Made by a program: the position numbers and the translations under genes. DNA of 51,809 bases from an uncultured Clostridium sp. (GTDB lineage: Bacteria; Bacillota; Clostridia; Lachnospirales; Lachnospiraceae), in contig CANRZB010000024.1 of assembly GCA_947644195.1 (NCBI GenBank), forward strand, positions 1-51,809, written 5' to 3'. Positions 1-51,809 of this stretch are shown here, piece after piece (the first letter of the stretch is position 1; every line of letters begins with the position of its first letter). The notes under the pieces are model-generated. The model searched no databases, was not told the DNA's origin, and saw only the letters and a list, made by a program, of their open reading frames with translations.

Positions 1-854
1 TAGCGTAGAATAAAGCCATACCGACTGCAATTTTCCCGCAGCCAACGGTTTCCCGGCTCCCTTTTTTGAGAAGTATCCATTTTCATATTTCCAGAACACA
101 GAATATCCAGCGCCAACCCAGTCTGATGCTCACTGTGTCCGGCAGGCATGGTCTCTTTACAGGTTTCCCGCCAGGCTTGTTGATAAGACATCCCCTTCTC
201 CATCGCACGCCGAACATCCTCCTCCACCAGTCTTTGCTGTTTCTCCCTGCTCCGGTAAGCCGAGGCAATCCAAAAATGATATCCCTGTTCCTCTGCATCC
301 GCAAGCATCTGCACCAGGGAAGAATAGATCCGCTTAGAAGCCTGCTCCCTCCCATTGCAGATTGACCGGAGGGAAGGGTCATAGGAATCTTGCATAGCAT
401 GCTGCGCATTGACCAGCACTAGATTCTTTTTGTTTTTTCTGTAAATTTGCCGTTCTGTTTCCCCATCCAAATTTTTGCCAGCAGCTCTGCGGCCAGAAAC
501 GGATTCGCCCTGCTGTTTCCCGGAATCTTTCGTTTTGCCGCTTTTTCCTGCCTTTCTAATCCCCTGGTTTCCCTCTCCTCCTGTTTCGTTATCCTGCTCT
601 GTTGTCCGATCTCCCTGACTTCCCTCTCCTGTTTCATCTTCCACCCCGGCTATCCGATCCCCCCGTTTTCCCTCTCCCATCTGATATTCTGCATCCTTCC
701 CCTGATACACCGGATCAACCGTTGCCTGCCGGATTACCCCCCGATGTCCTCCGGCTGTCGTTTTCTCTGGAAGTAACACTGTCAACACCAGAAATAACAA
801 TACTTCGATACAGATCAAAGCAGAAATTCCAATGACCCATCTCTTAATCTTCAT
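1..854 (-). CDS. D-alanyl-D-alanine carboxypeptidase, VanY/LAS family (C-terminus beyond window edge)
   Basis: The reading frame is open from an ATG at 854 to the window edge, so about 284 codons are visible and the C-terminus is missing. The N-terminus has a hydrophobic segment (about residues 6-25, after KIKR), consistent with a membrane anchor. A long charged, low-complexity stretch rich in Gly, Glu, Lys and Gln follows. The peptidase domain then starts at LVLVNAQHA, has an SAYRS motif, and contains the zinc-binding signature SEHQTGLALD (S-x-H-x-x-G-x-A-x-D). Enzymes of this family remove the terminal D-Ala from peptidoglycan stem peptides outside the membrane. The gene lies 91 bases after an unknown membrane protein and a two-component system on the same strand, so the four may be co-transcribed. 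The second zinc His and catalytic Glu expected further on are not in the window. Confidence 0.85.
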   Translation of the reverse strand, partial: MKIKRWVIGISALICIEVLLFLVLTVLLPEKTTAGGHRGVIRQATVDPVYQGKDAEYQMGEGKRGDRIAGVEDETGEGSQGDRTTEQDNETGGEGNQGIRKAGKSGKTKDSGKQQGESVSGRRAAGKNLDGETERQIYRKNKKNLVLVNAQHAMQDSYDPSLRSICNGREQASKRIYSSLVQMLADAEEQGYHFWIASAYRSREKQQRLVEEDVRRAMEKGMSYQQAWRETCKETMPAGHSEHQTGLALDILCSGNMKMDTSQKREPGNRWLRENCSRYGFILR

Positions 855-945
855 CCTCAAACCATCCTCTCCTCTTTCTACTGTGGTACTTCTGTACTAA
901 AAAGAGGATACTGACTTTTTGTATCACAATTTCTGCCAACTTCCA

Positions 946-1782
946 TCAAAATTGTATCATTTTATTGAGAAAGAATCCTACATTCAAGGAATCCCCCTCC
1001 GACAAACTTTCCACAAAACGACAAATACTGATCGAATCCATGATATCGTTAAATTCAACCGTGCCCGAACTGTGGAAATCATCCACTCCAAAATTATCGA
1101 GCCCATTATCAAAAAATCCCGGATACGTATTCAGATCATAGTAATTAATCATCCCATTCCACCATAGATAGATATCCTTGGATATTAGTTTGGATCTCTC
1201 TCTACTGGTGGTATCATCATAGGTAATCACCCCCTCGCTGTTAATATTGAATTTGAATAGGACATTGAGCTGATAGATTTTATGATATTCCTCATCCAGA
1301 TACACTGTGGTTTTTCGATTTTTGCTCTCGTACTCCAGTTTCCAACAACTAATTCCTTTCATTTTGTCATATTGATTTGTCGCATAAATTGTATATCGTT
1401 CACAGACCGTCATGTTTCTTGCCTTGGGCTTGTATGCCGTAGGAATTACCATCTGTTCCTTCAATTTTTTGAGTTCCGTCCGTACAATTCTGGTCAGTTC
1501 TTTCCGCCCTGGACTCACATCTGCTTCATTGTTCATCCGTACAGCACTCAGATTTGCTCCGGTTCCCATTGCCTGCGCCAGAGCATGTATTTTCTCAGCG
1601 AAAGATGTATAGGCTGTTTCATAAGTCTGAATCTGAATATCGGTGGTTACCATATGATTCAGGGAATTCTTATCGGTATAGGAACAATAGTAATCCGGGA
1701 ACCGAATTGCTGCAAATAACAGTAGTCCGATACTGACAATCCCACATATGGTACTTACCAGCCTATGGATGCCCTTGCTCAT
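946..1782 (-). CDS. Membrane-anchored extracytoplasmic protein of unknown function
   Basis: I do not recognise a family for this 278-residue protein. It opens MSKGIHRLVST and has a single membrane segment at about residues 7-27. The rest is a polar, probably extracytoplasmic domain with several Tyr-rich stretches (for example YEYESK-like and YLDEEYHKIYQ). The ATG at 1782 is chosen because AGGAG lies just upstream; a longer in-frame extension to 1884 runs inside the upstream kinase gene and has no better site. The start overlaps the histidine kinase stop by 20 bases, which indicates translational coupling. By position it may be an accessory or target of the two-component system, or work with the carboxypeptidase encoded next. 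That role is inference only. Confidence 0.75.
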   Translation of the reverse strand: MSKGIHRLVSTICGIVSIGLLLFAAIRFPDYYCSYTDKNSLNHMVTTDIQIQTYETAYTSFAEKIHALAQAMGTGANLSAVRMNNEADVSPGRKELTRIVRTELKKLKEQMVIPTAYKPKARNMTVCERYTIYATNQYDKMKGISCWKLEYESKNRKTTVYLDEEYHKIYQLNVLFKFNINSEGVITYDDTTSRERSKLISKDIYLWWNGMINYYDLNTYPGFFDNGLDNFGVDDFHSSGTVEFNDIMDSISICRFVESLSEGDSLNVGFFLNKMIQF

Positions 1783-3202
1783 GATCTTCCGCTCCTTTCT
1801 CTTCCTCATCCCCAAACCAGATTTCAATCTTTGTACCTTTCCCCAGTTCACTCTGAATCTTCCATCTGGCATGATGCAGAGCAATAATCTTTTGACAGAG
1901 CGTCATGCCAATCCCGGCTCCTCCCTCTTTTCTGGCCCGGGATTTATCTACCATATAAAATGGCTCTGTAATTTTATAGATTTCATCCTCTGGAATCCCG
2001 CGGCCATCATCCTGAAGACAGAAATGATATCCTCCAGGCTCCGGGTTACCCTCTAAACAAATATCACCTTGCTCCTGGCAAGCTTTCCTGGCATTATCTA
2101 TCAAATTCGAAAACAGGGATAACAGCAAATCCCGGTCTCCATGCAGTACACCGTCCTCAACCTGAACGGTAAACCGGATCTTTTTCTGCGCTAATACCTG
2201 TTCCGTCATTTTTTGCACTTGGCTGATCAAGGAAACTACCTCGATCTTCTGTACCTCGATCTCCTGTTTGTCTACGTAGGAAATCTCCATCATTTTCTTT
2301 GCCAAATGTTCCAGTCTCTTTCCCTGGCTAAAGATATAATCCGAAGACTTTACAATCTCCTCCTGAGACATCTCCATAGAACGAATCATATCCGCATAGC
2401 CGATAATGGAAGTTAGCGGTGTCTTTAATTCGTGGGAAAATGCCTCTGTAAATTCCTCCTGTCTTCTGGCATCCTCCTCCAATTTCACAATACTTTCCTC
2501 TAATTCTCCTGCCATCTGGTTAAAATCCTGTCCCAATACTGCCACTTCATCCTGTCCCCTTTCACGGACACGACTCTTATAATCTCCACGTGCAAATGCA
2601 CGGGTAGCCTGGGAAAGTTTCCGAATTGGCCTGGTAAAATGAATGGAGAACAAAAACAGCACTGCCGCAGATACCACAGTAACCACAACCAACATTAACA
2701 GATACCGTTCATACAATTTATCACGATCCTGATAAATGTGATCAATCTCCCGGTGGATTTCAATGACATACCCTTCTTTATTATCAGGGGTTTTACATAA
2801 CGATTCCATATAATAATGCCCATTCCTGCGGGCAATCTGCCAAGCCGCCGAGGGAATATCCTCAATTTTCCGGATCAAATCACTCTGATAGGTACTATTC
2901 TGGTAAATCATCTGATTTTCTTTATTATAGATAACTAGTGCACTCTGGGAATTATTCAGACTTTGCTGAATAGAACGGGCAATTTCTCCCATCGCTATAT
3001 CGGTAGCCTGATAATCCTTGGGCAATCCCTCCAGGGAAGCCACTAACGCATATTGGAATATTTTCATTTCCTCCACACTGCGTTCCGTCTCACGGTTCAA
3101 CATCGTCTGAAACGCCGTCTGTACTAAAATATTACCAAATACCATATAGGACAGCAGGATCACACACATCATCGTGATATATAATTTTCCAAATAGCTTC
3201 AT
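1763..3202 (-). CDS. Two-component sensor histidine kinase (HAMP, HisKA)
   Basis: This 479-residue kinase has TM1 near residues 8-28, an extracytoplasmic sensor of about 135 residues, TM2 near 166-188 and a HAMP linker. The dimerisation domain follows with the phospho-accepting His257 in SHELKTPLTSI. The ATPase domain shows NLIDNARKA (N box), DDGRGIPEDE (G1) and GGAGIGMTL (G2). All catalytic boxes are intact. The ATG at 3202 is preferred to a TTG two codons earlier because GAGG lies at good spacing. It follows the response regulator by 46 bases and overlaps the next gene by 20 bases. The stimulus is unknown; the D,D-carboxypeptidase downstream suggests cell-envelope state or a cell-wall-active compound. 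Confidence 0.93.
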   Translation of the reverse strand: MKLFGKLYITMMCVILLSYMVFGNILVQTAFQTMLNRETERSVEEMKIFQYALVASLEGLPKDYQATDIAMGEIARSIQQSLNNSQSALVIYNKENQMIYQNSTYQSDLIRKIEDIPSAAWQIARRNGHYYMESLCKTPDNKEGYVIEIHREIDHIYQDRDKLYERYLLMLVVVTVVSAAVLFLFSIHFTRPIRKLSQATRAFARGDYKSRVRERGQDEVAVLGQDFNQMAGELEESIVKLEEDARRQEEFTEAFSHELKTPLTSIIGYADMIRSMEMSQEEIVKSSDYIFSQGKRLEHLAKKMMEISYVDKQEIEVQKIEVVSLISQVQKMTEQVLAQKKIRFTVQVEDGVLHGDRDLLLSLFSNLIDNARKACQEQGDICLEGNPEPGGYHFCLQDDGRGIPEDEIYKITEPFYMVDKSRARKEGGAGIGMTLCQKIIALHHARWKIQSELGKGTKIEIWFGDEEEKGAEDHEQGHP

Positions 3203-3248
3203 ACGCAACCTCGTTTTCCCAAATCACAAGATTTAGACGATACCACGC

Positions 3249-3908
3249 TCATCGATCAGCCACAAAACGGTAGCCCACTTTATAAACCGCCTCAATATTC
3301 TTTTCCAGACCCGCTTTTTTCCGCAATCGCTGCACATGCAGATCCACGGTTCTGCTGTCTCCCATATAAGTACTTTCCCATACATGTTCATAAATCACTT
3401 CCCGGTAAAGTGCCACATTTGGATTTCTCACAAAAAGAAGCAGGAGATCAAATTCTTTATAAGTCAGTTTTAATAATTCTCCATTCTTATATACATTCCT
3501 GGATACAATATCAATGTGTAAATCCAAGACATCCATGGTCTGCTCCATTTTTTGATAACGCCGTAGCACATTCTCCACTCTGGCAAGCAGTTCCAGTACC
3601 TCAAACGGTTTGGTAATATAATCCTCCGCCCCCGACCGGAGCCCCCTAACCTTGTCTGTCGTTTCCCCCTTTGCTGTCAGAAAGATTACTGGCAGTGCAA
3701 TCGTCCTTGCATATTCTAATAGCTCGTAACCATTAATCTTTGGCAGCATGATATCGAGCAGACACAAATCATAGTGCTCCATCTGCATTTTGTCTGCCCC
3801 ATCCTGACCATCATAGGCAACATCACAGGAATAACCTGCGTTCGTCAGATTCATTCTAATTAGATTGGCAATCGGTTCCTCATCTTCCACAATTAATATT
3901 CGATTCAT
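3249..3908 (-). CDS. OmpR/PhoB-family response regulator
   Basis: This 219-residue protein has a receiver domain opening MNRILIVEDEE, with phosphoacceptor Asp52 in LLDIMLP and Lys in ITKPFE. The C-terminal half is a winged-helix DNA-binding domain, with SRTVDLHVQRLRKK as the recognition region and a terminal VGYRFV strand. It is the first gene of a minus-strand unit: regulator, kinase, unknown membrane protein, D,D-carboxypeptidase. It is divergent from the esterase gene at 4177, so the 268-base gap between them holds promoters for both. Direct repeats upstream of its own -10 region suggest autoregulation. Confidence 0.95.
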   Translation of the reverse strand: MNRILIVEDEEPIANLIRMNLTNAGYSCDVAYDGQDGADKMQMEHYDLCLLDIMLPKINGYELLEYARTIALPVIFLTAKGETTDKVRGLRSGAEDYITKPFEVLELLARVENVLRRYQKMEQTMDVLDLHIDIVSRNVYKNGELLKLTYKEFDLLLLFVRNPNVALYREVIYEHVWESTYMGDSRTVDLHVQRLRKKAGLEKNIEAVYKVGYRFVADR

Positions 3909-3974
3909 TGATACACCCCATTTTTCTATTGTTCACTTGTACATTTGACCGCTGTGAGCAGGCCCTATTCGTTC

Positions 3975-4005
3975 ATTGTATCATGTTTTTGAAAAAAATA
4001 TCATG
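3975..4005 (-). promoter_or_regulatory. Probable promoter/operator of the response-regulator operon
   Basis: Read on the minus strand there is a TACAAT -10 element (3975-3980) without a good -35. Two copies of CATGATA (3979-3985 and 3999-4005) lie 20 bases apart, about two helical turns. A weak -35 covered by phased direct repeats is typical of promoters activated by OmpR-type regulators. The site is therefore a candidate for autoregulation by the gene downstream; this is pattern-based only. Confidence 0.35.
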
Positions 4006-4115
4006 AAATTGCATCAAAGTTGTAACTGATAAAATTGATATATAAAAACATTTTCATTGTATGTGAATAATCGTTTCTTCTTGATAAATAATAGGAAAAC
4101 TCTTCAAAATATGGA

Positions 4116-4144
4116 TTGTCTTTCCTGATCACAAATGATAAAAT
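4116..4144 (+). promoter_or_regulatory. Candidate sigma-70 promoter of the CE2-like esterase
   Basis: TTGTCT (4116-4121) and TAAAAT (4139-4144) are separated by exactly 17 bases and lie about 32 bases upstream of the esterase ATG. An AGAGAGGA ribosome binding site follows. The upstream DNA is AT-rich. Confidence 0.5.
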
Positions 4145-4176
4145 AACAGTAAATTAGTGACAAGAGAGGACACGCC

Positions 4177-5250
4177 ATGAAATTTTATGCTGATGAACAA
4201 CATGTGAAAATTACAGGCAGAACCCTGTACCGGAATCAGATACGTTATCTTGGATACTCTGCTACTTCAATATCTTTTCGTTTTACCGGGAAACAAGCTT
4301 CTGCCAGTATCATTTCTAATCCAGAAGATTATCCGCTGGAAAGCCACGCTTGGATCGCCGTTTTTATTAATGATGCTGAGGAACCGATCAAACGGATAGA
4401 GCTGACCAAAGACAGACAGGATATCCTGCTCTACGAGTCTGAACAGAAAGAATCTGTGACAGTTACCATCATGAAATATACAGAACCGGAATATGCGGTC
4501 TGTGGGATCGAATCTATTACCATTGATACGGATGACCTGCTTCCGCCTCCTGCACCCAAACAACGTCAGATTCAGATCATTGGAGATTCCATTACCTGTG
4601 GCTTTGGTATCGAGGGGTCGGTAGAAGACCTCGTACATAATACTGCCACAGAAAATCCAGCAAAAGCATATTCTGTACTGACGGCCAGAGCACTAGAAGC
4701 CGATGCAGAGATTATCGCCTGGAACGGAAAAGGAGTATTTTCCTCCTATATCGGAGAAGATGTCGATGAGCCAGATCAATCCTGGCTGCTGCCAATGCTC
4801 TACGAATATACGGATGCGGGCTGTTGTAAACAATATTTTCACGAACCCGAAGAAGCATGGGAAAAATGGGATGCAAGCCGTCTGACCCCGGATTTAGTCA
4901 TTGTCTATCTGGGAACCAACGACGCCAGCTATACCCGTGATATCCCAGAACGGCACCAGAAGTTTTGCCATGCCTATCAGGAACTGTTGCGTACGATCCA
5001 TCAGAAGCATCCGCAGGCAAAAATTCTATGTACGTTGGGAACTATGGATCCCCGTCTGAATGTAACAGTAGAACGTGCGGTTTCCGAATTTTCTGAAAAA
5101 TGTCCGGAAACCGAAATCACCTATCTGGCCCTGCCGCTGCAACGAGATGAAGATGGATTGGGCACATTCTGGCATCCTACCCACGCTACCCAGAAACACG
5201 CCGCCGCAGAAATTGTAGCCCGTGCAAGAAAACTGATGGGCTGGAATTAA
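4177..5250 (+). CDS. SGNH-hydrolase acetyl esterase, carbohydrate esterase family 2-like
   Basis: This 357-residue protein has no signal peptide, so it is probably cytoplasmic. Residues 1 to about 125 form a beta-rich N-terminal domain of the jelly-roll kind. The SGNH hydrolase domain follows with the nucleophile Ser138 in GDSIT, the oxyanion block GTND at 246-249, and a C-terminal HPTH block (His333, His336). This two-domain layout and length match CE2 enzymes, which remove acetyl groups from sugars or xylo- and manno-oligosaccharides. No Asp sits in the usual DxxH position directly before His333, in keeping with the Ser-His dyad known for CE2. The gene stands alone on the plus strand, divergent from a two-component system and convergent with a flavin reductase. 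Substrate is not determined by the sequence. Confidence 0.85.
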   Translation: MKFYADEQHVKITGRTLYRNQIRYLGYSATSISFRFTGKQASASIISNPEDYPLESHAWIAVFINDAEEPIKRIELTKDRQDILLYESEQKESVTVTIMKYTEPEYAVCGIESITIDTDDLLPPPAPKQRQIQIIGDSITCGFGIEGSVEDLVHNTATENPAKAYSVLTARALEADAEIIAWNGKGVFSSYIGEDVDEPDQSWLLPMLYEYTDAGCCKQYFHEPEEAWEKWDASRLTPDLVIVYLGTNDASYTRDIPERHQKFCHAYQELLRTIHQKHPQAKILCTLGTMDPRLNVTVERAVSEFSEKCPETEITYLALPLQRDEDGLGTFWHPTHATQKHAAAEIVARARKLMGWN

Positions 5251-5315
5251 CGATAAACTCTTGTTTTTTCGTTGTACTAGTGGACTGACACTCTAGGACG
5301 AACTTCTGAAAAAGA

Positions 5316-5368
5316 AAAAAAGACATGCCAACGTACACTCCCGTACTGTCTGGCATGTCTTTTTTTTT
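5316..5368. terminator. Bidirectional intrinsic terminator
   Basis: AGACATGCCA (5321-5330) pairs with TGGCATGTCT (5351-5360), with an A-run on the left and a T-run on the right. It sits between the stops of two convergent genes (5250 and 5371), so it can terminate both. Confidence 0.9.
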
Positions 5369-5370
5369 AC

Positions 5371-5988
5371 TTATATGGTTATCTTTTCAAAATCGGAAGC
5401 TGGATGTTTACACCAAGGGCAGATAAAATCTTCGGGAAGTTCCTCCCCTTCATAGACATAGCCGCATACGGTACATCTCCAGGCCGTTTTCCCTGAAGTT
5501 TTCTGCTGCTCCGGTTTCGGTTTTATCGAGGACTGATAATAAGCATATGTGGCAGAGGGATGGTCTGACAAACTTCTCAATTCTCCAACCGAGGCCAGGA
5601 ACAGACTGTGGCTGCCCAGATCAATGACCTGTTCTACCTCCGCACTGAGATAGCCGTTTGTGCCTGATGTCACATAATAAAGACCATTATTACTTCTTTT
5701 ACAGTCCTTAAACTCTGCGAACTTATCCACCGAACGACCCGACTGAAACCCGAAATGCTGGAACAGAGCAAACTCTGCTTCTTCACTTAGAATGGATAGA
5801 TTCAATTTTCCACTCTTCTCTATCAATTCGTGGGTCAGATTCGACTGGTTGACTGCGACACTGATCCGATTTGGCTCCGCCGTTACCTGTCCCGCCGTAT
5901 TAATGATACATCCGTTATCTCTTCCATTAAAATGGGATGTCAGAACAAACAAACCGTAGGTCAGTTTGTACATAGTTTCCTGATCCAT
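5371..5988 (-). CDS. Flavin reductase (flavoredoxin-like)-rubredoxin fusion
   Basis: This is a 205-residue protein. Residues 1 to about 150 resemble FMN-binding flavin reductases, with the YGLFVLTS and VAVNQSNLTHELI regions typical of the group. Residues about 165-205 are a rubredoxin with two C-x-x-C pairs (CTVCGYVYEG and CPWCKHPA) that ligate one iron. Such high-molecular-weight rubredoxins pass electrons from NAD(P)H systems to flavodiiron proteins and help anaerobes remove oxygen or NO. The ATG at 5988 is chosen because AGGTGG precedes it; a TTG six codons earlier is less likely. It lies 32 bases after a ferritin-like gene, and the two are probably co-transcribed. Confidence 0.88.
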   Translation of the reverse strand: MDQETMYKLTYGLFVLTSHFNGRDNGCIINTAGQVTAEPNRISVAVNQSNLTHELIEKSGKLNLSILSEEAEFALFQHFGFQSGRSVDKFAEFKDCKRSNNGLYYVTSGTNGYLSAEVEQVIDLGSHSLFLASVGELRSLSDHPSATYAYYQSSIKPKPEQQKTSGKTAWRCTVCGYVYEGEELPEDFICPWCKHPASDFEKITI

Positions 5989-6020
5989 CCTACCACCTTC
6001 CCACAATCAATCATTACTGT

Positions 6021-6479
6021 CTATGACATTCCATTTACCGTCTTGTACTTGTACAACATCTCTGCATGATTCTGCTCCTCAATCTGAATGTCTGCTAATA
6101 CTTTTCTTACTCCTGGCTCAGAGCAGGCAAATACATTCGTATTGTACTCAGAAGAAACTAATTTTTCCGTTCCAATACAATCGGTAGCCAGGAAGCAGTC
6201 ACTTTTTTTATCCTCGGAATTTTCAGAAACCGAATAGGTTGCAGTTGGTTGATACTCTGCTCCCCGTCTGTCATTGCAGTTACATTCTGGAACATTGCCA
6301 TTGAGTACCTGTGTCAGGGAATTATAATGTTCCTGCTCATCCTTCTTTAAATTTGAGAACAGATCCTTCAGAACGGGATCCTTCGCTTCCTGACCATATC
6401 TCTCGTACTTCTCTACACAGGATTGCTCCTGTGTCCGTAAATCCTGAATGGTAGTAGCTTCTTTTTCTTTCAAAATCAT
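6021..6479 (-). CDS. Ferritin-like/coat-F-type protein
   Basis: This 152-residue protein is annotated in relatives as a spore coat protein or ferritin-like protein. The N-terminal half has a helical E..C..KYERY..EA segment and then KKDEQEHYNSL. The C-terminal half has IEEQNHAEML. The two E-x-x-H motifs (DEQEHY and EEQNHAE) are those of a ferritin-like four-helix bundle and could hold metal. The middle is polar, with NCNDRRG and Ser-rich sequence. Start ATG 6479 follows AGGGTAAGG. It precedes the flavin reductase-rubredoxin gene by 32 bases, so a role in oxidative stress is as plausible as one in the spore coat. Confidence 0.7.
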   Translation of the reverse strand: MILKEKEATTIQDLRTQEQSCVEKYERYGQEAKDPVLKDLFSNLKKDEQEHYNSLTQVLNGNVPECNCNDRRGAEYQPTATYSVSENSEDKKSDCFLATDCIGTEKLVSSEYNTNVFACSEPGVRKVLADIQIEEQNHAEMLYKYKTVNGMS

Positions 6480-6588
6480 AATCCTTACCCTCATTTCTAT
6501 GCTGTTTTATTGTGATACAGATAGTATGAAGCAGGATCCCTTTTTTTATACATATTTTTCTGAAATAATCGTTGCCTGATCGGAATCG

Positions 6589-7896
6589 TTATGCCAAATG
6601 GACAATCATATGGACAGACAGGATACATTCTCCCGCATCCTCTAGGATCTCTGCAGTAATTTCTCCTTCCATCCGATGCATCAACTGTCTACAGATATAC
6701 AGGCCCAGTCCACTCCCCTGTCTCTCTCCCACATTACTTCCCCTGTAAAAACTGTCAAAGATATGGGGCAGCTCTTTTTTGGACAGGCTGCATCCCGTAT
6801 TATACAGAACGATCTGATATTCCTCCCCTTCCCTGCGCACCTCCAGCCAGATCCGCCTGCCATCGCCATATTTGATTGCATTTTCTATCACATTCTGTAA
6901 TACTTCCTGGAAACGGTCTGCATCACCATAGAGCAGGCAGTTCTGATACGATCCCATCGAAAAATCAATCTGGTTCAGGCTCATTTTATCCTGATAATAT
7001 TCCCGTATCTTCTCCAGGGAATCCCGAATATAAAATTCTGCATTATTTACCTCAAAATCTAGAAAATCTTCTCTGGAAGCCTGGATCATTTCGGAGAGAT
7101 ACCGTTCAATGACATCCACATTTCGTTTAATATTTTCCGCGATTTCCTGTTCCTTTCCCTCCGCCTGATACAGTCCTTTACTGATTGCCCCCGCATATAA
7201 TTTAATCGCACTTAACGGTGTCTTCACATCATGCCCAAGAGACAGGAACAGCATCTTTTTTTCCTTCTGGAACGCCAACTCCCGAACCTTATTCTTCTCC
7301 AAATGTTCCCGTAGCAGATCCATCCCCCAGATATATTTTCCAAAAAATCGGCTTTTATTTTCCTGGAGTGGAATGGTAAGATTCCCCTTGGCAAGCTCAT
7401 ACGGAATTTCCGAAAATTGATGAAACGGAAGCAGAATTTTTTGCCGGATATAACACAACAGAACGAGTACTAATCCAAAGATCCCGATCATCATCCCTGT
7501 GAAATTCTTTCTGATTTCCCGAATCGAAGTATTCCCGGGCTGATAGGTAATTTTATAATAATTGGTTTTCGTTGCCAGAATGACATAATCCTCCCATTCA
7601 TTCTGTAGGAAATCATCCCGTTCCTCCCGGCTGGCATCTGCTGAAATTGCAGATAAGCCAGTCAGAGCAGGAAATTCCTGATCCCCTGCCCAATGACGCA
7701 GTTCCTCCAAATTTTTCGGCGCCCGGTTCTGCTCTTGTTCAAAGGTTTCCAGCGCATGCCTGGCACGATTGATGGAGACCTTGTATTCCCGATGATCCCA
7801 TACATTAGAATCATTCCGGTTACGGCTGCCCATCCAAAAAATGCCTATCAGAAATGCAACGATGATACCAACCATGATACGATCAAATTTTTTCAT
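6589..7896 (-). CDS. Sensor histidine kinase of the ABC-linked two-component system
   Basis: This 435-residue kinase has TM1 at about residues 8-23, an extracytoplasmic domain of roughly 110 residues, TM2 at about 132-150, and a coiled linker. Phosphoacceptor His222 lies in GHDVKTPLSAIK; the ATPase domain has ENAIKYG and GSGLGLYICRQ. The catalytic core is complete. The sizeable outside domain distinguishes it from the intramembrane-sensing kinase at 20536. It is the last gene of the order permease, ATPase, regulator, kinase. Start ATG 7896 follows AAGGAAA. Confidence 0.93.
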   Translation of the reverse strand: MKKFDRIMVGIIVAFLIGIFWMGSRNRNDSNVWDHREYKVSINRARHALETFEQEQNRAPKNLEELRHWAGDQEFPALTGLSAISADASREERDDFLQNEWEDYVILATKTNYYKITYQPGNTSIREIRKNFTGMMIGIFGLVLVLLCYIRQKILLPFHQFSEIPYELAKGNLTIPLQENKSRFFGKYIWGMDLLREHLEKNKVRELAFQKEKKMLFLSLGHDVKTPLSAIKLYAGAISKGLYQAEGKEQEIAENIKRNVDVIERYLSEMIQASREDFLDFEVNNAEFYIRDSLEKIREYYQDKMSLNQIDFSMGSYQNCLLYGDADRFQEVLQNVIENAIKYGDGRRIWLEVRREGEEYQIVLYNTGCSLSKKELPHIFDSFYRGSNVGERQGSGLGLYICRQLMHRMEGEITAEILEDAGECILSVHMIVHLA

Positions 7897-7917
7897 ACGG
7901 ATTTCCTTACTTCTTTA

Positions 7918-8580
7918 TTATACAAAACGGTATCCCACACCCCATACAGTTTGTATCCGCTCCGGTTTCGCCGGATTCTGCTCCAACTTTTCCCGCAGCC
8001 ATTTTATGTGGACTGTCAATGTCTGTAGTTCACTCTCACTGTCAAATCCCCAGATTTTATGAAACAGTTCTTCTTTCCTCAATACCTTCCCCTTATTTTC
8101 CATCAGATATAATAACAGATCAAACTCTTTCACAGTCAGGGCAATCTCCTGCTCATTCAGAAAACAAAGACGACCAACCTTATCTAAACGGATCGAACCG
8201 TCCAAAATCTCATCCGAGGAATATCTTCGTTTGAAAATCCCCTGGATCTTTGCCAGCAGAATATCAATATCATACGGTTTTTCTATATAATCATCTGCCC
8301 CCAGCAACAGGCCGTTTAACTGGTCCTCTTTCTCGCTGCGGCCACTCACAATGAGAATTGGAGTATTTCCCTGCTCTCGGATCTTACTACAGACATAAAA
8401 GCCATCCACTCCCGGCAGCATAATATCCAGCACCACCAGTTTACATCCCTCCGCTGCATATATTTCCAACGCTTCCTCGCCTGATCCCGCCAGATAGGTA
8501 TCATATCCCTCTGCAATTAGAAAATCATAGAGTAAGCCCCCAATCTCCTCATTATCCTCCACCACAATAATATCTGCCAT
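7918..8580 (-). CDS. OmpR-family response regulator of the ABC-linked system
   Basis: This is a 220-residue receiver plus winged-helix protein, with phosphoacceptor Asp52 in VLDIMLPG, Lys in IEKPYD, and a C-terminal DNA-binding domain ending in VWGVGYRFV. It starts 7 bases after the ATPase stop, so it is co-transcribed with the transporter. Probable target: its own operon promoter near 11940-11973. Confidence 0.94.
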   Translation of the reverse strand: MADIIVVEDNEEIGGLLYDFLIAEGYDTYLAGSGEEALEIYAAEGCKLVVLDIMLPGVDGFYVCSKIREQGNTPILIVSGRSEKEDQLNGLLLGADDYIEKPYDIDILLAKIQGIFKRRYSSDEILDGSIRLDKVGRLCFLNEQEIALTVKEFDLLLYLMENKGKVLRKEELFHKIWGFDSESELQTLTVHIKWLREKLEQNPAKPERIQTVWGVGYRFV

Positions 8581-8587
8581 AACCTTT

Positions 8588-9379
8588 TTACCAACCCATT
8601 TCGTTTAACCACTGATCTACTATGCGCTCCCGTTCCCTTTGTAACGGCGTTTTTTCCATCTGTTCCCCATCCTCCTGCTGGCATTTTCCCAAAGAGAGTT
8701 CTCCCTCTATATTTCCATCCACAATATACAGAATCCTGCTGCATTTTGCCGCCACTTTCATATCATGGGTCACTAACAGGATCGTTGTTCCCTCTGCATT
8801 ACACCGATTTAATTCCTGCATTACTTCCTCGGAACTCCTTCGGTTTAACGCCCCCGTCGGCTCATCGGCAAATAATACTTTGGGATGATTCATCAGGCTG
8901 CGGCAAATACATGCTCGCTGCAACTGTCCCCCGGATACCTCCATAATATCACGCTCTGCAATCTCACTGATCCCCAGCTTCCGCATCAGCGCCCTGCCAT
9001 ATTCGTCAATCTCCTGTCTGGTACGGTCCCTTTTCCGGGACTGGTATGCCGGCAAAATAATATTATCAATGATCGACAGATTTTTCAACAGATGCATCTG
9101 CTGAAAAATAAATCCCATATCCAACAACCTGGTTTCTGCCAATTTCTTTTCACTGAGACCGGTAATTTTCTGATCGCCCAGCATGACCTCCCCGGCGGTA
9201 GGACGGTCCATCCCGGATACACAATATAATAACGTTGATTTGCCGGACCCGGATGGCCCCATCACAGCTACCATCTCTCCCTGCTCCACTGTGAAATTTA
9301 CATTCCGCAACACATTGTTCTGTCTCTTATTTGTTACATAAGTTTTACATAAATCTTTTACCTGTAATGCTAATTCCAT
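8588..9379 (-). CDS. ABC transporter ATP-binding protein (MacB/LolD type)
   Basis: This 263-residue ATPase has Walker [12 protein letters not shown], signature SGGQLQRACICRS, Walker B FADEPTGAL and a switch His in VTHDMK. About 30 residues past the usual end form a charged tail (KTPLQRERERI...). ATG 9379 is chosen because GGAG sits in front of it and the ABC fold starts right after; a 30-residue upstream extension is not needed. It pairs with the large FtsX-type permease encoded 79 bases upstream, and the pair is of the kind that exports or detoxifies peptides rather than importing nutrients. Confidence 0.93.
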   Translation of the reverse strand: MELALQVKDLCKTYVTNKRQNNVLRNVNFTVEQGEMVAVMGPSGSGKSTLLYCVSGMDRPTAGEVMLGDQKITGLSEKKLAETRLLDMGFIFQQMHLLKNLSIIDNIILPAYQSRKRDRTRQEIDEYGRALMRKLGISEIAERDIMEVSGGQLQRACICRSLMNHPKVLFADEPTGALNRRSSEEVMQELNRCNAEGTTILLVTHDMKVAAKCSRILYIVDGNIEGELSLGKCQQEDGEQMEKTPLQRERERIVDQWLNEMGW

Positions 9380-9458
9380 TCTCGTCACTCTCCTATCTAT
9401 GATATTTACCTTTACCTGCATCTGGTGGCAGTACCATTCAAACAAAACTATAAATTGT

Positions 9459-11852
9459 TTATTCCTCATCTAAAATGGCAACTGCGGCTGTTTTTCTGAT
9501 TTTCAGCATGGTAATCATACAGGCCAATACGGTTACCACAAAGATTGCAACAGGATAGATCAGATATATCTCCAGAGGACGAATGACAAATTCGATCCGA
9601 CTAGCGCCCATCATCTGAAATACCTGACCGGAAGTAATCTGGGAAAATGGTGTGGCCGTCAACATTCCTATAAAAATTCCTGCCAATAATACCATCATGA
9701 TTCGTTTCGTCTGCCAGCGGATGACCGAAGCATTGGAAAATCCAAGAAGCTTCAGCAGTCCCACTTCCGTCCTCTCCCGGATCAGAAACATTTTCTGCAT
9801 CAATACCACCACAAGAACATTGATGATCATAACAATCAACAAGATCAGTATTTTCAATCCTTCTAACTTATTAGAAATACCACCGACCATTGACTGGATA
9901 AAATCAATCACAGAATAGACATTGGCATCTGGAAAGATCTTTTCCACTTTGGAAAGTAACGCCTGGTATTCCTCCGCATCCGGTCTCTCCTCCAGGATGA
10001 CCTGTGCCCCAAAGCTTCCACCTGCATAAGAATAATCAATCTCTGCCTTCTCTGGAAAACGAATTCCTTCCCCAAAATTATTCATAGACTGATACAGCGC
10101 AGTAATCACAAAAGGTTTTTCTTCCTCTCCCGTATGGATATAGACGGTATCGCCAATCCCTACCTGGAGTTTCTCCGCAATCACATGGGTAATCGCTACT
10201 TCATCCTCATATTCTGGCGGTGTTCCCTCATCATAAAAATACTCCTCCATCTTCGTCCCCAGTCCCTGTAGGGAAAAGGAAATACAGGAACGATCTTCAT
10301 GGCGGATTTTAAGACGGAATAATCCTTCCATGACCACCCGGGAAACTGCAATTCCCTCCTCCTGCAGCCTGGTCTTTATTTCATCCAGATATTCATAGTA
10401 GTTCTGCCTGTTACCGGAAGCAAGTAACTCTGTCCCTCTCCCGTCGTCAATCAAAAACAAGTCAGAATCCACTACCCCCATCCATTTACTAAGCTGCTCG
10501 GAGCCTAACGTGTTAATCGTATTGACTGGCATGATCACGAGCCATACCCCAACAATCGATGTTACCAGCAAAACCATATATTTCCGCAGTTCGCTGATTA
10601 CATCATTCCCCGCCAGAAAAGTAGTGGTTCTCCAATGGGAACCAACGAGACGGAGAAATCCTTTTCGTTTGAAGCGCTCTCCATTGTTCCCACTACGTAT
10701 CGCATCCATCGGCGTCAGCTTTTTAATTTTTCCGGTACTGAGATAACCACATAACACAACAACCAACACAACAACCAAGCTAATCAGGAACATCTTTTCC
10801 AATCCCTGTCTGCCTGATGGTATGACGATGGACTGCATGACCTGTGCCAATAACATCCTGCTAAAAGGAATACTAAAGAGAAATCCTAACGCAGCCCCCG
10901 TGACAGCAATCAGGAAATATTTTGCGAGATAAAGTTTCCGAATATCTGTGTTCCGAAGCCCGATTGCTTTCATAATCCCAATCTCTTGGTAATCCTCACC
11001 TACTGTAAAAATAATCATAAAGCGAAGCATGACAACAGAGATTACAACCAAGCACAAACTGACAACCAACAGTACCGCAGCAATTACCATATCCATCACA
11101 TATGTCTTTTTGATCAGGGACCGATCCCCGGAAAAGGCTGCTACCAATCCCTCATCCGTAAATTCCTGCTGAAACATTTCGAGATCATCCAGATGGACCG
11201 AATAAATTTTTCCCCCGAAAAAATCTGCCTGCTCTACCATTTCCTGATAATCCTCATCACAAACCAAATTTCGTTGGTTTCCCATCATATCAGACCCCAG
11301 AAAGGCATCTTTACAATAACCCACAACCGTAAATTTCTTGCGATAACCATTTCCATCCTGAATCTCAATCTGGTCGCCAGACTCCAGGTCATTCTCTTCC
11401 ATTACCTTTCTGGAGAGATAAACCGTCCCTGCTTTCATCCCGGTAATCTCCCGGTTTTTCTCATCAAAAAATTTCTGCTGATGAATCTGGAAACTACTGA
11501 TCATCAGACTGGCACCAGGTTTGAAATTCTTACCCGAATCATTTTTAATGTTATCATTCGCCAGATATAAATTCTCATCGACCGTATAATTCTTCACATT
11601 CTTCTGGCGATCCAAAAAATGAACGATATTTTGTTCACTCTGCGATGTTCCCCCTCCATCGTCATACATCGTCACAATCAAAAAATCCTGAATTCCCGAT
11701 ACTTTCATAAAATAATCTGTGCCATTCACCACAACCGACAGATTATTCAAGCTGGTAGCAATAAACGTTGTCGCAAGTAAGATAAATAGCAACAGAATCA
11801 GATTCATGGACCTTTTTCGTCTCAGATCTTTTTTCAGTATTCTGATATACAT
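9459..11852 (-). CDS. FtsX-family ABC transporter permease (797 aa)
   Basis: This is a long permease with an N-terminal membrane helix (about residues 15-37), a large extracytoplasmic MacB-like domain, and a first FtsX core (AAVLLVVSLCLVV, EIGIMKAIGLRN). A second half starts with a further helix, a second outside domain, and a second FtsX core (LLIVMIINVLVVV, EVGLLKLLGFSN). The duplicated FtsX layout matches BceB- or YvcR-like permeases of antimicrobial-peptide resistance and lipoprotein-release systems. It is the first gene of its operon, with GGAGG before ATG 11852 and a conspicuous inverted repeat in the leader. Substrate unknown. Confidence 0.9.
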   Translation of the reverse strand: MYIRILKKDLRRKRSMNLILLLFILLATTFIATSLNNLSVVVNGTDYFMKVSGIQDFLIVTMYDDGGGTSQSEQNIVHFLDRQKNVKNYTVDENLYLANDNIKNDSGKNFKPGASLMISSFQIHQQKFFDEKNREITGMKAGTVYLSRKVMEENDLESGDQIEIQDGNGYRKKFTVVGYCKDAFLGSDMMGNQRNLVCDEDYQEMVEQADFFGGKIYSVHLDDLEMFQQEFTDEGLVAAFSGDRSLIKKTYVMDMVIAAVLLVVSLCLVVISVVMLRFMIIFTVGEDYQEIGIMKAIGLRNTDIRKLYLAKYFLIAVTGAALGFLFSIPFSRMLLAQVMQSIVIPSGRQGLEKMFLISLVVVLVVVLCGYLSTGKIKKLTPMDAIRSGNNGERFKRKGFLRLVGSHWRTTTFLAGNDVISELRKYMVLLVTSIVGVWLVIMPVNTINTLGSEQLSKWMGVVDSDLFLIDDGRGTELLASGNRQNYYEYLDEIKTRLQEEGIAVSRVVMEGLFRLKIRHEDRSCISFSLQGLGTKMEEYFYDEGTPPEYEDEVAITHVIAEKLQVGIGDTVYIHTGEEEKPFVITALYQSMNNFGEGIRFPEKAEIDYSYAGGSFGAQVILEERPDAEEYQALLSKVEKIFPDANVYSVIDFIQSMVGGISNKLEGLKILILLIVMIINVLVVVLMQKMFLIRERTEVGLLKLLGFSNASVIRWQTKRIMMVLLAGIFIGMLTATPFSQITSGQVFQMMGASRIEFVIRPLEIYLIYPVAIFVVTVLACMITMLKIRKTAAVAILDEE

Positions 11853-11878
11853 ACCTCTGCCTCCTTTTCCATGTTGAC

Positions 11879-11919
11879 GGTATTGTAACTGCAGTGACTG
11901 TGACCGCAGTTACAATACC
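11879..11919 (-). promoter_or_regulatory. 14-bp perfect inverted repeat in the leader of the ABC/two-component operon
   Basis: GGTATTGTAACTGC (11879-11892) is exactly complementary to GCAGTTACAATACC (11906-11919), with a 13-base loop. It lies between the probable -10 (11940-11945) and the permease ribosome binding site, and has no T-run on the minus strand. It can form an mRNA hairpin or act as a DNA operator. Confidence 0.6.
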
Positions 11920-11939
11920 ATCTTCAAAATTCTGCTGCT

Positions 11940-11973
11940 ATTGTATCGTGGAAATTATTAAAGAATCCTTAAA
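11940..11973 (-). promoter_or_regulatory. Probable regulator-dependent promoter of the ABC/two-component operon
   Basis: On the minus strand a TACAAT -10 (11940-11945) is preceded by TTTAAGGATTCTTTAA (11958-11973). That element has two TTTAA boxes spaced 11 bases apart and covers the -35 position, where no good -35 hexamer is present. This fits activation by the OmpR-type regulator at 7918-8580. Confidence 0.4.
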
Positions 11974-12058
11974 TGAAATGGAGAGTAGAAAATAATTCCA
12001 TAAATATGCAAATAGTTTAGGAAGCAGTAAAAATCAACACTACAAATGCCACCCGATT

Positions 12059-12898
12059 TTATCCCGCATAAATAACATCTTTAAAATAATACTCTTGTCG
12101 GTCGTATCTGCTACCACTCTTCATCCAACCTTTTCTTCCATCCGGCAGGACGAACTTGATATATGCTTTTTTATTTTTCAGACAAATTGCTGTCGCCTGA
12201 ACTTTCTGCCCTTTTTTCAGAACCAGCGCCTGTTCTGTCCCACCCGGTTTTTTGCGCAGTGTAATCTTTCGATTCGCTGTAAGATTTTTCTTTCTTGTTG
12301 CATAAGTATTCCCTTCCAATTTCCATTTCCCGTCTGAATAACGAAAGACAGCAGTCCAATACATACCTCCTGTTGCACAGAACTGGTTCGAATATTTTAC
12401 TTGAATTTTATCTTTCTTCAATTTTATTTTTTCAATATAAATATGAAGAATACTTTTATGGCGATCCATCGGTGTAAGGATATCACAGACTTTTTTTAGC
12501 TTTCCGTCCCGGTATTGATAAAAGGCACATTCATTAATATCATTGTTAGCCCCCAACTCGTCCGTGATACAGAGATAACTCTTACGGCTATCGATCCGGT
12601 ACAGATTTACCGTCAAATATTCCGTATAATTCTTAGGATTGGAACGGAACGCTGTCTTTCCATTAATCGTAATGACCCACGGCCCCTCTGTATAACCATC
12701 CGGATTCACAGGTTTTTCGCTGTGTACCCGAATGACATCCTTTTTTCCATCTCCTGTCACATCATATGATTTCACATCCGTTTGCAGCTTAATCGGGACA
12801 GATTTTACCTCTGCTGCTTCTGCTTGCCGAACAGTAAAACCTGCCGCAATCAGACAAAATAATGCCATAAGACCTTTCCAGTACCATGTTTTTTTCAT
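12059..12898 (-). CDS. Secreted protein with C-terminal SH3-like domain
   Basis: This 279-residue protein has a clear signal peptide (KK, hydrophobic core at about 8-22, cleavage near AEA-AE at 29). The middle starts with YDVTGDGKKDVIRV, an FG-GAP/calcium-loop-like DxTGDGxxD motif found in extracellular beta domains. The C-terminal 70 residues look like a bacterial SH3 domain (ITLRKKPGG...LKKGQKVQATAI...GRKGWMKSG), often a cell-wall-binding module. No catalytic motif is seen. It is a single-gene unit with its own promoter at 12942-12970. Function unknown; cell-surface or secreted location is likely. Confidence 0.75.
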   Translation of the reverse strand: MKKTWYWKGLMALFCLIAAGFTVRQAEAAEVKSVPIKLQTDVKSYDVTGDGKKDVIRVHSEKPVNPDGYTEGPWVITINGKTAFRSNPKNYTEYLTVNLYRIDSRKSYLCITDELGANNDINECAFYQYRDGKLKKVCDILTPMDRHKSILHIYIEKIKLKKDKIQVKYSNQFCATGGMYWTAVFRYSDGKWKLEGNTYATRKKNLTANRKITLRKKPGGTEQALVLKKGQKVQATAICLKNKKAYIKFVLPDGRKGWMKSGSRYDRQEYYFKDVIYAG

Positions 12899-12941
12899 AC
12901 AATTTCCTCCTTATTATAATTTTAGTAACATTTATAAATAT

Positions 12942-12970
12942 AGCATAATATTTATTGTCAGAAAAGTCAA
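12942..12970 (-). promoter_or_regulatory. Sigma-70 promoter of the secreted SH3-like gene
   Basis: Minus strand TTGACT (12965-12970), a 17-base spacer, and TATGCT (12942-12947), about 45 bases upstream of the ATG at 12898, which has AAGGAGG in front. Confidence 0.6.
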
Positions 12971-13063
12971 GTATATGGCAACCATATTTTTCTTCGTATT
13001 GTTTTTTATATGACAGGAATAGTACCGTATGAATTACTTTCCTATCTAGGAATTTCCTATTCG

Positions 13064-13124
13064 ATAAAAAATAGCCGTTCCCTGTAACGATAGGTTACCT
13101 ATCTAATCACAGGAAACGGCTATT
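13064..13124 (-). terminator. Intrinsic terminator of the PTS operon
   Basis: AATAGCCGTTCCCTGT (13070-13085) pairs with ACAGGAAACGGCTATT (13109-13124), and the minus transcript continues into a U-run. The loop contains a second small palindrome (GATAGGTTACCTATC, 13089-13103). It lies 58 bases after the ptsI stop. Confidence 0.9.
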
Positions 13125-13181
13125 CACTGGCAATACTACTTCCCACCAGGAAGCAGCCTGTCGATTGGTTATTCTTTTCGA

Positions 13182-14801
13182 TTACTGACTCAGGTCGCAG
13201 TCCCGGATTGCTGCCCGAACTGCCAAGATCCGTGACGGACTTACCGATAATTCATCCACTCCCATGCGCAGAAAAGTCTCTGTCAAGGCAGTATCGGCAC
13301 CCAATTCTCCACAGATTCCTACCCAGGCACCACCCTTATGCCCATTCTCAACAGTCATCTGAATCGCACGTAAAACTGCCGGATGATGCGCATCATAGAA
13401 CGAATCTAACCTTGGATTCTGTCGGTCAATCGCCAGGGTATATTGTGTCAAATCGTTCGTTCCAATGGAGAAAAAGTCTACTTCTTCCGCCAATTCTTCC
13501 GTCATCCATACAGCGGCAGGCGTCTCAATCATCACACCCAATTCCACGTCTCCATATTCAATTTCCTGCGCATCCAGTTCCTGTTTCACTTCCTCTACCA
13601 TGCCTTTGATCCGTTTCACCTCATCAACGGAAATGATCATTGGAAACATAATGGCAAGGTTGCCGTAATAACTGGCACGATAAAGAGCACGGAGCTGCGT
13701 CTTAAAGATATCTGGCTGCTCCAGGCAGATCCGGATCGCCCGGTATCCCATGGCCGGATTATCTTCCTGTGCCAGGTTAAAATAATCCACCTGCTTGTCG
13801 GCACCAATGTCCAGTGTCCGAATAATTACCTTTTTCCCTGCCATCGTCTGTGCAACCGAACGATAGGCATTAAACTGATCCTCCTCCGATGGAAAGGTAT
13901 CGGACTCGAGATACAGGAACTCGGAGCGGAATAATCCAATGCCTCCGGCATCATTCTGCAGTACAGACGGTACATCCCCCACTCCGCCGATATTAGCGTA
14001 GAGTTTGATTTCCTTTCCGTCTTTTGTTATGTTCGGCTTGCCTTTCAGCTCCTGTAACAGACGGGCTTTCTCCTGTTCTTCTTCCTGTTTTTTCTTATAC
14101 TTTGCAATGGTCTCCTCATCGGGATTGACATACAAAATCCCCTCAAAACCATCCACAATACCAAACTGTCCGTCAATTTCCTCACTGTAATCCACACCGA
14201 TCAGTGCCGGAATATTCATTGTCCTGGCAAGAATGGCAGTATGGGAATTGGTGGAACCAAAACGGGTCACAAAGGATAGCAGCAACGATTTATCCAACTG
14301 AACGGTCTCAGAAGGCGCCAGATCTTCCGCTACCAGAATCACCGGTTCCGTACTGTCTATTTCTGTATCGCCCACTCCCTGCAGGACAGAGATCACACGG
14401 TTACTGATATCTTTTACATCAGCGGCCCTGGCCTTCATATAATCATCATCCATCGCAGCAAACATTTCCGAAAAATTGTCTCCCGTCATCGCCACTGCAT
14501 ACTCCGCATTGACACTTTCATGCTGGATCATATTGATGACAGACTCCTGGTAGTCCAAATCGTCTAACATCATCTGATGCACTTCAAAAATCGCTGCACT
14601 GGACTCTCCCACTTCTTTCAGCGCTTTGTCATACAAACCTGCCAACTGCGTCTTAGATTTTTCCGTAGCCTCTTTATATCGTGTAATCTCGGCATCCGTG
14701 TCAGAAATCTTCATCCTCTTAACGACTTGGTCATTTTTCTTATAGATGGAGAGGCGTCCCATTGCCACCCCTCCAAACACAGATTTTCCTTCCATCTTCA
14801 T
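13182..14801 (-). CDS. ptsI: PTS enzyme I (phosphoenolpyruvate-protein phosphotransferase)
   Basis: This 539-residue enzyme I takes phosphate from PEP onto His187 (in STNSHTAILAR) and passes it to HPr. The N-terminal helical HPr-binding domain, the phosphohistidine domain and the C-terminal PEP-binding barrel are all present. The barrel carries GGIGLFRSEFLY, IRTLDIGADK, MIETPAA and SIGTNDLTQY. It starts 3 bases after ptsH and ends the operon at a strong terminator. The loop before the active His reads GSTNSH rather than the common GGxTSH. Whether this is the cell's only enzyme I cannot be told from the window; its place at the end of a sugar-specific operon suggests it may be dedicated to it. 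Confidence 0.96.
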   Translation of the reverse strand: MKMEGKSVFGGVAMGRLSIYKKNDQVVKRMKISDTDAEITRYKEATEKSKTQLAGLYDKALKEVGESSAAIFEVHQMMLDDLDYQESVINMIQHESVNAEYAVAMTGDNFSEMFAAMDDDYMKARAADVKDISNRVISVLQGVGDTEIDSTEPVILVAEDLAPSETVQLDKSLLLSFVTRFGSTNSHTAILARTMNIPALIGVDYSEEIDGQFGIVDGFEGILYVNPDEETIAKYKKKQEEEQEKARLLQELKGKPNITKDGKEIKLYANIGGVGDVPSVLQNDAGGIGLFRSEFLYLESDTFPSEEDQFNAYRSVAQTMAGKKVIIRTLDIGADKQVDYFNLAQEDNPAMGYRAIRICLEQPDIFKTQLRALYRASYYGNLAIMFPMIISVDEVKRIKGMVEEVKQELDAQEIEYGDVELGVMIETPAAVWMTEELAEEVDFFSIGTNDLTQYTLAIDRQNPRLDSFYDAHHPAVLRAIQMTVENGHKGGAWVGICGELGADTALTETFLRMGVDELSVSPSRILAVRAAIRDCDLSQ

Positions 14802-14804
14802 AGC

Positions 14805-15062
14805 TTATAAATTCTCCTTAAAGAATGTCTCTAATTCAGCAGCTGCTTTGTCCTCATCCTCACCATCACATTTCACAGTAATCTCCATGCCGCACTTTAC
14901 GCCCAGGGACATAATCCCCATAATACGTCTTGCATCTACCTCTTTCCCATCCTTGGCAATCTTAACGCTGCAGGTATAGCCTCCCACCTGCTTTACCAAA
15001 ATCCCTGCCGGTCTGGCATGAATTCCTTCCGGATCTGTAATCGTGTAAGTAAACTCCTTCAT
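14805..15062 (-). CDS. ptsH: HPr-like phosphocarrier protein lacking regulatory Ser46
   Basis: This 85-residue HPr has the active-site His15 in GIHARPAG and the conserved GIMSLGV segment. The position that is Ser46 in Firmicute HPr, the target of HPr kinase, is Arg here: the codons around 14925-14927 read DARRIMG where B. subtilis has a Ser just before IMG. It should therefore carry phosphate from enzyme I to EIIA but not act as a CcpA co-regulator through Ser-P. It sits between 1-phosphofructokinase and enzyme I, with GGAGG before ATG 15062. Confidence 0.93.
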   Translation of the reverse strand: MKEFTYTITDPEGIHARPAGILVKQVGGYTCSVKIAKDGKEVDARRIMGIMSLGVKCGMEITVKCDGEDEDKAAAELETFFKENL

Positions 15063-15158
15063 AATAATACCTCCATTTCTACGCCTTTTGCATCAGTTGT
15101 AGATACAATGTCCACTCTGTTTTTCCTGATGGAAACCATGTATCCGGTTTTCAGTTGC

Positions 15159-16076
15159 TTACAAGTATTTCTTTCCAAACTGCCCTAACAGTCCCTGAAC
15201 CGCTTCTCTCGTCGCCATTCCGTCTGAAAAAGCAGATGCAGAACCAGTACAAACGCCCATATAAAAGGCCTGTTCATAATCGCCTGAGGCTAAATAACCT
15301 GCAATAAACCCGGCCACCATGGAATCTCCTGCCCCCACCGAGTTTTTTACTTTCCCCTGCGGCGCCTCTGACTGAACTACCGTGCCATCCTCTGCTAAAA
15401 GAACTGCACCTTCTCCCGCCATCGAGATCAAAACATTGCGTGCTCCCTCCTCCTGCAGTTTCCGTGCATACGGTATTACTTCATCCCTTGTATTTAATGG
15501 TACACCATAGATTTCACCCAATTCATGGTTATTTGGTTTAATCAAAAATGGATGAAATTCCAGAACATTTCTCAATAAATCTTTCGTTGCATCTACCACA
15601 ATCCGTAGATTCTTTCCGGCGAGATGGCTCATAATGTCACGGTATATCGTTGCCGGCATTACCGAAGGAATCGAACCTGCCAATACCAAAACATCCCCAT
15701 CCTGTAACCCGTCTAACTGCTTATATAGCTTTGAAATATCTGCATCACTGATCGCCGGACCCATCCCATTAATCTCAGATTCCTCCTGAGATCTGATCTT
15801 TACATTGATCCGGGATAATCCTGATCCAACTTCAATAAAATTCGAACTAATATGCTGTTCTTCCATTAATCTGACAATCTCCCGCCCGGTAAACCCGGCA
15901 GAAAATCCCAATGCAGTACTGTCATACCCCAGGTTATGCAGAACAAGAGACACATTGATTCCCTTTCCACCCGGATTCATGATCTCATGGTTCGTTCGGT
16001 TGACAGCCCCCAATTTTAAATGATCGACAGATACGATATAGTCAAGAGACGGATTAAATGTCACTGTATAAATCAT
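15159..16076 (-). CDS. fruK: 1-phosphofructokinase (PfkB family)
   Basis: This 305-residue PfkB-family kinase opens with MIYTVTFNPSLDY, the usual start of 1-phosphofructokinase and tagatose-6-phosphate kinase. It has NPGGKGINVS near the sugar site and the C-terminal signature GAGDSMVAGF with the catalytic Asp. 1-Phosphofructokinase turns fructose-1-phosphate into fructose-1,6-bisphosphate. ATG 16076 has GGGGGAG in front; an upstream extension to 16145 is not supported. It lies 92 bases after the EII gene and 96 before ptsH. Beside a mannitol-type EII its presence points to fructose-1-phosphate as pathway intermediate; tagatose-6-phosphate kinase is the main alternative. Confidence 0.88.
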   Translation of the reverse strand: MIYTVTFNPSLDYIVSVDHLKLGAVNRTNHEIMNPGGKGINVSLVLHNLGYDSTALGFSAGFTGREIVRLMEEQHISSNFIEVGSGLSRINVKIRSQEESEINGMGPAISDADISKLYKQLDGLQDGDVLVLAGSIPSVMPATIYRDIMSHLAGKNLRIVVDATKDLLRNVLEFHPFLIKPNNHELGEIYGVPLNTRDEVIPYARKLQEEGARNVLISMAGEGAVLLAEDGTVVQSEAPQGKVKNSVGAGDSMVAGFIAGYLASGDYEQAFYMGVCTGSASAFSDGMATREAVQGLLGQFGKKYL

Positions 16077-16168
16077 AAGACTCCCCCATTCATTGCTGTA
16101 AATCGATTCGGCTGTAGAAATGTCTCCCGGCTGTTGCGGTATCACCTCATTCCCACAGCCAAATCCGG

Positions 16169-18067
16169 TTATGACAACTGCTTTAATATCCAGGAAACAT
16201 CATCCGTCGTCTTCATTTTCTCCATGACCTCTTCTTCTTCCAATGCCTCACAGATCTTGGAGAGCAGATCCAGATGTTCATCACCAATCCCTGCAATACC
16301 AAATACCAACTGTGCTTTTTCATCGCCAAACTCTACGCCATCCGGATACTGAACCAGTGTAATTCCAGTCTTTTTTACCGTATCCTTAGCTTCTGAAGTG
16401 CCGTGTGGAATCGCCAGACCCATCCCCATATAGGTCGTAACCAGCTTTTCCCGCTCGATCATCGCATCCACATATGCTTCACTGACGCATCCCTGTTTTA
16501 CTAACAATTCGCCAGCAGCACGAATTGCCTCTTCCTTGGATACCGGCGCCTGGTTCAACAAAATCCCGTTTTCATCAATCACGGTTTTCCTGGAATCTGC
16601 CATCTCCTGTCCCGCCGCTGTCTCCGTCTGTGCCTCCTGCGTTGCTGTCGTTTCCTGCGCACTTTCCGTCACCGTCGTCAACTGTTCATAAAAGGCATCC
16701 AGATTCGGATCTGCCAGAAAATTTCCTATGGTAATCAATTTTGCCTGCGGCGCAGATTTTCTCGCACGGTCCGCCAGCGTCGTCTGTACAACCGCCACAT
16801 CACAATCCGCCGGGATAGTATCGACGGATGTATTTTTTACAATTATCTCCGGCCGGACATCCTTGATCCGGTTTCGGAACTTGGTCGCTCCCATTGCTGA
16901 TGAGCCCATGCCGGCATCGCAGGCAAAAATAATCTTCTTGACTGCGGAGGAATCAATCGGCGCATCATTCTGCAAACCAGTCTGCCCCTTTGCTTCCGCT
17001 TTCATCTGACTCATTTGATCCTGTGCCTCTGATAGACTGCCTTTCTTGCCATCCGTAAATTTAATAATCGGAGAGGCAATCAGGAAGGACACTACCGTAG
17101 CGATCAAAACACCGAGTATAGTAAAGACCATCTTATCTTTTGGCGTCATTGACAGAAAAGCAATGATGGAACCCGGGGAGGCCGGGGCCTTTAGTCCGCA
17201 TCCCGTCAATGAGAAAAAGGCAATGGAAGTAATATTACCCACAATCGGCGCAATGATTACCATCGGATTCATCAACACATACGGAAAATAAATCTCATGG
17301 ATTCCCCCAAAGAAATGAATAATTACAGCACCTGGAGCTGACTGCTTCGTTGTCTTGTCTTTTGCAAAGAAACAGTATGCCAGCAATACTCCCAGCCCAG
17401 GACCAGGGTTCGCTTCTAACATATACATGATAGATCTTCCAAGTTCTTCGGCCTGCGCAGATCCTATTGGAGTAAATATACCATGATTGATAGCATTATT
17501 CAAGAACAAAACTTTGGCTGGTTCCACAAAAATTGCTACCAGTGGCAATAATCCGTTTGCTATCAAAATTTCCACACCTTTAGACAGCACCAACAAAATC
17601 GCTGTCATAACAGGTCCTATAATAAAGTAACCAATGATTGCGATAATCATACCTAAGATACCGACAGAAAAATTATTAATTAACATTTCGAAGCCCGTCG
17701 GCATATGACCATCCATTTTCTCGTCAAAAAATTTGATGACCCATCCGGCAAACGGCCCGATTACCATCGCACCCATGAGCATTGGCTGCCCCTCGCTGCC
17801 ACCCACGCCGGCAATGCATCCCATCACTGCAATTGCGCCCATCACACGGCCACGGTCACCGCCGACCAGATATCCACCGGTGGAAGCAATCAAAATTGGC
17901 AGCAGATAGGTCAGCATATATGGCTGAATGGATGCCAATCCTTCATTTGGCAACCAGCCATCCTCAATAAACAATGCCGTAATCAAACCCCAGGCGATAA
18001 AAGCACCGATATTTGGCATGACCATCGACGACAAAAATTTCCCAAATTTCTGAACCCCATTTTTCAT
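16169..18067 (-). CDS. mtlA: PTS EIICBA transporter, mannitol type
   Basis: This 632-residue three-domain permease imports and phosphorylates a hexitol. EIIC (about 1-340) begins KFGKFLSSMVMPNIGAF, as in mannitol permeases, and contains the substrate-site motif GGIHE (254-258). EIIB follows with phospho-Cys383 in ACDAGMGSS. A linker rich in Ala, Thr, Gln and Glu (about 465-495) leads to EIIA with phospho-His555 in IPHGTSEA. The C-B-A order and EIIC sequence fit the mannitol family rather than the fructose family. No mannitol-1-phosphate 5-dehydrogenase is seen nearby; a different dehydrogenase is encoded upstream, so the exact hexitol is uncertain. A 200-base structured leader precedes it. 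Confidence 0.88.
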   Translation of the reverse strand: MKNGVQKFGKFLSSMVMPNIGAFIAWGLITALFIEDGWLPNEGLASIQPYMLTYLLPILIASTGGYLVGGDRGRVMGAIAVMGCIAGVGGSEGQPMLMGAMVIGPFAGWVIKFFDEKMDGHMPTGFEMLINNFSVGILGMIIAIIGYFIIGPVMTAILLVLSKGVEILIANGLLPLVAIFVEPAKVLFLNNAINHGIFTPIGSAQAEELGRSIMYMLEANPGPGLGVLLAYCFFAKDKTTKQSAPGAVIIHFFGGIHEIYFPYVLMNPMVIIAPIVGNITSIAFFSLTGCGLKAPASPGSIIAFLSMTPKDKMVFTILGVLIATVVSFLIASPIIKFTDGKKGSLSEAQDQMSQMKAEAKGQTGLQNDAPIDSSAVKKIIFACDAGMGSSAMGATKFRNRIKDVRPEIIVKNTSVDTIPADCDVAVVQTTLADRARKSAPQAKLITIGNFLADPNLDAFYEQLTTVTESAQETTATQEAQTETAAGQEMADSRKTVIDENGILLNQAPVSKEEAIRAAGELLVKQGCVSEAYVDAMIEREKLVTTYMGMGLAIPHGTSEAKDTVKKTGITLVQYPDGVEFGDEKAQLVFGIAGIGDEHLDLLSKICEALEEEEVMEKMKTTDDVSWILKQLS

Positions 18068-18101
18068 ACTTTACCTCATTTCTGCGCTGCCCTTTGCGCA
18101 T

Positions 18102-18161
18102 CATGCAATGTTTGTGTCGCAGCGCAAACACAAACTTGCAACACAAACTACGTTTGTGTTG
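18102..18161 (-). promoter_or_regulatory. Repeated GTTTGTGTTG palindromes in the leader of the EII gene
   Basis: CAACACAAAC (18139-18148) and GTTTGTGTTG (18152-18161) form a perfect 10-bp inverted repeat with a 3-base centre. A second, looser pair (GTTTGTGT near 18110 and ACACAAAC near 18128) lies closer to the gene. So four copies of one 8-10 base word lie within 60 bases, in alternating orientation. They may be a regulator-binding array or stacked mRNA hairpins. Confidence 0.5.
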
Positions 18162-18217
18162 TAAAATCATGCACTTTGCTTTCCTGCACACCATCCCCAA
18201 AAACGCCCTGATATGTA

Positions 18218-18261
18218 CTTCCCCCACATCTGTCCCAGACCAGGCGGAAAGATGTGGGAAG
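18218..18261 (-). promoter_or_regulatory. Hairpin directly after the DeoR gene, before the EII gene
   Basis: CTTCCCCCACATCT (18218-18231) pairs with AGATGTGGGAAG (18250-18261). On the minus strand it begins 4 bases after the DeoR stop and has no T-run right after it. It is more likely an RNA-processing or stabilising hairpin that sets the ratio of repressor to transporter than a true terminator. Confidence 0.5.
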
Positions 18262-18264
18262 ATC

Positions 18265-19026
18265 CTACAACAGCTGTACTCCGGCTTTCTTACATTCTAT
18301 CTGAAATTCTGGGGAAATATTCTGATCGGAAACCACAACATCCCCCTCTTTCAGAGAACAGACATGAAACGTACTTTTCTTATCCGTTTTAGAAGAATCC
18401 ATCATTAGAATCTTTTCCGCAGACCGCTTTATTACCGCCTGCTTTAATTTCGACTCCATCAGGATCCCACAGGAAAATCCCACGTCTGAAGCATAGCTGG
18501 TAACCCCCAGTAGAGCCAGATCAAAATTTACTGTATTGACAGTATCAACCGCCCAAGCACCACACACACTACGGCTGTATTTATTGACTTCACCACCCAG
18601 CAAAAACACGGTTGGATGTTGTAGTCTGGATAATTCCACCACACAATCCAAACTGCTGGTAAAGATAAAATCAGGCTGGTCAGGCCAGATTTTCGCCAAT
18701 GCAGATGCCGTACTGCCGGAATCCAGATAAATCGTAATATTCGGTTTGATCAACGGTAAAATCTTTTGTGCAATGCTCTCCTTTTCCTCGACATTACGCA
18801 CAGACCGCCTTCCGATATCATCATCCGTTCCCAGGACCACTTCTACCGATTTAGCGCCTCCGTAGATTCGGACAATTTTTTTTGCATCATCCAAGAATTT
18901 TAAATCGGTCCGAAGTGTCATCTGCGAAACCTCGGGAAATCGCTTTTCCAACTGTGCAAATGTGATCGTCCCTTTTTCATTGATAAAATCTACGATGAAA
19001 TTCCTGCGCTGTTCCATGGAATCCAT
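18265..19026 (-). CDS. DeoR-family transcriptional repressor
   Basis: This 253-residue repressor has an N-terminal DeoR helix-turn-helix (about residues 18-50, VSQMTLRTDLKFLDD). A C-terminal sugar-phosphate sensor domain follows, with YLDSGSTASAL and MMDSSKTDK, as in GlpR and FruR. The usual effector is a phosphorylated intermediate of the pathway, here possibly fructose-1-phosphate. It is encoded second in the operon, 52 bases after the dehydrogenase. It probably represses the promoter at 20412-20440 through the repeated TTGAAAC-type sites. ATG 19026 follows AGGAGGG. Confidence 0.92.
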   Translation of the reverse strand: MDSMEQRRNFIVDFINEKGTITFAQLEKRFPEVSQMTLRTDLKFLDDAKKIVRIYGGAKSVEVVLGTDDDIGRRSVRNVEEKESIAQKILPLIKPNITIYLDSGSTASALAKIWPDQPDFIFTSSLDCVVELSRLQHPTVFLLGGEVNKYSRSVCGAWAVDTVNTVNFDLALLGVTSYASDVGFSCGILMESKLKQAVIKRSAEKILMMDSSKTDKKSTFHVCSLKEGDVVVSDQNISPEFQIECKKAGVQLL

Positions 19027-19078
19027 ATCGGTCCCTCCTGTCCTGCCTCAATGTTTCTCATATTTTACCACAAAATGA

Positions 19079-20353
19079 TTATTCTTTGTTCTCATCTTCC
19101 ACAAAATGCTGTAACAAGTATTCTTCTGCTTCTGGGCACCACAGACCCTTATTCGCATCCAGAATATCTGCCAAACCGATAAAGCGTTCGTCCTCTGCAC
19201 CTTTCGCACGAAAATCCTCCAGCGCAGTCAGCGGCATACTCAAATGAGTATAGATTAACTTTTTGCCACCGGGGATTTTAGGCAAGTTTAGTGTAGTTTC
19301 TGCGGCGGCATCCAATCCTCCCACATGGGTTACCATAACCGCTGGATTGATACGTTTATCTGCCGTCAATTCCAGGGATTCTATCATATCTGCCGTGTTT
19401 CCACCCGTAGTTCCCATTACATGGGTAGAATTATAATGCACATCGTAGAAATTCATCTTGGCACTGAATTGATTGTCCGTCGGCCCTGCAAAGAAATTCA
19501 GACAGCCATCCCTGCCCAGGATTCCGCTGCTCTGCTCTACCACCGCAGCAACCGGTGCATAGCAGAACACATCATCATAACCAGTACCTCCCGTCAGTTC
19601 CCGCAGTCCAGCCACGGGATCCTCCATCTCCCCGGTATTGACAAACCGCAGGTCAATGCCATCCGCTTTTGCCTCTTCCACCGGGAAAAGTTCTTCTGCC
19701 CGCTTCAGACGATCCTCATTGACATCTGTGACAACCACCATAGACGGACGGATATCCCGATGCAGCGCATATGTCAAGGCTCCCAGACCCATCGGACCGG
19801 CACCTGCCATAATAGCCAATTTTCCTCCCTCTTTGATTCCCATTTCATGGTGGTATACTCCCATCTTGGTATGGTAGGCTGCGTTAAATGCTCCGATACT
19901 GCAAGACATCGGTTCTGCCAGAGAAGCCTCATAATAAGCACGGCCCTTGTACTCCAACAGGCATCCGAGCTCCATGACTTCTGCCGGAATCACACAATAG
20001 GTACAGTCTCCGCCAAAAAATTCATAGGAATATCCCGGACTCCACATTGTTCCTTTGTAATTCAACGCCGGCTGTAAGGTAAATTTCATCCCCGGTTTGA
20101 ACTTATCCTGGTGGGCAGCTCCCACCTTAACGATATCACCTGCAAACTCATGCCCCATAATCGCCGGGTGCTCCGCCACATCCTCATGCACACGCTTATG
20201 TTCTGTACCAAGGATGGCACATTTGTAGGTAGACATGCAGATACTGTCCGATACCACCTTTACCAGAATCTCATCTTCCCGGATTTCCGGCAGTTCAAAC
20301 TCATCCATTCTTAAATCATTGGCTCCGTGAAGCCGCACCGCTCTAGTTTTCAT
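19079..20353 (-). CDS. Zinc-type medium-chain dehydrogenase, sorbose-1-phosphate reductase-like
   Basis: This 424-residue MDR-superfamily dehydrogenase has an N-terminal GroES-like domain (DSICMSTYK and GHEFAGD, where the catalytic zinc ligands usually lie) and a Rossmann fold with AGAGPMGLGA. Its length, start (MKTRAVRLHGANDLRMDEF) and C-terminal extension recall L-sorbose-1-phosphate reductase-type proteins. Those interconvert a ketose-1-phosphate and a hexitol phosphate at the carbon next to the phosphate. First gene of the PTS operon, followed by the DeoR repressor. Given the 1-phosphofructokinase downstream, oxidation of a hexitol-1-phosphate to fructose-1-phosphate is the most economical role. 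That is inference; a threonine or sorbitol dehydrogenase-like activity is possible. ATG 20353 follows AGGAG. Confidence 0.75.
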   Translation of the reverse strand: MKTRAVRLHGANDLRMDEFELPEIREDEILVKVVSDSICMSTYKCAILGTEHKRVHEDVAEHPAIMGHEFAGDIVKVGAAHQDKFKPGMKFTLQPALNYKGTMWSPGYSYEFFGGDCTYCVIPAEVMELGCLLEYKGRAYYEASLAEPMSCSIGAFNAAYHTKMGVYHHEMGIKEGGKLAIMAGAGPMGLGALTYALHRDIRPSMVVVTDVNEDRLKRAEELFPVEEAKADGIDLRFVNTGEMEDPVAGLRELTGGTGYDDVFCYAPVAAVVEQSSGILGRDGCLNFFAGPTDNQFSAKMNFYDVHYNSTHVMGTTGGNTADMIESLELTADKRINPAVMVTHVGGLDAAAETTLNLPKIPGGKKLIYTHLSMPLTALEDFRAKGAEDERFIGLADILDANKGLWCPEAEEYLLQHFVEDENKE

Positions 20354-20387
20354 TTTAACAGTTCTCCTTTCTAAAATAACAATCATG

Positions 20388-20400
20388 ACTTTCGTTTCAA
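20388..20400 (-). promoter_or_regulatory. Probable DeoR operator, promoter-proximal copy
   Basis: TTGAAACGAAAGT on the minus strand, between the -10 and the start codon. It differs by one base from the copy at 20442-20454 and fits the GAAAC-rich half-sites of DeoR-family repressors. Confidence 0.6.
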
Positions 20401-20411
20401 CAGTTTTGATT

Positions 20412-20440
20412 ATTATAACAACAACCTATTCCGCTGTCAA
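20412..20440 (-). promoter_or_regulatory. Near-consensus promoter of the PTS operon
   Basis: Minus strand TTGACA (20435-20440), a 17-base spacer and TATAAT (20412-20417): both hexamers are perfect consensus. Such a strong core promoter implies tight repression, consistent with the flanking operator pair. Confidence 0.9.
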
Positions 20441-20441
20441 C

Positions 20442-20454
20442 ACTTTTGTTTCAA
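20442..20454 (-). promoter_or_regulatory. Probable DeoR operator, promoter-distal copy
   Basis: TTGAAACAAAAGT on the minus strand, one base from the -35 box. It is in direct orientation to the proximal copy 54 bases away (about five helical turns), so a repressor oligomer could bind both. Confidence 0.6.
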
Positions 20455-20476
20455 AAATCCGAAAAGAAAGTAGCAT

Positions 20477-20509
20477 CAAAAAAAGGCTACGCCAAAAGCT
20501 GACTAGCCT
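20477..20509 (-). terminator. Intrinsic terminator of the Bce-like operon
   Basis: AGGCTA (20484-20489) and TAGCCT (20504-20509) form the stem, with a possible inner GCC/GC pairing. The minus transcript runs into seven Ts right after. It follows the histidine kinase stop at 20536. Confidence 0.75.
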
Positions 20510-20535
20510 AATGAATTTATAGAGAACTTTATTTT

Positions 20536-21570
20536 TCACTTTCCAGAACAATACAGAAAAACGGAAAAAATATTTCCCTTTTTTGAAGCTTTCAGATTAA
20601 CATACCCACCTTGCTTTACTGCAATCTGTCGTGTCAGATAGAGCCCTACCCCCACTCCCTCCTGGTTGCGGCTATGATTGCCACGATAAAAGCGCATAAA
20701 AATCTTGGACCGTTCTGTTTCCGGGATTGTCCCATTTTCATCCTCTACGGAAATCTCTGCAAACATCCCCAATTTTCTGACTGAAACCGTGATCTGACTG
20801 CCTTTGTCCCCATATTTTACGGCATTATCCAACAGATTATATACCGCTTCTGCCGTCCAATTCCGATCGTGGCACAACACCAGATCCGATTTCTCCTGAT
20901 ATCTAATTTCCACCTGTTTCTCCTTGGCTTTGGGATAAATGTCTTTCAGCGCTTTCAGAACCGTTTCCCCCACGCTTTGATTCTGCGGCTTCAACTGAAT
21001 GAGCCCACTTTCCAGCCTAGAAATCTTAATCATATTCTCCGTCAAAAAATACAACCGGTCGACGGAGATAGAGATCACTTCGATATATTCCTTCCGGGTC
21101 TCCTCTGGCAGAGAGGGGTCTTGCAAAAAACGGCTGTACACCTTTAGGTTGGAGATCGGTGTTTTGAGCTGATGGGAGAGATCCGAGACCAGCTGCTTTA
21201 TATTTTCATGCTCCTGCTGTGCCTGCTGGTTTTTATTTTTTAGAATCCGTACCAATTTAATTACCTTATTCTGTAGCTTTGAAAGAATGGTATCCTCAAA
21301 TTCTGGAAAAACCTCTTTTTCCTCTAATTCCACCAGAAGATCCATCAACACCGAAAGATCTCCGATCACCCCTGTGATATAACGGTCATCCAGGTAATGA
21401 ATCAGATAACCCAGGAAACAAAAAACCAGACTCCCCCCGAACATCAGTGAGGCAATTTTCCAATCATCCGTCATGAAAAACACACACGCCGCCAAAAGCA
21501 CCGCAGTGATTGCAAATCCTCCTGCCAGACATTTCATCCATCGGTTATATTGTTTCCTGTCCATAGTCAT
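20536..21570 (-). CDS. Intramembrane-sensing histidine kinase (BceS-like)
   Basis: This is a 344-residue kinase. Two membrane helices at about 14-32 and 39-58 are joined by a loop of only a few residues (MTDDWK), the hallmark of intramembrane-sensing kinases that read their stimulus through a partner ABC transporter. The phosphoacceptor is His133 in SHQLKTPISNLK; the ATPase domain has NLLDNAVKYG and GVGVGLYLTRQ. It follows the regulator by 42 bases and belongs to the same operon as the ATPase and permease upstream. ATG 21570 is taken; 21564 is also possible. Confidence 0.92.
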   Translation of the reverse strand: MTMDRKQYNRWMKCLAGGFAITAVLLAACVFFMTDDWKIASLMFGGSLVFCFLGYLIHYLDDRYITGVIGDLSVLMDLLVELEEKEVFPEFEDTILSKLQNKVIKLVRILKNKNQQAQQEHENIKQLVSDLSHQLKTPISNLKVYSRFLQDPSLPEETRKEYIEVISISVDRLYFLTENMIKISRLESGLIQLKPQNQSVGETVLKALKDIYPKAKEKQVEIRYQEKSDLVLCHDRNWTAEAVYNLLDNAVKYGDKGSQITVSVRKLGMFAEISVEDENGTIPETERSKIFMRFYRGNHSRNQEGVGVGLYLTRQIAVKQGGYVNLKASKKGNIFSVFLYCSGK

Positions 21571-21612
21571 CCCCGTTCCCTAGTGTCTTGTCTCGTTGAT
21601 AATTGTTATCGC

Positions 21613-22299
21613 CTACGCACTGCTGCCTTCGCCAAACGTGTAACCAATCCCAAATACCGTAATAATATATTTCGGATCCCCCGCATCCTCCTCTATTTTC
21701 TGCCGCAGACGGCGAATATAAACATTTAGCGTATTTTCATCCAAAAAATCCCCGTCATAATCCCAGATCTTTTCTAAAATCAAAGTCCTGGTAAGAACCT
21801 GTTTCCTGTTTTTAATCAGCAATTCCAATAACCTGTATTCCGTTGCCGACAATTTTACCGGCTGTCCCCGGAGAAACACCTGCATTTTGTCAAAATCCAC
21901 GGACAACTCCTGATATTGAAACAAATCCTCGGATTCCTCCGCATGACTTCTGCGCAAAACAGCCATCACACGCTGATATAACAATTCCATCGAAAACGGC
22001 TTTGCGATATAATCATCGCATCCCGCCTGAAATCCTTCGATCATATCCTCTTCGATGTCGTTGGCGGTAAGAAAAATTACCGGGATATTTTTCTTACCAC
22101 GAATTTCCCGACACAGTTCTACTCCATTCCCATCTGGCAAATTACTGTCCAAAATGATCAAATGATATGACTGTTCCAGGGCTTTCCTGGCTTCCGATAG
22201 AGAATAGGCACATTCCACCTCATACCCTTTCCCCTCTAAAAATGTCTTTACTCCGCCACAGATAATAATATCATCCTCAACCACCAACAGTCTCTCCAT
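21613..22299 (-). CDS. OmpR-family response regulator (BceR-like)
   Basis: This 228-residue receiver plus winged-helix regulator has Asp51 in LDSNLPDG, Lys in IAKPFS and a C-terminal NVYIRRLRQKI recognition helix region. The ATG at 22299 (GGAG in front) is preferred over a 26-residue upstream extension that runs through a hairpin-rich spacer. Partner of the kinase at 20536. In Bce-type modules the regulator activates the transporter genes. Confidence 0.94.
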   Translation of the reverse strand: MERLLVVEDDIIICGGVKTFLEGKGYEVECAYSLSEARKALEQSYHLIILDSNLPDGNGVELCREIRGKKNIPVIFLTANDIEEDMIEGFQAGCDDYIAKPFSMELLYQRVMAVLRRSHAEESEDLFQYQELSVDFDKMQVFLRGQPVKLSATEYRLLELLIKNRKQVLTRTLILEKIWDYDGDFLDENTLNVYIRRLRQKIEEDAGDPKYIITVFGIGYTFGEGSSA

Positions 22300-22337
22300 A
22301 CAAATCTCCATTTCTGAGCAACTTGTTGCGAAGAGGC

Positions 22338-22446
22338 GATGAGAAAGCTGCGAATGCAGTTTCTCATCTGCCATCAAAGCTATTTGTTTTCGCTCAGAAA
22401 CAAATAGCCGTGTGAAAAATCAGCACTTCAGTGTGATTTTTCACAC
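22338..22446. repeat. Three consecutive inverted repeats between permease and regulator genes
   Basis: Hairpin 1 is 22338-22368 (GATGAGAAA.../...TTTCTCATC, with an inner GCTGCG/TGCAG). Hairpin 2 is 22379-22408 (GCTATTTGTTT.../...AAACAAATAGC). Hairpin 3 has arms 22410-22422 and 22434-22446 (GTGTGAAAAATCA/TGATTTTTCACAC). They fill almost the whole 153-base spacer in mid-operon and none has a clear T-run. They could be processing or stability elements, or a REP/MITE-like insertion. Confidence 0.7.
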
Positions 22447-22452
22447 TACCTC

Positions 22453-24981
22453 CTAGTCCTCTTTCCGCAGGCGTTCTGTCACACTTTCCTTGGCAAATGC
22501 ATGATACACGACGGCTGGAACACTCATACAAATTACCAGAATGATTGCCGATAAAATTCCCATCCATCCTATCGGATAATAGAAGACGGCATAGTCTGCA
22601 ATCTGGCACGCCATATGAGCAATGAGATAGATGATACCGCTGCCTAAAGTAAACAATAGCAATATAGTAATTCCTGCATAGTAAGTTCCCTCGTAAACCA
22701 GCATTTTCCTGATCTGCTTCTTTGTCATTCCCACACTTTCCATAACTGCCAGCTCTCCCCGTCTGGTAAATACCCCGGTAAACATAACGTTGATAAAATT
22801 AATCACACCAATCAGAATCAAAACAATGGAAATTCCACTCCCCAGGATATTCATTGCCATCATGGAAGATAGAAATTCCGCAGAGATATCGGATTTTATC
22901 TCCGTATGCTGCACATAGGAATTTCCACGGGTCAGGCTTTTGATCCTGGATTTTACCTGGTTTTCCTTTTTGGAATCGCAGTCTATGACAATAGAATTGA
23001 CCCATGGATGATCACATATTTTTTCCATCGCTTTCTCGCTGAGCAAAACATAGGAAGGTCCCCCTCCTATTTGCCAGGAAACGCCAAAATTTAATAGATT
23101 TTCTTCATAATACATCGGACAGCATCCCACCTCCTGGGTAAGTGTTTTTCCCGTTTCCAGATCTTTTAATGTAATCTTCTTCCCCCGGATTTCTTCAGCT
23201 TCTGTCCGTTCAAGAGCATTTCCTATGATACACAATTCCCCTTTTTCAAACCGTTTGATATCAATCTTCTGGCTCGCCTTCTCATTATATTTCTTTGCCA
23301 TAGAGCTGCTAATAGCTATCACCGGTGCAGAATATATCCCTTCTTTGTCATTGGCATTTTTCGTATATGCATCAATCAAATCCTGCAAAGTGGTTCCATT
23401 CCTGACATCTCTTTCCAAAAATGGGCGATACACATCCGCATCAAATTCCAATGCCAGGTACGCAGAATGATTCACATTGCACGTTGTGATACCTTCGATC
23501 TTATTCAGATCTTCGATCAACCGGTTTACACTTTGTCCATAATTCTGGTCCGTCTCTTCTATCTCCTCAGGGTCTGAAGCCATATGGATCGTGAAATCAT
23601 TGGGAAGATAGTGTGCAATATAATTCTCTAACTTCATACTCCCCAGAAAAGTATTCACAGCTAAAAATGCCATGGTCCCCATAAACAGAGACGCAAAAAC
23701 CAGGAACGCCCGTTTTTTCTCACGGAACACATTGCGGAAAGACATTTTATATAGCTTGCCACCGTCCGTAGATTTTCGTTTTCTTTTTCCGTCTCCCATT
23801 TGTCCACGAAATTTCAACGCTTCAACAGCAGACACCCTGCCTGCCAGCTTCGCCGGTTTTCGGCAGCTCACGGCCACCGTCACCATTGCAAACAAAATTG
23901 TCCCCAGATAGATAAATGGATGGAAACTAACATATCCCGGCATTGCACCATTCTCATCCATAGTAAAAACAGAAAGGGCTATCGGTACTGCCTGGAAAGC
24001 CAGGATGCTCCCCAGCAAAAGTCCAACCGGTATTCCAACCACAGACAGCCTGCGAATCTGGTCCCGCACAATTTTCCGGATCTGCGACGGCGTCGTTCCA
24101 ATCGTCTTCAGCATACCATAAAAACGGATATCCCTGGTTACCGAGATATACATGATATTATAAATCAACAGGTAGCCGCTGACAACAATAATAATCCCCA
24201 TAATGCCTATTGTAGCGGCAATGATGAAACCGTTTCCTTTATTTTCTTCCTGGACATCCCAGGTAAAATCCAATTCCTGTCCCTTTTTATATTTTAGCAG
24301 GGCGTCCAGCTCCTGTAACAGCGCCTGTTTTTCCCCATTCTTAGCAGACAGGCTCAAAATCCCGTCCTGTTCCACCGTCTTCCCCACTGCTTTTGCATAT
24401 GCTTCTGATACCAACCCCTGAAAGCCACCGAATGTTGACGTATAATCGGTAAACCACCCTGATAACCGAAATGTCTGAGAGCCCGTCTCTGTCTTTAATG
24501 TAATATCCATTCCCTGTTTCGGATGCTTGATCTTCAATGCTTCCAATGCCGCCTGAGAAAGCATGATTTCATTCTCCTGTTTCGGATAAGCTCCCTGAAG
24601 GTCACTGATGGCAGGGCTTAGATTCTGCTCAAACTCCGTTGAATCGTAATAATCTAATCGGATCGTACTCTTTTCACTGCGATCTGTGGCAATCCCTGTT
24701 GGAATCTGGATTCCCGCCGCATGCAGATGCTCTGCTTTCTTCGCCTGGGCAATCTGTTCTTTTCCTGGATGCTCCAACCAAATAGAACGCTTCGTTCCCT
24801 GCTGCCGAAGCATCATCGTATTCATGTTCTTACCCAGGCTGAATCCAATACTGAATACGGTAGTGAACATAAAGGTCGTCAAAATAATCGCCAGGATGAC
24901 AAAGATATTTCTGACCCGGTTCTGGCGCAGAGACCTGGCACTCAATTTTCGAACGGCAGCCTGATTCGTATTTTTTAACAT
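22453..24981 (-). CDS. FtsX-family ABC permease (BceB-like, 842 aa)
   Basis: This is a large permease with an N-terminal helix (about 26-48) and a MacB-like outside domain. A first FtsX core lies near residues 250-375 (IYNIMYISVTRDIRFYGMLKTIGT). Then come a connecting helix, a second large outside domain, and a C-terminal FtsX core (INVMFTGVFTRRGELAVMESVGMTKKQ). The duplicated core and big extracytoplasmic domain match antimicrobial-peptide sensing/detoxification transporters. Its ATG overlaps the ATPase stop by 7 bases. With the loop-less kinase downstream it forms a Bce-like sensing and resistance module; the peptide it sees is unknown. Confidence 0.92.
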   Translation of the reverse strand: MLKNTNQAAVRKLSARSLRQNRVRNIFVILAIILTTFMFTTVFSIGFSLGKNMNTMMLRQQGTKRSIWLEHPGKEQIAQAKKAEHLHAAGIQIPTGIATDRSEKSTIRLDYYDSTEFEQNLSPAISDLQGAYPKQENEIMLSQAALEALKIKHPKQGMDITLKTETGSQTFRLSGWFTDYTSTFGGFQGLVSEAYAKAVGKTVEQDGILSLSAKNGEKQALLQELDALLKYKKGQELDFTWDVQEENKGNGFIIAATIGIMGIIIVVSGYLLIYNIMYISVTRDIRFYGMLKTIGTTPSQIRKIVRDQIRRLSVVGIPVGLLLGSILAFQAVPIALSVFTMDENGAMPGYVSFHPFIYLGTILFAMVTVAVSCRKPAKLAGRVSAVEALKFRGQMGDGKRKRKSTDGGKLYKMSFRNVFREKKRAFLVFASLFMGTMAFLAVNTFLGSMKLENYIAHYLPNDFTIHMASDPEEIEETDQNYGQSVNRLIEDLNKIEGITTCNVNHSAYLALEFDADVYRPFLERDVRNGTTLQDLIDAYTKNANDKEGIYSAPVIAISSSMAKKYNEKASQKIDIKRFEKGELCIIGNALERTEAEEIRGKKITLKDLETGKTLTQEVGCCPMYYEENLLNFGVSWQIGGGPSYVLLSEKAMEKICDHPWVNSIVIDCDSKKENQVKSRIKSLTRGNSYVQHTEIKSDISAEFLSSMMAMNILGSGISIVLILIGVINFINVMFTGVFTRRGELAVMESVGMTKKQIRKMLVYEGTYYAGITILLLFTLGSGIIYLIAHMACQIADYAVFYYPIGWMGILSAIILVICMSVPAVVYHAFAKESVTERLRKED

Positions 24982-25655
24982 AAGGCCTCACCCACTTCCA
25001 CTCTGCCGTCTTCCATACGGATCATGGCATCTGCCATCAACGCAATCTCTTCATTATGGGTAATCATGACGATCGTCTGATGAAATTCCTGACTGGTCAT
25101 TTTTAGCAGGGAAATGACATCCATACCGGTCTTGCTGTCCAGGTTCCCGGTCGGTTCATCCGCCAATATGATGGCCGGTTTCGCTGCCAATGCACGGGCA
25201 ATTGCCACTCTTTGCTGCTGGCCACCGGATAGTTGGTTTGGCATTGCAGTCAGTTTTGACTCCAACCCCAAGGTATGAATAATATGGTCCACATACTTTT
25301 GATCGATCTCTGACCCATCTAATTCAATGGGTAATACAACATTTTCATAGACATTTAAGATCGGCACCAAATTATAATTCTGGAACACAAACCCGATATT
25401 GCGTCGCCGGAATATCGTTAATTCCTCATCGCTCATGGAAAAGAGATCCTTGCCGGAAATGGTAACTGTGCCGGATGTAGGACGATCAAGCCCTCCCAGT
25501 AAATTTAACAAGGTAGACTTACCGCTGCCTGAAGTACCGATGATTGCAATAAATTCTCCATCTTCCACCGACAGGGAGACATCGTCGCAGGCATGGATCT
25601 CACTCTCCCCCGATCCATAGATTTTACATAAATGATTTGATTCTAAAATACTCAT
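24975..25655 (-). CDS. ABC transporter ATP-binding protein (BceA-like)
   Basis: This 226-residue ATPase has Walker [12 protein letters not shown], a Q-loop FQNYNL, signature [15 protein letters not shown], Walker [12 protein letters not shown] and switch His in ITHNEE. All motifs are intact and the length is standard for the LolD/BceA group. First gene of the ATPase, permease, regulator, kinase operon, with AGGAGAGGA in front of ATG 25655. Confidence 0.95.
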
Positions 25656-25833
25656 CTCTGTCCTCTCCTCTCATTGGACTACCCATGTGTTACCAGGTAA
25701 AATATCCATCTGATAGCGCTGTGTATCTGCAAATTACCAATCACGATTTACTCTTCTGCTGATCGTCATTTGCCAGCCCTTATTTTCAAGAACAGTATAT
25801 CATCCGCATCTTACAATCTTATTACGGTTTCTA
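25656..25833 (-). promoter_or_regulatory. Intergenic region with probable promoter of the Bce-like operon
   Basis: A TATACT -10 on the minus strand (25794-25799) lacks a good -35. Upstream of it are two TAAGAT boxes (TAAGATTGTAAGAT), consistent with an activator-dependent promoter bound by the downstream OmpR-type regulator. No convincing terminator for the preceding sugar-binding gene is seen. Confidence 0.35.
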
Positions 25834-26889
25834 TTAAGAATCCATGACAAAATCACCGACATTTTCCATGGTTATTTTTGAGTAGGGAAGATAAATATAT
25901 TGTCTATTTTTGAATTTGATATCCTTCCATCCTTGATTTAATGTAACGGCAATCGCTAACTTTGCGATCATTCTCCCCTGTCCCTCTTTGTCATTATAAA
26001 CCGTTCCAGATAATTTGGAATCAGCCACTGCCTGCAACCCCACATCGGTTCCATCAATTCCAAAAAATATGGGCAAATCCGCCTCTGTAAAATTTAATTT
26101 TTGATAAGCGTCCATCGCCCCAAGCGCCATATCATCATTGTTCGCCAACACTAATTCTATTTCATTTTGATGCTCACTAATCATTTGCAACATCCGGTTC
26201 TGTGCCTGCGACCGATTCCAATTTGCAATCCCATAACTCAGTTTTTCCAGTTCGATCCCATGATTCCGAAGCGTATCCACCGCATTTTCTGTCCGAAGTA
26301 TCACATCCTGGTGTCCGGCTTCCCCTTCCAATACCACATATTGAATTTTACCATCTTTATTTCGGTCAATCCGCGGATCTCCCTGTATGGCATCTACTGC
26401 CAGTTCCCCCTGCATCACACCAGATTGTTTTGCGTCCGCACCTACATAATACAAGCCATCCCACTGCATCATGTCCTCTGCAACAGGTTCTCTATTAAAG
26501 AAAATAATCGGTACTTCATTCTTCCGGGCAAGTTCAATAATCTCTGACGGATCTGTGCGGTCTACCAAATTGACACATAATACATTGCATCCTGCATCAA
26601 TAAATTCCTGAACCTGATCATCCTGTGTACGCTGCGAACCTGCTGCATCCCGGATCGTTACCGTTACATCAATCCCTTCCTCCTTTAACTGTTCGAACTG
26701 TTTCTGCATAGAAGTCATTAATTGGGCCAAGAAAGTATCACTCTGATTATAAATAGTCACTCCCACATAAATCCGATCTGCTGTTTCTTTCTGTTGTGTT
26801 CCACAGGCAGTTAGAATTACCATGCCCAGGCTGAGTATGATTCCTGCAATCCCTATGTTTTTTTTCATCCATACACTCATTCTGCGCAT
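25834..26889 (-). CDS. Galactose/glucose-binding lipoprotein of canonical MglB topology, sensor-linked
   Basis: This 351-residue lipoprotein (lipobox LTAC, Cys29) has canonical galactose-binding-protein order: VTIYNQSDTFL (Asp and Phe ligands), VNLVDRT, FFNREP (Asn), and the calcium loop DRNKDGKIQ. GHQDVILRT (His, Asp, Arg), a Trp in NWNRS, ANNDDMA, FGIDGTD and GTVYNDKE (Asn) follow. All sugar contacts of E. coli MglB appear to be kept. It is the last gene of the YesN-YesM unit, 8 bases after another binding protein, with no permease or ATPase beside it. It may deliver sugar to the sensor complex or to the Mgl importer at 31564-36191. ATG 26880 is an alternative start. Confidence 0.88.
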   Translation of the reverse strand: MRRMSVWMKKNIGIAGIILSLGMVILTACGTQQKETADRIYVGVTIYNQSDTFLAQLMTSMQKQFEQLKEEGIDVTVTIRDAAGSQRTQDDQVQEFIDAGCNVLCVNLVDRTDPSEIIELARKNEVPIIFFNREPVAEDMMQWDGLYYVGADAKQSGVMQGELAVDAIQGDPRIDRNKDGKIQYVVLEGEAGHQDVILRTENAVDTLRNHGIELEKLSYGIANWNRSQAQNRMLQMISEHQNEIELVLANNDDMALGAMDAYQKLNFTEADLPIFFGIDGTDVGLQAVADSKLSGTVYNDKEGQGRMIAKLAIAVTLNQGWKDIKFKNRQYIYLPYSKITMENVGDFVMDS

Positions 26890-26897
26890 CCCCTTTC

Positions 26898-27872
26898 CTA
26901 CTGGCTCATCGTAAACAAAATTTCCTGATTCTCTTTTGAGAATAACTCATCCCTGCGAATGACAGAATAGGACAACGTATGATCTTTCATATTCCGATAG
27001 AAATGTGTCAGACATTCCGAAACTTCTGTCAGAGCCTGATATCCTTCCTTAAATTTATCCGGCACTACCAGACATTCTACCATGCCAGTATCCAGATAAT
27101 ACATAGCTTCCGTAGAATGAGCAATCCCATACACTAATGCCCCATGAAAATTGTTTCCAGAGACACATTCTCCGGCAACTGTCAAAGCGGAATTATCCAA
27201 GGCCAACACCAAATCTACCTTGGGCTGTTGATCCAAATTATGTTCTTCCGTCTCCCCATCCTGGACAGCGACCGACCAAAGAATCCTGGCATCCGTTTCT
27301 TTCAGAACTTCTTCCACTCCCTGTCTCCGTTCAAGAATTGCTTGGGAATCGGCATACGAACTCACCATTCCAATGGTCTTTCCCTCGATCTTGCCATTAT
27401 AGTCCGCCAACATTTCTTCCGCCAAGGTTTTCCCCATGGCATAATGATCTGGTTCCGTAACCGGGAGTTTAGAGCTTTCCCTGCTCTTAGAGGCAATCTG
27501 CCCGATGAGCATAATGGGCGTCCTGCCTCCGACACTTTTTATCTTTGCTTCGGAATCCTTGCCTGGAATCGGTTGAACCATCACTGCATCTGCACCTCGG
27601 CTGATTTCCTCCTCAATGGCATTGATTTCTTCTTCCACCGTTTGCATTTTACCCGTACTAGCGATTACCAGCTCTACTTCCTGATCCTTTGCGGCCATTT
27701 TCAGCCCATACCGGAAAGAGGACCATTGCATTGCATCTGAATCCTGCAGGATAACCGATATCTTATGACGAACCTTTCCCCTCTGCTCCTGAACCATAAT
27801 CAATGCCAAAAGTACGACAAAAAATGCTAAGGAAGCTTCCAGTCTGAGAAACATTTTTTTGCTATTCTTCAT
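26898..27872 (-). CDS. Membrane-anchored periplasmic-binding-type sugar sensor protein
   Basis: This 324-residue protein has an uncleaved-looking N-terminal helix (about residues 11-27, no lipobox) and then a type I periplasmic-binding fold (KISVILQDSD, GADAVMVQPIP, TPIMLIGQ, IGMVSSYADSQA, DLVLALDNSALT). Its ATG overlaps the kinase stop (ATGA), so the two are made together. Membrane-anchored binding proteins next to sensor kinases act as the sugar-sensing part of three-component systems such as the XylFII-LytS xylose sensor. A role as co-receptor of the kinase at 27869 is therefore likely. The ligand cannot be read from the sequence; it lacks the MglB contact set. Confidence 0.8.
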   Translation of the reverse strand: MKNSKKMFLRLEASLAFFVVLLALIMVQEQRGKVRHKISVILQDSDAMQWSSFRYGLKMAAKDQEVELVIASTGKMQTVEEEINAIEEEISRGADAVMVQPIPGKDSEAKIKSVGGRTPIMLIGQIASKSRESSKLPVTEPDHYAMGKTLAEEMLADYNGKIEGKTIGMVSSYADSQAILERRQGVEEVLKETDARILWSVAVQDGETEEHNLDQQPKVDLVLALDNSALTVAGECVSGNNFHGALVYGIAHSTEAMYYLDTGMVECLVVPDKFKEGYQALTEVSECLTHFYRNMKDHTLSYSVIRRDELFSKENQEILFTMSQ

Positions 27873-29725
27873 ATCAATTCATCCCACTTTTCCTTCTTAC
27901 TATCTTCTCCAGCCAAGATATGGCCTTTTTCCAAAACCAACCTGTTTTCCTCTGTGTAAGACACTGCCGGAAACAAAATAGAAACCGTGGTTCCCTCATC
28001 CGGTTCACTTTCCACCTGCAGGCCATACTCTTTTCCAAAAAGAATCTGAATTCGGTGATTCACATTTACCAATCCTACGCCGGAACCATGCTTATGCACT
28101 CTCTTGCTATCTGTCAACGACAGACGGACCTCTTCTTCCGTCATGCCGATCCCGTTATCCGAAACAGAAAGTAGAATCATCCCGTCTTTTAACTTTCCCG
28201 TCACTTTGATCTCCCCGCAATCATCCATGCAATTCACTCCATAGTTAATGGCGTTCTCCAAAATTGGCTGTAAGATTAATTTAACACTGCAATAATCCCC
28301 CAAGCCTTCTTCGATATCAAATTGTATCGAGAATATATTCTTATAACGTATCTTCTGAATATTCATATAACTCTTTGCATGCTGCAGTTCATCCTGAAGA
28401 CGGATCACGGTCTGCCCTTTTGACAAACTGATGCGAAAAAGTTTGGCAAGCTCTGAGATCATAAATACTGCATCGTCATTGCGTTCCCCTTCCACCATCC
28501 AGGTAATCGAATCCAAAGCATTATATAAAAAATGAGGGTTAATCTGACTCTGTAATGCATCCAGCTCACTTTTCCTCCGCTCATTCTGTTCCAGGACAAT
28601 TTCATGCATCAGCGTATCAATCTGTTCATAAGATCGCTGGATGGAATATCCCAAATGCCTGATTTCCTGCGATCCCCCAATATAGATTTCCGGTTTCTCC
28701 CCCGCCTCATACTTGCGGACAGAAGCGTCTAACTTCAAAATAGGACGAGAAATTCTGGTAGAAACAACCCGGTTAATCACAGCTAGCATCATCGCCATCA
28801 AAAGCATCAGCATCATAATAAAATAACGAATACTGAACAGGCCGTGCGTAAAAGTAGAATAAGGAATGACCCCGACTAACTTCCACCCCGTATAACTCAC
28901 CGTATTAACAATCAGCTTACGTTGTTCCCCGGCAAACTTTTCCTCATAAACGCCATCTTTATATTTGGATACTTTCCCATTATTTTCCGCAGAAATCCCC
29001 TTACTAATCTGCAACTGTTTCGTATGATAAATAATTTCCCCATTCCCATCACAAAGATAATAGTACTGTCCATTATAAGTCTTATTGATTTGTTGCATCA
29101 TCCGCGAGATCGCAGAATAATCCATATCAACGAGCAGAACTCCCGAACAGGGAACTCCCTGATCCACCAATTCCACAGCACGGCTTAATGATATCACCCA
29201 ATAATAACGCCTGGTAGCATCATCAAACAGATTCTGGATATGAGGGGTGGAAAAATGCATATTTTCCATTTCTCCGATGGCCTGTTTATACCAATCCTGA
29301 CGCGTAACATCGGGATCTTCTTTCTGCAATGCAACCGGCTCTGCTGCCATCAGGCTGCCATAATTATTATAAACGGCTATACTGCGCAAATTACTTTTAT
29401 TCGCCTCATAAATCAGATTCATTTCCTGTGGAATCACTTTCTCCCTGCTGGAAAAATCATTTTCTTTAATCACATTATAATAAACTGCATCCGATACCTG
29501 CCTCATATCAACCAGATAATCTTCCAAGTTTTCTCTGGTCTGTTCCATCAGTTTCTGTGTACTCTGAACCACTTCCTGCCGGGTCAGAGCGGAAAATTTG
29601 AAATACATGACTACTCCCAGGATAAGCATAATGGAAATAGAAATCACAGAAAAAGCAAGCATAATTGTTGACTGCAATCCCCTTGGCTGCAGTTTCTCCC
29701 TATGTCTCTGATATTTTATTTTCAC
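27869..29725 (-). CDS. YesM-type sensor histidine kinase
   Basis: This protein of about 618 residues has one membrane helix near the N-terminus, a large Cache-like extracytoplasmic domain (about 240 residues), a second helix and a HAMP-like linker. The His_kinase domain follows with the phosphoacceptor in QINPHFLYNALDS, then an ATPase domain with PILENAINYG, SDNGIGM and GSGVGLVNV. I take GTG 29725, which has GGAG upstream and overlaps the response regulator stop by 26 bases. An ATG at 29785 inside the regulator gene is the alternative. Its signal input probably involves the binding protein encoded immediately downstream. Confidence 0.88.
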   Translation of the reverse strand: MKIKYQRHREKLQPRGLQSTIMLAFSVISISIMLILGVVMYFKFSALTRQEVVQSTQKLMEQTRENLEDYLVDMRQVSDAVYYNVIKENDFSSREKVIPQEMNLIYEANKSNLRSIAVYNNYGSLMAAEPVALQKEDPDVTRQDWYKQAIGEMENMHFSTPHIQNLFDDATRRYYWVISLSRAVELVDQGVPCSGVLLVDMDYSAISRMMQQINKTYNGQYYYLCDGNGEIIYHTKQLQISKGISAENNGKVSKYKDGVYEEKFAGEQRKLIVNTVSYTGWKLVGVIPYSTFTHGLFSIRYFIMMLMLLMAMMLAVINRVVSTRISRPILKLDASVRKYEAGEKPEIYIGGSQEIRHLGYSIQRSYEQIDTLMHEIVLEQNERRKSELDALQSQINPHFLYNALDSITWMVEGERNDDAVFMISELAKLFRISLSKGQTVIRLQDELQHAKSYMNIQKIRYKNIFSIQFDIEEGLGDYCSVKLILQPILENAINYGVNCMDDCGEIKVTGKLKDGMILLSVSDNGIGMTEEEVRLSLTDSKRVHKHGSGVGLVNVNHRIQILFGKEYGLQVESEPDEGTTVSILFPAVSYTEENRLVLEKGHILAGEDSKKEKWDELI

Positions 29726-31325
29726 CCTCCAGATGCTCCCTTCTATACTTGGAAGGAGACACGCCAAATCTCCTTTTAAATACATAACTGAAATAATTAG
29801 GATCTGTATATCCTACATTCTGTGCTATAACATAACTTTTTTCATTCGTTTCTAATAACTTCCGAGATGCCTGCTCCATTCGATAATCTGTTAGATAATG
29901 AATAAATGATTTTCCTGTCTCTTTCTTAAATATGCTGGAAAAATAGGAATTCGACAGTCCCAACACTTCACAGATATGGTCCAGGGAAAGATCTTCCTCT
30001 CCATAGTTATGCTGCACATATGCCTCTGCTCTGGATATCAAAGATTTGGTGGAACGATTGCGTACATGAATCAGTTGATCCTGGAATAGATAACTACAGC
30101 CAATAAGCCAATCGCGCAATGCCAAAGGTTCCATATCCAATAGACTGCTGTACAAATCCCGGATATCCCCTCCAAAATCATCGAATAAAATCTCATGATT
30201 GACAGCGAACCGATACAACGTACTAACTAATTCCATTAAATCCACATGATGCTGCGACAGGGAATGGCGCGGAGATCCCATCTGATCCAGATACTGAACT
30301 GCCGCCTTCTCCACATCTTGTTTTGAGCCAAACTGTATCATTTTTAACAGATCCAACAATACTGCATCGCTGACAGGAACGGATCGGTCACTCTCCTGTG
30401 GAACAATTTCCTGGATATTAATTGCCCTGGAAACACCATAAATTACCCGATAAGACACAGCCTCCCTCGCATCATGATAAGATTCCGAAAGACTGAGCAG
30501 TCCGTCACAGAGTGTCCCAATTCCTATGGTAACCACCGCCCCCAAAATACTTTTGGCATATTTGCAAAAACGGTCGCAATCATCCGTCAAATCCGAAATT
30601 TCATGTTCCATATTTAACTGCGCAATCAAAATAGTATTTCCCAAATAAGAGAAACATTTTGCATGCCACTTTTCCGTCAGACGCTCTTCCACCTGTTTAT
30701 GCACCGAAGTAGCTAACAGCAAAGGGTTCATATTTCCAGGCATCTGCGCTGTCGATGTATGGACTACCAAACAGCAATAAAAGGGACCCGGAAGAACTAA
30801 TTGATAATCCGAAAGATATTGGGAAATATCCTTCTCATTGACCCTGCCTTCCAACAAAGAAATATAAAAGTTCGTCTGTAATAGTGGTAAGGACTCCAGA
30901 TAATATTTCTGCAATGTCTCCACATTACGTTTCTCACTAATTTCCTGATCCAACTTTCTCTTTAACTGCACAAAAACATTGGTCAATTCTGTGGAATTGA
31001 CTGGTTTTAATATATAGTCCTCCACCTCCAGATGAATCGCACTTTTGGCATACTCAAACTCATCAAAGCCCGTAAAAAACAAGATCTTTGCCGCAGGATA
31101 TTCCCGCCTTATCCTACGGGACAATTCCACTCCATCCATAAATGGCATTTTGATATCCGTCATAACTACATCCGGCTGTATTTCTTCCATCATTTCCAGT
31201 GCCTTAACACCGTTATTTGCATAACCCACCACAGAAAAGCCAATTTCCTCCCAATTGATCTTTTTCATGATAACACGTATTACTTCTTCTTCATCATCTA
31301 CCAGAAAGACTGAATATTGATCCAT
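29700..31325 (-). CDS. YesN-type response regulator with AraC DNA-binding domain
   Basis: This 541-residue regulator has an N-terminal receiver (FLVDDEEEVI; Asp near 55 in MTDIKMPFMDG; Lys in ILKPVNS) and a long central helical region. The C-terminal AraC/XylS domain (about the last 100 residues) has two helix-turn-helix units (LSLDHICEVLGLSNSYFS and VIAQNVGYTDPNYFSYVF). It is the first gene of the sensor unit and has a near-consensus promoter at 31431-31459. ATG 31325 follows GGAG; a 15-residue extension has no support. Its likely targets are the Mgl operon promoter upstream at about 36330 and sugar-use genes. Confidence 0.93.
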   Translation of the reverse strand: MDQYSVFLVDDEEEVIRVIMKKINWEEIGFSVVGYANNGVKALEMMEEIQPDVVMTDIKMPFMDGVELSRRIRREYPAAKILFFTGFDEFEYAKSAIHLEVEDYILKPVNSTELTNVFVQLKRKLDQEISEKRNVETLQKYYLESLPLLQTNFYISLLEGRVNEKDISQYLSDYQLVLPGPFYCCLVVHTSTAQMPGNMNPLLLATSVHKQVEERLTEKWHAKCFSYLGNTILIAQLNMEHEISDLTDDCDRFCKYAKSILGAVVTIGIGTLCDGLLSLSESYHDAREAVSYRVIYGVSRAINIQEIVPQESDRSVPVSDAVLLDLLKMIQFGSKQDVEKAAVQYLDQMGSPRHSLSQHHVDLMELVSTLYRFAVNHEILFDDFGGDIRDLYSSLLDMEPLALRDWLIGCSYLFQDQLIHVRNRSTKSLISRAEAYVQHNYGEEDLSLDHICEVLGLSNSYFSSIFKKETGKSFIHYLTDYRMEQASRKLLETNEKSYVIAQNVGYTDPNYFSYVFKRRFGVSPSKYRREHLEGENKISET

Positions 31326-31430
31326 AGTAATCTCCATAATACTATTGTTTTGGCATGACAGCAAAAACAACTTTCCCTGATCCCGAACATCGGATCCTAA
31401 TTATTTTACAAGGTGCCGTTACTTGCCTAC

Positions 31431-31459
31431 ATTATAGCAAAGCACCCATGGTATGTAAA
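31431..31459 (-). promoter_or_regulatory. Promoter of the YesN/YesM sensor operon
   Basis: Minus strand TTTACA (31454-31459), 17-base spacer, TATAAT (31431-31436). It lies about 105 bases upstream of ATG 31325 and just after the terminator of the Mgl operon, so the sensor operon is transcribed independently of the importer. Confidence 0.8.
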
Positions 31460-31476
31460 TCTTTATAAGATTAGTC

Positions 31477-31506
31477 AAAAGAGCCAGAATACTCTCTGGC
31501 TCTTTT
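31477..31506 (-). terminator. Hairpin terminator of the Mgl operon
   Basis: AAAAGAGCCAG (31477-31487) pairs with CTGGCTCTTTT (31496-31506), a perfect 11-bp stem with an 8-base loop. On the minus strand the 3' arm ends in four Ts. A further T-run follows on the plus side. Confidence 0.8.
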
Positions 31507-31563
31507 GGCTCTTTTTGATCATACCAACAAATTTTCCATCTTATTAAAATACTAGTGTTCTTT

Positions 31564-33225
31564 TTATTTTTTCTGTACATATTTCAAACAATCCAAAGTT
31601 ACTGCAACCAGAATAATGATACCGGAAAACACAAACTGCAGATTGGTATCAATTCCTAGGATTGTCAAAGAATACGTCAGGGCAGTAAAGATGAAAACAC
31701 CCACTACCACTCCAGAGATCTTACCAATACCACCTGTAAAAGAGACTCCACCAACCACACAGGCAGCAATGGCATCCATTTCCCAGCCCTGTCCATAGGC
31801 GGCGGATCCAGAGCCTACCATTCTTGCACATTCCAGCCAGGAACCAAATCCATATAGTATCCCTGCCATGATGAAGGCACCTACCGTCACACCAAATACA
31901 GATATTCCTGATACTGCTGCCGCTTCTGGATTTCCTCCCACTGCGTATAAATTTTTACCAAAAGTGGTTTTATTCCAGATAAACCAAACAATAAATATGG
32001 CAGCGACTGCCCAAAGGATAATCGTCGGGAAACCATTTATTTTTGGAATAATCATGTTGGGAATCGTTGGCTCAATCGCCCCAAACGATACCCCTTTTGT
32101 AGCATAAGTGACTAAACCAAAAATCACAAGCATATTTGCCATCGTTGAAATAAAGGGGTGCATTTTGAATTTTGCTGTGAAGAGACCTGCAATGGTGGTA
32201 AAAAATGTGCACAACAGAACACACATAACTAATGCGAATACCACCCTGGTTCCAATCGGCATTTTTGTAAAATCAAAGATATGCCCAAAAACAGAACCCG
32301 TATTTATCCCCTGATGCATAATAATTGTTGCTGTCGTCATTCCCATACCAACCATACGCCCAATCGAGAGATCTGTCCCTGTGAGCAGGATCAATCCCGC
32401 AACCCCCAGTGCCAGAAACATCCTTGGAGATGCCTGCTGCAATATATTTAATACATTGTTATAGGTTAATAATGGGGAATTCTTAACCATCGGTGTGATA
32501 ATACACAACATAATAAAAATCAGTATAATCGCTATATATAATCCATTTTGTAACAGAAAAGCCCTACGATTAAAGGTATATTTATAATTTTCCCATTTCT
32601 GCGCCTTGGATTCCAGAAACGTAAACTTTGACATGCGTAGTAAGTCAATCAGATGATACTGATAGGTATATGCCGCATGCCTTCTATCTTTCATCCGCTG
32701 AAAATCTTTTTCCCGTTTCCTCTTGGCATCAAATAATCGGTTCTTGTAGACATACCGTTCATCTTTTATTTCCTGGTGATCTGACAGTTTTGCCATGGTC
32801 TCCTGATGTTCTCTCTTGATCCTGGCAACGGTCTGACGGTATTTTTCCTTTGCCTCTGCCTTTTCCAGAACACAGCTCTCTTTTACTTTTTGATAGTAAT
32901 CCCGGTCAAAATGAGCTCCTATAAAATTCTCTGCATCTGCAATCAATTTTGCAACCGTTTCTTTGTTCTTTTCCTCAATCTCCTTTGCCTTTTCCAACTG
33001 AACCCGATCCTCTGCAATCATTGCTGCCTTTTCTTGTTTTGTGAGCACACGGTCTTTCTTGATCCTGTCAATATGATTTTGTAATGTCAGAACCCGATCC
33101 GTCCCCTCGGCTCTCAAACGATCAATGTCTGCTTGAATCTTGCTGACATAATCCTCCATCGGCTGACGCAGCTTGAGTTCCTGTTCTGCTGTAAGAATCT
33201 TGCTATTTTGATTTGCCATATCCAT
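31564..33225 (-). CDS. mglC: Galactose/glucose ABC permease MglC with long N-terminal coiled-coil extension
   Basis: This 553-residue protein contains a normal MglC/RbsC-type permease from about residue 226 (first helix) to the end, with GLILLTGTDLSIGRMVG, AVGGNPEAAAVSGI and VVGGVSFTGGIGKISG. MglC is usually about 335 residues. Here roughly 220 charged residues (Lys, Glu, Arg, Gln) precede the first helix and have the heptad-like spacing of a coiled coil, e.g. VQLEKAKEIEEKNKET. With the normal topology this part would be in the cytoplasm, near the MglA ATPase. ATG 33225 follows GGGAG and lies 12 bases after the mglA stop, so the extension is not a start-codon error within this gene pair. Confidence 0.93.
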   Translation of the reverse strand: MDMANQNSKILTAEQELKLRQPMEDYVSKIQADIDRLRAEGTDRVLTLQNHIDRIKKDRVLTKQEKAAMIAEDRVQLEKAKEIEEKNKETVAKLIADAENFIGAHFDRDYYQKVKESCVLEKAEAKEKYRQTVARIKREHQETMAKLSDHQEIKDERYVYKNRLFDAKRKREKDFQRMKDRRHAAYTYQYHLIDLLRMSKFTFLESKAQKWENYKYTFNRRAFLLQNGLYIAIILIFIMLCIITPMVKNSPLLTYNNVLNILQQASPRMFLALGVAGLILLTGTDLSIGRMVGMGMTTATIIMHQGINTGSVFGHIFDFTKMPIGTRVVFALVMCVLLCTFFTTIAGLFTAKFKMHPFISTMANMLVIFGLVTYATKGVSFGAIEPTIPNMIIPKINGFPTIILWAVAAIFIVWFIWNKTTFGKNLYAVGGNPEAAAVSGISVFGVTVGAFIMAGILYGFGSWLECARMVGSGSAAYGQGWEMDAIAACVVGGVSFTGGIGKISGVVVGVFIFTALTYSLTILGIDTNLQFVFSGIIILVAVTLDCLKYVQKK

Positions 33226-33237
33226 TCATCTCCCTTA

Positions 33238-34746
33238 TTATAGGTATTTTGCGCTAAGCCTCAATAATTCTTCCTGATTTGTCTCACTGGTCTTGACAAT
33301 GCCAGAAAGATGTCCGTTTGACATTACTCCAATACGATTTGTAATCCCCAGAATTTCCGGCATCTCAGAAGATACTACGATGATTGTTTTTCCTTGTTTC
33401 GCCATATCTATAATCAGCTCATAGATTTCATACTTGGCCCCCACATCAATTCCCCGAGTCGGTTCATCCATCATGAAAATCTGTGGGCTCCGTTCCAGCC
33501 ATTTTCCCAAGATCACTTTTTGCTGATTGCCACCGGAAAGACTGGAAATCATATCTTCCGGCCCCATACATTTTGTGTGCATTATTTTTATTTCCTTGGC
33601 GGTAGCCTTGATCATTTTTGAATCAGACAAAGCCACACCGGATTTATATTGACTTAGATTGGCAATGGTCGTATTAAATGTGAGATCCCCCTTGAGAAAC
33701 AGTCCATTGGCTTTCCGTTCCTCAGTAATCATGGCAAAACCATGATCCATGGCATCTCTTGCACTGCTGAAATTCATCAGCCGTCCGTTATAATAAACTC
33801 TTCCTGCTGCCCGTGTCCGTACACCAAAAATCGTCTCCAGCAATTCCGTGCGTCCTGCACCGACCAGCCCATACAACCCAAAGATTTCTCCCTCTCTGAC
33901 GTCAAAAGTGATATCCTGTAAATGAGGTTCAAATTTGGTGGACAAATGCTGCACGGATAAGACAACTTCTTTCGGCTGATTATTTACCGGTGGAAAACGG
34001 TTTTCGAGGGAACGTCCCACCATTGCTGCAATCAACTCATTCATATCGGTTTCTTTACTGCTCTTTGTCATGACCAGATTACCATCCCGAAGGACGGAAA
34101 CCTCATCACAAATTTCAAATATTTCATCCATTTTGTGGGAAATATAGACCAGGGCAATTCCCTCCGCTTTTAACATCCGCATCATTTCAAAAAGCTTTTC
34201 TACTTCCTGCACCGTCAGAGAAGAGGTAGGTTCATCCAAAACAATGACTTTGGAATGATAAGAAATTGCTTTGGCAATTTCGCACATCTGTCTCTGGGAT
34301 ACCGACATATTCCGCATTGGCTGTGCCAGATTTACAGTCATTCCCAGTTTTCTGAAGAGTTCTGAAGCTTCTTTTTTCATTCTTCCTTCATTCACTACAC
34401 CCATGGAATTCACCGGATAACGTCCCAGAAATAAATTGTCAATCACATTTCTCTCCAGGCATTGATTTAATTCCTGATGAACCATTGCAATACCGTTTTC
34501 CAAGGCATCTTTCGGCCCGGAAAAGTTCACTTCCCTGCCATCTAATAAAATCCTGCCCTCATCTTTCTGATACGTACCAAATAGGCATTTCATCATGGTA
34601 GATTTCCCGGCACCATTTTCCCCCATCAACCCCATTACTGTACCAGCTTTTACGTCCAAGTTAATATGGTCCAGAACCCGGTTTCTTCCAAAGGATTTGC
34701 TCATACCTCGTATTGATAATACGGTATCTTTTTTTTCATCTGTCAT
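33238..34746 (-). CDS. mglA: Galactose/glucose ABC importer ATP-binding protein MglA
   Basis: This 502-residue protein carries two fused ABC domains. The first has Walker A GENGAGKSTMM, signature SVSQRQMCEIA and Walker B VLDEPTSSL. The second has a degenerate Walker A GLVGAGRTELL, signature LSGGNQQKVIL and MMDEPTRGID, the pattern usual in MglA/RbsA ATPases. It energises sugar import by the MglC permease. ATG 34746 has GGGGTG in front; a GTG three codons earlier is possible. A strong hairpin separates it from the binding-protein gene upstream. Confidence 0.96.
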   Translation of the reverse strand: MTDEKKDTVLSIRGMSKSFGRNRVLDHINLDVKAGTVMGLMGENGAGKSTMMKCLFGTYQKDEGRILLDGREVNFSGPKDALENGIAMVHQELNQCLERNVIDNLFLGRYPVNSMGVVNEGRMKKEASELFRKLGMTVNLAQPMRNMSVSQRQMCEIAKAISYHSKVIVLDEPTSSLTVQEVEKLFEMMRMLKAEGIALVYISHKMDEIFEICDEVSVLRDGNLVMTKSSKETDMNELIAAMVGRSLENRFPPVNNQPKEVVLSVQHLSTKFEPHLQDITFDVREGEIFGLYGLVGAGRTELLETIFGVRTRAAGRVYYNGRLMNFSSARDAMDHGFAMITEERKANGLFLKGDLTFNTTIANLSQYKSGVALSDSKMIKATAKEIKIMHTKCMGPEDMISSLSGGNQQKVILGKWLERSPQIFMMDEPTRGIDVGAKYEIYELIIDMAKQGKTIIVVSSEMPEILGITNRIGVMSNGHLSGIVKTSETNQEELLRLSAKYL

Positions 34747-34798
34747 AGTTTTCACCCCATATCCATTGAAGATCTGCTATTTATATTGTTTAGAAAAG

Positions 34799-34849
34799 GG
34801 TTATTACGATTTACGGTATCGTACATCATAACCGCAAATCGTAATAACC
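34799..34849 (-). promoter_or_regulatory. 18-bp intercistronic hairpin between binding protein and mglA
   Basis: GGTTATTACGATTTACGG (34799-34816) pairs with CCGCAAATCGTAATAACC (34832-34849) with one mismatch (G-U in RNA). On the minus strand it is followed by CCCTTTTCTAAA, a weak U-tract. It probably protects the upstream mRNA or partly terminates, giving more binding protein than transporter. Confidence 0.7.
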
Positions 34850-34898
34850 GCTTTGGGATGGTCTCCCGAATCACTTTATGATCCAATTAGAGGAGGGA

Positions 34899-36191
34899 TC
34901 ACTGACTCAGCAAAGCCGTATAAGAAGCTGCATTATCTGTCTTAACCATATTGATTGCAAATGCATCATACTGTCCTGGGTTTCCAAGACGGTTGGTAAT
35001 GTTAGATTCTGTCTGCCCATCACCGCCGATATAATCAATTTTCAGGTTCAAAAGATCATCGTATTTCTGAAGAAGCGGCTGATACGTAGAACTCAGAAAA
35101 TTATCAGAAGCATTGTAAATATTTAACCATACTTTCTTTTCTGCATGAGATCCCTGATCCAACTGCGAAGATACTGGTTCATATACCTTGGTAGAATCCG
35201 TAAAATCCTGGTAATTCTCTGAAGTGACGGCAACATTCAATGCATAGTAAGAGCGATCATCCTCCTTGTAGATATAGACATCCTCTGATAATACGTTGCC
35301 TGCCTCATCTTCTTTGCCAATACCGGTATCTACATCGACACCATCTAACGCATTACGTAGAACACGAAGTGTCAAATACGCCTGTACGTCTGCATGCTGG
35401 CTGATCGTACCACCATATCCCTCTGCAATCGCTGCTACCGCATCATTATTCGCATCATATCCAAAGGTAGGAACTTTTTGATCCTTAGACCATGCATTAA
35501 ACATGGACATTCCCATTCCATCATTATTGGAAGCCACTACATCAATTTCCTTGCCAAAGGAAGAAGACCATGTTCCAATGGCATTTCCCGCAGTCGCTGC
35601 ATCCCATGTTGCACCGGAAGAATTCTTCATTTCCTGGGAGGCCAGCTCTCGAACGGTATACTTTTTCCCTCCAATCTCCAACGTTCCATCCTGAACTGCA
35701 GATGCCGATCCATCCACATTGGTTCCGATTGGTTCACTATTGATTTCTCCATCCTTCTCGACACCGGTTCCCAGCGCCTTACGAACACCTCTGGTACGTG
35801 CTATGGAATCGTTGTGTCCAATATCACCAATGGCAAGTACATAGCCGATTACTCCATCGCCGTTCCGATCAATTTTATCAATATTTTTCTCAATATAATC
35901 CTTAATCATGGTTCCCTGGAGCTCCGCCCCCTGATTTGCATCAAACCCCACATAATAGGTATCTTTATTATAGGTTAATGCAGTTTTATCCAACGCCCCT
36001 GTGGAGCTATTTGATGGCTGACGGTTAAACCATACTAACGGTTTATCCTTATTTGCCACGCCTGCTGTTTCTCCCTTACCAGACGATGAACCGGAACCTC
36101 CGTTTGAAGAGCCTCCCGATCCGGATCCACATGCCGTTAAGGAAAGACCAAGAACTAGTGCCATTGTCAATGAAAGTATTTTTTTCTTCAT
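34899..36191 (-). CDS. mglB: Circularly permuted galactose/glucose-binding lipoprotein of the Mgl importer
   Basis: This 430-residue lipoprotein has lipobox LTAC (Cys21) and a Gly/Ser-rich linker. The mature part starts in the middle of the MglB fold: FNRQP (55-59), YYVG, calcium-loop-like DRNGDG (108-113), GHNDSIART (His126, Asp128, Arg132), TWDAAT (Trp196), SNNDGM (223-224) and FGYDAN (Asp246). After about residue 350 come VWLNIYNASDNFL (Asp363, Phe365) and FAINMVKTDN, which in E. coli MglB and in the homologue at 25834-26889 are the first strands. The protein stops where the join to FNRQP would be. Contact residues are kept, except that the Asn of GTVxN is Gln265. It is first in the operon with mglA and mglC and has AAGGGG before ATG 36191. 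It is about 80 residues longer than the usual binding protein, partly from inserts near 155-190 and 295-345. Confidence 0.9.
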   Translation of the reverse strand: MKKKILSLTMALVLGLSLTACGSGSGGSSNGGSGSSSGKGETAGVANKDKPLVWFNRQPSNSSTGALDKTALTYNKDTYYVGFDANQGAELQGTMIKDYIEKNIDKIDRNGDGVIGYVLAIGDIGHNDSIARTRGVRKALGTGVEKDGEINSEPIGTNVDGSASAVQDGTLEIGGKKYTVRELASQEMKNSSGATWDAATAGNAIGTWSSSFGKEIDVVASNNDGMGMSMFNAWSKDQKVPTFGYDANNDAVAAIAEGYGGTISQHADVQAYLTLRVLRNALDGVDVDTGIGKEDEAGNVLSEDVYIYKEDDRSYYALNVAVTSENYQDFTDSTKVYEPVSSQLDQGSHAEKKVWLNIYNASDNFLSSTYQPLLQKYDDLLNLKIDYIGGDGQTESNITNRLGNPGQYDAFAINMVKTDNAASYTALLSQ

Positions 36192-36394
36192 AATTAAGTC
36201 CCCTTTCTATTTTTGCTACATTTCCTGTGTTCCTTGTTGATAATGACAGTATATTAGATCTTTTAGCGGAAAAACATAGAATATTTTTTGTTAAACATTC
36301 AAATTTCATTGATACTCCTTGGCAGAATTATACAATTTTGTAACTTAGATAGTTTATTTTTCAGCATTATTAACCAATCTCTTTTCTTTTAAAA
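36192..36394 (-). promoter_or_regulatory. Promoter region of the Mgl operon
   Basis: The region is AT-rich and 203 bases long. A TATAAT -10 on the minus strand (36327-36332) has no good -35, which suggests need for an activator such as the YesN-type regulator. This would give a 5' leader of about 130 bases. No riboswitch is recognised. Confidence 0.4.
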
Positions 36395-36436
36395 GAAAAA
36401 ACAGACAATAACTGAAATTCGTTCCTGTCTGTTTTC
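36395..36436 (-). terminator. Intrinsic terminator after the MFS gene
   Basis: AAACAGACA and TGTCTGTTT (36399-36407 and 36426-36434) form the stem, and the minus transcript ends in a T-rich run (TTTTTTCTTTT). It insulates the Mgl promoter from the MFS gene upstream. Confidence 0.8.
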
Positions 36437-36523
36437 ACTTCATCCTATATTCATACATTGATGTTTTAAATATTTTTAAGAGTATTTATTATTCCGATAC
36501 ATAATACCCTCCATTCTCCATTT

Positions 36524-37687
36524 TTATTTTCTTTTTACTTTCTGCAAGAGTTTTCGATGCATAAACATCATCAAAAACAGCAATCCAAATAAATAAACAG
36601 GCAACAGAAAAATACCAATATGCCTGGCCATCCAACCGAAAATTGGAGGCATCAGGGTAGTTCCAACATAGGCTGCTGCCATCTGCACTCCTATGACTGC
36701 CTGGGAACGGTCTGCGCCAAAATGCTCTGGTGTGGAATGAATAATACACGGATAAATCGGTGCACATCCTAACCCCATGATGACGAAACTGACATAGGAG
36801 ACCTCCTTGCCCAGAGGCAGACATAACAAGATCACAGCAAATAGAATCATTACCTGCCCCAGACGGATCATCTGTGCATCCTTCCATTGCATCGTCAAAA
36901 ATCCGCTAATCATTCTACCCACTGTAATCCCGATGAAAAACAAGCTGGCAAAACCGGCGGCAGTTTCTGAGGTCAATCCCTGGTGCATTACCAAATAACT
37001 ACTTGCCCACAAACCCGTGGTCTGTTCGATCGCCGCATAACAAAAAAACATTATCATTACTTCTCTCGCTCCGGGAATATTCCATATCTGGCGCAGAGAA
37101 AGTATTTCTGCTGAAGAATCCGGCTCCCCGGATTTCTGCGAATCACGCTTCCACAAGGGCAGACTGAAGAATAAAATCGCTGTCAATACCACCTGAAACA
37201 ACGCAATGTAACGATACCCCATATTCCAACTCTGTCCACCCGTCAAAGCAAATCCCATTATAGAAGGTCCGATGGAAGCCCCAATTCCCCACATACAATG
37301 CAGCCAGCTCATATGACGGCTTGCATAATGCAGCGCAACATAGTTATTCAGGGAAGCATCCACACTACCTGCCCCCAGGCCATAAGGAATCGCCCACAAA
37401 CAGAGCGAAACAAAAGACTGACTGACTGAAAATCCAAAAAGTGCTAACGCTGTCAGCATCACACTGGCGACGGTCACTTTTCCCGTCCCAAATCGTTTCG
37501 TCAAACGATCGCTCTGGAGGCTGGAGATTACCGTTCCTCCCGCAATAATCATGGAAATGATCCCCATATAGGAAACCGGAACCTCGAATTCCCGATATAT
37601 GGCCGGCCATGCCGATCCCAGCAGGGCATCCGGCAGTCCCAGACTAATAAATGCAATATAAATAATGGCTAATAATAATGCAAACAT
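36524..37687 (-). CDS. Major facilitator superfamily transporter
   Basis: This 387-residue protein has about 12 hydrophobic helices. It opens with LGLPDALLGSAWPAIYREF, a start common in bacterial MFS carriers of the sugar or unknown-solute group, and has the loop motif SDRLTKRFGTGK between helices 2 and 3. The duplicated six-helix layout is complete. It follows a YjbR-like gene by 55 bases and ends at a terminator. Substrate cannot be assigned; nearness to the Mgl operon is not evidence, since they are separate transcription units. Confidence 0.85.
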   Translation of the reverse strand: MFALLLAIIYIAFISLGLPDALLGSAWPAIYREFEVPVSYMGIISMIIAGGTVISSLQSDRLTKRFGTGKVTVASVMLTALALFGFSVSQSFVSLCLWAIPYGLGAGSVDASLNNYVALHYASRHMSWLHCMWGIGASIGPSIMGFALTGGQSWNMGYRYIALFQVVLTAILFFSLPLWKRDSQKSGEPDSSAEILSLRQIWNIPGAREVMIMFFCYAAIEQTTGLWASSYLVMHQGLTSETAAGFASLFFIGITVGRMISGFLTMQWKDAQMIRLGQVMILFAVILLCLPLGKEVSYVSFVIMGLGCAPIYPCIIHSTPEHFGADRSQAVIGVQMAAAYVGTTLMPPIFGWMARHIGIFLLPVYLFGLLFLMMFMHRKLLQKVKRK

Positions 37688-37742
37688 TTTTTCGCCCCCT
37701 GCTCTTATTCTGACATCCGTTCTAAATCATCCCGTGCAACCA

Positions 37743-38072
37743 TTATGAAGTTACCAGATCATAACTCTCCCCAATCATACGCTGTATCTCCTGGTCCGGC
37801 ACGGTTCCATCTAATATCACTGTATTCCAGTGTTCCTTATTCTGATGATATCCGGGCAATACGGATGTATACTTTTCTCTCCAGAGATCTCTCCATTCTG
37901 GATCTACCTTAACATTGATGCACAAGGCTCCATTTCGTTCGTATGTCCATAGAAATGCTTTTCGGTTTCTGCGCACTCGAACCAACTGCCAGTTATCATC
38001 ATGAAACGGAGCATCCTGATAGGTATCTGGAAAGGACAGGCCAAAGCGGATCACTTCTTCCCTGGTTTGCAT
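37743..38072 (-). CDS. MmcQ/YjbR-family protein
   Basis: This 109-residue protein has the family pattern: TREEVIRFGLSFPDTYQDAPF at the start, LWTYERNGALCINVKVDPEW in the middle, and GYHQNKEHWNTVILDGTVPDQEI near the end. The fold resembles a CyaY-like DNA-binding domain, but the biochemical role is unknown. ATG 38072 has AGGAGG in front. Confidence 0.88.
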   Translation of the reverse strand: MQTREEVIRFGLSFPDTYQDAPFHDDNWQLVRVRRNRKAFLWTYERNGALCINVKVDPEWRDLWREKYTSVLPGYHQNKEHWNTVILDGTVPDQEIQRMIGESYDLVTS

Positions 38073-38119
38073 GATTTTCTCCTCCTAATTTCGTATGTTT
38101 TATTTCTGACACTCGTCAT
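38051..38119 (-). CDS. Possible 22-residue small ORF overlapping the YjbR start
   Basis: GGAGGAAAGATCTT precedes an ATG at 38119, which is ideal ribosome-binding-site spacing. The frame reads MTSVRNKTYEIRRRKSCKPG and ends at TGA 38051-38053, inside the first codons of the YjbR-like gene in another frame. It is strongly basic (Arg/Lys). It could be a leader peptide giving translational coupling, or chance. Confidence 0.25.
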   Translation of the reverse strand: MTSVRNKTYEIRRRKSCKPGKK

Positions 38120-38176
38120 AAGATCTTTCCTCCAGAATTTTTATGATCATATTACACACCCAAAAATGAAAGACCC

Positions 38177-38210
38177 AGAAAAGAGGGGGCATTTTGATCA
38201 TCTGCCCCCT
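38177..38210 (-). terminator. Probable terminator after rubrerythrin
   Basis: GGGGGCA (38185-38191) pairs with TGCCCCC (38203-38209); the minus transcript continues CTCTTTTCTGGGTCTTTC. The U-tract is interrupted, so efficiency may be moderate. The rest of the 38211-38304 gap shows nothing recognisable. Confidence 0.6.
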
Positions 38211-38304
38211 ATCTTTCCCAGATCTATCAAATATTTCTGTATCGATGCTGTAGATCATCCTTAGATCCGTTAAACAGTAACATTAACATCTCTATGTCTT
38301 GTCA

Positions 38305-38847
38305 TTAATAATTCTCCTGATGAATTTCAAAATAACTCTGAGGATGAGCACATACCGGGCATTTTTCTGGAGCGTTCGTCCCTACCACAATATGACCGCA
38401 ATTACGACATTCCCAAACCTTGACTTCACTTTTGGCAAAAACTTCTGCTGTCTCCACATTTTTCAACAGAGCACGGTAACGCTCCTCATGCTGCTTCTCA
38501 ATCGCTCCTACCATACGAAACTTCTCTGCGAGCTCTGAAAATCCTTCTGCTTCCGCAGTCTTGGCGAAATCCTCATACATATCAGTCCACTCGTAATTCT
38601 CGCCTTCTGCAGCTGCAGCCAAATTGGAAGCCGTATCACCAATGCCGCTTAACTCCTTTAACCACATTTTGGCATGCTCTTTCTCATTATCTGCCGTTTT
38701 AAGAAAAATAGATGCAATTTGCTCAAATCCTTCCTTTTTGGCTACGGAAGCAAAATAAGTGTATTTATTTCTTGCCCCTGACTCTCCTGAAAAAGCCGCC
38801 TGTAAGTTTTTCTCTGTCTGTGTTCCTGCATATTTTCCGCTCATCAT
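38305..38847 (-). CDS. rbr: Rubrerythrin
   Basis: This 180-residue protein is a ferritin-like diiron domain (E-rich helices: [43 protein letters not shown]) joined to a C-terminal rubredoxin-like knuckle ([10 protein letters not shown] and [11 protein letters not shown]). Rubrerythrins reduce hydrogen peroxide in anaerobes using electrons from rubredoxin or NAD(P)H systems, for example the flavin reductase-rubredoxin at 5371. The AGGAGG site allows ATG 38847 or the next codon 38844. It lies 20 bases after the coiled-coil gene, so the two probably share a transcript. Confidence 0.96.
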
Positions 38848-38867
38848 TTTACCTCCTATTTTAACAA

Positions 38868-39632
38868 CTATCCCAATAATTTAAACATACCATCATGTTT
38901 ATGCAAATTGATAAACACATCCTGCATTTCCTGTTTTGCCTTAATGTCACTGGAAATATGAATACACTCGTTCAATTTTCTAGATAACTCCAAATGCCCC
39001 TCCGCAATAATGTTAATATTAGGAACAATTTCATTCTCAAGAGCTAAATGAATTTCATCCTTGAGACAAGTCGTATCTTCTCTCAAAGAGGTAACCTCTA
39101 CCTTCATACCGTCCATATCTTCTCGCAAAGAAGTAACCTCTACCTTCATACCGTCCATATCTTCTCGCAAAGAAGTAACCTCTACCTTCATACCGTCCAT
39201 ATCTTCCCGCAAAGAACTGATCTCTTCCTTCATAACGCTCATATCTTCTCGCAAAGACGAGATATCCTTTTTCACTCCGTCCACATCTTCTCGCAGCGAC
39301 GAGATATCCTCTTTCATTCCTTGCATTTCCTGCCTCAAAGAAGTATTCATATTCTCCATGTCTTCCCGCAAGGACGAGATATCCTCTTTCATTCCCTGCA
39401 TTTCCTGCCTCAGGGAAGTGTCCATATTCTCCATGTCTTCTCGCAGCGATGAGATATCCTCTTTCATCCCCTGCATTTCCTGCCTCAGGGAAGTGTCCAT
39501 ATTCTCCATGTTTTCTCGCAGGGACGAGATATCTTCTTTCACTCCCTGCATTTCCTGCTTAAGCGCTACTACCTCTTGTTCCACTGAAGTAGATTTCTGT
39601 AATAATAGATCTAATTTTTCGCTATCTGTCAT
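38868..39632 (-). CDS. Repetitive coiled-coil protein
   Basis: This 254-residue, highly charged protein has no signal peptide or membrane segment. After a short head ([13 protein letters not shown]) it has about four 25-residue repeats built on [25 protein letters not shown], then mixed units, then three near-identical 14-residue units [15 protein letters not shown] non-repetitive helical tail ends GMFKLLG. Fourteen residues are two heptads, and 25 fits two heptads plus one 11-residue unit, so a long rod-like oligomer is expected. No catalytic motif is present. It is co-transcribed with rubrerythrin; function unknown. ATG 39632 is preferred to an upstream ATG at 39653 because GGGGG lies between them. 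Confidence 0.85.
39091..39216. repeat. Three 42-bp tandem repeats inside the coiled-coil gene
   Basis: Units start at 39091, 39133 and 39175 (GTAACCTCTACCTTCATACC...) and are almost identical at DNA level, each encoding 14 residues. The low divergence indicates recent duplication or ongoing copy-number change that keeps the frame. Confidence 0.9.
39301..39555. repeat. 75-bp tandem repeats inside the coiled-coil gene
   Basis: Units start at 39301, 39376, 39451 and 39526 (GAGATATCCTCTTTCATTCC...); the last diverges before completion. Each encodes 25 residues. Confidence 0.9.
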
Positions 39633-39713
39633 AACAAAGTACCCCCGTTTCATTAAACATTTCCTATCGTTACTTTGGATGGCCCCTTGGTATTTTTTCT
39701 CCCACGTAGACTA

Positions 39714-39742
39714 ACGATAACATAAATCAGAAGTCAAGTCTA
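39714..39742 (-). promoter_or_regulatory. Candidate promoter of the coiled-coil/rubrerythrin operon
   Basis: Minus strand TAGACT (39737-39742), a 17-base spacer ending TGT, and TATCGT (39714-39719), i.e. an extended -10 with partial -35. The remaining 39743-39852 sequence up to the fhs stop is AT-rich and shows no clear terminator. Confidence 0.4.
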
Positions 39743-39852
39743 TATTTTTTATAAATAAAAACACAATAGAATAAATTGTCCATTTTCCAGGATTTCTCAA
39801 AAAAAACGATTCCATCATTATTGTATCAATATAAATCAAGTGCACTAGCGTA

Positions 39853-41523
39853 CTAAGATAACCCTGTGATCACCCCTTCCTCATTCACATCAATCCGTTC
39901 AGCCGCAGGATGTAACGGCAATCCCGGCATGGTCATAACAGTACCTGTAATAGCCACTATAAAACCTGCGCCAGCAGATACATACACCTCTCGGATCGTT
40001 ACCGTAAATCCTTCCGGACGGCCCAGCCTGGTCGGATCATCAGACAGAGAATATTGATTCTTCGCCATGCAGACCGGCATTTGGCTAAATCCTAATTTTT
40101 CCAGGCGGGCTATGGCAGCCTCAGCCGCAGGCGCATAAGTCACTTCCCCTGCCCCATAGATTTCTTTGGCAACCACTGCAATCTTTTCCCGTATGGACAA
40201 ATTGTCATCATAGATCGGCTTAAAATGGCTTTCCTTTTGTTCCAGTGTTTCTAACACCTGATTGGCTAATGCAATACCACCCTCGCCGCCTTTCTCCCAA
40301 ACCTCGGATAAAGCAAAACCACAATCCCGGTTTTCGCAGAACTCCCTGACAAAAGCAATCTCAGCATCAGTATCTGACACAAAACGGTTAAGGGTAACAA
40401 TGCATGGCACCTGGTATTTTGCTATATTTTCCATGTGTTTTTCTAAATTCCGTACACCGTTTCGCAATGCCTCCAGATTTTCTGTATTTAAAGAATCTTT
40501 AGGAACGCCTCCATTATATTTTAAAGCGCGGACTGTCGCTACCAGAACGACAGCATCTGGCTTCAGACCCGCCATCCGGCATTTAATATCCAGGAATTTT
40601 TCCGCTCCCAAATCGGCACCGAATCCTGCCTCTGTAATCACATAATCGGCTAATTTTAATGCCGTCTTCGTTGCACGGACACTGTTGCAGCCATGGGCAA
40701 TATTGGCAAACGGCCCGCCATGGATCAGCGCTGGTGTATTTTCTACTGTCTGGATCAAATTAGGCTTGATGGCATCCTTTAACAGGGCAGCCATCGATCC
40801 CACAGCGCCGATCTGCTCTGCTGTGACCGGATTCCCGTCAACGTCATAGGCTACAATAATTCTTCCCAGACGCTCTTTCAAATCTTTCATATTTTCAGCC
40901 AAACACAGAATCGCCATGATCTCAGAGGCAACAGAAATAATGAAATGATCCTCTCGAACCACGCCATCTGCCGGACGCCCCAGACCGACCACAATATTAC
41001 GAAGAACCCGGTCATTCATATCCACACAGCGTTTCCATACCACTTGATTGGTATCAATCCGCAAGACATTCCCCTGCTGAATATGATTATCTACCATCGC
41101 CGCCAGCAAATTGTTGGCAGAAGTAATCGCATGGAAATCTCCGGTAAAATGTAGATTCAGATCTTCCATCGGTACCACCTGTGCATAACCACCACCTGCC
41201 GCGCCACCTTTGATACCGAAACATGGGCCCAGGGACGGCTCACGCAGAGCAATCACAGCCTTTTTATTCAATTTCCCAAGAGCTTCTCCTAATCCTACGG
41301 TTGTCGTTGTCTTGCCCTCTCCGGCAGGAGTCGGATTAATGGCAGTAACCAGTACAAGTTTTCCATCCTGCCTGTCTTGTACTTTATCCCATAATGCATC
41401 CGTCAACTTCGCCTTATACTTCCCATAATATTCTAAATCATCCTCTGTAATTCCAAGCTGCGCTGCCACATCCCGGATATGTTTCATTTTTGCTTCCTGT
41501 GCAATTTCAATATCAGTCTTCAT
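39853..41523 (-). CDS. fhs: Formate-tetrahydrofolate ligase
   Basis: This 556-residue enzyme, the standard length, makes 10-formyl-tetrahydrofolate from formate, THF and ATP. It has the ATP-binding loop [11 protein letters not shown], the signature [22 protein letters not shown], and FTGDFHAIT. It feeds purine synthesis and, in acetogens, the methyl branch of the Wood-Ljungdahl pathway; the window alone does not show which. ATG 41523 is chosen by homology and an AGGTG site. The 45-residue upstream extension overlaps the promoter and is not real. It is a single-gene unit. Confidence 0.97.
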
Positions 41524-41629
41524 AATCACGGACACCTCATCAAAAAACCGCAATACGGGTTTCTGCCTTTCAATTAATTTCTTGCATAAAGTAAAAAACT
41601 GTATTCTCCCCACCAAACCGCTATGAAGT

Positions 41630-41658
41630 ATCATACCATAATCTGCCATAGCAGGCAA
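41630..41658 (-). promoter_or_regulatory. Promoter of fhs
   Basis: Minus strand TTGCCT (41653-41658), 17-base spacer ending TGG, and TATGAT (41630-41635), giving an extended -10. The leader to ATG 41523 is about 100 bases; no riboswitch is recognised in it. Confidence 0.7.
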
Positions 41659-41829
41659 CGAGAAAAAGAATTGATACAGGGCAAAAAATTTGGCATTTTT
41701 ACGGGCAATTTGAATACGCCGGTACTTACGAGCGAAACAGCAGAATGAATTGAGTATACAACGGATAACAAAAAATCATCCGATTGCCAGAAACTGTAAA
41801 TAGTAACAAGTAATGCTGTTGCCTCGGAA

Positions 41830-42774
41830 TCAACGCAGCCTGTCTACAAAATCCCGGACAATATCTAAATCCGTACACTGGTATAACATCCGGGAACCTA
41901 CCATCTCCTCCAATTCATTAAAAACGAATGTGCCGTCACGTCGAACCAGGAAATCTATACCAGCCATTGCCAGACGTTTTCCACCTAATGCCTGAATAAA
42001 TGGTTGTATTTGGTTTCGTTCTTCTACTGACAATGTATAGGGATGCACACTACCTCCTCTGGAATAATTCGACCGAAAATCTCCCTGTCCCTGCCGGAGC
42101 ACAGCAGCATAGATCTCTCCCCATAGAATATAGATACGGAGATCTCGGGCAGCACAGTCAATCATCTCTTGGCAGAGTAGACGCCTTCCCTGCAACCCAG
42201 CCAGAGTTTGTTCCCACTCCCGGGAAGCCCGTACCGGATCTGCCGATAACTGGAAGACCTCACTCCCACCATGTCCATCCACCGTTTTGACTACAACAGT
42301 ACCTACTTCTCCCAAGAATGTTCTAATCTGTCGATGCATCCATGACAAATCTAATGTCTGTTGCACTATCACTGGAAAACTACGGGGATACCATACGGAC
42401 GAGAGGGGCATTTCATCCTGGCCGTTCTGATCTATCCGTGCAGAGGATTCCATTTTCGGCAGACGTTCCAAAAGTCTTTGCAGCGTTTTATATTTATCGT
42501 TCCCAATCGTGACAATATCGCTGTCATGACAGACGTTCACATGACGCTCCTCATACCAACGACTTACCTGAGGATCCCTGGTGCGGTTTAATACCAGATC
42601 GGGCAATGGCATTTCCCGATAAGTTTGATCGGACACAAAAGAAAACAGAAGACCTTGACGTTCTCCTGCCCTGCGAAACATCTCTATAAAATTTCGGTTT
42701 TTCTGACCTTCCGCGTCGGAATAAATCATATAACACACTAATGTTTTCTGTCTGTTCAAATTCCTGTCTCCCAT
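41830..42774 (-). CDS. ATP-grasp protein, second of a tandem pair
   Basis: This 314-residue RimK-like ATP-grasp protein shows VVVKTVDGHGGSEVF (ATP-binding loop), CQEMIDCAARDLRIYILWGE, DFRSNYSRGG, MAGIDFLVRRDG and FNELEEMVGSRML (metal-binding Glu/Asn region). Such enzymes couple a carboxylate to an amine or thiol with ATP. The ATG immediately follows the stop codon of the first ATP-grasp gene, so translation is coupled; no strong separate ribosome binding site is seen. The substrate is unknown. No precursor peptide gene or biosynthetic partner is seen around it. Confidence 0.85.
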   Translation of the reverse strand: MGDRNLNRQKTLVCYMIYSDAEGQKNRNFIEMFRRAGERQGLLFSFVSDQTYREMPLPDLVLNRTRDPQVSRWYEERHVNVCHDSDIVTIGNDKYKTLQRLLERLPKMESSARIDQNGQDEMPLSSVWYPRSFPVIVQQTLDLSWMHRQIRTFLGEVGTVVVKTVDGHGGSEVFQLSADPVRASREWEQTLAGLQGRRLLCQEMIDCAARDLRIYILWGEIYAAVLRQGQGDFRSNYSRGGSVHPYTLSVEERNQIQPFIQALGGKRLAMAGIDFLVRRDGTFVFNELEEMVGSRMLYQCTDLDIVRDFVDRLR

Positions 42775-43719
42775 TTATAAAATACTTTCCGAGTTCCGTG
42801 CAATATATTCCATCATTTTTTCCGCCACATTTACTCCGGTACATTCGGCAATATTACGAAAATGTGCATTGGAGTTCACCTCACACACCACATCTGCCGA
42901 CGCATCCGGCCCGTTAGAAAACAATAGGTCCACCCCGGCAAAATCCAGCCCCAATGCATGAACTGTCCGCAGAGCCAACTTCTGCTCTTCCCAACTAGGT
43001 ACATATGCTTCCATCCGTGCACCATTAGAGAGGTTCGCACGAAAATCTCCTGTGACGGAAAACCGATGCATGGCAGCTACCACCTGATCACCTACCACCT
43101 GCAGTCTGACATCATGTCCATGGCTTTTTTTCATATACTTCTGAAAAAGAAACGGAGTCCCTGCCAAACGTATTGTCTGACTCCGAAGTTCCTCCTCTCC
43201 ATTTACCAACCAAACCTGCTGTCCAAAAGAACCATAACATGCTTTCATTACCATAGGAAAACCTAACTGTTGTATCACTTCTCCTAAAAAATCCAGATTG
43301 GTATATCCCACTCCAGAATAAGTCATAGGCGCAACAATAGTCGGAAGTAATGGAATCCGTTCTTCCTTCGTTTTCCCCGCGTCATTCCACAACTGAAGGA
43401 TACGATATGTTTCGCTCTTATCGTCACAAACTGCCATTGCATCCACCGAATTGTAAACCGGAATCCGCATTTCCTCACAAGCCATCATCAAATAATTTCC
43501 AAACCGTACATCCTTATCCCAATATACAATAAACTGATAGGGAGCAAGCTGTTCCTGCAAATCCTGGCGCACCTGTTCTCCATACCGGATGGATAACGAT
43601 GCATTATCCCACAGATCCAAAGCCATTCCTCTGGCCTTTGCAGCAGCAGAAAGCCAGCGATAATGTTCCACAAATTTTTCCGTGCGCAGAAAACGATTTG
43701 TAATTAACAAGCCCTGCAT
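42775..43719 (-). CDS. ATP-grasp protein, first of a tandem pair
   Basis: This 314-residue RimK-like ATP-grasp protein is the same length as its neighbour but clearly diverged. It has VMKACYGSFGQQVWLV (ATP loop), FLFQKYMKKSHGHDVRLQVVGD, DFRANLSNGA, DFAGVDLLFS and CEVNSNAHFRNIAECTG, with the metal-binding Glu and Asn. The complete motif set suggests an active ligase. It lies 95 bases after ftsK, with GGGGGGAG before ATG 43719. Possible roles include modification of a peptide, wall precursor or cofactor. The two proteins may form a heterodimer or act in sequence. Confidence 0.85.
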   Translation of the reverse strand: MQGLLITNRFLRTEKFVEHYRWLSAAAKARGMALDLWDNASLSIRYGEQVRQDLQEQLAPYQFIVYWDKDVRFGNYLMMACEEMRIPVYNSVDAMAVCDDKSETYRILQLWNDAGKTKEERIPLLPTIVAPMTYSGVGYTNLDFLGEVIQQLGFPMVMKACYGSFGQQVWLVNGEEELRSQTIRLAGTPFLFQKYMKKSHGHDVRLQVVGDQVVAAMHRFSVTGDFRANLSNGARMEAYVPSWEEQKLALRTVHALGLDFAGVDLLFSNGPDASADVVCEVNSNAHFRNIAECTGVNVAEKMMEYIARNSESIL

Positions 43720-43814
43720 CCTGCTTCTCCCCCCCTAAACTCTCTCCAAATAGTTGTACAAAAGAACCGAAACGATACCGGTCTCTGCTTCTCCTGTAGA
43801 CCAATTCAAATTCT

Positions 43815-46800
43815 TTACCTGCTTTGATCCGCTTCCAGATCCTCCTCCAAAACATCCATACTGGCCAGGATCTCATCATCCAGCATTGCTTCTTCCTCAG
43901 ATGCTTCCGGTTCCACGCCGTACAGACTAGCCTCAAACTCTGCCATCGTCATCAACACTTTACGGGGCTTTGTTCCCTCTGCCGGACCAATTACCCCTGC
44001 CTGATGAAGTTGATCAATAATACGCCCTGCACGGTTAAAGCCGATCGAAAATCTCCGTTGCAGCTGTCCTGCTGCCGCCCGTTCTGATTCTATGACAAAT
44101 TTCCCAGCTTCCTCAAAATATTCATCCTGATCCGGTTTCTTTTTCTCCTCTTTTCCTTCTGCCAGACTGGCAGGTTCTTCGATCATCTCGGTCACCGCAT
44201 GGTTGTATTCCGGCTGCTCATTTGCCTCGATCAGATAGCTGACCACATCGCTGACTTCTTTATCCGAAATAAATGCCCCCTGCACACGCACTGGCTCAGA
44301 GTAGCCCGATGGGAAGAATAACATGTCTCCTTTTCCAAGAAGTTTCTCCGCACCACCTTTATCCAGAATCGTGCGGGAGTCAATCGCCGATGATACTGAA
44401 AACGCAATTCGGGATGGAATATTTGCCTTAATGACACCGGTAATGACATTGACGGAAGGACGCTGTGTCGCCAGCACCAGATGAATTCCAGCCGCTCTCG
44501 CCAACTGTGCGAGACGGCAGACCGCATCCTCCACTTCCTTGGACGCCACCATCATCAGATCCGCAAACTCATCCACAATAATAACCAATAACGGCATCTT
44601 GGTAAATCCAGCCTTCTCTGCATCCTCCACGGTTTTGATCTTTTGATTATAACCAGAAATATTACGTACTCCCAATTCTTTAAACTTATTGTACCGCTCC
44701 ATCATTTCACGAACCGCCCAGTTCAGAGAAGCCGCTGCCTCCTTGGGATCCGTTACCACCGGACAGAACAGATGTGGAATTCCATTATAGACACTGAGCT
44801 CCACCACCTTAGGATCAATCATGATCAGCTTGACATCTGAAGGATCCGCCTTGTAAAGAATACTCATGATTAAGGTATTGATACAAACGGATTTTCCAGA
44901 ACCTGTCGCACCGGCAATCAAGAGATGCGGCATCTTGGCAATATCCGTCATAATCCTTTTGCCTGCAATGTCTTTCCCCACTGCAAAAGTTACCGGAGAT
45001 TTCGCCTTTTGAAAGGCATCTCCCTCAAGCAACTCTCTAAAATATACCGGACTGGCAGAAGAATTAGGCACTTCTATTCCCACCGCCGCCTTTCCCGGAA
45101 TTGGCGCTTCAATACGAATACTGGTAGCAGCCAGGCTCAGTTTAAGGTCATCGGCCAGATTTGTAATCTTATTGACACGCACCCCCTGCTCTGGCAATAG
45201 CTCATAACGTGTTACGGTTGGTCCACAAGTGACCGCCCCCATCGTGACATTCACATGGAAGCTGCGAAGGGTCTCTTGTAGCTTTAACGCAGTATTGCGT
45301 AATTCCTCATCCGAAGTCCGCCCCGGAATCTCTTCTGGCACAGATAATTTATCAATCGGTGGAAACTGATGGGAACGTTTCGGCTGTGGTTTCACTTCCG
45401 CAGTGACCACAGGCTTCTCTGGGTGCTTTTGCCTGTCCCCTGTTCCCTGAGACTGCTTAGGCATCTTTTTTTCCGGCAAATTCTTCTGTTTCTCTTGCTT
45501 TGTTTTCTGTGTTGTTACAGACAAATCTTCTGCATTTCCACCCGATTTCGAGGAAACATCTGACTGTGCGACCTCTGGCAAAACAGCGGCCTCTTGATCT
45601 AGCAGAGATTCCACGAGGTTGTCCTTCTCCAACAACTCCGTCGTTGTCTCGTTATATACAGCAGCCTCCGCAGAAGCAACATTTTCCGAAAGAAACGCAT
45701 CTTTTCCCTGCTCTGCCCCTGCCATTTCATCCGAATTCGGGTCCGCATCCGTTTTTCTGCTAGATTTTATATTTCCCGTCACCTCAGGTTCCACTACTAC
45801 TTTCCCGGTATCCTGCAACAAACCGGAAGGATTCTTTTTCCTGCCAAATTTTTGCTGCATCTCCTCCCGGTAGATCGGGATATTCTCTGGCTTCTGTGAC
45901 GATTCTTCTGGCTGTTCCGCTTCCTCTGCCACCGTAGCCTCCGCAGACTGGGCATCCTGTTCTTCCTGCTGGCGCTGAAGGCGGATGATTTCAGCCCGTG
46001 TCCTTACCGGCGCCCCATCCTTAGCATCTGGAATGATTTCTTCCATCGAAGAAGAGGTCTGGTTCGGCAAATTTAATATCTTTCGATTCTCTTTGCGTGT
46101 GTTTTCCTGTTGATCTAACTGCTCCCCCATCTTCCTTAAATCCACCGTCTGCATCCTGCGCTCAGAATATAGTTTTCTATGGGGATTCAAAACCTTAAAC
46201 TGATACGATGGTTTTTGGTAATCTTCCTGCTGAATCACCTCATAGGCCTGTTCCATTTCCTGATAATAGGCATTGCGTTTCCGTAGATGCTGCATTAATT
46301 CCACACCATAAAACAGATAGATACAGACAAGCAATAAGGCAACCATCAAAAATCCAGCACCAATCCTACCCAAAATGCTGACCAGGGCGCTGCTGACAAG
46401 ACGCCCTAGGATGCCGCCTCCTGCTTTCCCCAGGTGCAGACAGTCACTTAACGCCATATATACGCTGCCTGCACCATTTCGATGCAACGCATAATTTGTC
46501 TGGTAATATTCGGTTAATACCTTGGCCCCAGTCAGTAAATCTGTTAAGGCACAAAGAAAGATCCCCACCCCTACAGCACTGAAGATCTTCCGGCGCATCC
46601 TTCGGTCCTTGGGATTTGCAATCACTCCCGCCAGTGCTATCATCCCACCGATAGGTACGAACCAGGCCACCCATCCGAATACACCAAAGAACAGTCCTCC
46701 AACCACAGTACCAAATCCACCGGCAAACCCCAGATAGCTCAGATAACAGACTAAGGCGGCTACACCTGCCACTAACATCGTCATCCCCTGCTCAAAAGCA

Positions 46801-47045
46801 AGATGATCCTGGTATTCATTCATCTCCTCAATACTTTTCGTAACACCATTATTTCTGGTCTTACGATCATTTTTTGCATTACCGGAAGCTGTATTTTTCC
46901 TGGCAGTCCCCGCTTTTTTGGAATTGCCGGAGGCAGAGTTTCTCTTTCCTGTCCCGGTTCTATCCGTCTTCTTAGTTTCCGGGGATTTCTTCTGATTCGC
47001 TCGATTGGCAGACGCTGTCGTAGCCGTTTTCCTAGTTGTGCCCAT
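43815..47045 (-). CDS. ftsK: DNA translocase FtsK/SpoIIIE
   Basis: This 1076-residue protein pumps DNA through the closing septum at division or sporulation. It has a basic Lys/Thr/Asn-rich N-terminal tail (1-75), about four membrane helices (to about 260), and a long Glu/Gln-rich linker. The motor domain has Walker [13 protein letters not shown] and Walker [12 protein letters not shown]. The C-terminal winged-helix gamma domain ([21 protein letters not shown]) reads orientation signals in DNA. ATG 47045 has AAGGAG in front. It lies 85 bases after uppP on the same strand and may be co-transcribed. The window alone does not show whether it acts in division, sporulation or both. Confidence 0.97.
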
Positions 47046-47130
47046 ACTGCGGGTCTCCTTTCATGCAATCCAGTGATATTACAGATCGCCTGTCGCTTTC
47101 TAAATCCATGTTTGCTTTGCCAGTGGATGC

Positions 47131-48006
47131 TCAATGCATGATTCCGTAACTGATGGCAATGATCCCAGCCAATGCGCAATAGATGACAAATCCACGGTAG
47201 CTTTTATCGCGGACCAGCCGCATCATAATCCGAATTGACAGATATCCTACCATAGCGGCAATCAACGTTGCAATTGCACAGGGTAGCAGATCAGCTGTCT
47301 TCAATGACATATTCCCGAAATCCTTCAGTTCCAGAACAACAGCCCCCATTACAGCCGGAATGGACATGATAAAAGAATATTTCACAGCAAATCTCTTTTC
47401 AAATCCACACAGCAGACAGGCAGTAATTGTCGTCCCAGAGCGGGATAATCCCGGCATGGTGGCAAGTCCCTGGGCAATTCCAATCAATCCAGCTTCCGAA
47501 TACTTTGCCTCCCGTGGTCTCTTGTCTCCCGGGTCCACCAGATCCGCAATTACCAGAAAGATAGCGGTAATTAACAGACAGATTCCTGGCACTATAATCA
47601 AAGATGCCGCCAATTCTACAGTATCCTTGACCAATACCCCAATGATTCCGGTAGGTATTGTCGAAACGATAACCATCATGACAAACTTCCGGTATGAACT
47701 GCGGATGATACGATGATACTTTCCTGGTTTTCCTGCCAGACACCGTATCCAAGTAAAAATATTATGTAACACATCTCCTATGATATGAAATCCTTCAACA
47801 ATCATTCGGCTGATATCGCCCCAGAAAGCAATAAATATTGCAACCAGAGTTCCCAGATGCAGCATGACGTCAAAAAACATCCCGCCGCTTTCCAGATCAA
47901 CATGCATGATCTCCTTAATGATCGCCAGATGGCCGGAACTACTAATCGGCAAAAATTCTGCCAGTCCCTGTACAACCCCTAACACTACAGCTTTCCATAT
48001 TGGCAT
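47131..48006 (-). CDS. uppP: Undecaprenyl-diphosphate phosphatase (BacA/UppP)
   Basis: This 291-residue, eight-helix membrane protein carries the two family signatures QGLAEFLPISSSGHL and PGLSRSGTT. It recycles undecaprenyl diphosphate to the lipid carrier needed for cell-wall synthesis and gives bacitracin tolerance. ATG 48006 (MPIWKAVVLG, GAGGGGAG upstream) is the normal family start; the 44-residue extension upstream is not real. Confidence 0.97.
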   Translation of the reverse strand: MPIWKAVVLGVVQGLAEFLPISSSGHLAIIKEIMHVDLESGGMFFDVMLHLGTLVAIFIAFWGDISRMIVEGFHIIGDVLHNIFTWIRCLAGKPGKYHRIIRSSYRKFVMMVIVSTIPTGIIGVLVKDTVELAASLIIVPGICLLITAIFLVIADLVDPGDKRPREAKYSEAGLIGIAQGLATMPGLSRSGTTITACLLCGFEKRFAVKYSFIMSIPAVMGAVVLELKDFGNMSLKTADLLPCAIATLIAAMVGYLSIRIMMRLVRDKSYRGFVIYCALAGIIAISYGIMH

Positions 48007-48108
48007 CTCTCTGCTCTCCCCTCTTCGGTATCCAATCCACGTTTCATTTCCACTGCCTATTATAGTATGATTCGTCCACAAATGCAAACCCATGTTCTTT
48101 CGGTCATG

Positions 48109-48187
48109 AAATAAAATAAGCTGGTATCCCTCTGCCAAAACTTCACAACATGATATGCCATGCCGTTTCAGTGAAAAGATACCAGCC
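48109..48187 (-). terminator. Terminator-like hairpin after the GH5 gene
   Basis: GCTGGTATC (48120-48128) pairs with GATACCAGC (48178-48186) across a 49-base loop that can itself fold. The minus transcript continues TTATTTTATTTC. Long loop, so moderate confidence. Confidence 0.6.
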
Positions 48188-48212
48188 TATACATTAATTT
48201 GATAGAATTCCC

Positions 48213-50798
48213 TTAGTTTACCCCTTGAAAAGCTATATTCTGTAGCGTGAATGTAATCGAAATTTTCTTTGGATTCGGTATGCCAGAAAATGAAATGGCA
48301 TTATTATCATTTTCTACCTCTTCCACCACAGAACCATCCCAGGAATTTATCGGATCATTCGTATCAAAAATCCCTGAACTTTTTAGTGCTGATTTATAAT
48401 CATTATTCTTGATGGTCAGTTTTTGTCCATCCACCACAATTTCATCATAGCGGATATCACAGGCAGACAACGGACTGGTTGAAGCCTCTCCTGCTGTCAC
48501 CTCATGATCCTTAATATAAATCGCTGTGACCCGGTTCAAGCTTTCAATTCCTGCATCAACTGCTTTCTTCGATAAATCTTTTTCACAGTCAAACGTCAAA
48601 GTATACTGACCATCCTGATTAACAGTAATTACATCGGAAGATTCCTCATTCCCAAAATACTGCTTGCCGCTATCATTGTAATAGACATTGACAGCGAGAG
48701 AAATATCGGTCTTTACAGCCCCTTCGGAAACTTTCACTGGAATGACTTTGGTTTTACCGCCCGATGTTCCGACGGTAATACTGGTCTCACCAGCCCCTAC
48801 CGCCAAAACTTTACCAACCGGGGAAACCGTCACAACCGATTCATCCCCCGATTGATAGTAGATTGCTTCACTACAATCCGTCGGCGCTACCTCTGCCTCC
48901 AGCCATTCTACCGAATCCTGATATAATTCCAGGCTCTCTGTTTTAACCTGAAGTTCTTTACAAGGAACCTTCGCCTGGGCTGCTGTTACCGTAACCAGAA
49001 TAGAAACAGACTGCTCACTATTTTGGCTAAATAAGGTAACCGTTGTCGTACCGATTCCCTTTGGATGAATGGTTCCATAGGATACTGTAGCTACCGAGGG
49101 ATCTTCCGTCTTCCACAACAATACATCATTTGAATTGTCTGGTGCATACGTAGCATCCAGATGAATTTCTTCATCCATGGCAAGCGTTACCTGCTGAACA
49201 GGAAGCTCTAACGACGAAACCGGAGTTACTGCAGCGCCTTTTACCGCTGTCGTAGGATCTGTCTCCCCCGTCAACCCAAAGAATCCTCGCATCAAACTGT
49301 CAGTGACCACTTTATCAATCGGTTTTCCACTCTCCCGGTCAATAATTGTCAAACTATAATCTGCCGGCTCCTGCGTCCTGTCATACCAACCCATATCCCA
49401 ATAAACTCCGACCAGTTTGTATTTGCGGAACATGCGATTCATTGCTTCTAAATATAATGCCCTCTCCTCTGGATTATTCTTGTTAACACAGCCATACTCT
49501 CCCACTACCACCGGAATCCCCTTGGAGGTATAGGTATCATATAATGGCTTTAACTCTTTCTCGTTATTGGCAATCATTTTGGGATCACAGTTTACCTTAT
49601 GCATATTTTTTCCCAAGCAAAAATTATTCGGTGAATAATCATGAATGGAAACGATAAAACGATTGTCTACACTGTCCTTTGGCAGGGAAAATTGATTCTT
49701 TTCATTGCAGACAGAATCAATATAGTTATATTTTCCAGGAACCATTAGAAAACGCTGCGCATTATTGGAACCAGTTCCCCTTACCGTGTCTACAAAAATC
49801 TGGTTTAGTTTCATAATAACCGCATTTTCTTCCACGGTTGTCATATTTTCACCTTTTACCTCATTCATGGATTCCAGAATCAGGTGTTCATCATAATCCC
49901 GGAATGTGGTAGCAATATTTTTCCACACCCCTGCAAATTTTTCTTCCAAGGCTGCCTGATCGTCTGTAGCAATCCGAAGCCATCCCGTCTGCTCCGCTCC
50001 ATCATGATGAATGTTTACTATCGCATACATATCCTGGGAGATACAGTAATCCACAATATCCTGTACCCGGCTCATCCATTTTTCATTGATGGCATAATCA
50101 TTTTCATCATCAATCATCGTCCCCCAGGTAACCGGAATCCGTATCGTATTAAATCCCATATCATGAACCGACTTAATAAGAGCTTTGGTCGTCTTGTACG
50201 GCTGCCAGATGGTTTCTCCCGGAGTAAACCCCGTATGTCCATCCATCGTATTTCCCAAATTCCAGCCGGCTCCCATATCCTGTATCAGTTCATCGCCGCT
50301 CAGGACACGAAAAGCGGCTGGATCCACTTTCGTAGCCGTCGGTGCTGGCAATGAAGTATCTGCCGGACCCGTTGTATTCACTGGTACTGCTGTTGGACTT
50401 GTGTTGCCAGGCACTGCCGTCACTTTCGGTAATCCTGTAGATACTTTCTTGGAATTCACTTTTACGGCAACCACAAACTTTGTCGTCTTCTTTTTTCCTT
50501 TGGCCTTATATGTAATCTTACAGATTACTTTCGTCTTTCCTTTCTTTTTCGCTGTAATCATGCCTTTTTTGGTTACCTTGGCAATTTTTACATTCTTCGA
50601 TTTCCAGGAAATTTTCGCCTTTTTTGGAGCTTTCTTTACCTTTACTTTTTTGGATTCCCCGACGGATAACGTCACTTTTTTCGTACTTAATTTCGGTTTT
50701 TTCACAGCAGCCGACGAAAAGCTGGTCTGGGAAAATACAGTACTCAGAAGCAAAAGCATCGTTATCATACAGGAAATCACTCGTTTTCTGTTCTTCAT
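48213..50798 (-). CDS. Secreted multidomain GH5 endoglucanase-like enzyme
   Basis: This 861-residue protein has a signal peptide (1 to about 30). An unusually Lys-rich Big2-like domain (about 32-115) follows, then a Pro/Thr/Val linker (about 120-160). The GH5 catalytic domain (about 165-510) has acid/base Glu313 in SMNEVKG and nucleophile Glu434 in VVGEYG. Two Big2-like domains (about 545-720) and a C-terminal beta-rich domain (about 725-861) of unknown, possibly carbohydrate-binding type complete it. GH5 enzymes cut beta-1,4-glucans, mannans or xyloglucan; WNLGNTMDG and IHHDG fit the endoglucanase-like branches. There is no dockerin or sortase motif, so attachment may be through the basic N-terminal domain. 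It is divergent from an AraC regulator that probably controls it. Confidence 0.9.
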   Translation of the reverse strand: MKNRKRVISCMITMLLLLSTVFSQTSFSSAAVKKPKLSTKKVTLSVGESKKVKVKKAPKKAKISWKSKNVKIAKVTKKGMITAKKKGKTKVICKITYKAKGKKKTTKFVVAVKVNSKKVSTGLPKVTAVPGNTSPTAVPVNTTGPADTSLPAPTATKVDPAAFRVLSGDELIQDMGAGWNLGNTMDGHTGFTPGETIWQPYKTTKALIKSVHDMGFNTIRIPVTWGTMIDDENDYAINEKWMSRVQDIVDYCISQDMYAIVNIHHDGAEQTGWLRIATDDQAALEEKFAGVWKNIATTFRDYDEHLILESMNEVKGENMTTVEENAVIMKLNQIFVDTVRGTGSNNAQRFLMVPGKYNYIDSVCNEKNQFSLPKDSVDNRFIVSIHDYSPNNFCLGKNMHKVNCDPKMIANNEKELKPLYDTYTSKGIPVVVGEYGCVNKNNPEERALYLEAMNRMFRKYKLVGVYWDMGWYDRTQEPADYSLTIIDRESGKPIDKVVTDSLMRGFFGLTGETDPTTAVKGAAVTPVSSLELPVQQVTLAMDEEIHLDATYAPDNSNDVLLWKTEDPSVATVSYGTIHPKGIGTTTVTLFSQNSEQSVSILVTVTAAQAKVPCKELQVKTESLELYQDSVEWLEAEVAPTDCSEAIYYQSGDESVVTVSPVGKVLAVGAGETSITVGTSGGKTKVIPVKVSEGAVKTDISLAVNVYYNDSGKQYFGNEESSDVITVNQDGQYTLTFDCEKDLSKKAVDAGIESLNRVTAIYIKDHEVTAGEASTSPLSACDIRYDEIVVDGQKLTIKNNDYKSALKSSGIFDTNDPINSWDGSVVEEVENDNNAISFSGIPNPKKISITFTLQNIAFQGVN

Positions 50799-50939
50799 CC
50801 CAATTGTTCCTTTCTTTTATAAAATACTGCGGGTTCCTATAGCATAAATGTATCGAAATCCTTTCAATAATGATATCAAAATCTTTGGAAATATGTTAAA
50901 ATCTTTCTATGGAATTTTTTCAAGAAAGGAACCACTATT
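50799..50939. promoter_or_regulatory. Divergent promoter region between GH5 and AraC genes
   Basis: AT-rich 141-base gap. A minus-strand TTGAAA with a weak TGCTAT 17 bases on is a candidate for the GH5 gene. The plus side has TAAAAT without a good -35. Both genes have AAAGGAA-type ribosome binding sites. The shared gap suggests the AraC protein acts here. Confidence 0.35.
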
Positions 50940-51701
50940 ATGAGCAAAGAACGGGATCAATTAGCCTATCAGATGTACCTGCAGCGGGAAGATTATTTTT
51001 TTCATCAACCCTATCATAACGAAATTGACTTTTACGACGCTGTTGCACAAGGAGATATTGCATTTATAGAAGATCTTAAACGTAACTATCCGGTCTCAAG
51101 CCAGCCCGAAGAAAACGGAAAGGGCAGACTATCCGAAGATCCAGTCCGAAACGAACGCTATCATTTCGTCGTCAATGCTGCCATCATAACCAGGAAATGT
51201 ATTGAAGCCGGGCTGATGCAGGAGGAAGCCTTTACCTTGAGTGACTTGTATATCCAGACCGCCGATACTCTGTATACTATTTCTGAACTGCAAAAATTAA
51301 ACGATGCGATGGTTCTGGATTTTGCCAAGCTCATGCAGATCGTCAGAAAAAACAAGAGCTATTCCAACCATATCCGCTACTGTATTAAATATATTCATGA
51401 GAATCTGCACACAAAAATAACAATTCCAAAATTGGCAGAAAAAACAGAATTAAACGCCAGTTATCTCTCCACTCTATTTAAGAAAGAAACCGGCATGACC
51501 ATTCATGCCTATATTCAAAAAAAGCGGCTGGAAACTGCCGCCAATATCCTATCCCGAACCGACCACTCCTGTTCTGCGATTGCCCAGTCACTCTGCTTTT
51601 CCTCCCAGAGCCATTTTATTCAGACTTTTCAAAAATTTTATGGCATTACTCCGGGAGAATACCGCCGAACGCATGCGCAGAACTTCTCCAAACATTCCTG
51701 A
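50940..51701 (+). CDS. AraC-family transcriptional regulator
   Basis: This 253-residue protein has a C-terminal AraC domain (about 150-248) with both helix-turn-helix units (TIPKLAEKTELNASYLSTLFKK-type and AIAQSLCFSSQSHFIQTFQKFYGITPGEYRR). The N-terminal part (about 1-145) is helical and does not look like the usual cupin sensor, so the ligand mode is unclear. It is one of only two plus-strand genes and is divergent from the GH5 glycanase. That is the arrangement expected of a local activator responding to a plant-fibre sugar. The last 108 bases of the window (51702-51809) after its stop show no recognisable feature. Confidence 0.9.
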   Translation: MSKERDQLAYQMYLQREDYFFHQPYHNEIDFYDAVAQGDIAFIEDLKRNYPVSSQPEENGKGRLSEDPVRNERYHFVVNAAIITRKCIEAGLMQEEAFTLSDLYIQTADTLYTISELQKLNDAMVLDFAKLMQIVRKNKSYSNHIRYCIKYIHENLHTKITIPKLAEKTELNASYLSTLFKKETGMTIHAYIQKKRLETAANILSRTDHSCSAIAQSLCFSSQSHFIQTFQKFYGITPGEYRRTHAQNFSKHS

Positions 51702-51809
51702 TACTCTCGGTCTCCATGCTGTATATTTTGTTACAATCCCTCCCCATCGAAACCCACGGAAATCAATTTTCAAATGGTATCATTTACCGATAATTTCTGA
51801 CAGGTAATT

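Follow-up and report, generated by a model that had tools for sequence, protein, structure and literature searches.

A permuted MglB-type lipoprotein of a probable MglBAC importer in Lachnospiraceae, with a permease extension and putative sensor genes found beside it

Within a stretch of 51,809 nucleotides from an uncultured Clostridium sp. of the family Lachnospiraceae (hereafter, the window), the gene permB encodes a predicted glucose/galactose-binding protein of the MglB type in which the order of the segments is rotated. With a probability of about 0.9, permB is the lipoprotein of an MglBAC importer with the topology named Type Ic/Cluster Bc, its neighbours most likely constitute a sensor unit, and the permease MglC carries an N-terminal extension that is inherited together with the permuted protein (Table 1). 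The importer is of a known kind; it is the partner features that were not found in print. Literature searches, with subscription journals mostly outside their scope, returned no paper linking MglB with Lachnospiraceae and none that reports either the MglC extension or the GGDEF-linked permuted paralogue described below. Acting for an ABC importer of the MglBAC type, the lipid-anchored permB would hold glucose/galactose between its two lobes, in the site used by E. coli MglB, and in its closed form would hand the sugar to MglC/MglA; both binding and delivery are suggested by the conserved residues and by a solved, glucose-binding relative.

Table 1. Coordinates of features of the permB region (window positions unless a locus is named)
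Feature	Position	Strand	Remarks
permB, permuted glucose/galactose-binding lipoprotein (MglB, TpMglB-2 type)	34899..36191	-	430 aa, ATG start
permB signal peptide and lipobox LTAC (C21), residues 1-21	36129..36191	-	from the translation
permB residues 49-330, counterpart of the last (C-terminal) two thirds of a linear MglB	35202..36047	-	rotated alignments
permB residues 331-350, linker from old C-terminus to old N-terminus	35142..35201	-	fourth-hinge region of TpMglB-2
permB residues 351-430, old N-terminal strands	34902..35141	-	with contacts D363, F365
permB-mglA intercistronic stem-loop	34799..34849	-	19 pairs (one G-U), 13-nt loop
mglA, sugar ABC ATPase	33238..34755	-	505 aa; best NCBIfam match MglA, 662.9 bits, below cut-off 828
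mglC, permease	31564..33225	-	553 aa; best NCBIfam match MglC, 270.8 bits (221-553), below cut-off 386
MglC N-terminal extension (about residues 1-210), long helices	32596..33225	-	without Pfam match
Promoter-like TTTACA-17-TATAAT before the response regulator	31431..31459	-	11/12, best of 34 sites in the region
Response regulator (receiver, GGDEF_2, AraC-type HTH)	29700..31370	-	Pfam
Histidine kinase (dCache_1, His_kinase, HATPase_c)	27869..29785	-	Pfam
PBP2, binding-protein-like, one N-terminal hydrophobic segment	26898..27872	-	between kinase and linear MglB
Linear (canonical-order) MglB-type lipoprotein, sensor slot	25834..26889	-	10/10 sugar contacts including N256
GGDEF, HD-domain and permuted lipoprotein gene set	L094 7639-11027		also L168, L169, L170, L171

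The topology of permB was published in 2016 and is thus not new. The structure of TpMglB-2 was solved, its permutation described and its binding of glucose shown by Brautigam et al. (2016; PMC4990184), the available text of which places permuted relatives in a 'Trep./Spir.' clade and a 'Gram Positive/Gut' clade, proposes the names Type Ic/Cluster Bc for the permuted topology, and notes that homologues of the permease Tp0686 are distributed similarly to the permuted binding proteins; that text mentions no Gram-positive species by name. In the structure (5JX2), the C-terminal strands are reported to occupy the places of the N-terminal strands of MglB, with 5-4-6-1-2-3 as the strand order of the N-lobe. 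The reason for such a permutation was also a question raised there, with tethering as the proposed answer. The original prediction allowed that the topology might not be unique, naming Tp0684 (MglB-2), and this proved correct; its accompanying statement that no report was known in this group of bacteria did not stand where Gram-positive bacteria of the gut are concerned, given the same topology in the 'Gram Positive/Gut' clade.

Comparison with solved structures by phmmer placed TpMglB-2 (5JX2) on top (E 1.7e-88, 300.8 bits), with permB residues 47-428 aligned to residues 19-385 of the chain as a single colinear stretch that takes in over 90% of mature permB; 6BGD and 6BGC followed, and the E. 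coli-type MglBs were matched in separate stretches only. The NCBIfam model of canonical MglB (NF011924), whose linear order is that of E. coli MglB and unlike that of permB, was likewise matched in two stretches, at 90.5 bits and below its cut-off of 420, while Pfam PF18610 covers residues 351-421, the displaced segment. With TpMglB-2 (Tp0684; 5JX2, 6BGC, 6BGD), permB shares 46% identity, the rotated order, a lipoprotein anchor, the sugar contacts, the calcium-loop residues and the linker; it differs in being longer near residues 145-170 and in the linker, and in having two-component genes and a linear paralogue nearby. An AlphaFold model of permB built with 22 close rows was of low confidence (mean pLDDT 56.4), and a Foldseek search with it put four TpMglB-2 chains on top at a query TM of only 0.29-0.38; it is the 46% identity to a solved structure that points to a type I fold. 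The permutation would keep the fold and move the start of the chain to the strand before FNRQP, so that the lipid tether, an N-terminal lipid predicted from the lipobox LTAC, would have moved too.

A rotation scan, in which mature permB was cut at every position and scored against linear MglBs with shuffled tails as control, gave the same picture. Against E. coli MglB, the score rose from 217 unrotated to 253 at best (cut at residue 350), and none of 500 shuffled tails reached 253, the highest stopping at 251. The margin was much wider with two linear clostridial MglBs, rising from 210 to 287 with L091 (best of 200 shuffled tails, 234) and from 219 to 297 with L093 (best of 200, 249), the best cuts for these two closest linear relatives falling at residues 331-357. 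The canonical copy in the window gave 170 and 210 (best of 200, 183) and the second linear copy of L091 gave 167 and 188 (best of 200, 186). As judged from the sequences, the rotation is real, the evidence being strong with the clostridial relatives as reference and thin with E. coli MglB alone. The segment order initially read from the letters was therefore borne out, as was the placing of the usual N-terminal strands at the C-terminus; the end of permB, AASYTALLSQ, meets NKDKPLVWFNRQP in the rotated alignment in the manner foreseen.

Brautigam et al. (2016), who found 13% identity to E. coli MglB, left open that the C-terminal segment of TpMglB-2 might be a piece of another gene that fills the same place, and the score of rotated permB against E. 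coli MglB, barely above that of the best shuffled tail, would agree with such an origin. Linear clostridial MglBs argue otherwise. Three of them matched PF18610, with E-values of 1.2e-5 to 2.0e-5 and below the curated cut-off, and permB aligned to these in two pieces of swapped order, with 28.8-30.4% identity over the body and, by BLAST, 31.5-32.9% identity (E 3e-5 to 4e-5) between its tail (residues 341/345-423) and their N-terminal parts. This resemblance of the displaced segment favours a true permutation and, with the wide margin over shuffled tails seen with L091, renders a foreign segment very improbable.

The sugar contacts of permB were mapped in two ways: one went by TpMglB-2 and used Table 2 of PMC4990184, the other was a direct rotated alignment to E. 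coli MglB. All ten of the positions originally proposed, namely D363, F365, N56, H126, D128, R132, W196, N223, D246 and Q265, the last in place of N256, were recovered by both. Eight of them, with the calcium-loop residues, lie in residues 49-330. The ten contacts were invariant in 100 of 100 permuted transporter-type rows, in which some genomes are counted twice, and the place of N256 was Gln in every one of these rows, as it is in TpMglB-2. At Asp363, permB has the residue of E. coli (D14), where TpMglB-2 has Asn311. Residues D108, N110, D112 and D217 of the calcium loop are those of TpMglB-2, and permB also resembles E. coli MglB in the calcium-loop positions D134, N136 and D138 as well as in the sugar contacts.

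A tblastn scan of genome_contigs (84,980 species; E up to 1e-3) returned 524 stretches with a relative, of which the best 80 were kept. All 80 were colinear with permB of the window. By their titles, these best 80 of the 524 come mostly from genera of Lachnospiraceae or from unclassified Clostridia/Eubacteriales, one (L014) being labelled Bacteroidales, and among them are Blautia, Roseburia, Dorea, Anaerobutyricum hallii and [Ruminococcus] torques. Tandem pairs of MglB genes do occur in several linear clusters, from which an assembly artefact could have produced a rotated order; the same order in all 80 of these further loci and in the solved treponemal protein refutes this, independent genomes having ruled it out. 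Above the cut-off, PF18610 was found in 28 of 250 genomes of the family, in 8 of 61 near relatives of the window's genome and in 4 of 295 genomes sampled from the order, where the three linear MglBs described above were the further matches below the cut-off. The published permuted subclass is extended by these proteins, and its being common in Lachnospiraceae would make its biochemistry accessible in harmless commensals.

The prediction of a complete Mgl importer was upheld, in that the genes beside permB match MglA and MglC best among the NCBIfam models, each under its equivalog cut-off; PF02653 is found on residues 258-541 of MglC. Among the best 80 of 524 loci, mglA directly follows permB in 79, and the remaining locus (L078) ends 71 bases past permB.

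In MglC, the first of the predicted membrane segments (221-253) is preceded by approximately 210 residues. The sequence of this extension was present in 71 of the 72 mglC frames that reach the start of the membrane core among the best 80 of 524 loci; the 72nd (L060) has it in the adjacent frame, and in L044 two frames share it. A profile of the extension gave 29 matches in 250 genomes of the family, including all 28 with PF18610 and hence permuted MglB. Two of the 28 (G508 and G548) were matched in part, at contig ends, and the 29th match, a weak one (716-residue frame, E 9.1e-4), fell in a genome without PF18610 (G425). In 398 genomes of the phylum there were two matches, both with PF18610. 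Such co-occurrence is expected of neighbouring genes by linkage, and the stronger point is the absence of the extension from eight linear-MglB clusters (L091-L093, L173-L177), where the mglC frames are too short to contain it (365-374 residues in L091-L093, L173, L175 and L176; 356 in L174 and 360 in L177). AlphaFold modeled MglC with confidence for the extension only, with helices at residues 63-146 and 150-200 and ten-residue means of 82-93 over residues 11-190, the membrane part being mostly below 50. The extension would thus be a helical region N-terminal of the membrane part that is inherited with the permuted binding protein. Its charge, taken with the usual topology of such permeases, makes it probably cytoplasmic, where as a guess it might scaffold MglA or contact a cytoplasmic regulator. 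In the available text of PMC4990184, the word 'coiled' is absent and 'extension' is used twice, each time of cloning. An extension of the permease that accompanies the permutation would offer a concrete partner for the puzzle raised there of why the binding protein is permuted.

Beyond mglC lie the response regulator, the kinase, PBP2 and the linear MglB, which would most likely form a sensor unit controlling uptake, with the linear MglB as its binding protein. Among the best 80 of 524 loci, 62 extend 2.5 kb or more past mglC; there, 48 of them had both a response regulator and a histidine kinase, three the regulator alone and 11 neither, which shows that the sensor is not a fixed part of the system. 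PBP2 and the linear MglB follow the kinase in the window, and PBP2 begins after the kinase in L063 and L122, most of the best 80 loci ending before the position of the linear MglB could show. Kinase, regulator and linear-MglB genes are found upstream of permB, in varying order, in L060, L079, L082, L088 and L090, as are the regulator, kinase and a weak PBP2 match in L065. The linear clusters L091-L093, L173, L175 and L176 have the order (RR)-HK-MglB-MglB-mglA-mglC with tandem linear copies, and in L174 it is a transport-type copy, not a sensor-type one, that follows the kinase and PBP2. For PBP2 of the window, three of the ten MglB contact positions could be aligned and none of those was conserved; its role may be that of a structural co-receptor.

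A tree of the shared body was made from 46 of 55 prepared rows, three linear and six permuted rows without the anchor pattern being left out. Within this sampled set, the permuted proteins formed one branch (support 100/100) and the sensor-slot linear copies another (99/98) that includes the copy of the window. The sensor-slot label of five rows out of 17 (L056, L135, L165, L167, L174) came from similarity, and that of five others (L140, L148, L150, L152, L164) only from their upstream place in a tandem pair. Seventeen of 18 transport-labelled rows grouped weakly with E. coli (88/53), and L158 stood beside the sensor group. An origin of permB by fusion of a tandem pair, in which the sensor-slot gene would have given the body and the transport-slot gene the tail, was considered and rejected, the permuted branch lying outside both groups in this tree; profile scores leaned toward the fusion (20.6 vs. 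14.7 bits for the tail of the window's protein and 98.9 vs. 89.2 for its body), with nine of 18 permuted rows scored and the others lacking the anchor pattern.

The linear copy matched canonical MglB structures over nearly its full length and TpMglB-2 only in pieces, so its earlier designation as an internal control holds in so far as it provides a fair linear comparison; it occupies the sensor slot, however, and is probably not a linear counterpart of the importer subunit. That it should instead be the main importer subunit, with permB serving another purpose, would be in keeping with its retention of all ten contacts, N256 included, but is improbable given that mglA follows permB so regularly and that the linear copy, placed past the kinase, clusters with other copies of the sensor slot. 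Gene order and the tree both indicate that it is probably the sensor partner of the kinase. A tested precedent is the CuaD/CuaS/CuaR system of Ruminiclostridium, where a second binding protein serves the sensor and is encoded next to the two-component system in control of a sugar importer (PMC10384115); that system concerns cellobiose, its description in the available text includes no permutation, and the parallel is with the linear copy, not with permB.

A second permuted paralogue was found in five of 79 genomes of one genus (G170 and four more), as the last gene of a set that begins with a GGDEF protein and continues with an HD-domain protein. The paralogue of G170 is 55.7% identical to permB of the window, and no mglA or mglC match was found in the 14 kb covered. 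The GGDEF protein keeps GGDEY, and the HD protein shows HHERIDGNGYY at the place of GYP in HD-GYP proteins. The equivalent of E. coli D154 is lost in all five paralogues (Ile in four, Ser in one) and the other nine contact positions are kept, which makes a changed ligand likely; the gene set suggests a sensor role in cyclic-di-GMP turnover. A further tree of 87 rows including the treponemal outgroup, with 12 permuted rows without the anchor pattern, duplicates and short rows dropped, gives no direction of recruitment, the branches from the GGDEF-linked paralogue to that outgroup being long. On a more speculative reading, which we hold to be somewhat unlikely, the permuted importer would be a distinct machine, with a moved tether and a cytoplasmic helical hairpin of about 210 residues on its permease, whose binding-protein fold was later recruited as a GGDEF/HD sugar sensor. 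If so, permB and the MglC extension would be inherited as a pair that linear MglBAC importers lack, and within one genus the permuted fold would have been reused as an extracytoplasmic sugar sensor for an HD-domain protein and a membrane-bound GGDEF enzyme, in cyclic-di-GMP turnover.

In the gaps between permB and mglA of the other loci, hairpins of at least 10 pairs were formed in 76 of the 79 that were folded. Perfect stems of at least 10 pairs, counted with G-U allowed and a loop of up to 10, occurred in 66 of 79 gaps compared to a mean of 4.5 in ten shuffles, and the stem motif GGGRGR...TTCTCCC occurred in 45 of 79. On the model of other binding-protein operons, the stem may keep permB mRNA above mglAC mRNA. 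Rfam at gathering thresholds found nothing in the window, and the promoter-like sites of the region numbered 34 against an expected 29.3 (sd 6.4), no clear excess over chance. Elsewhere in the window, positions 48213-50798 encode a protein of 861 aa with a GH5 cellulase, Big_2 and a hyaluronate-lyase-type beta domain, and positions 38868-39653 encode one of 261 aa, made of near-identical repeats of a 16-letter unit, that is probably a coiled coil.
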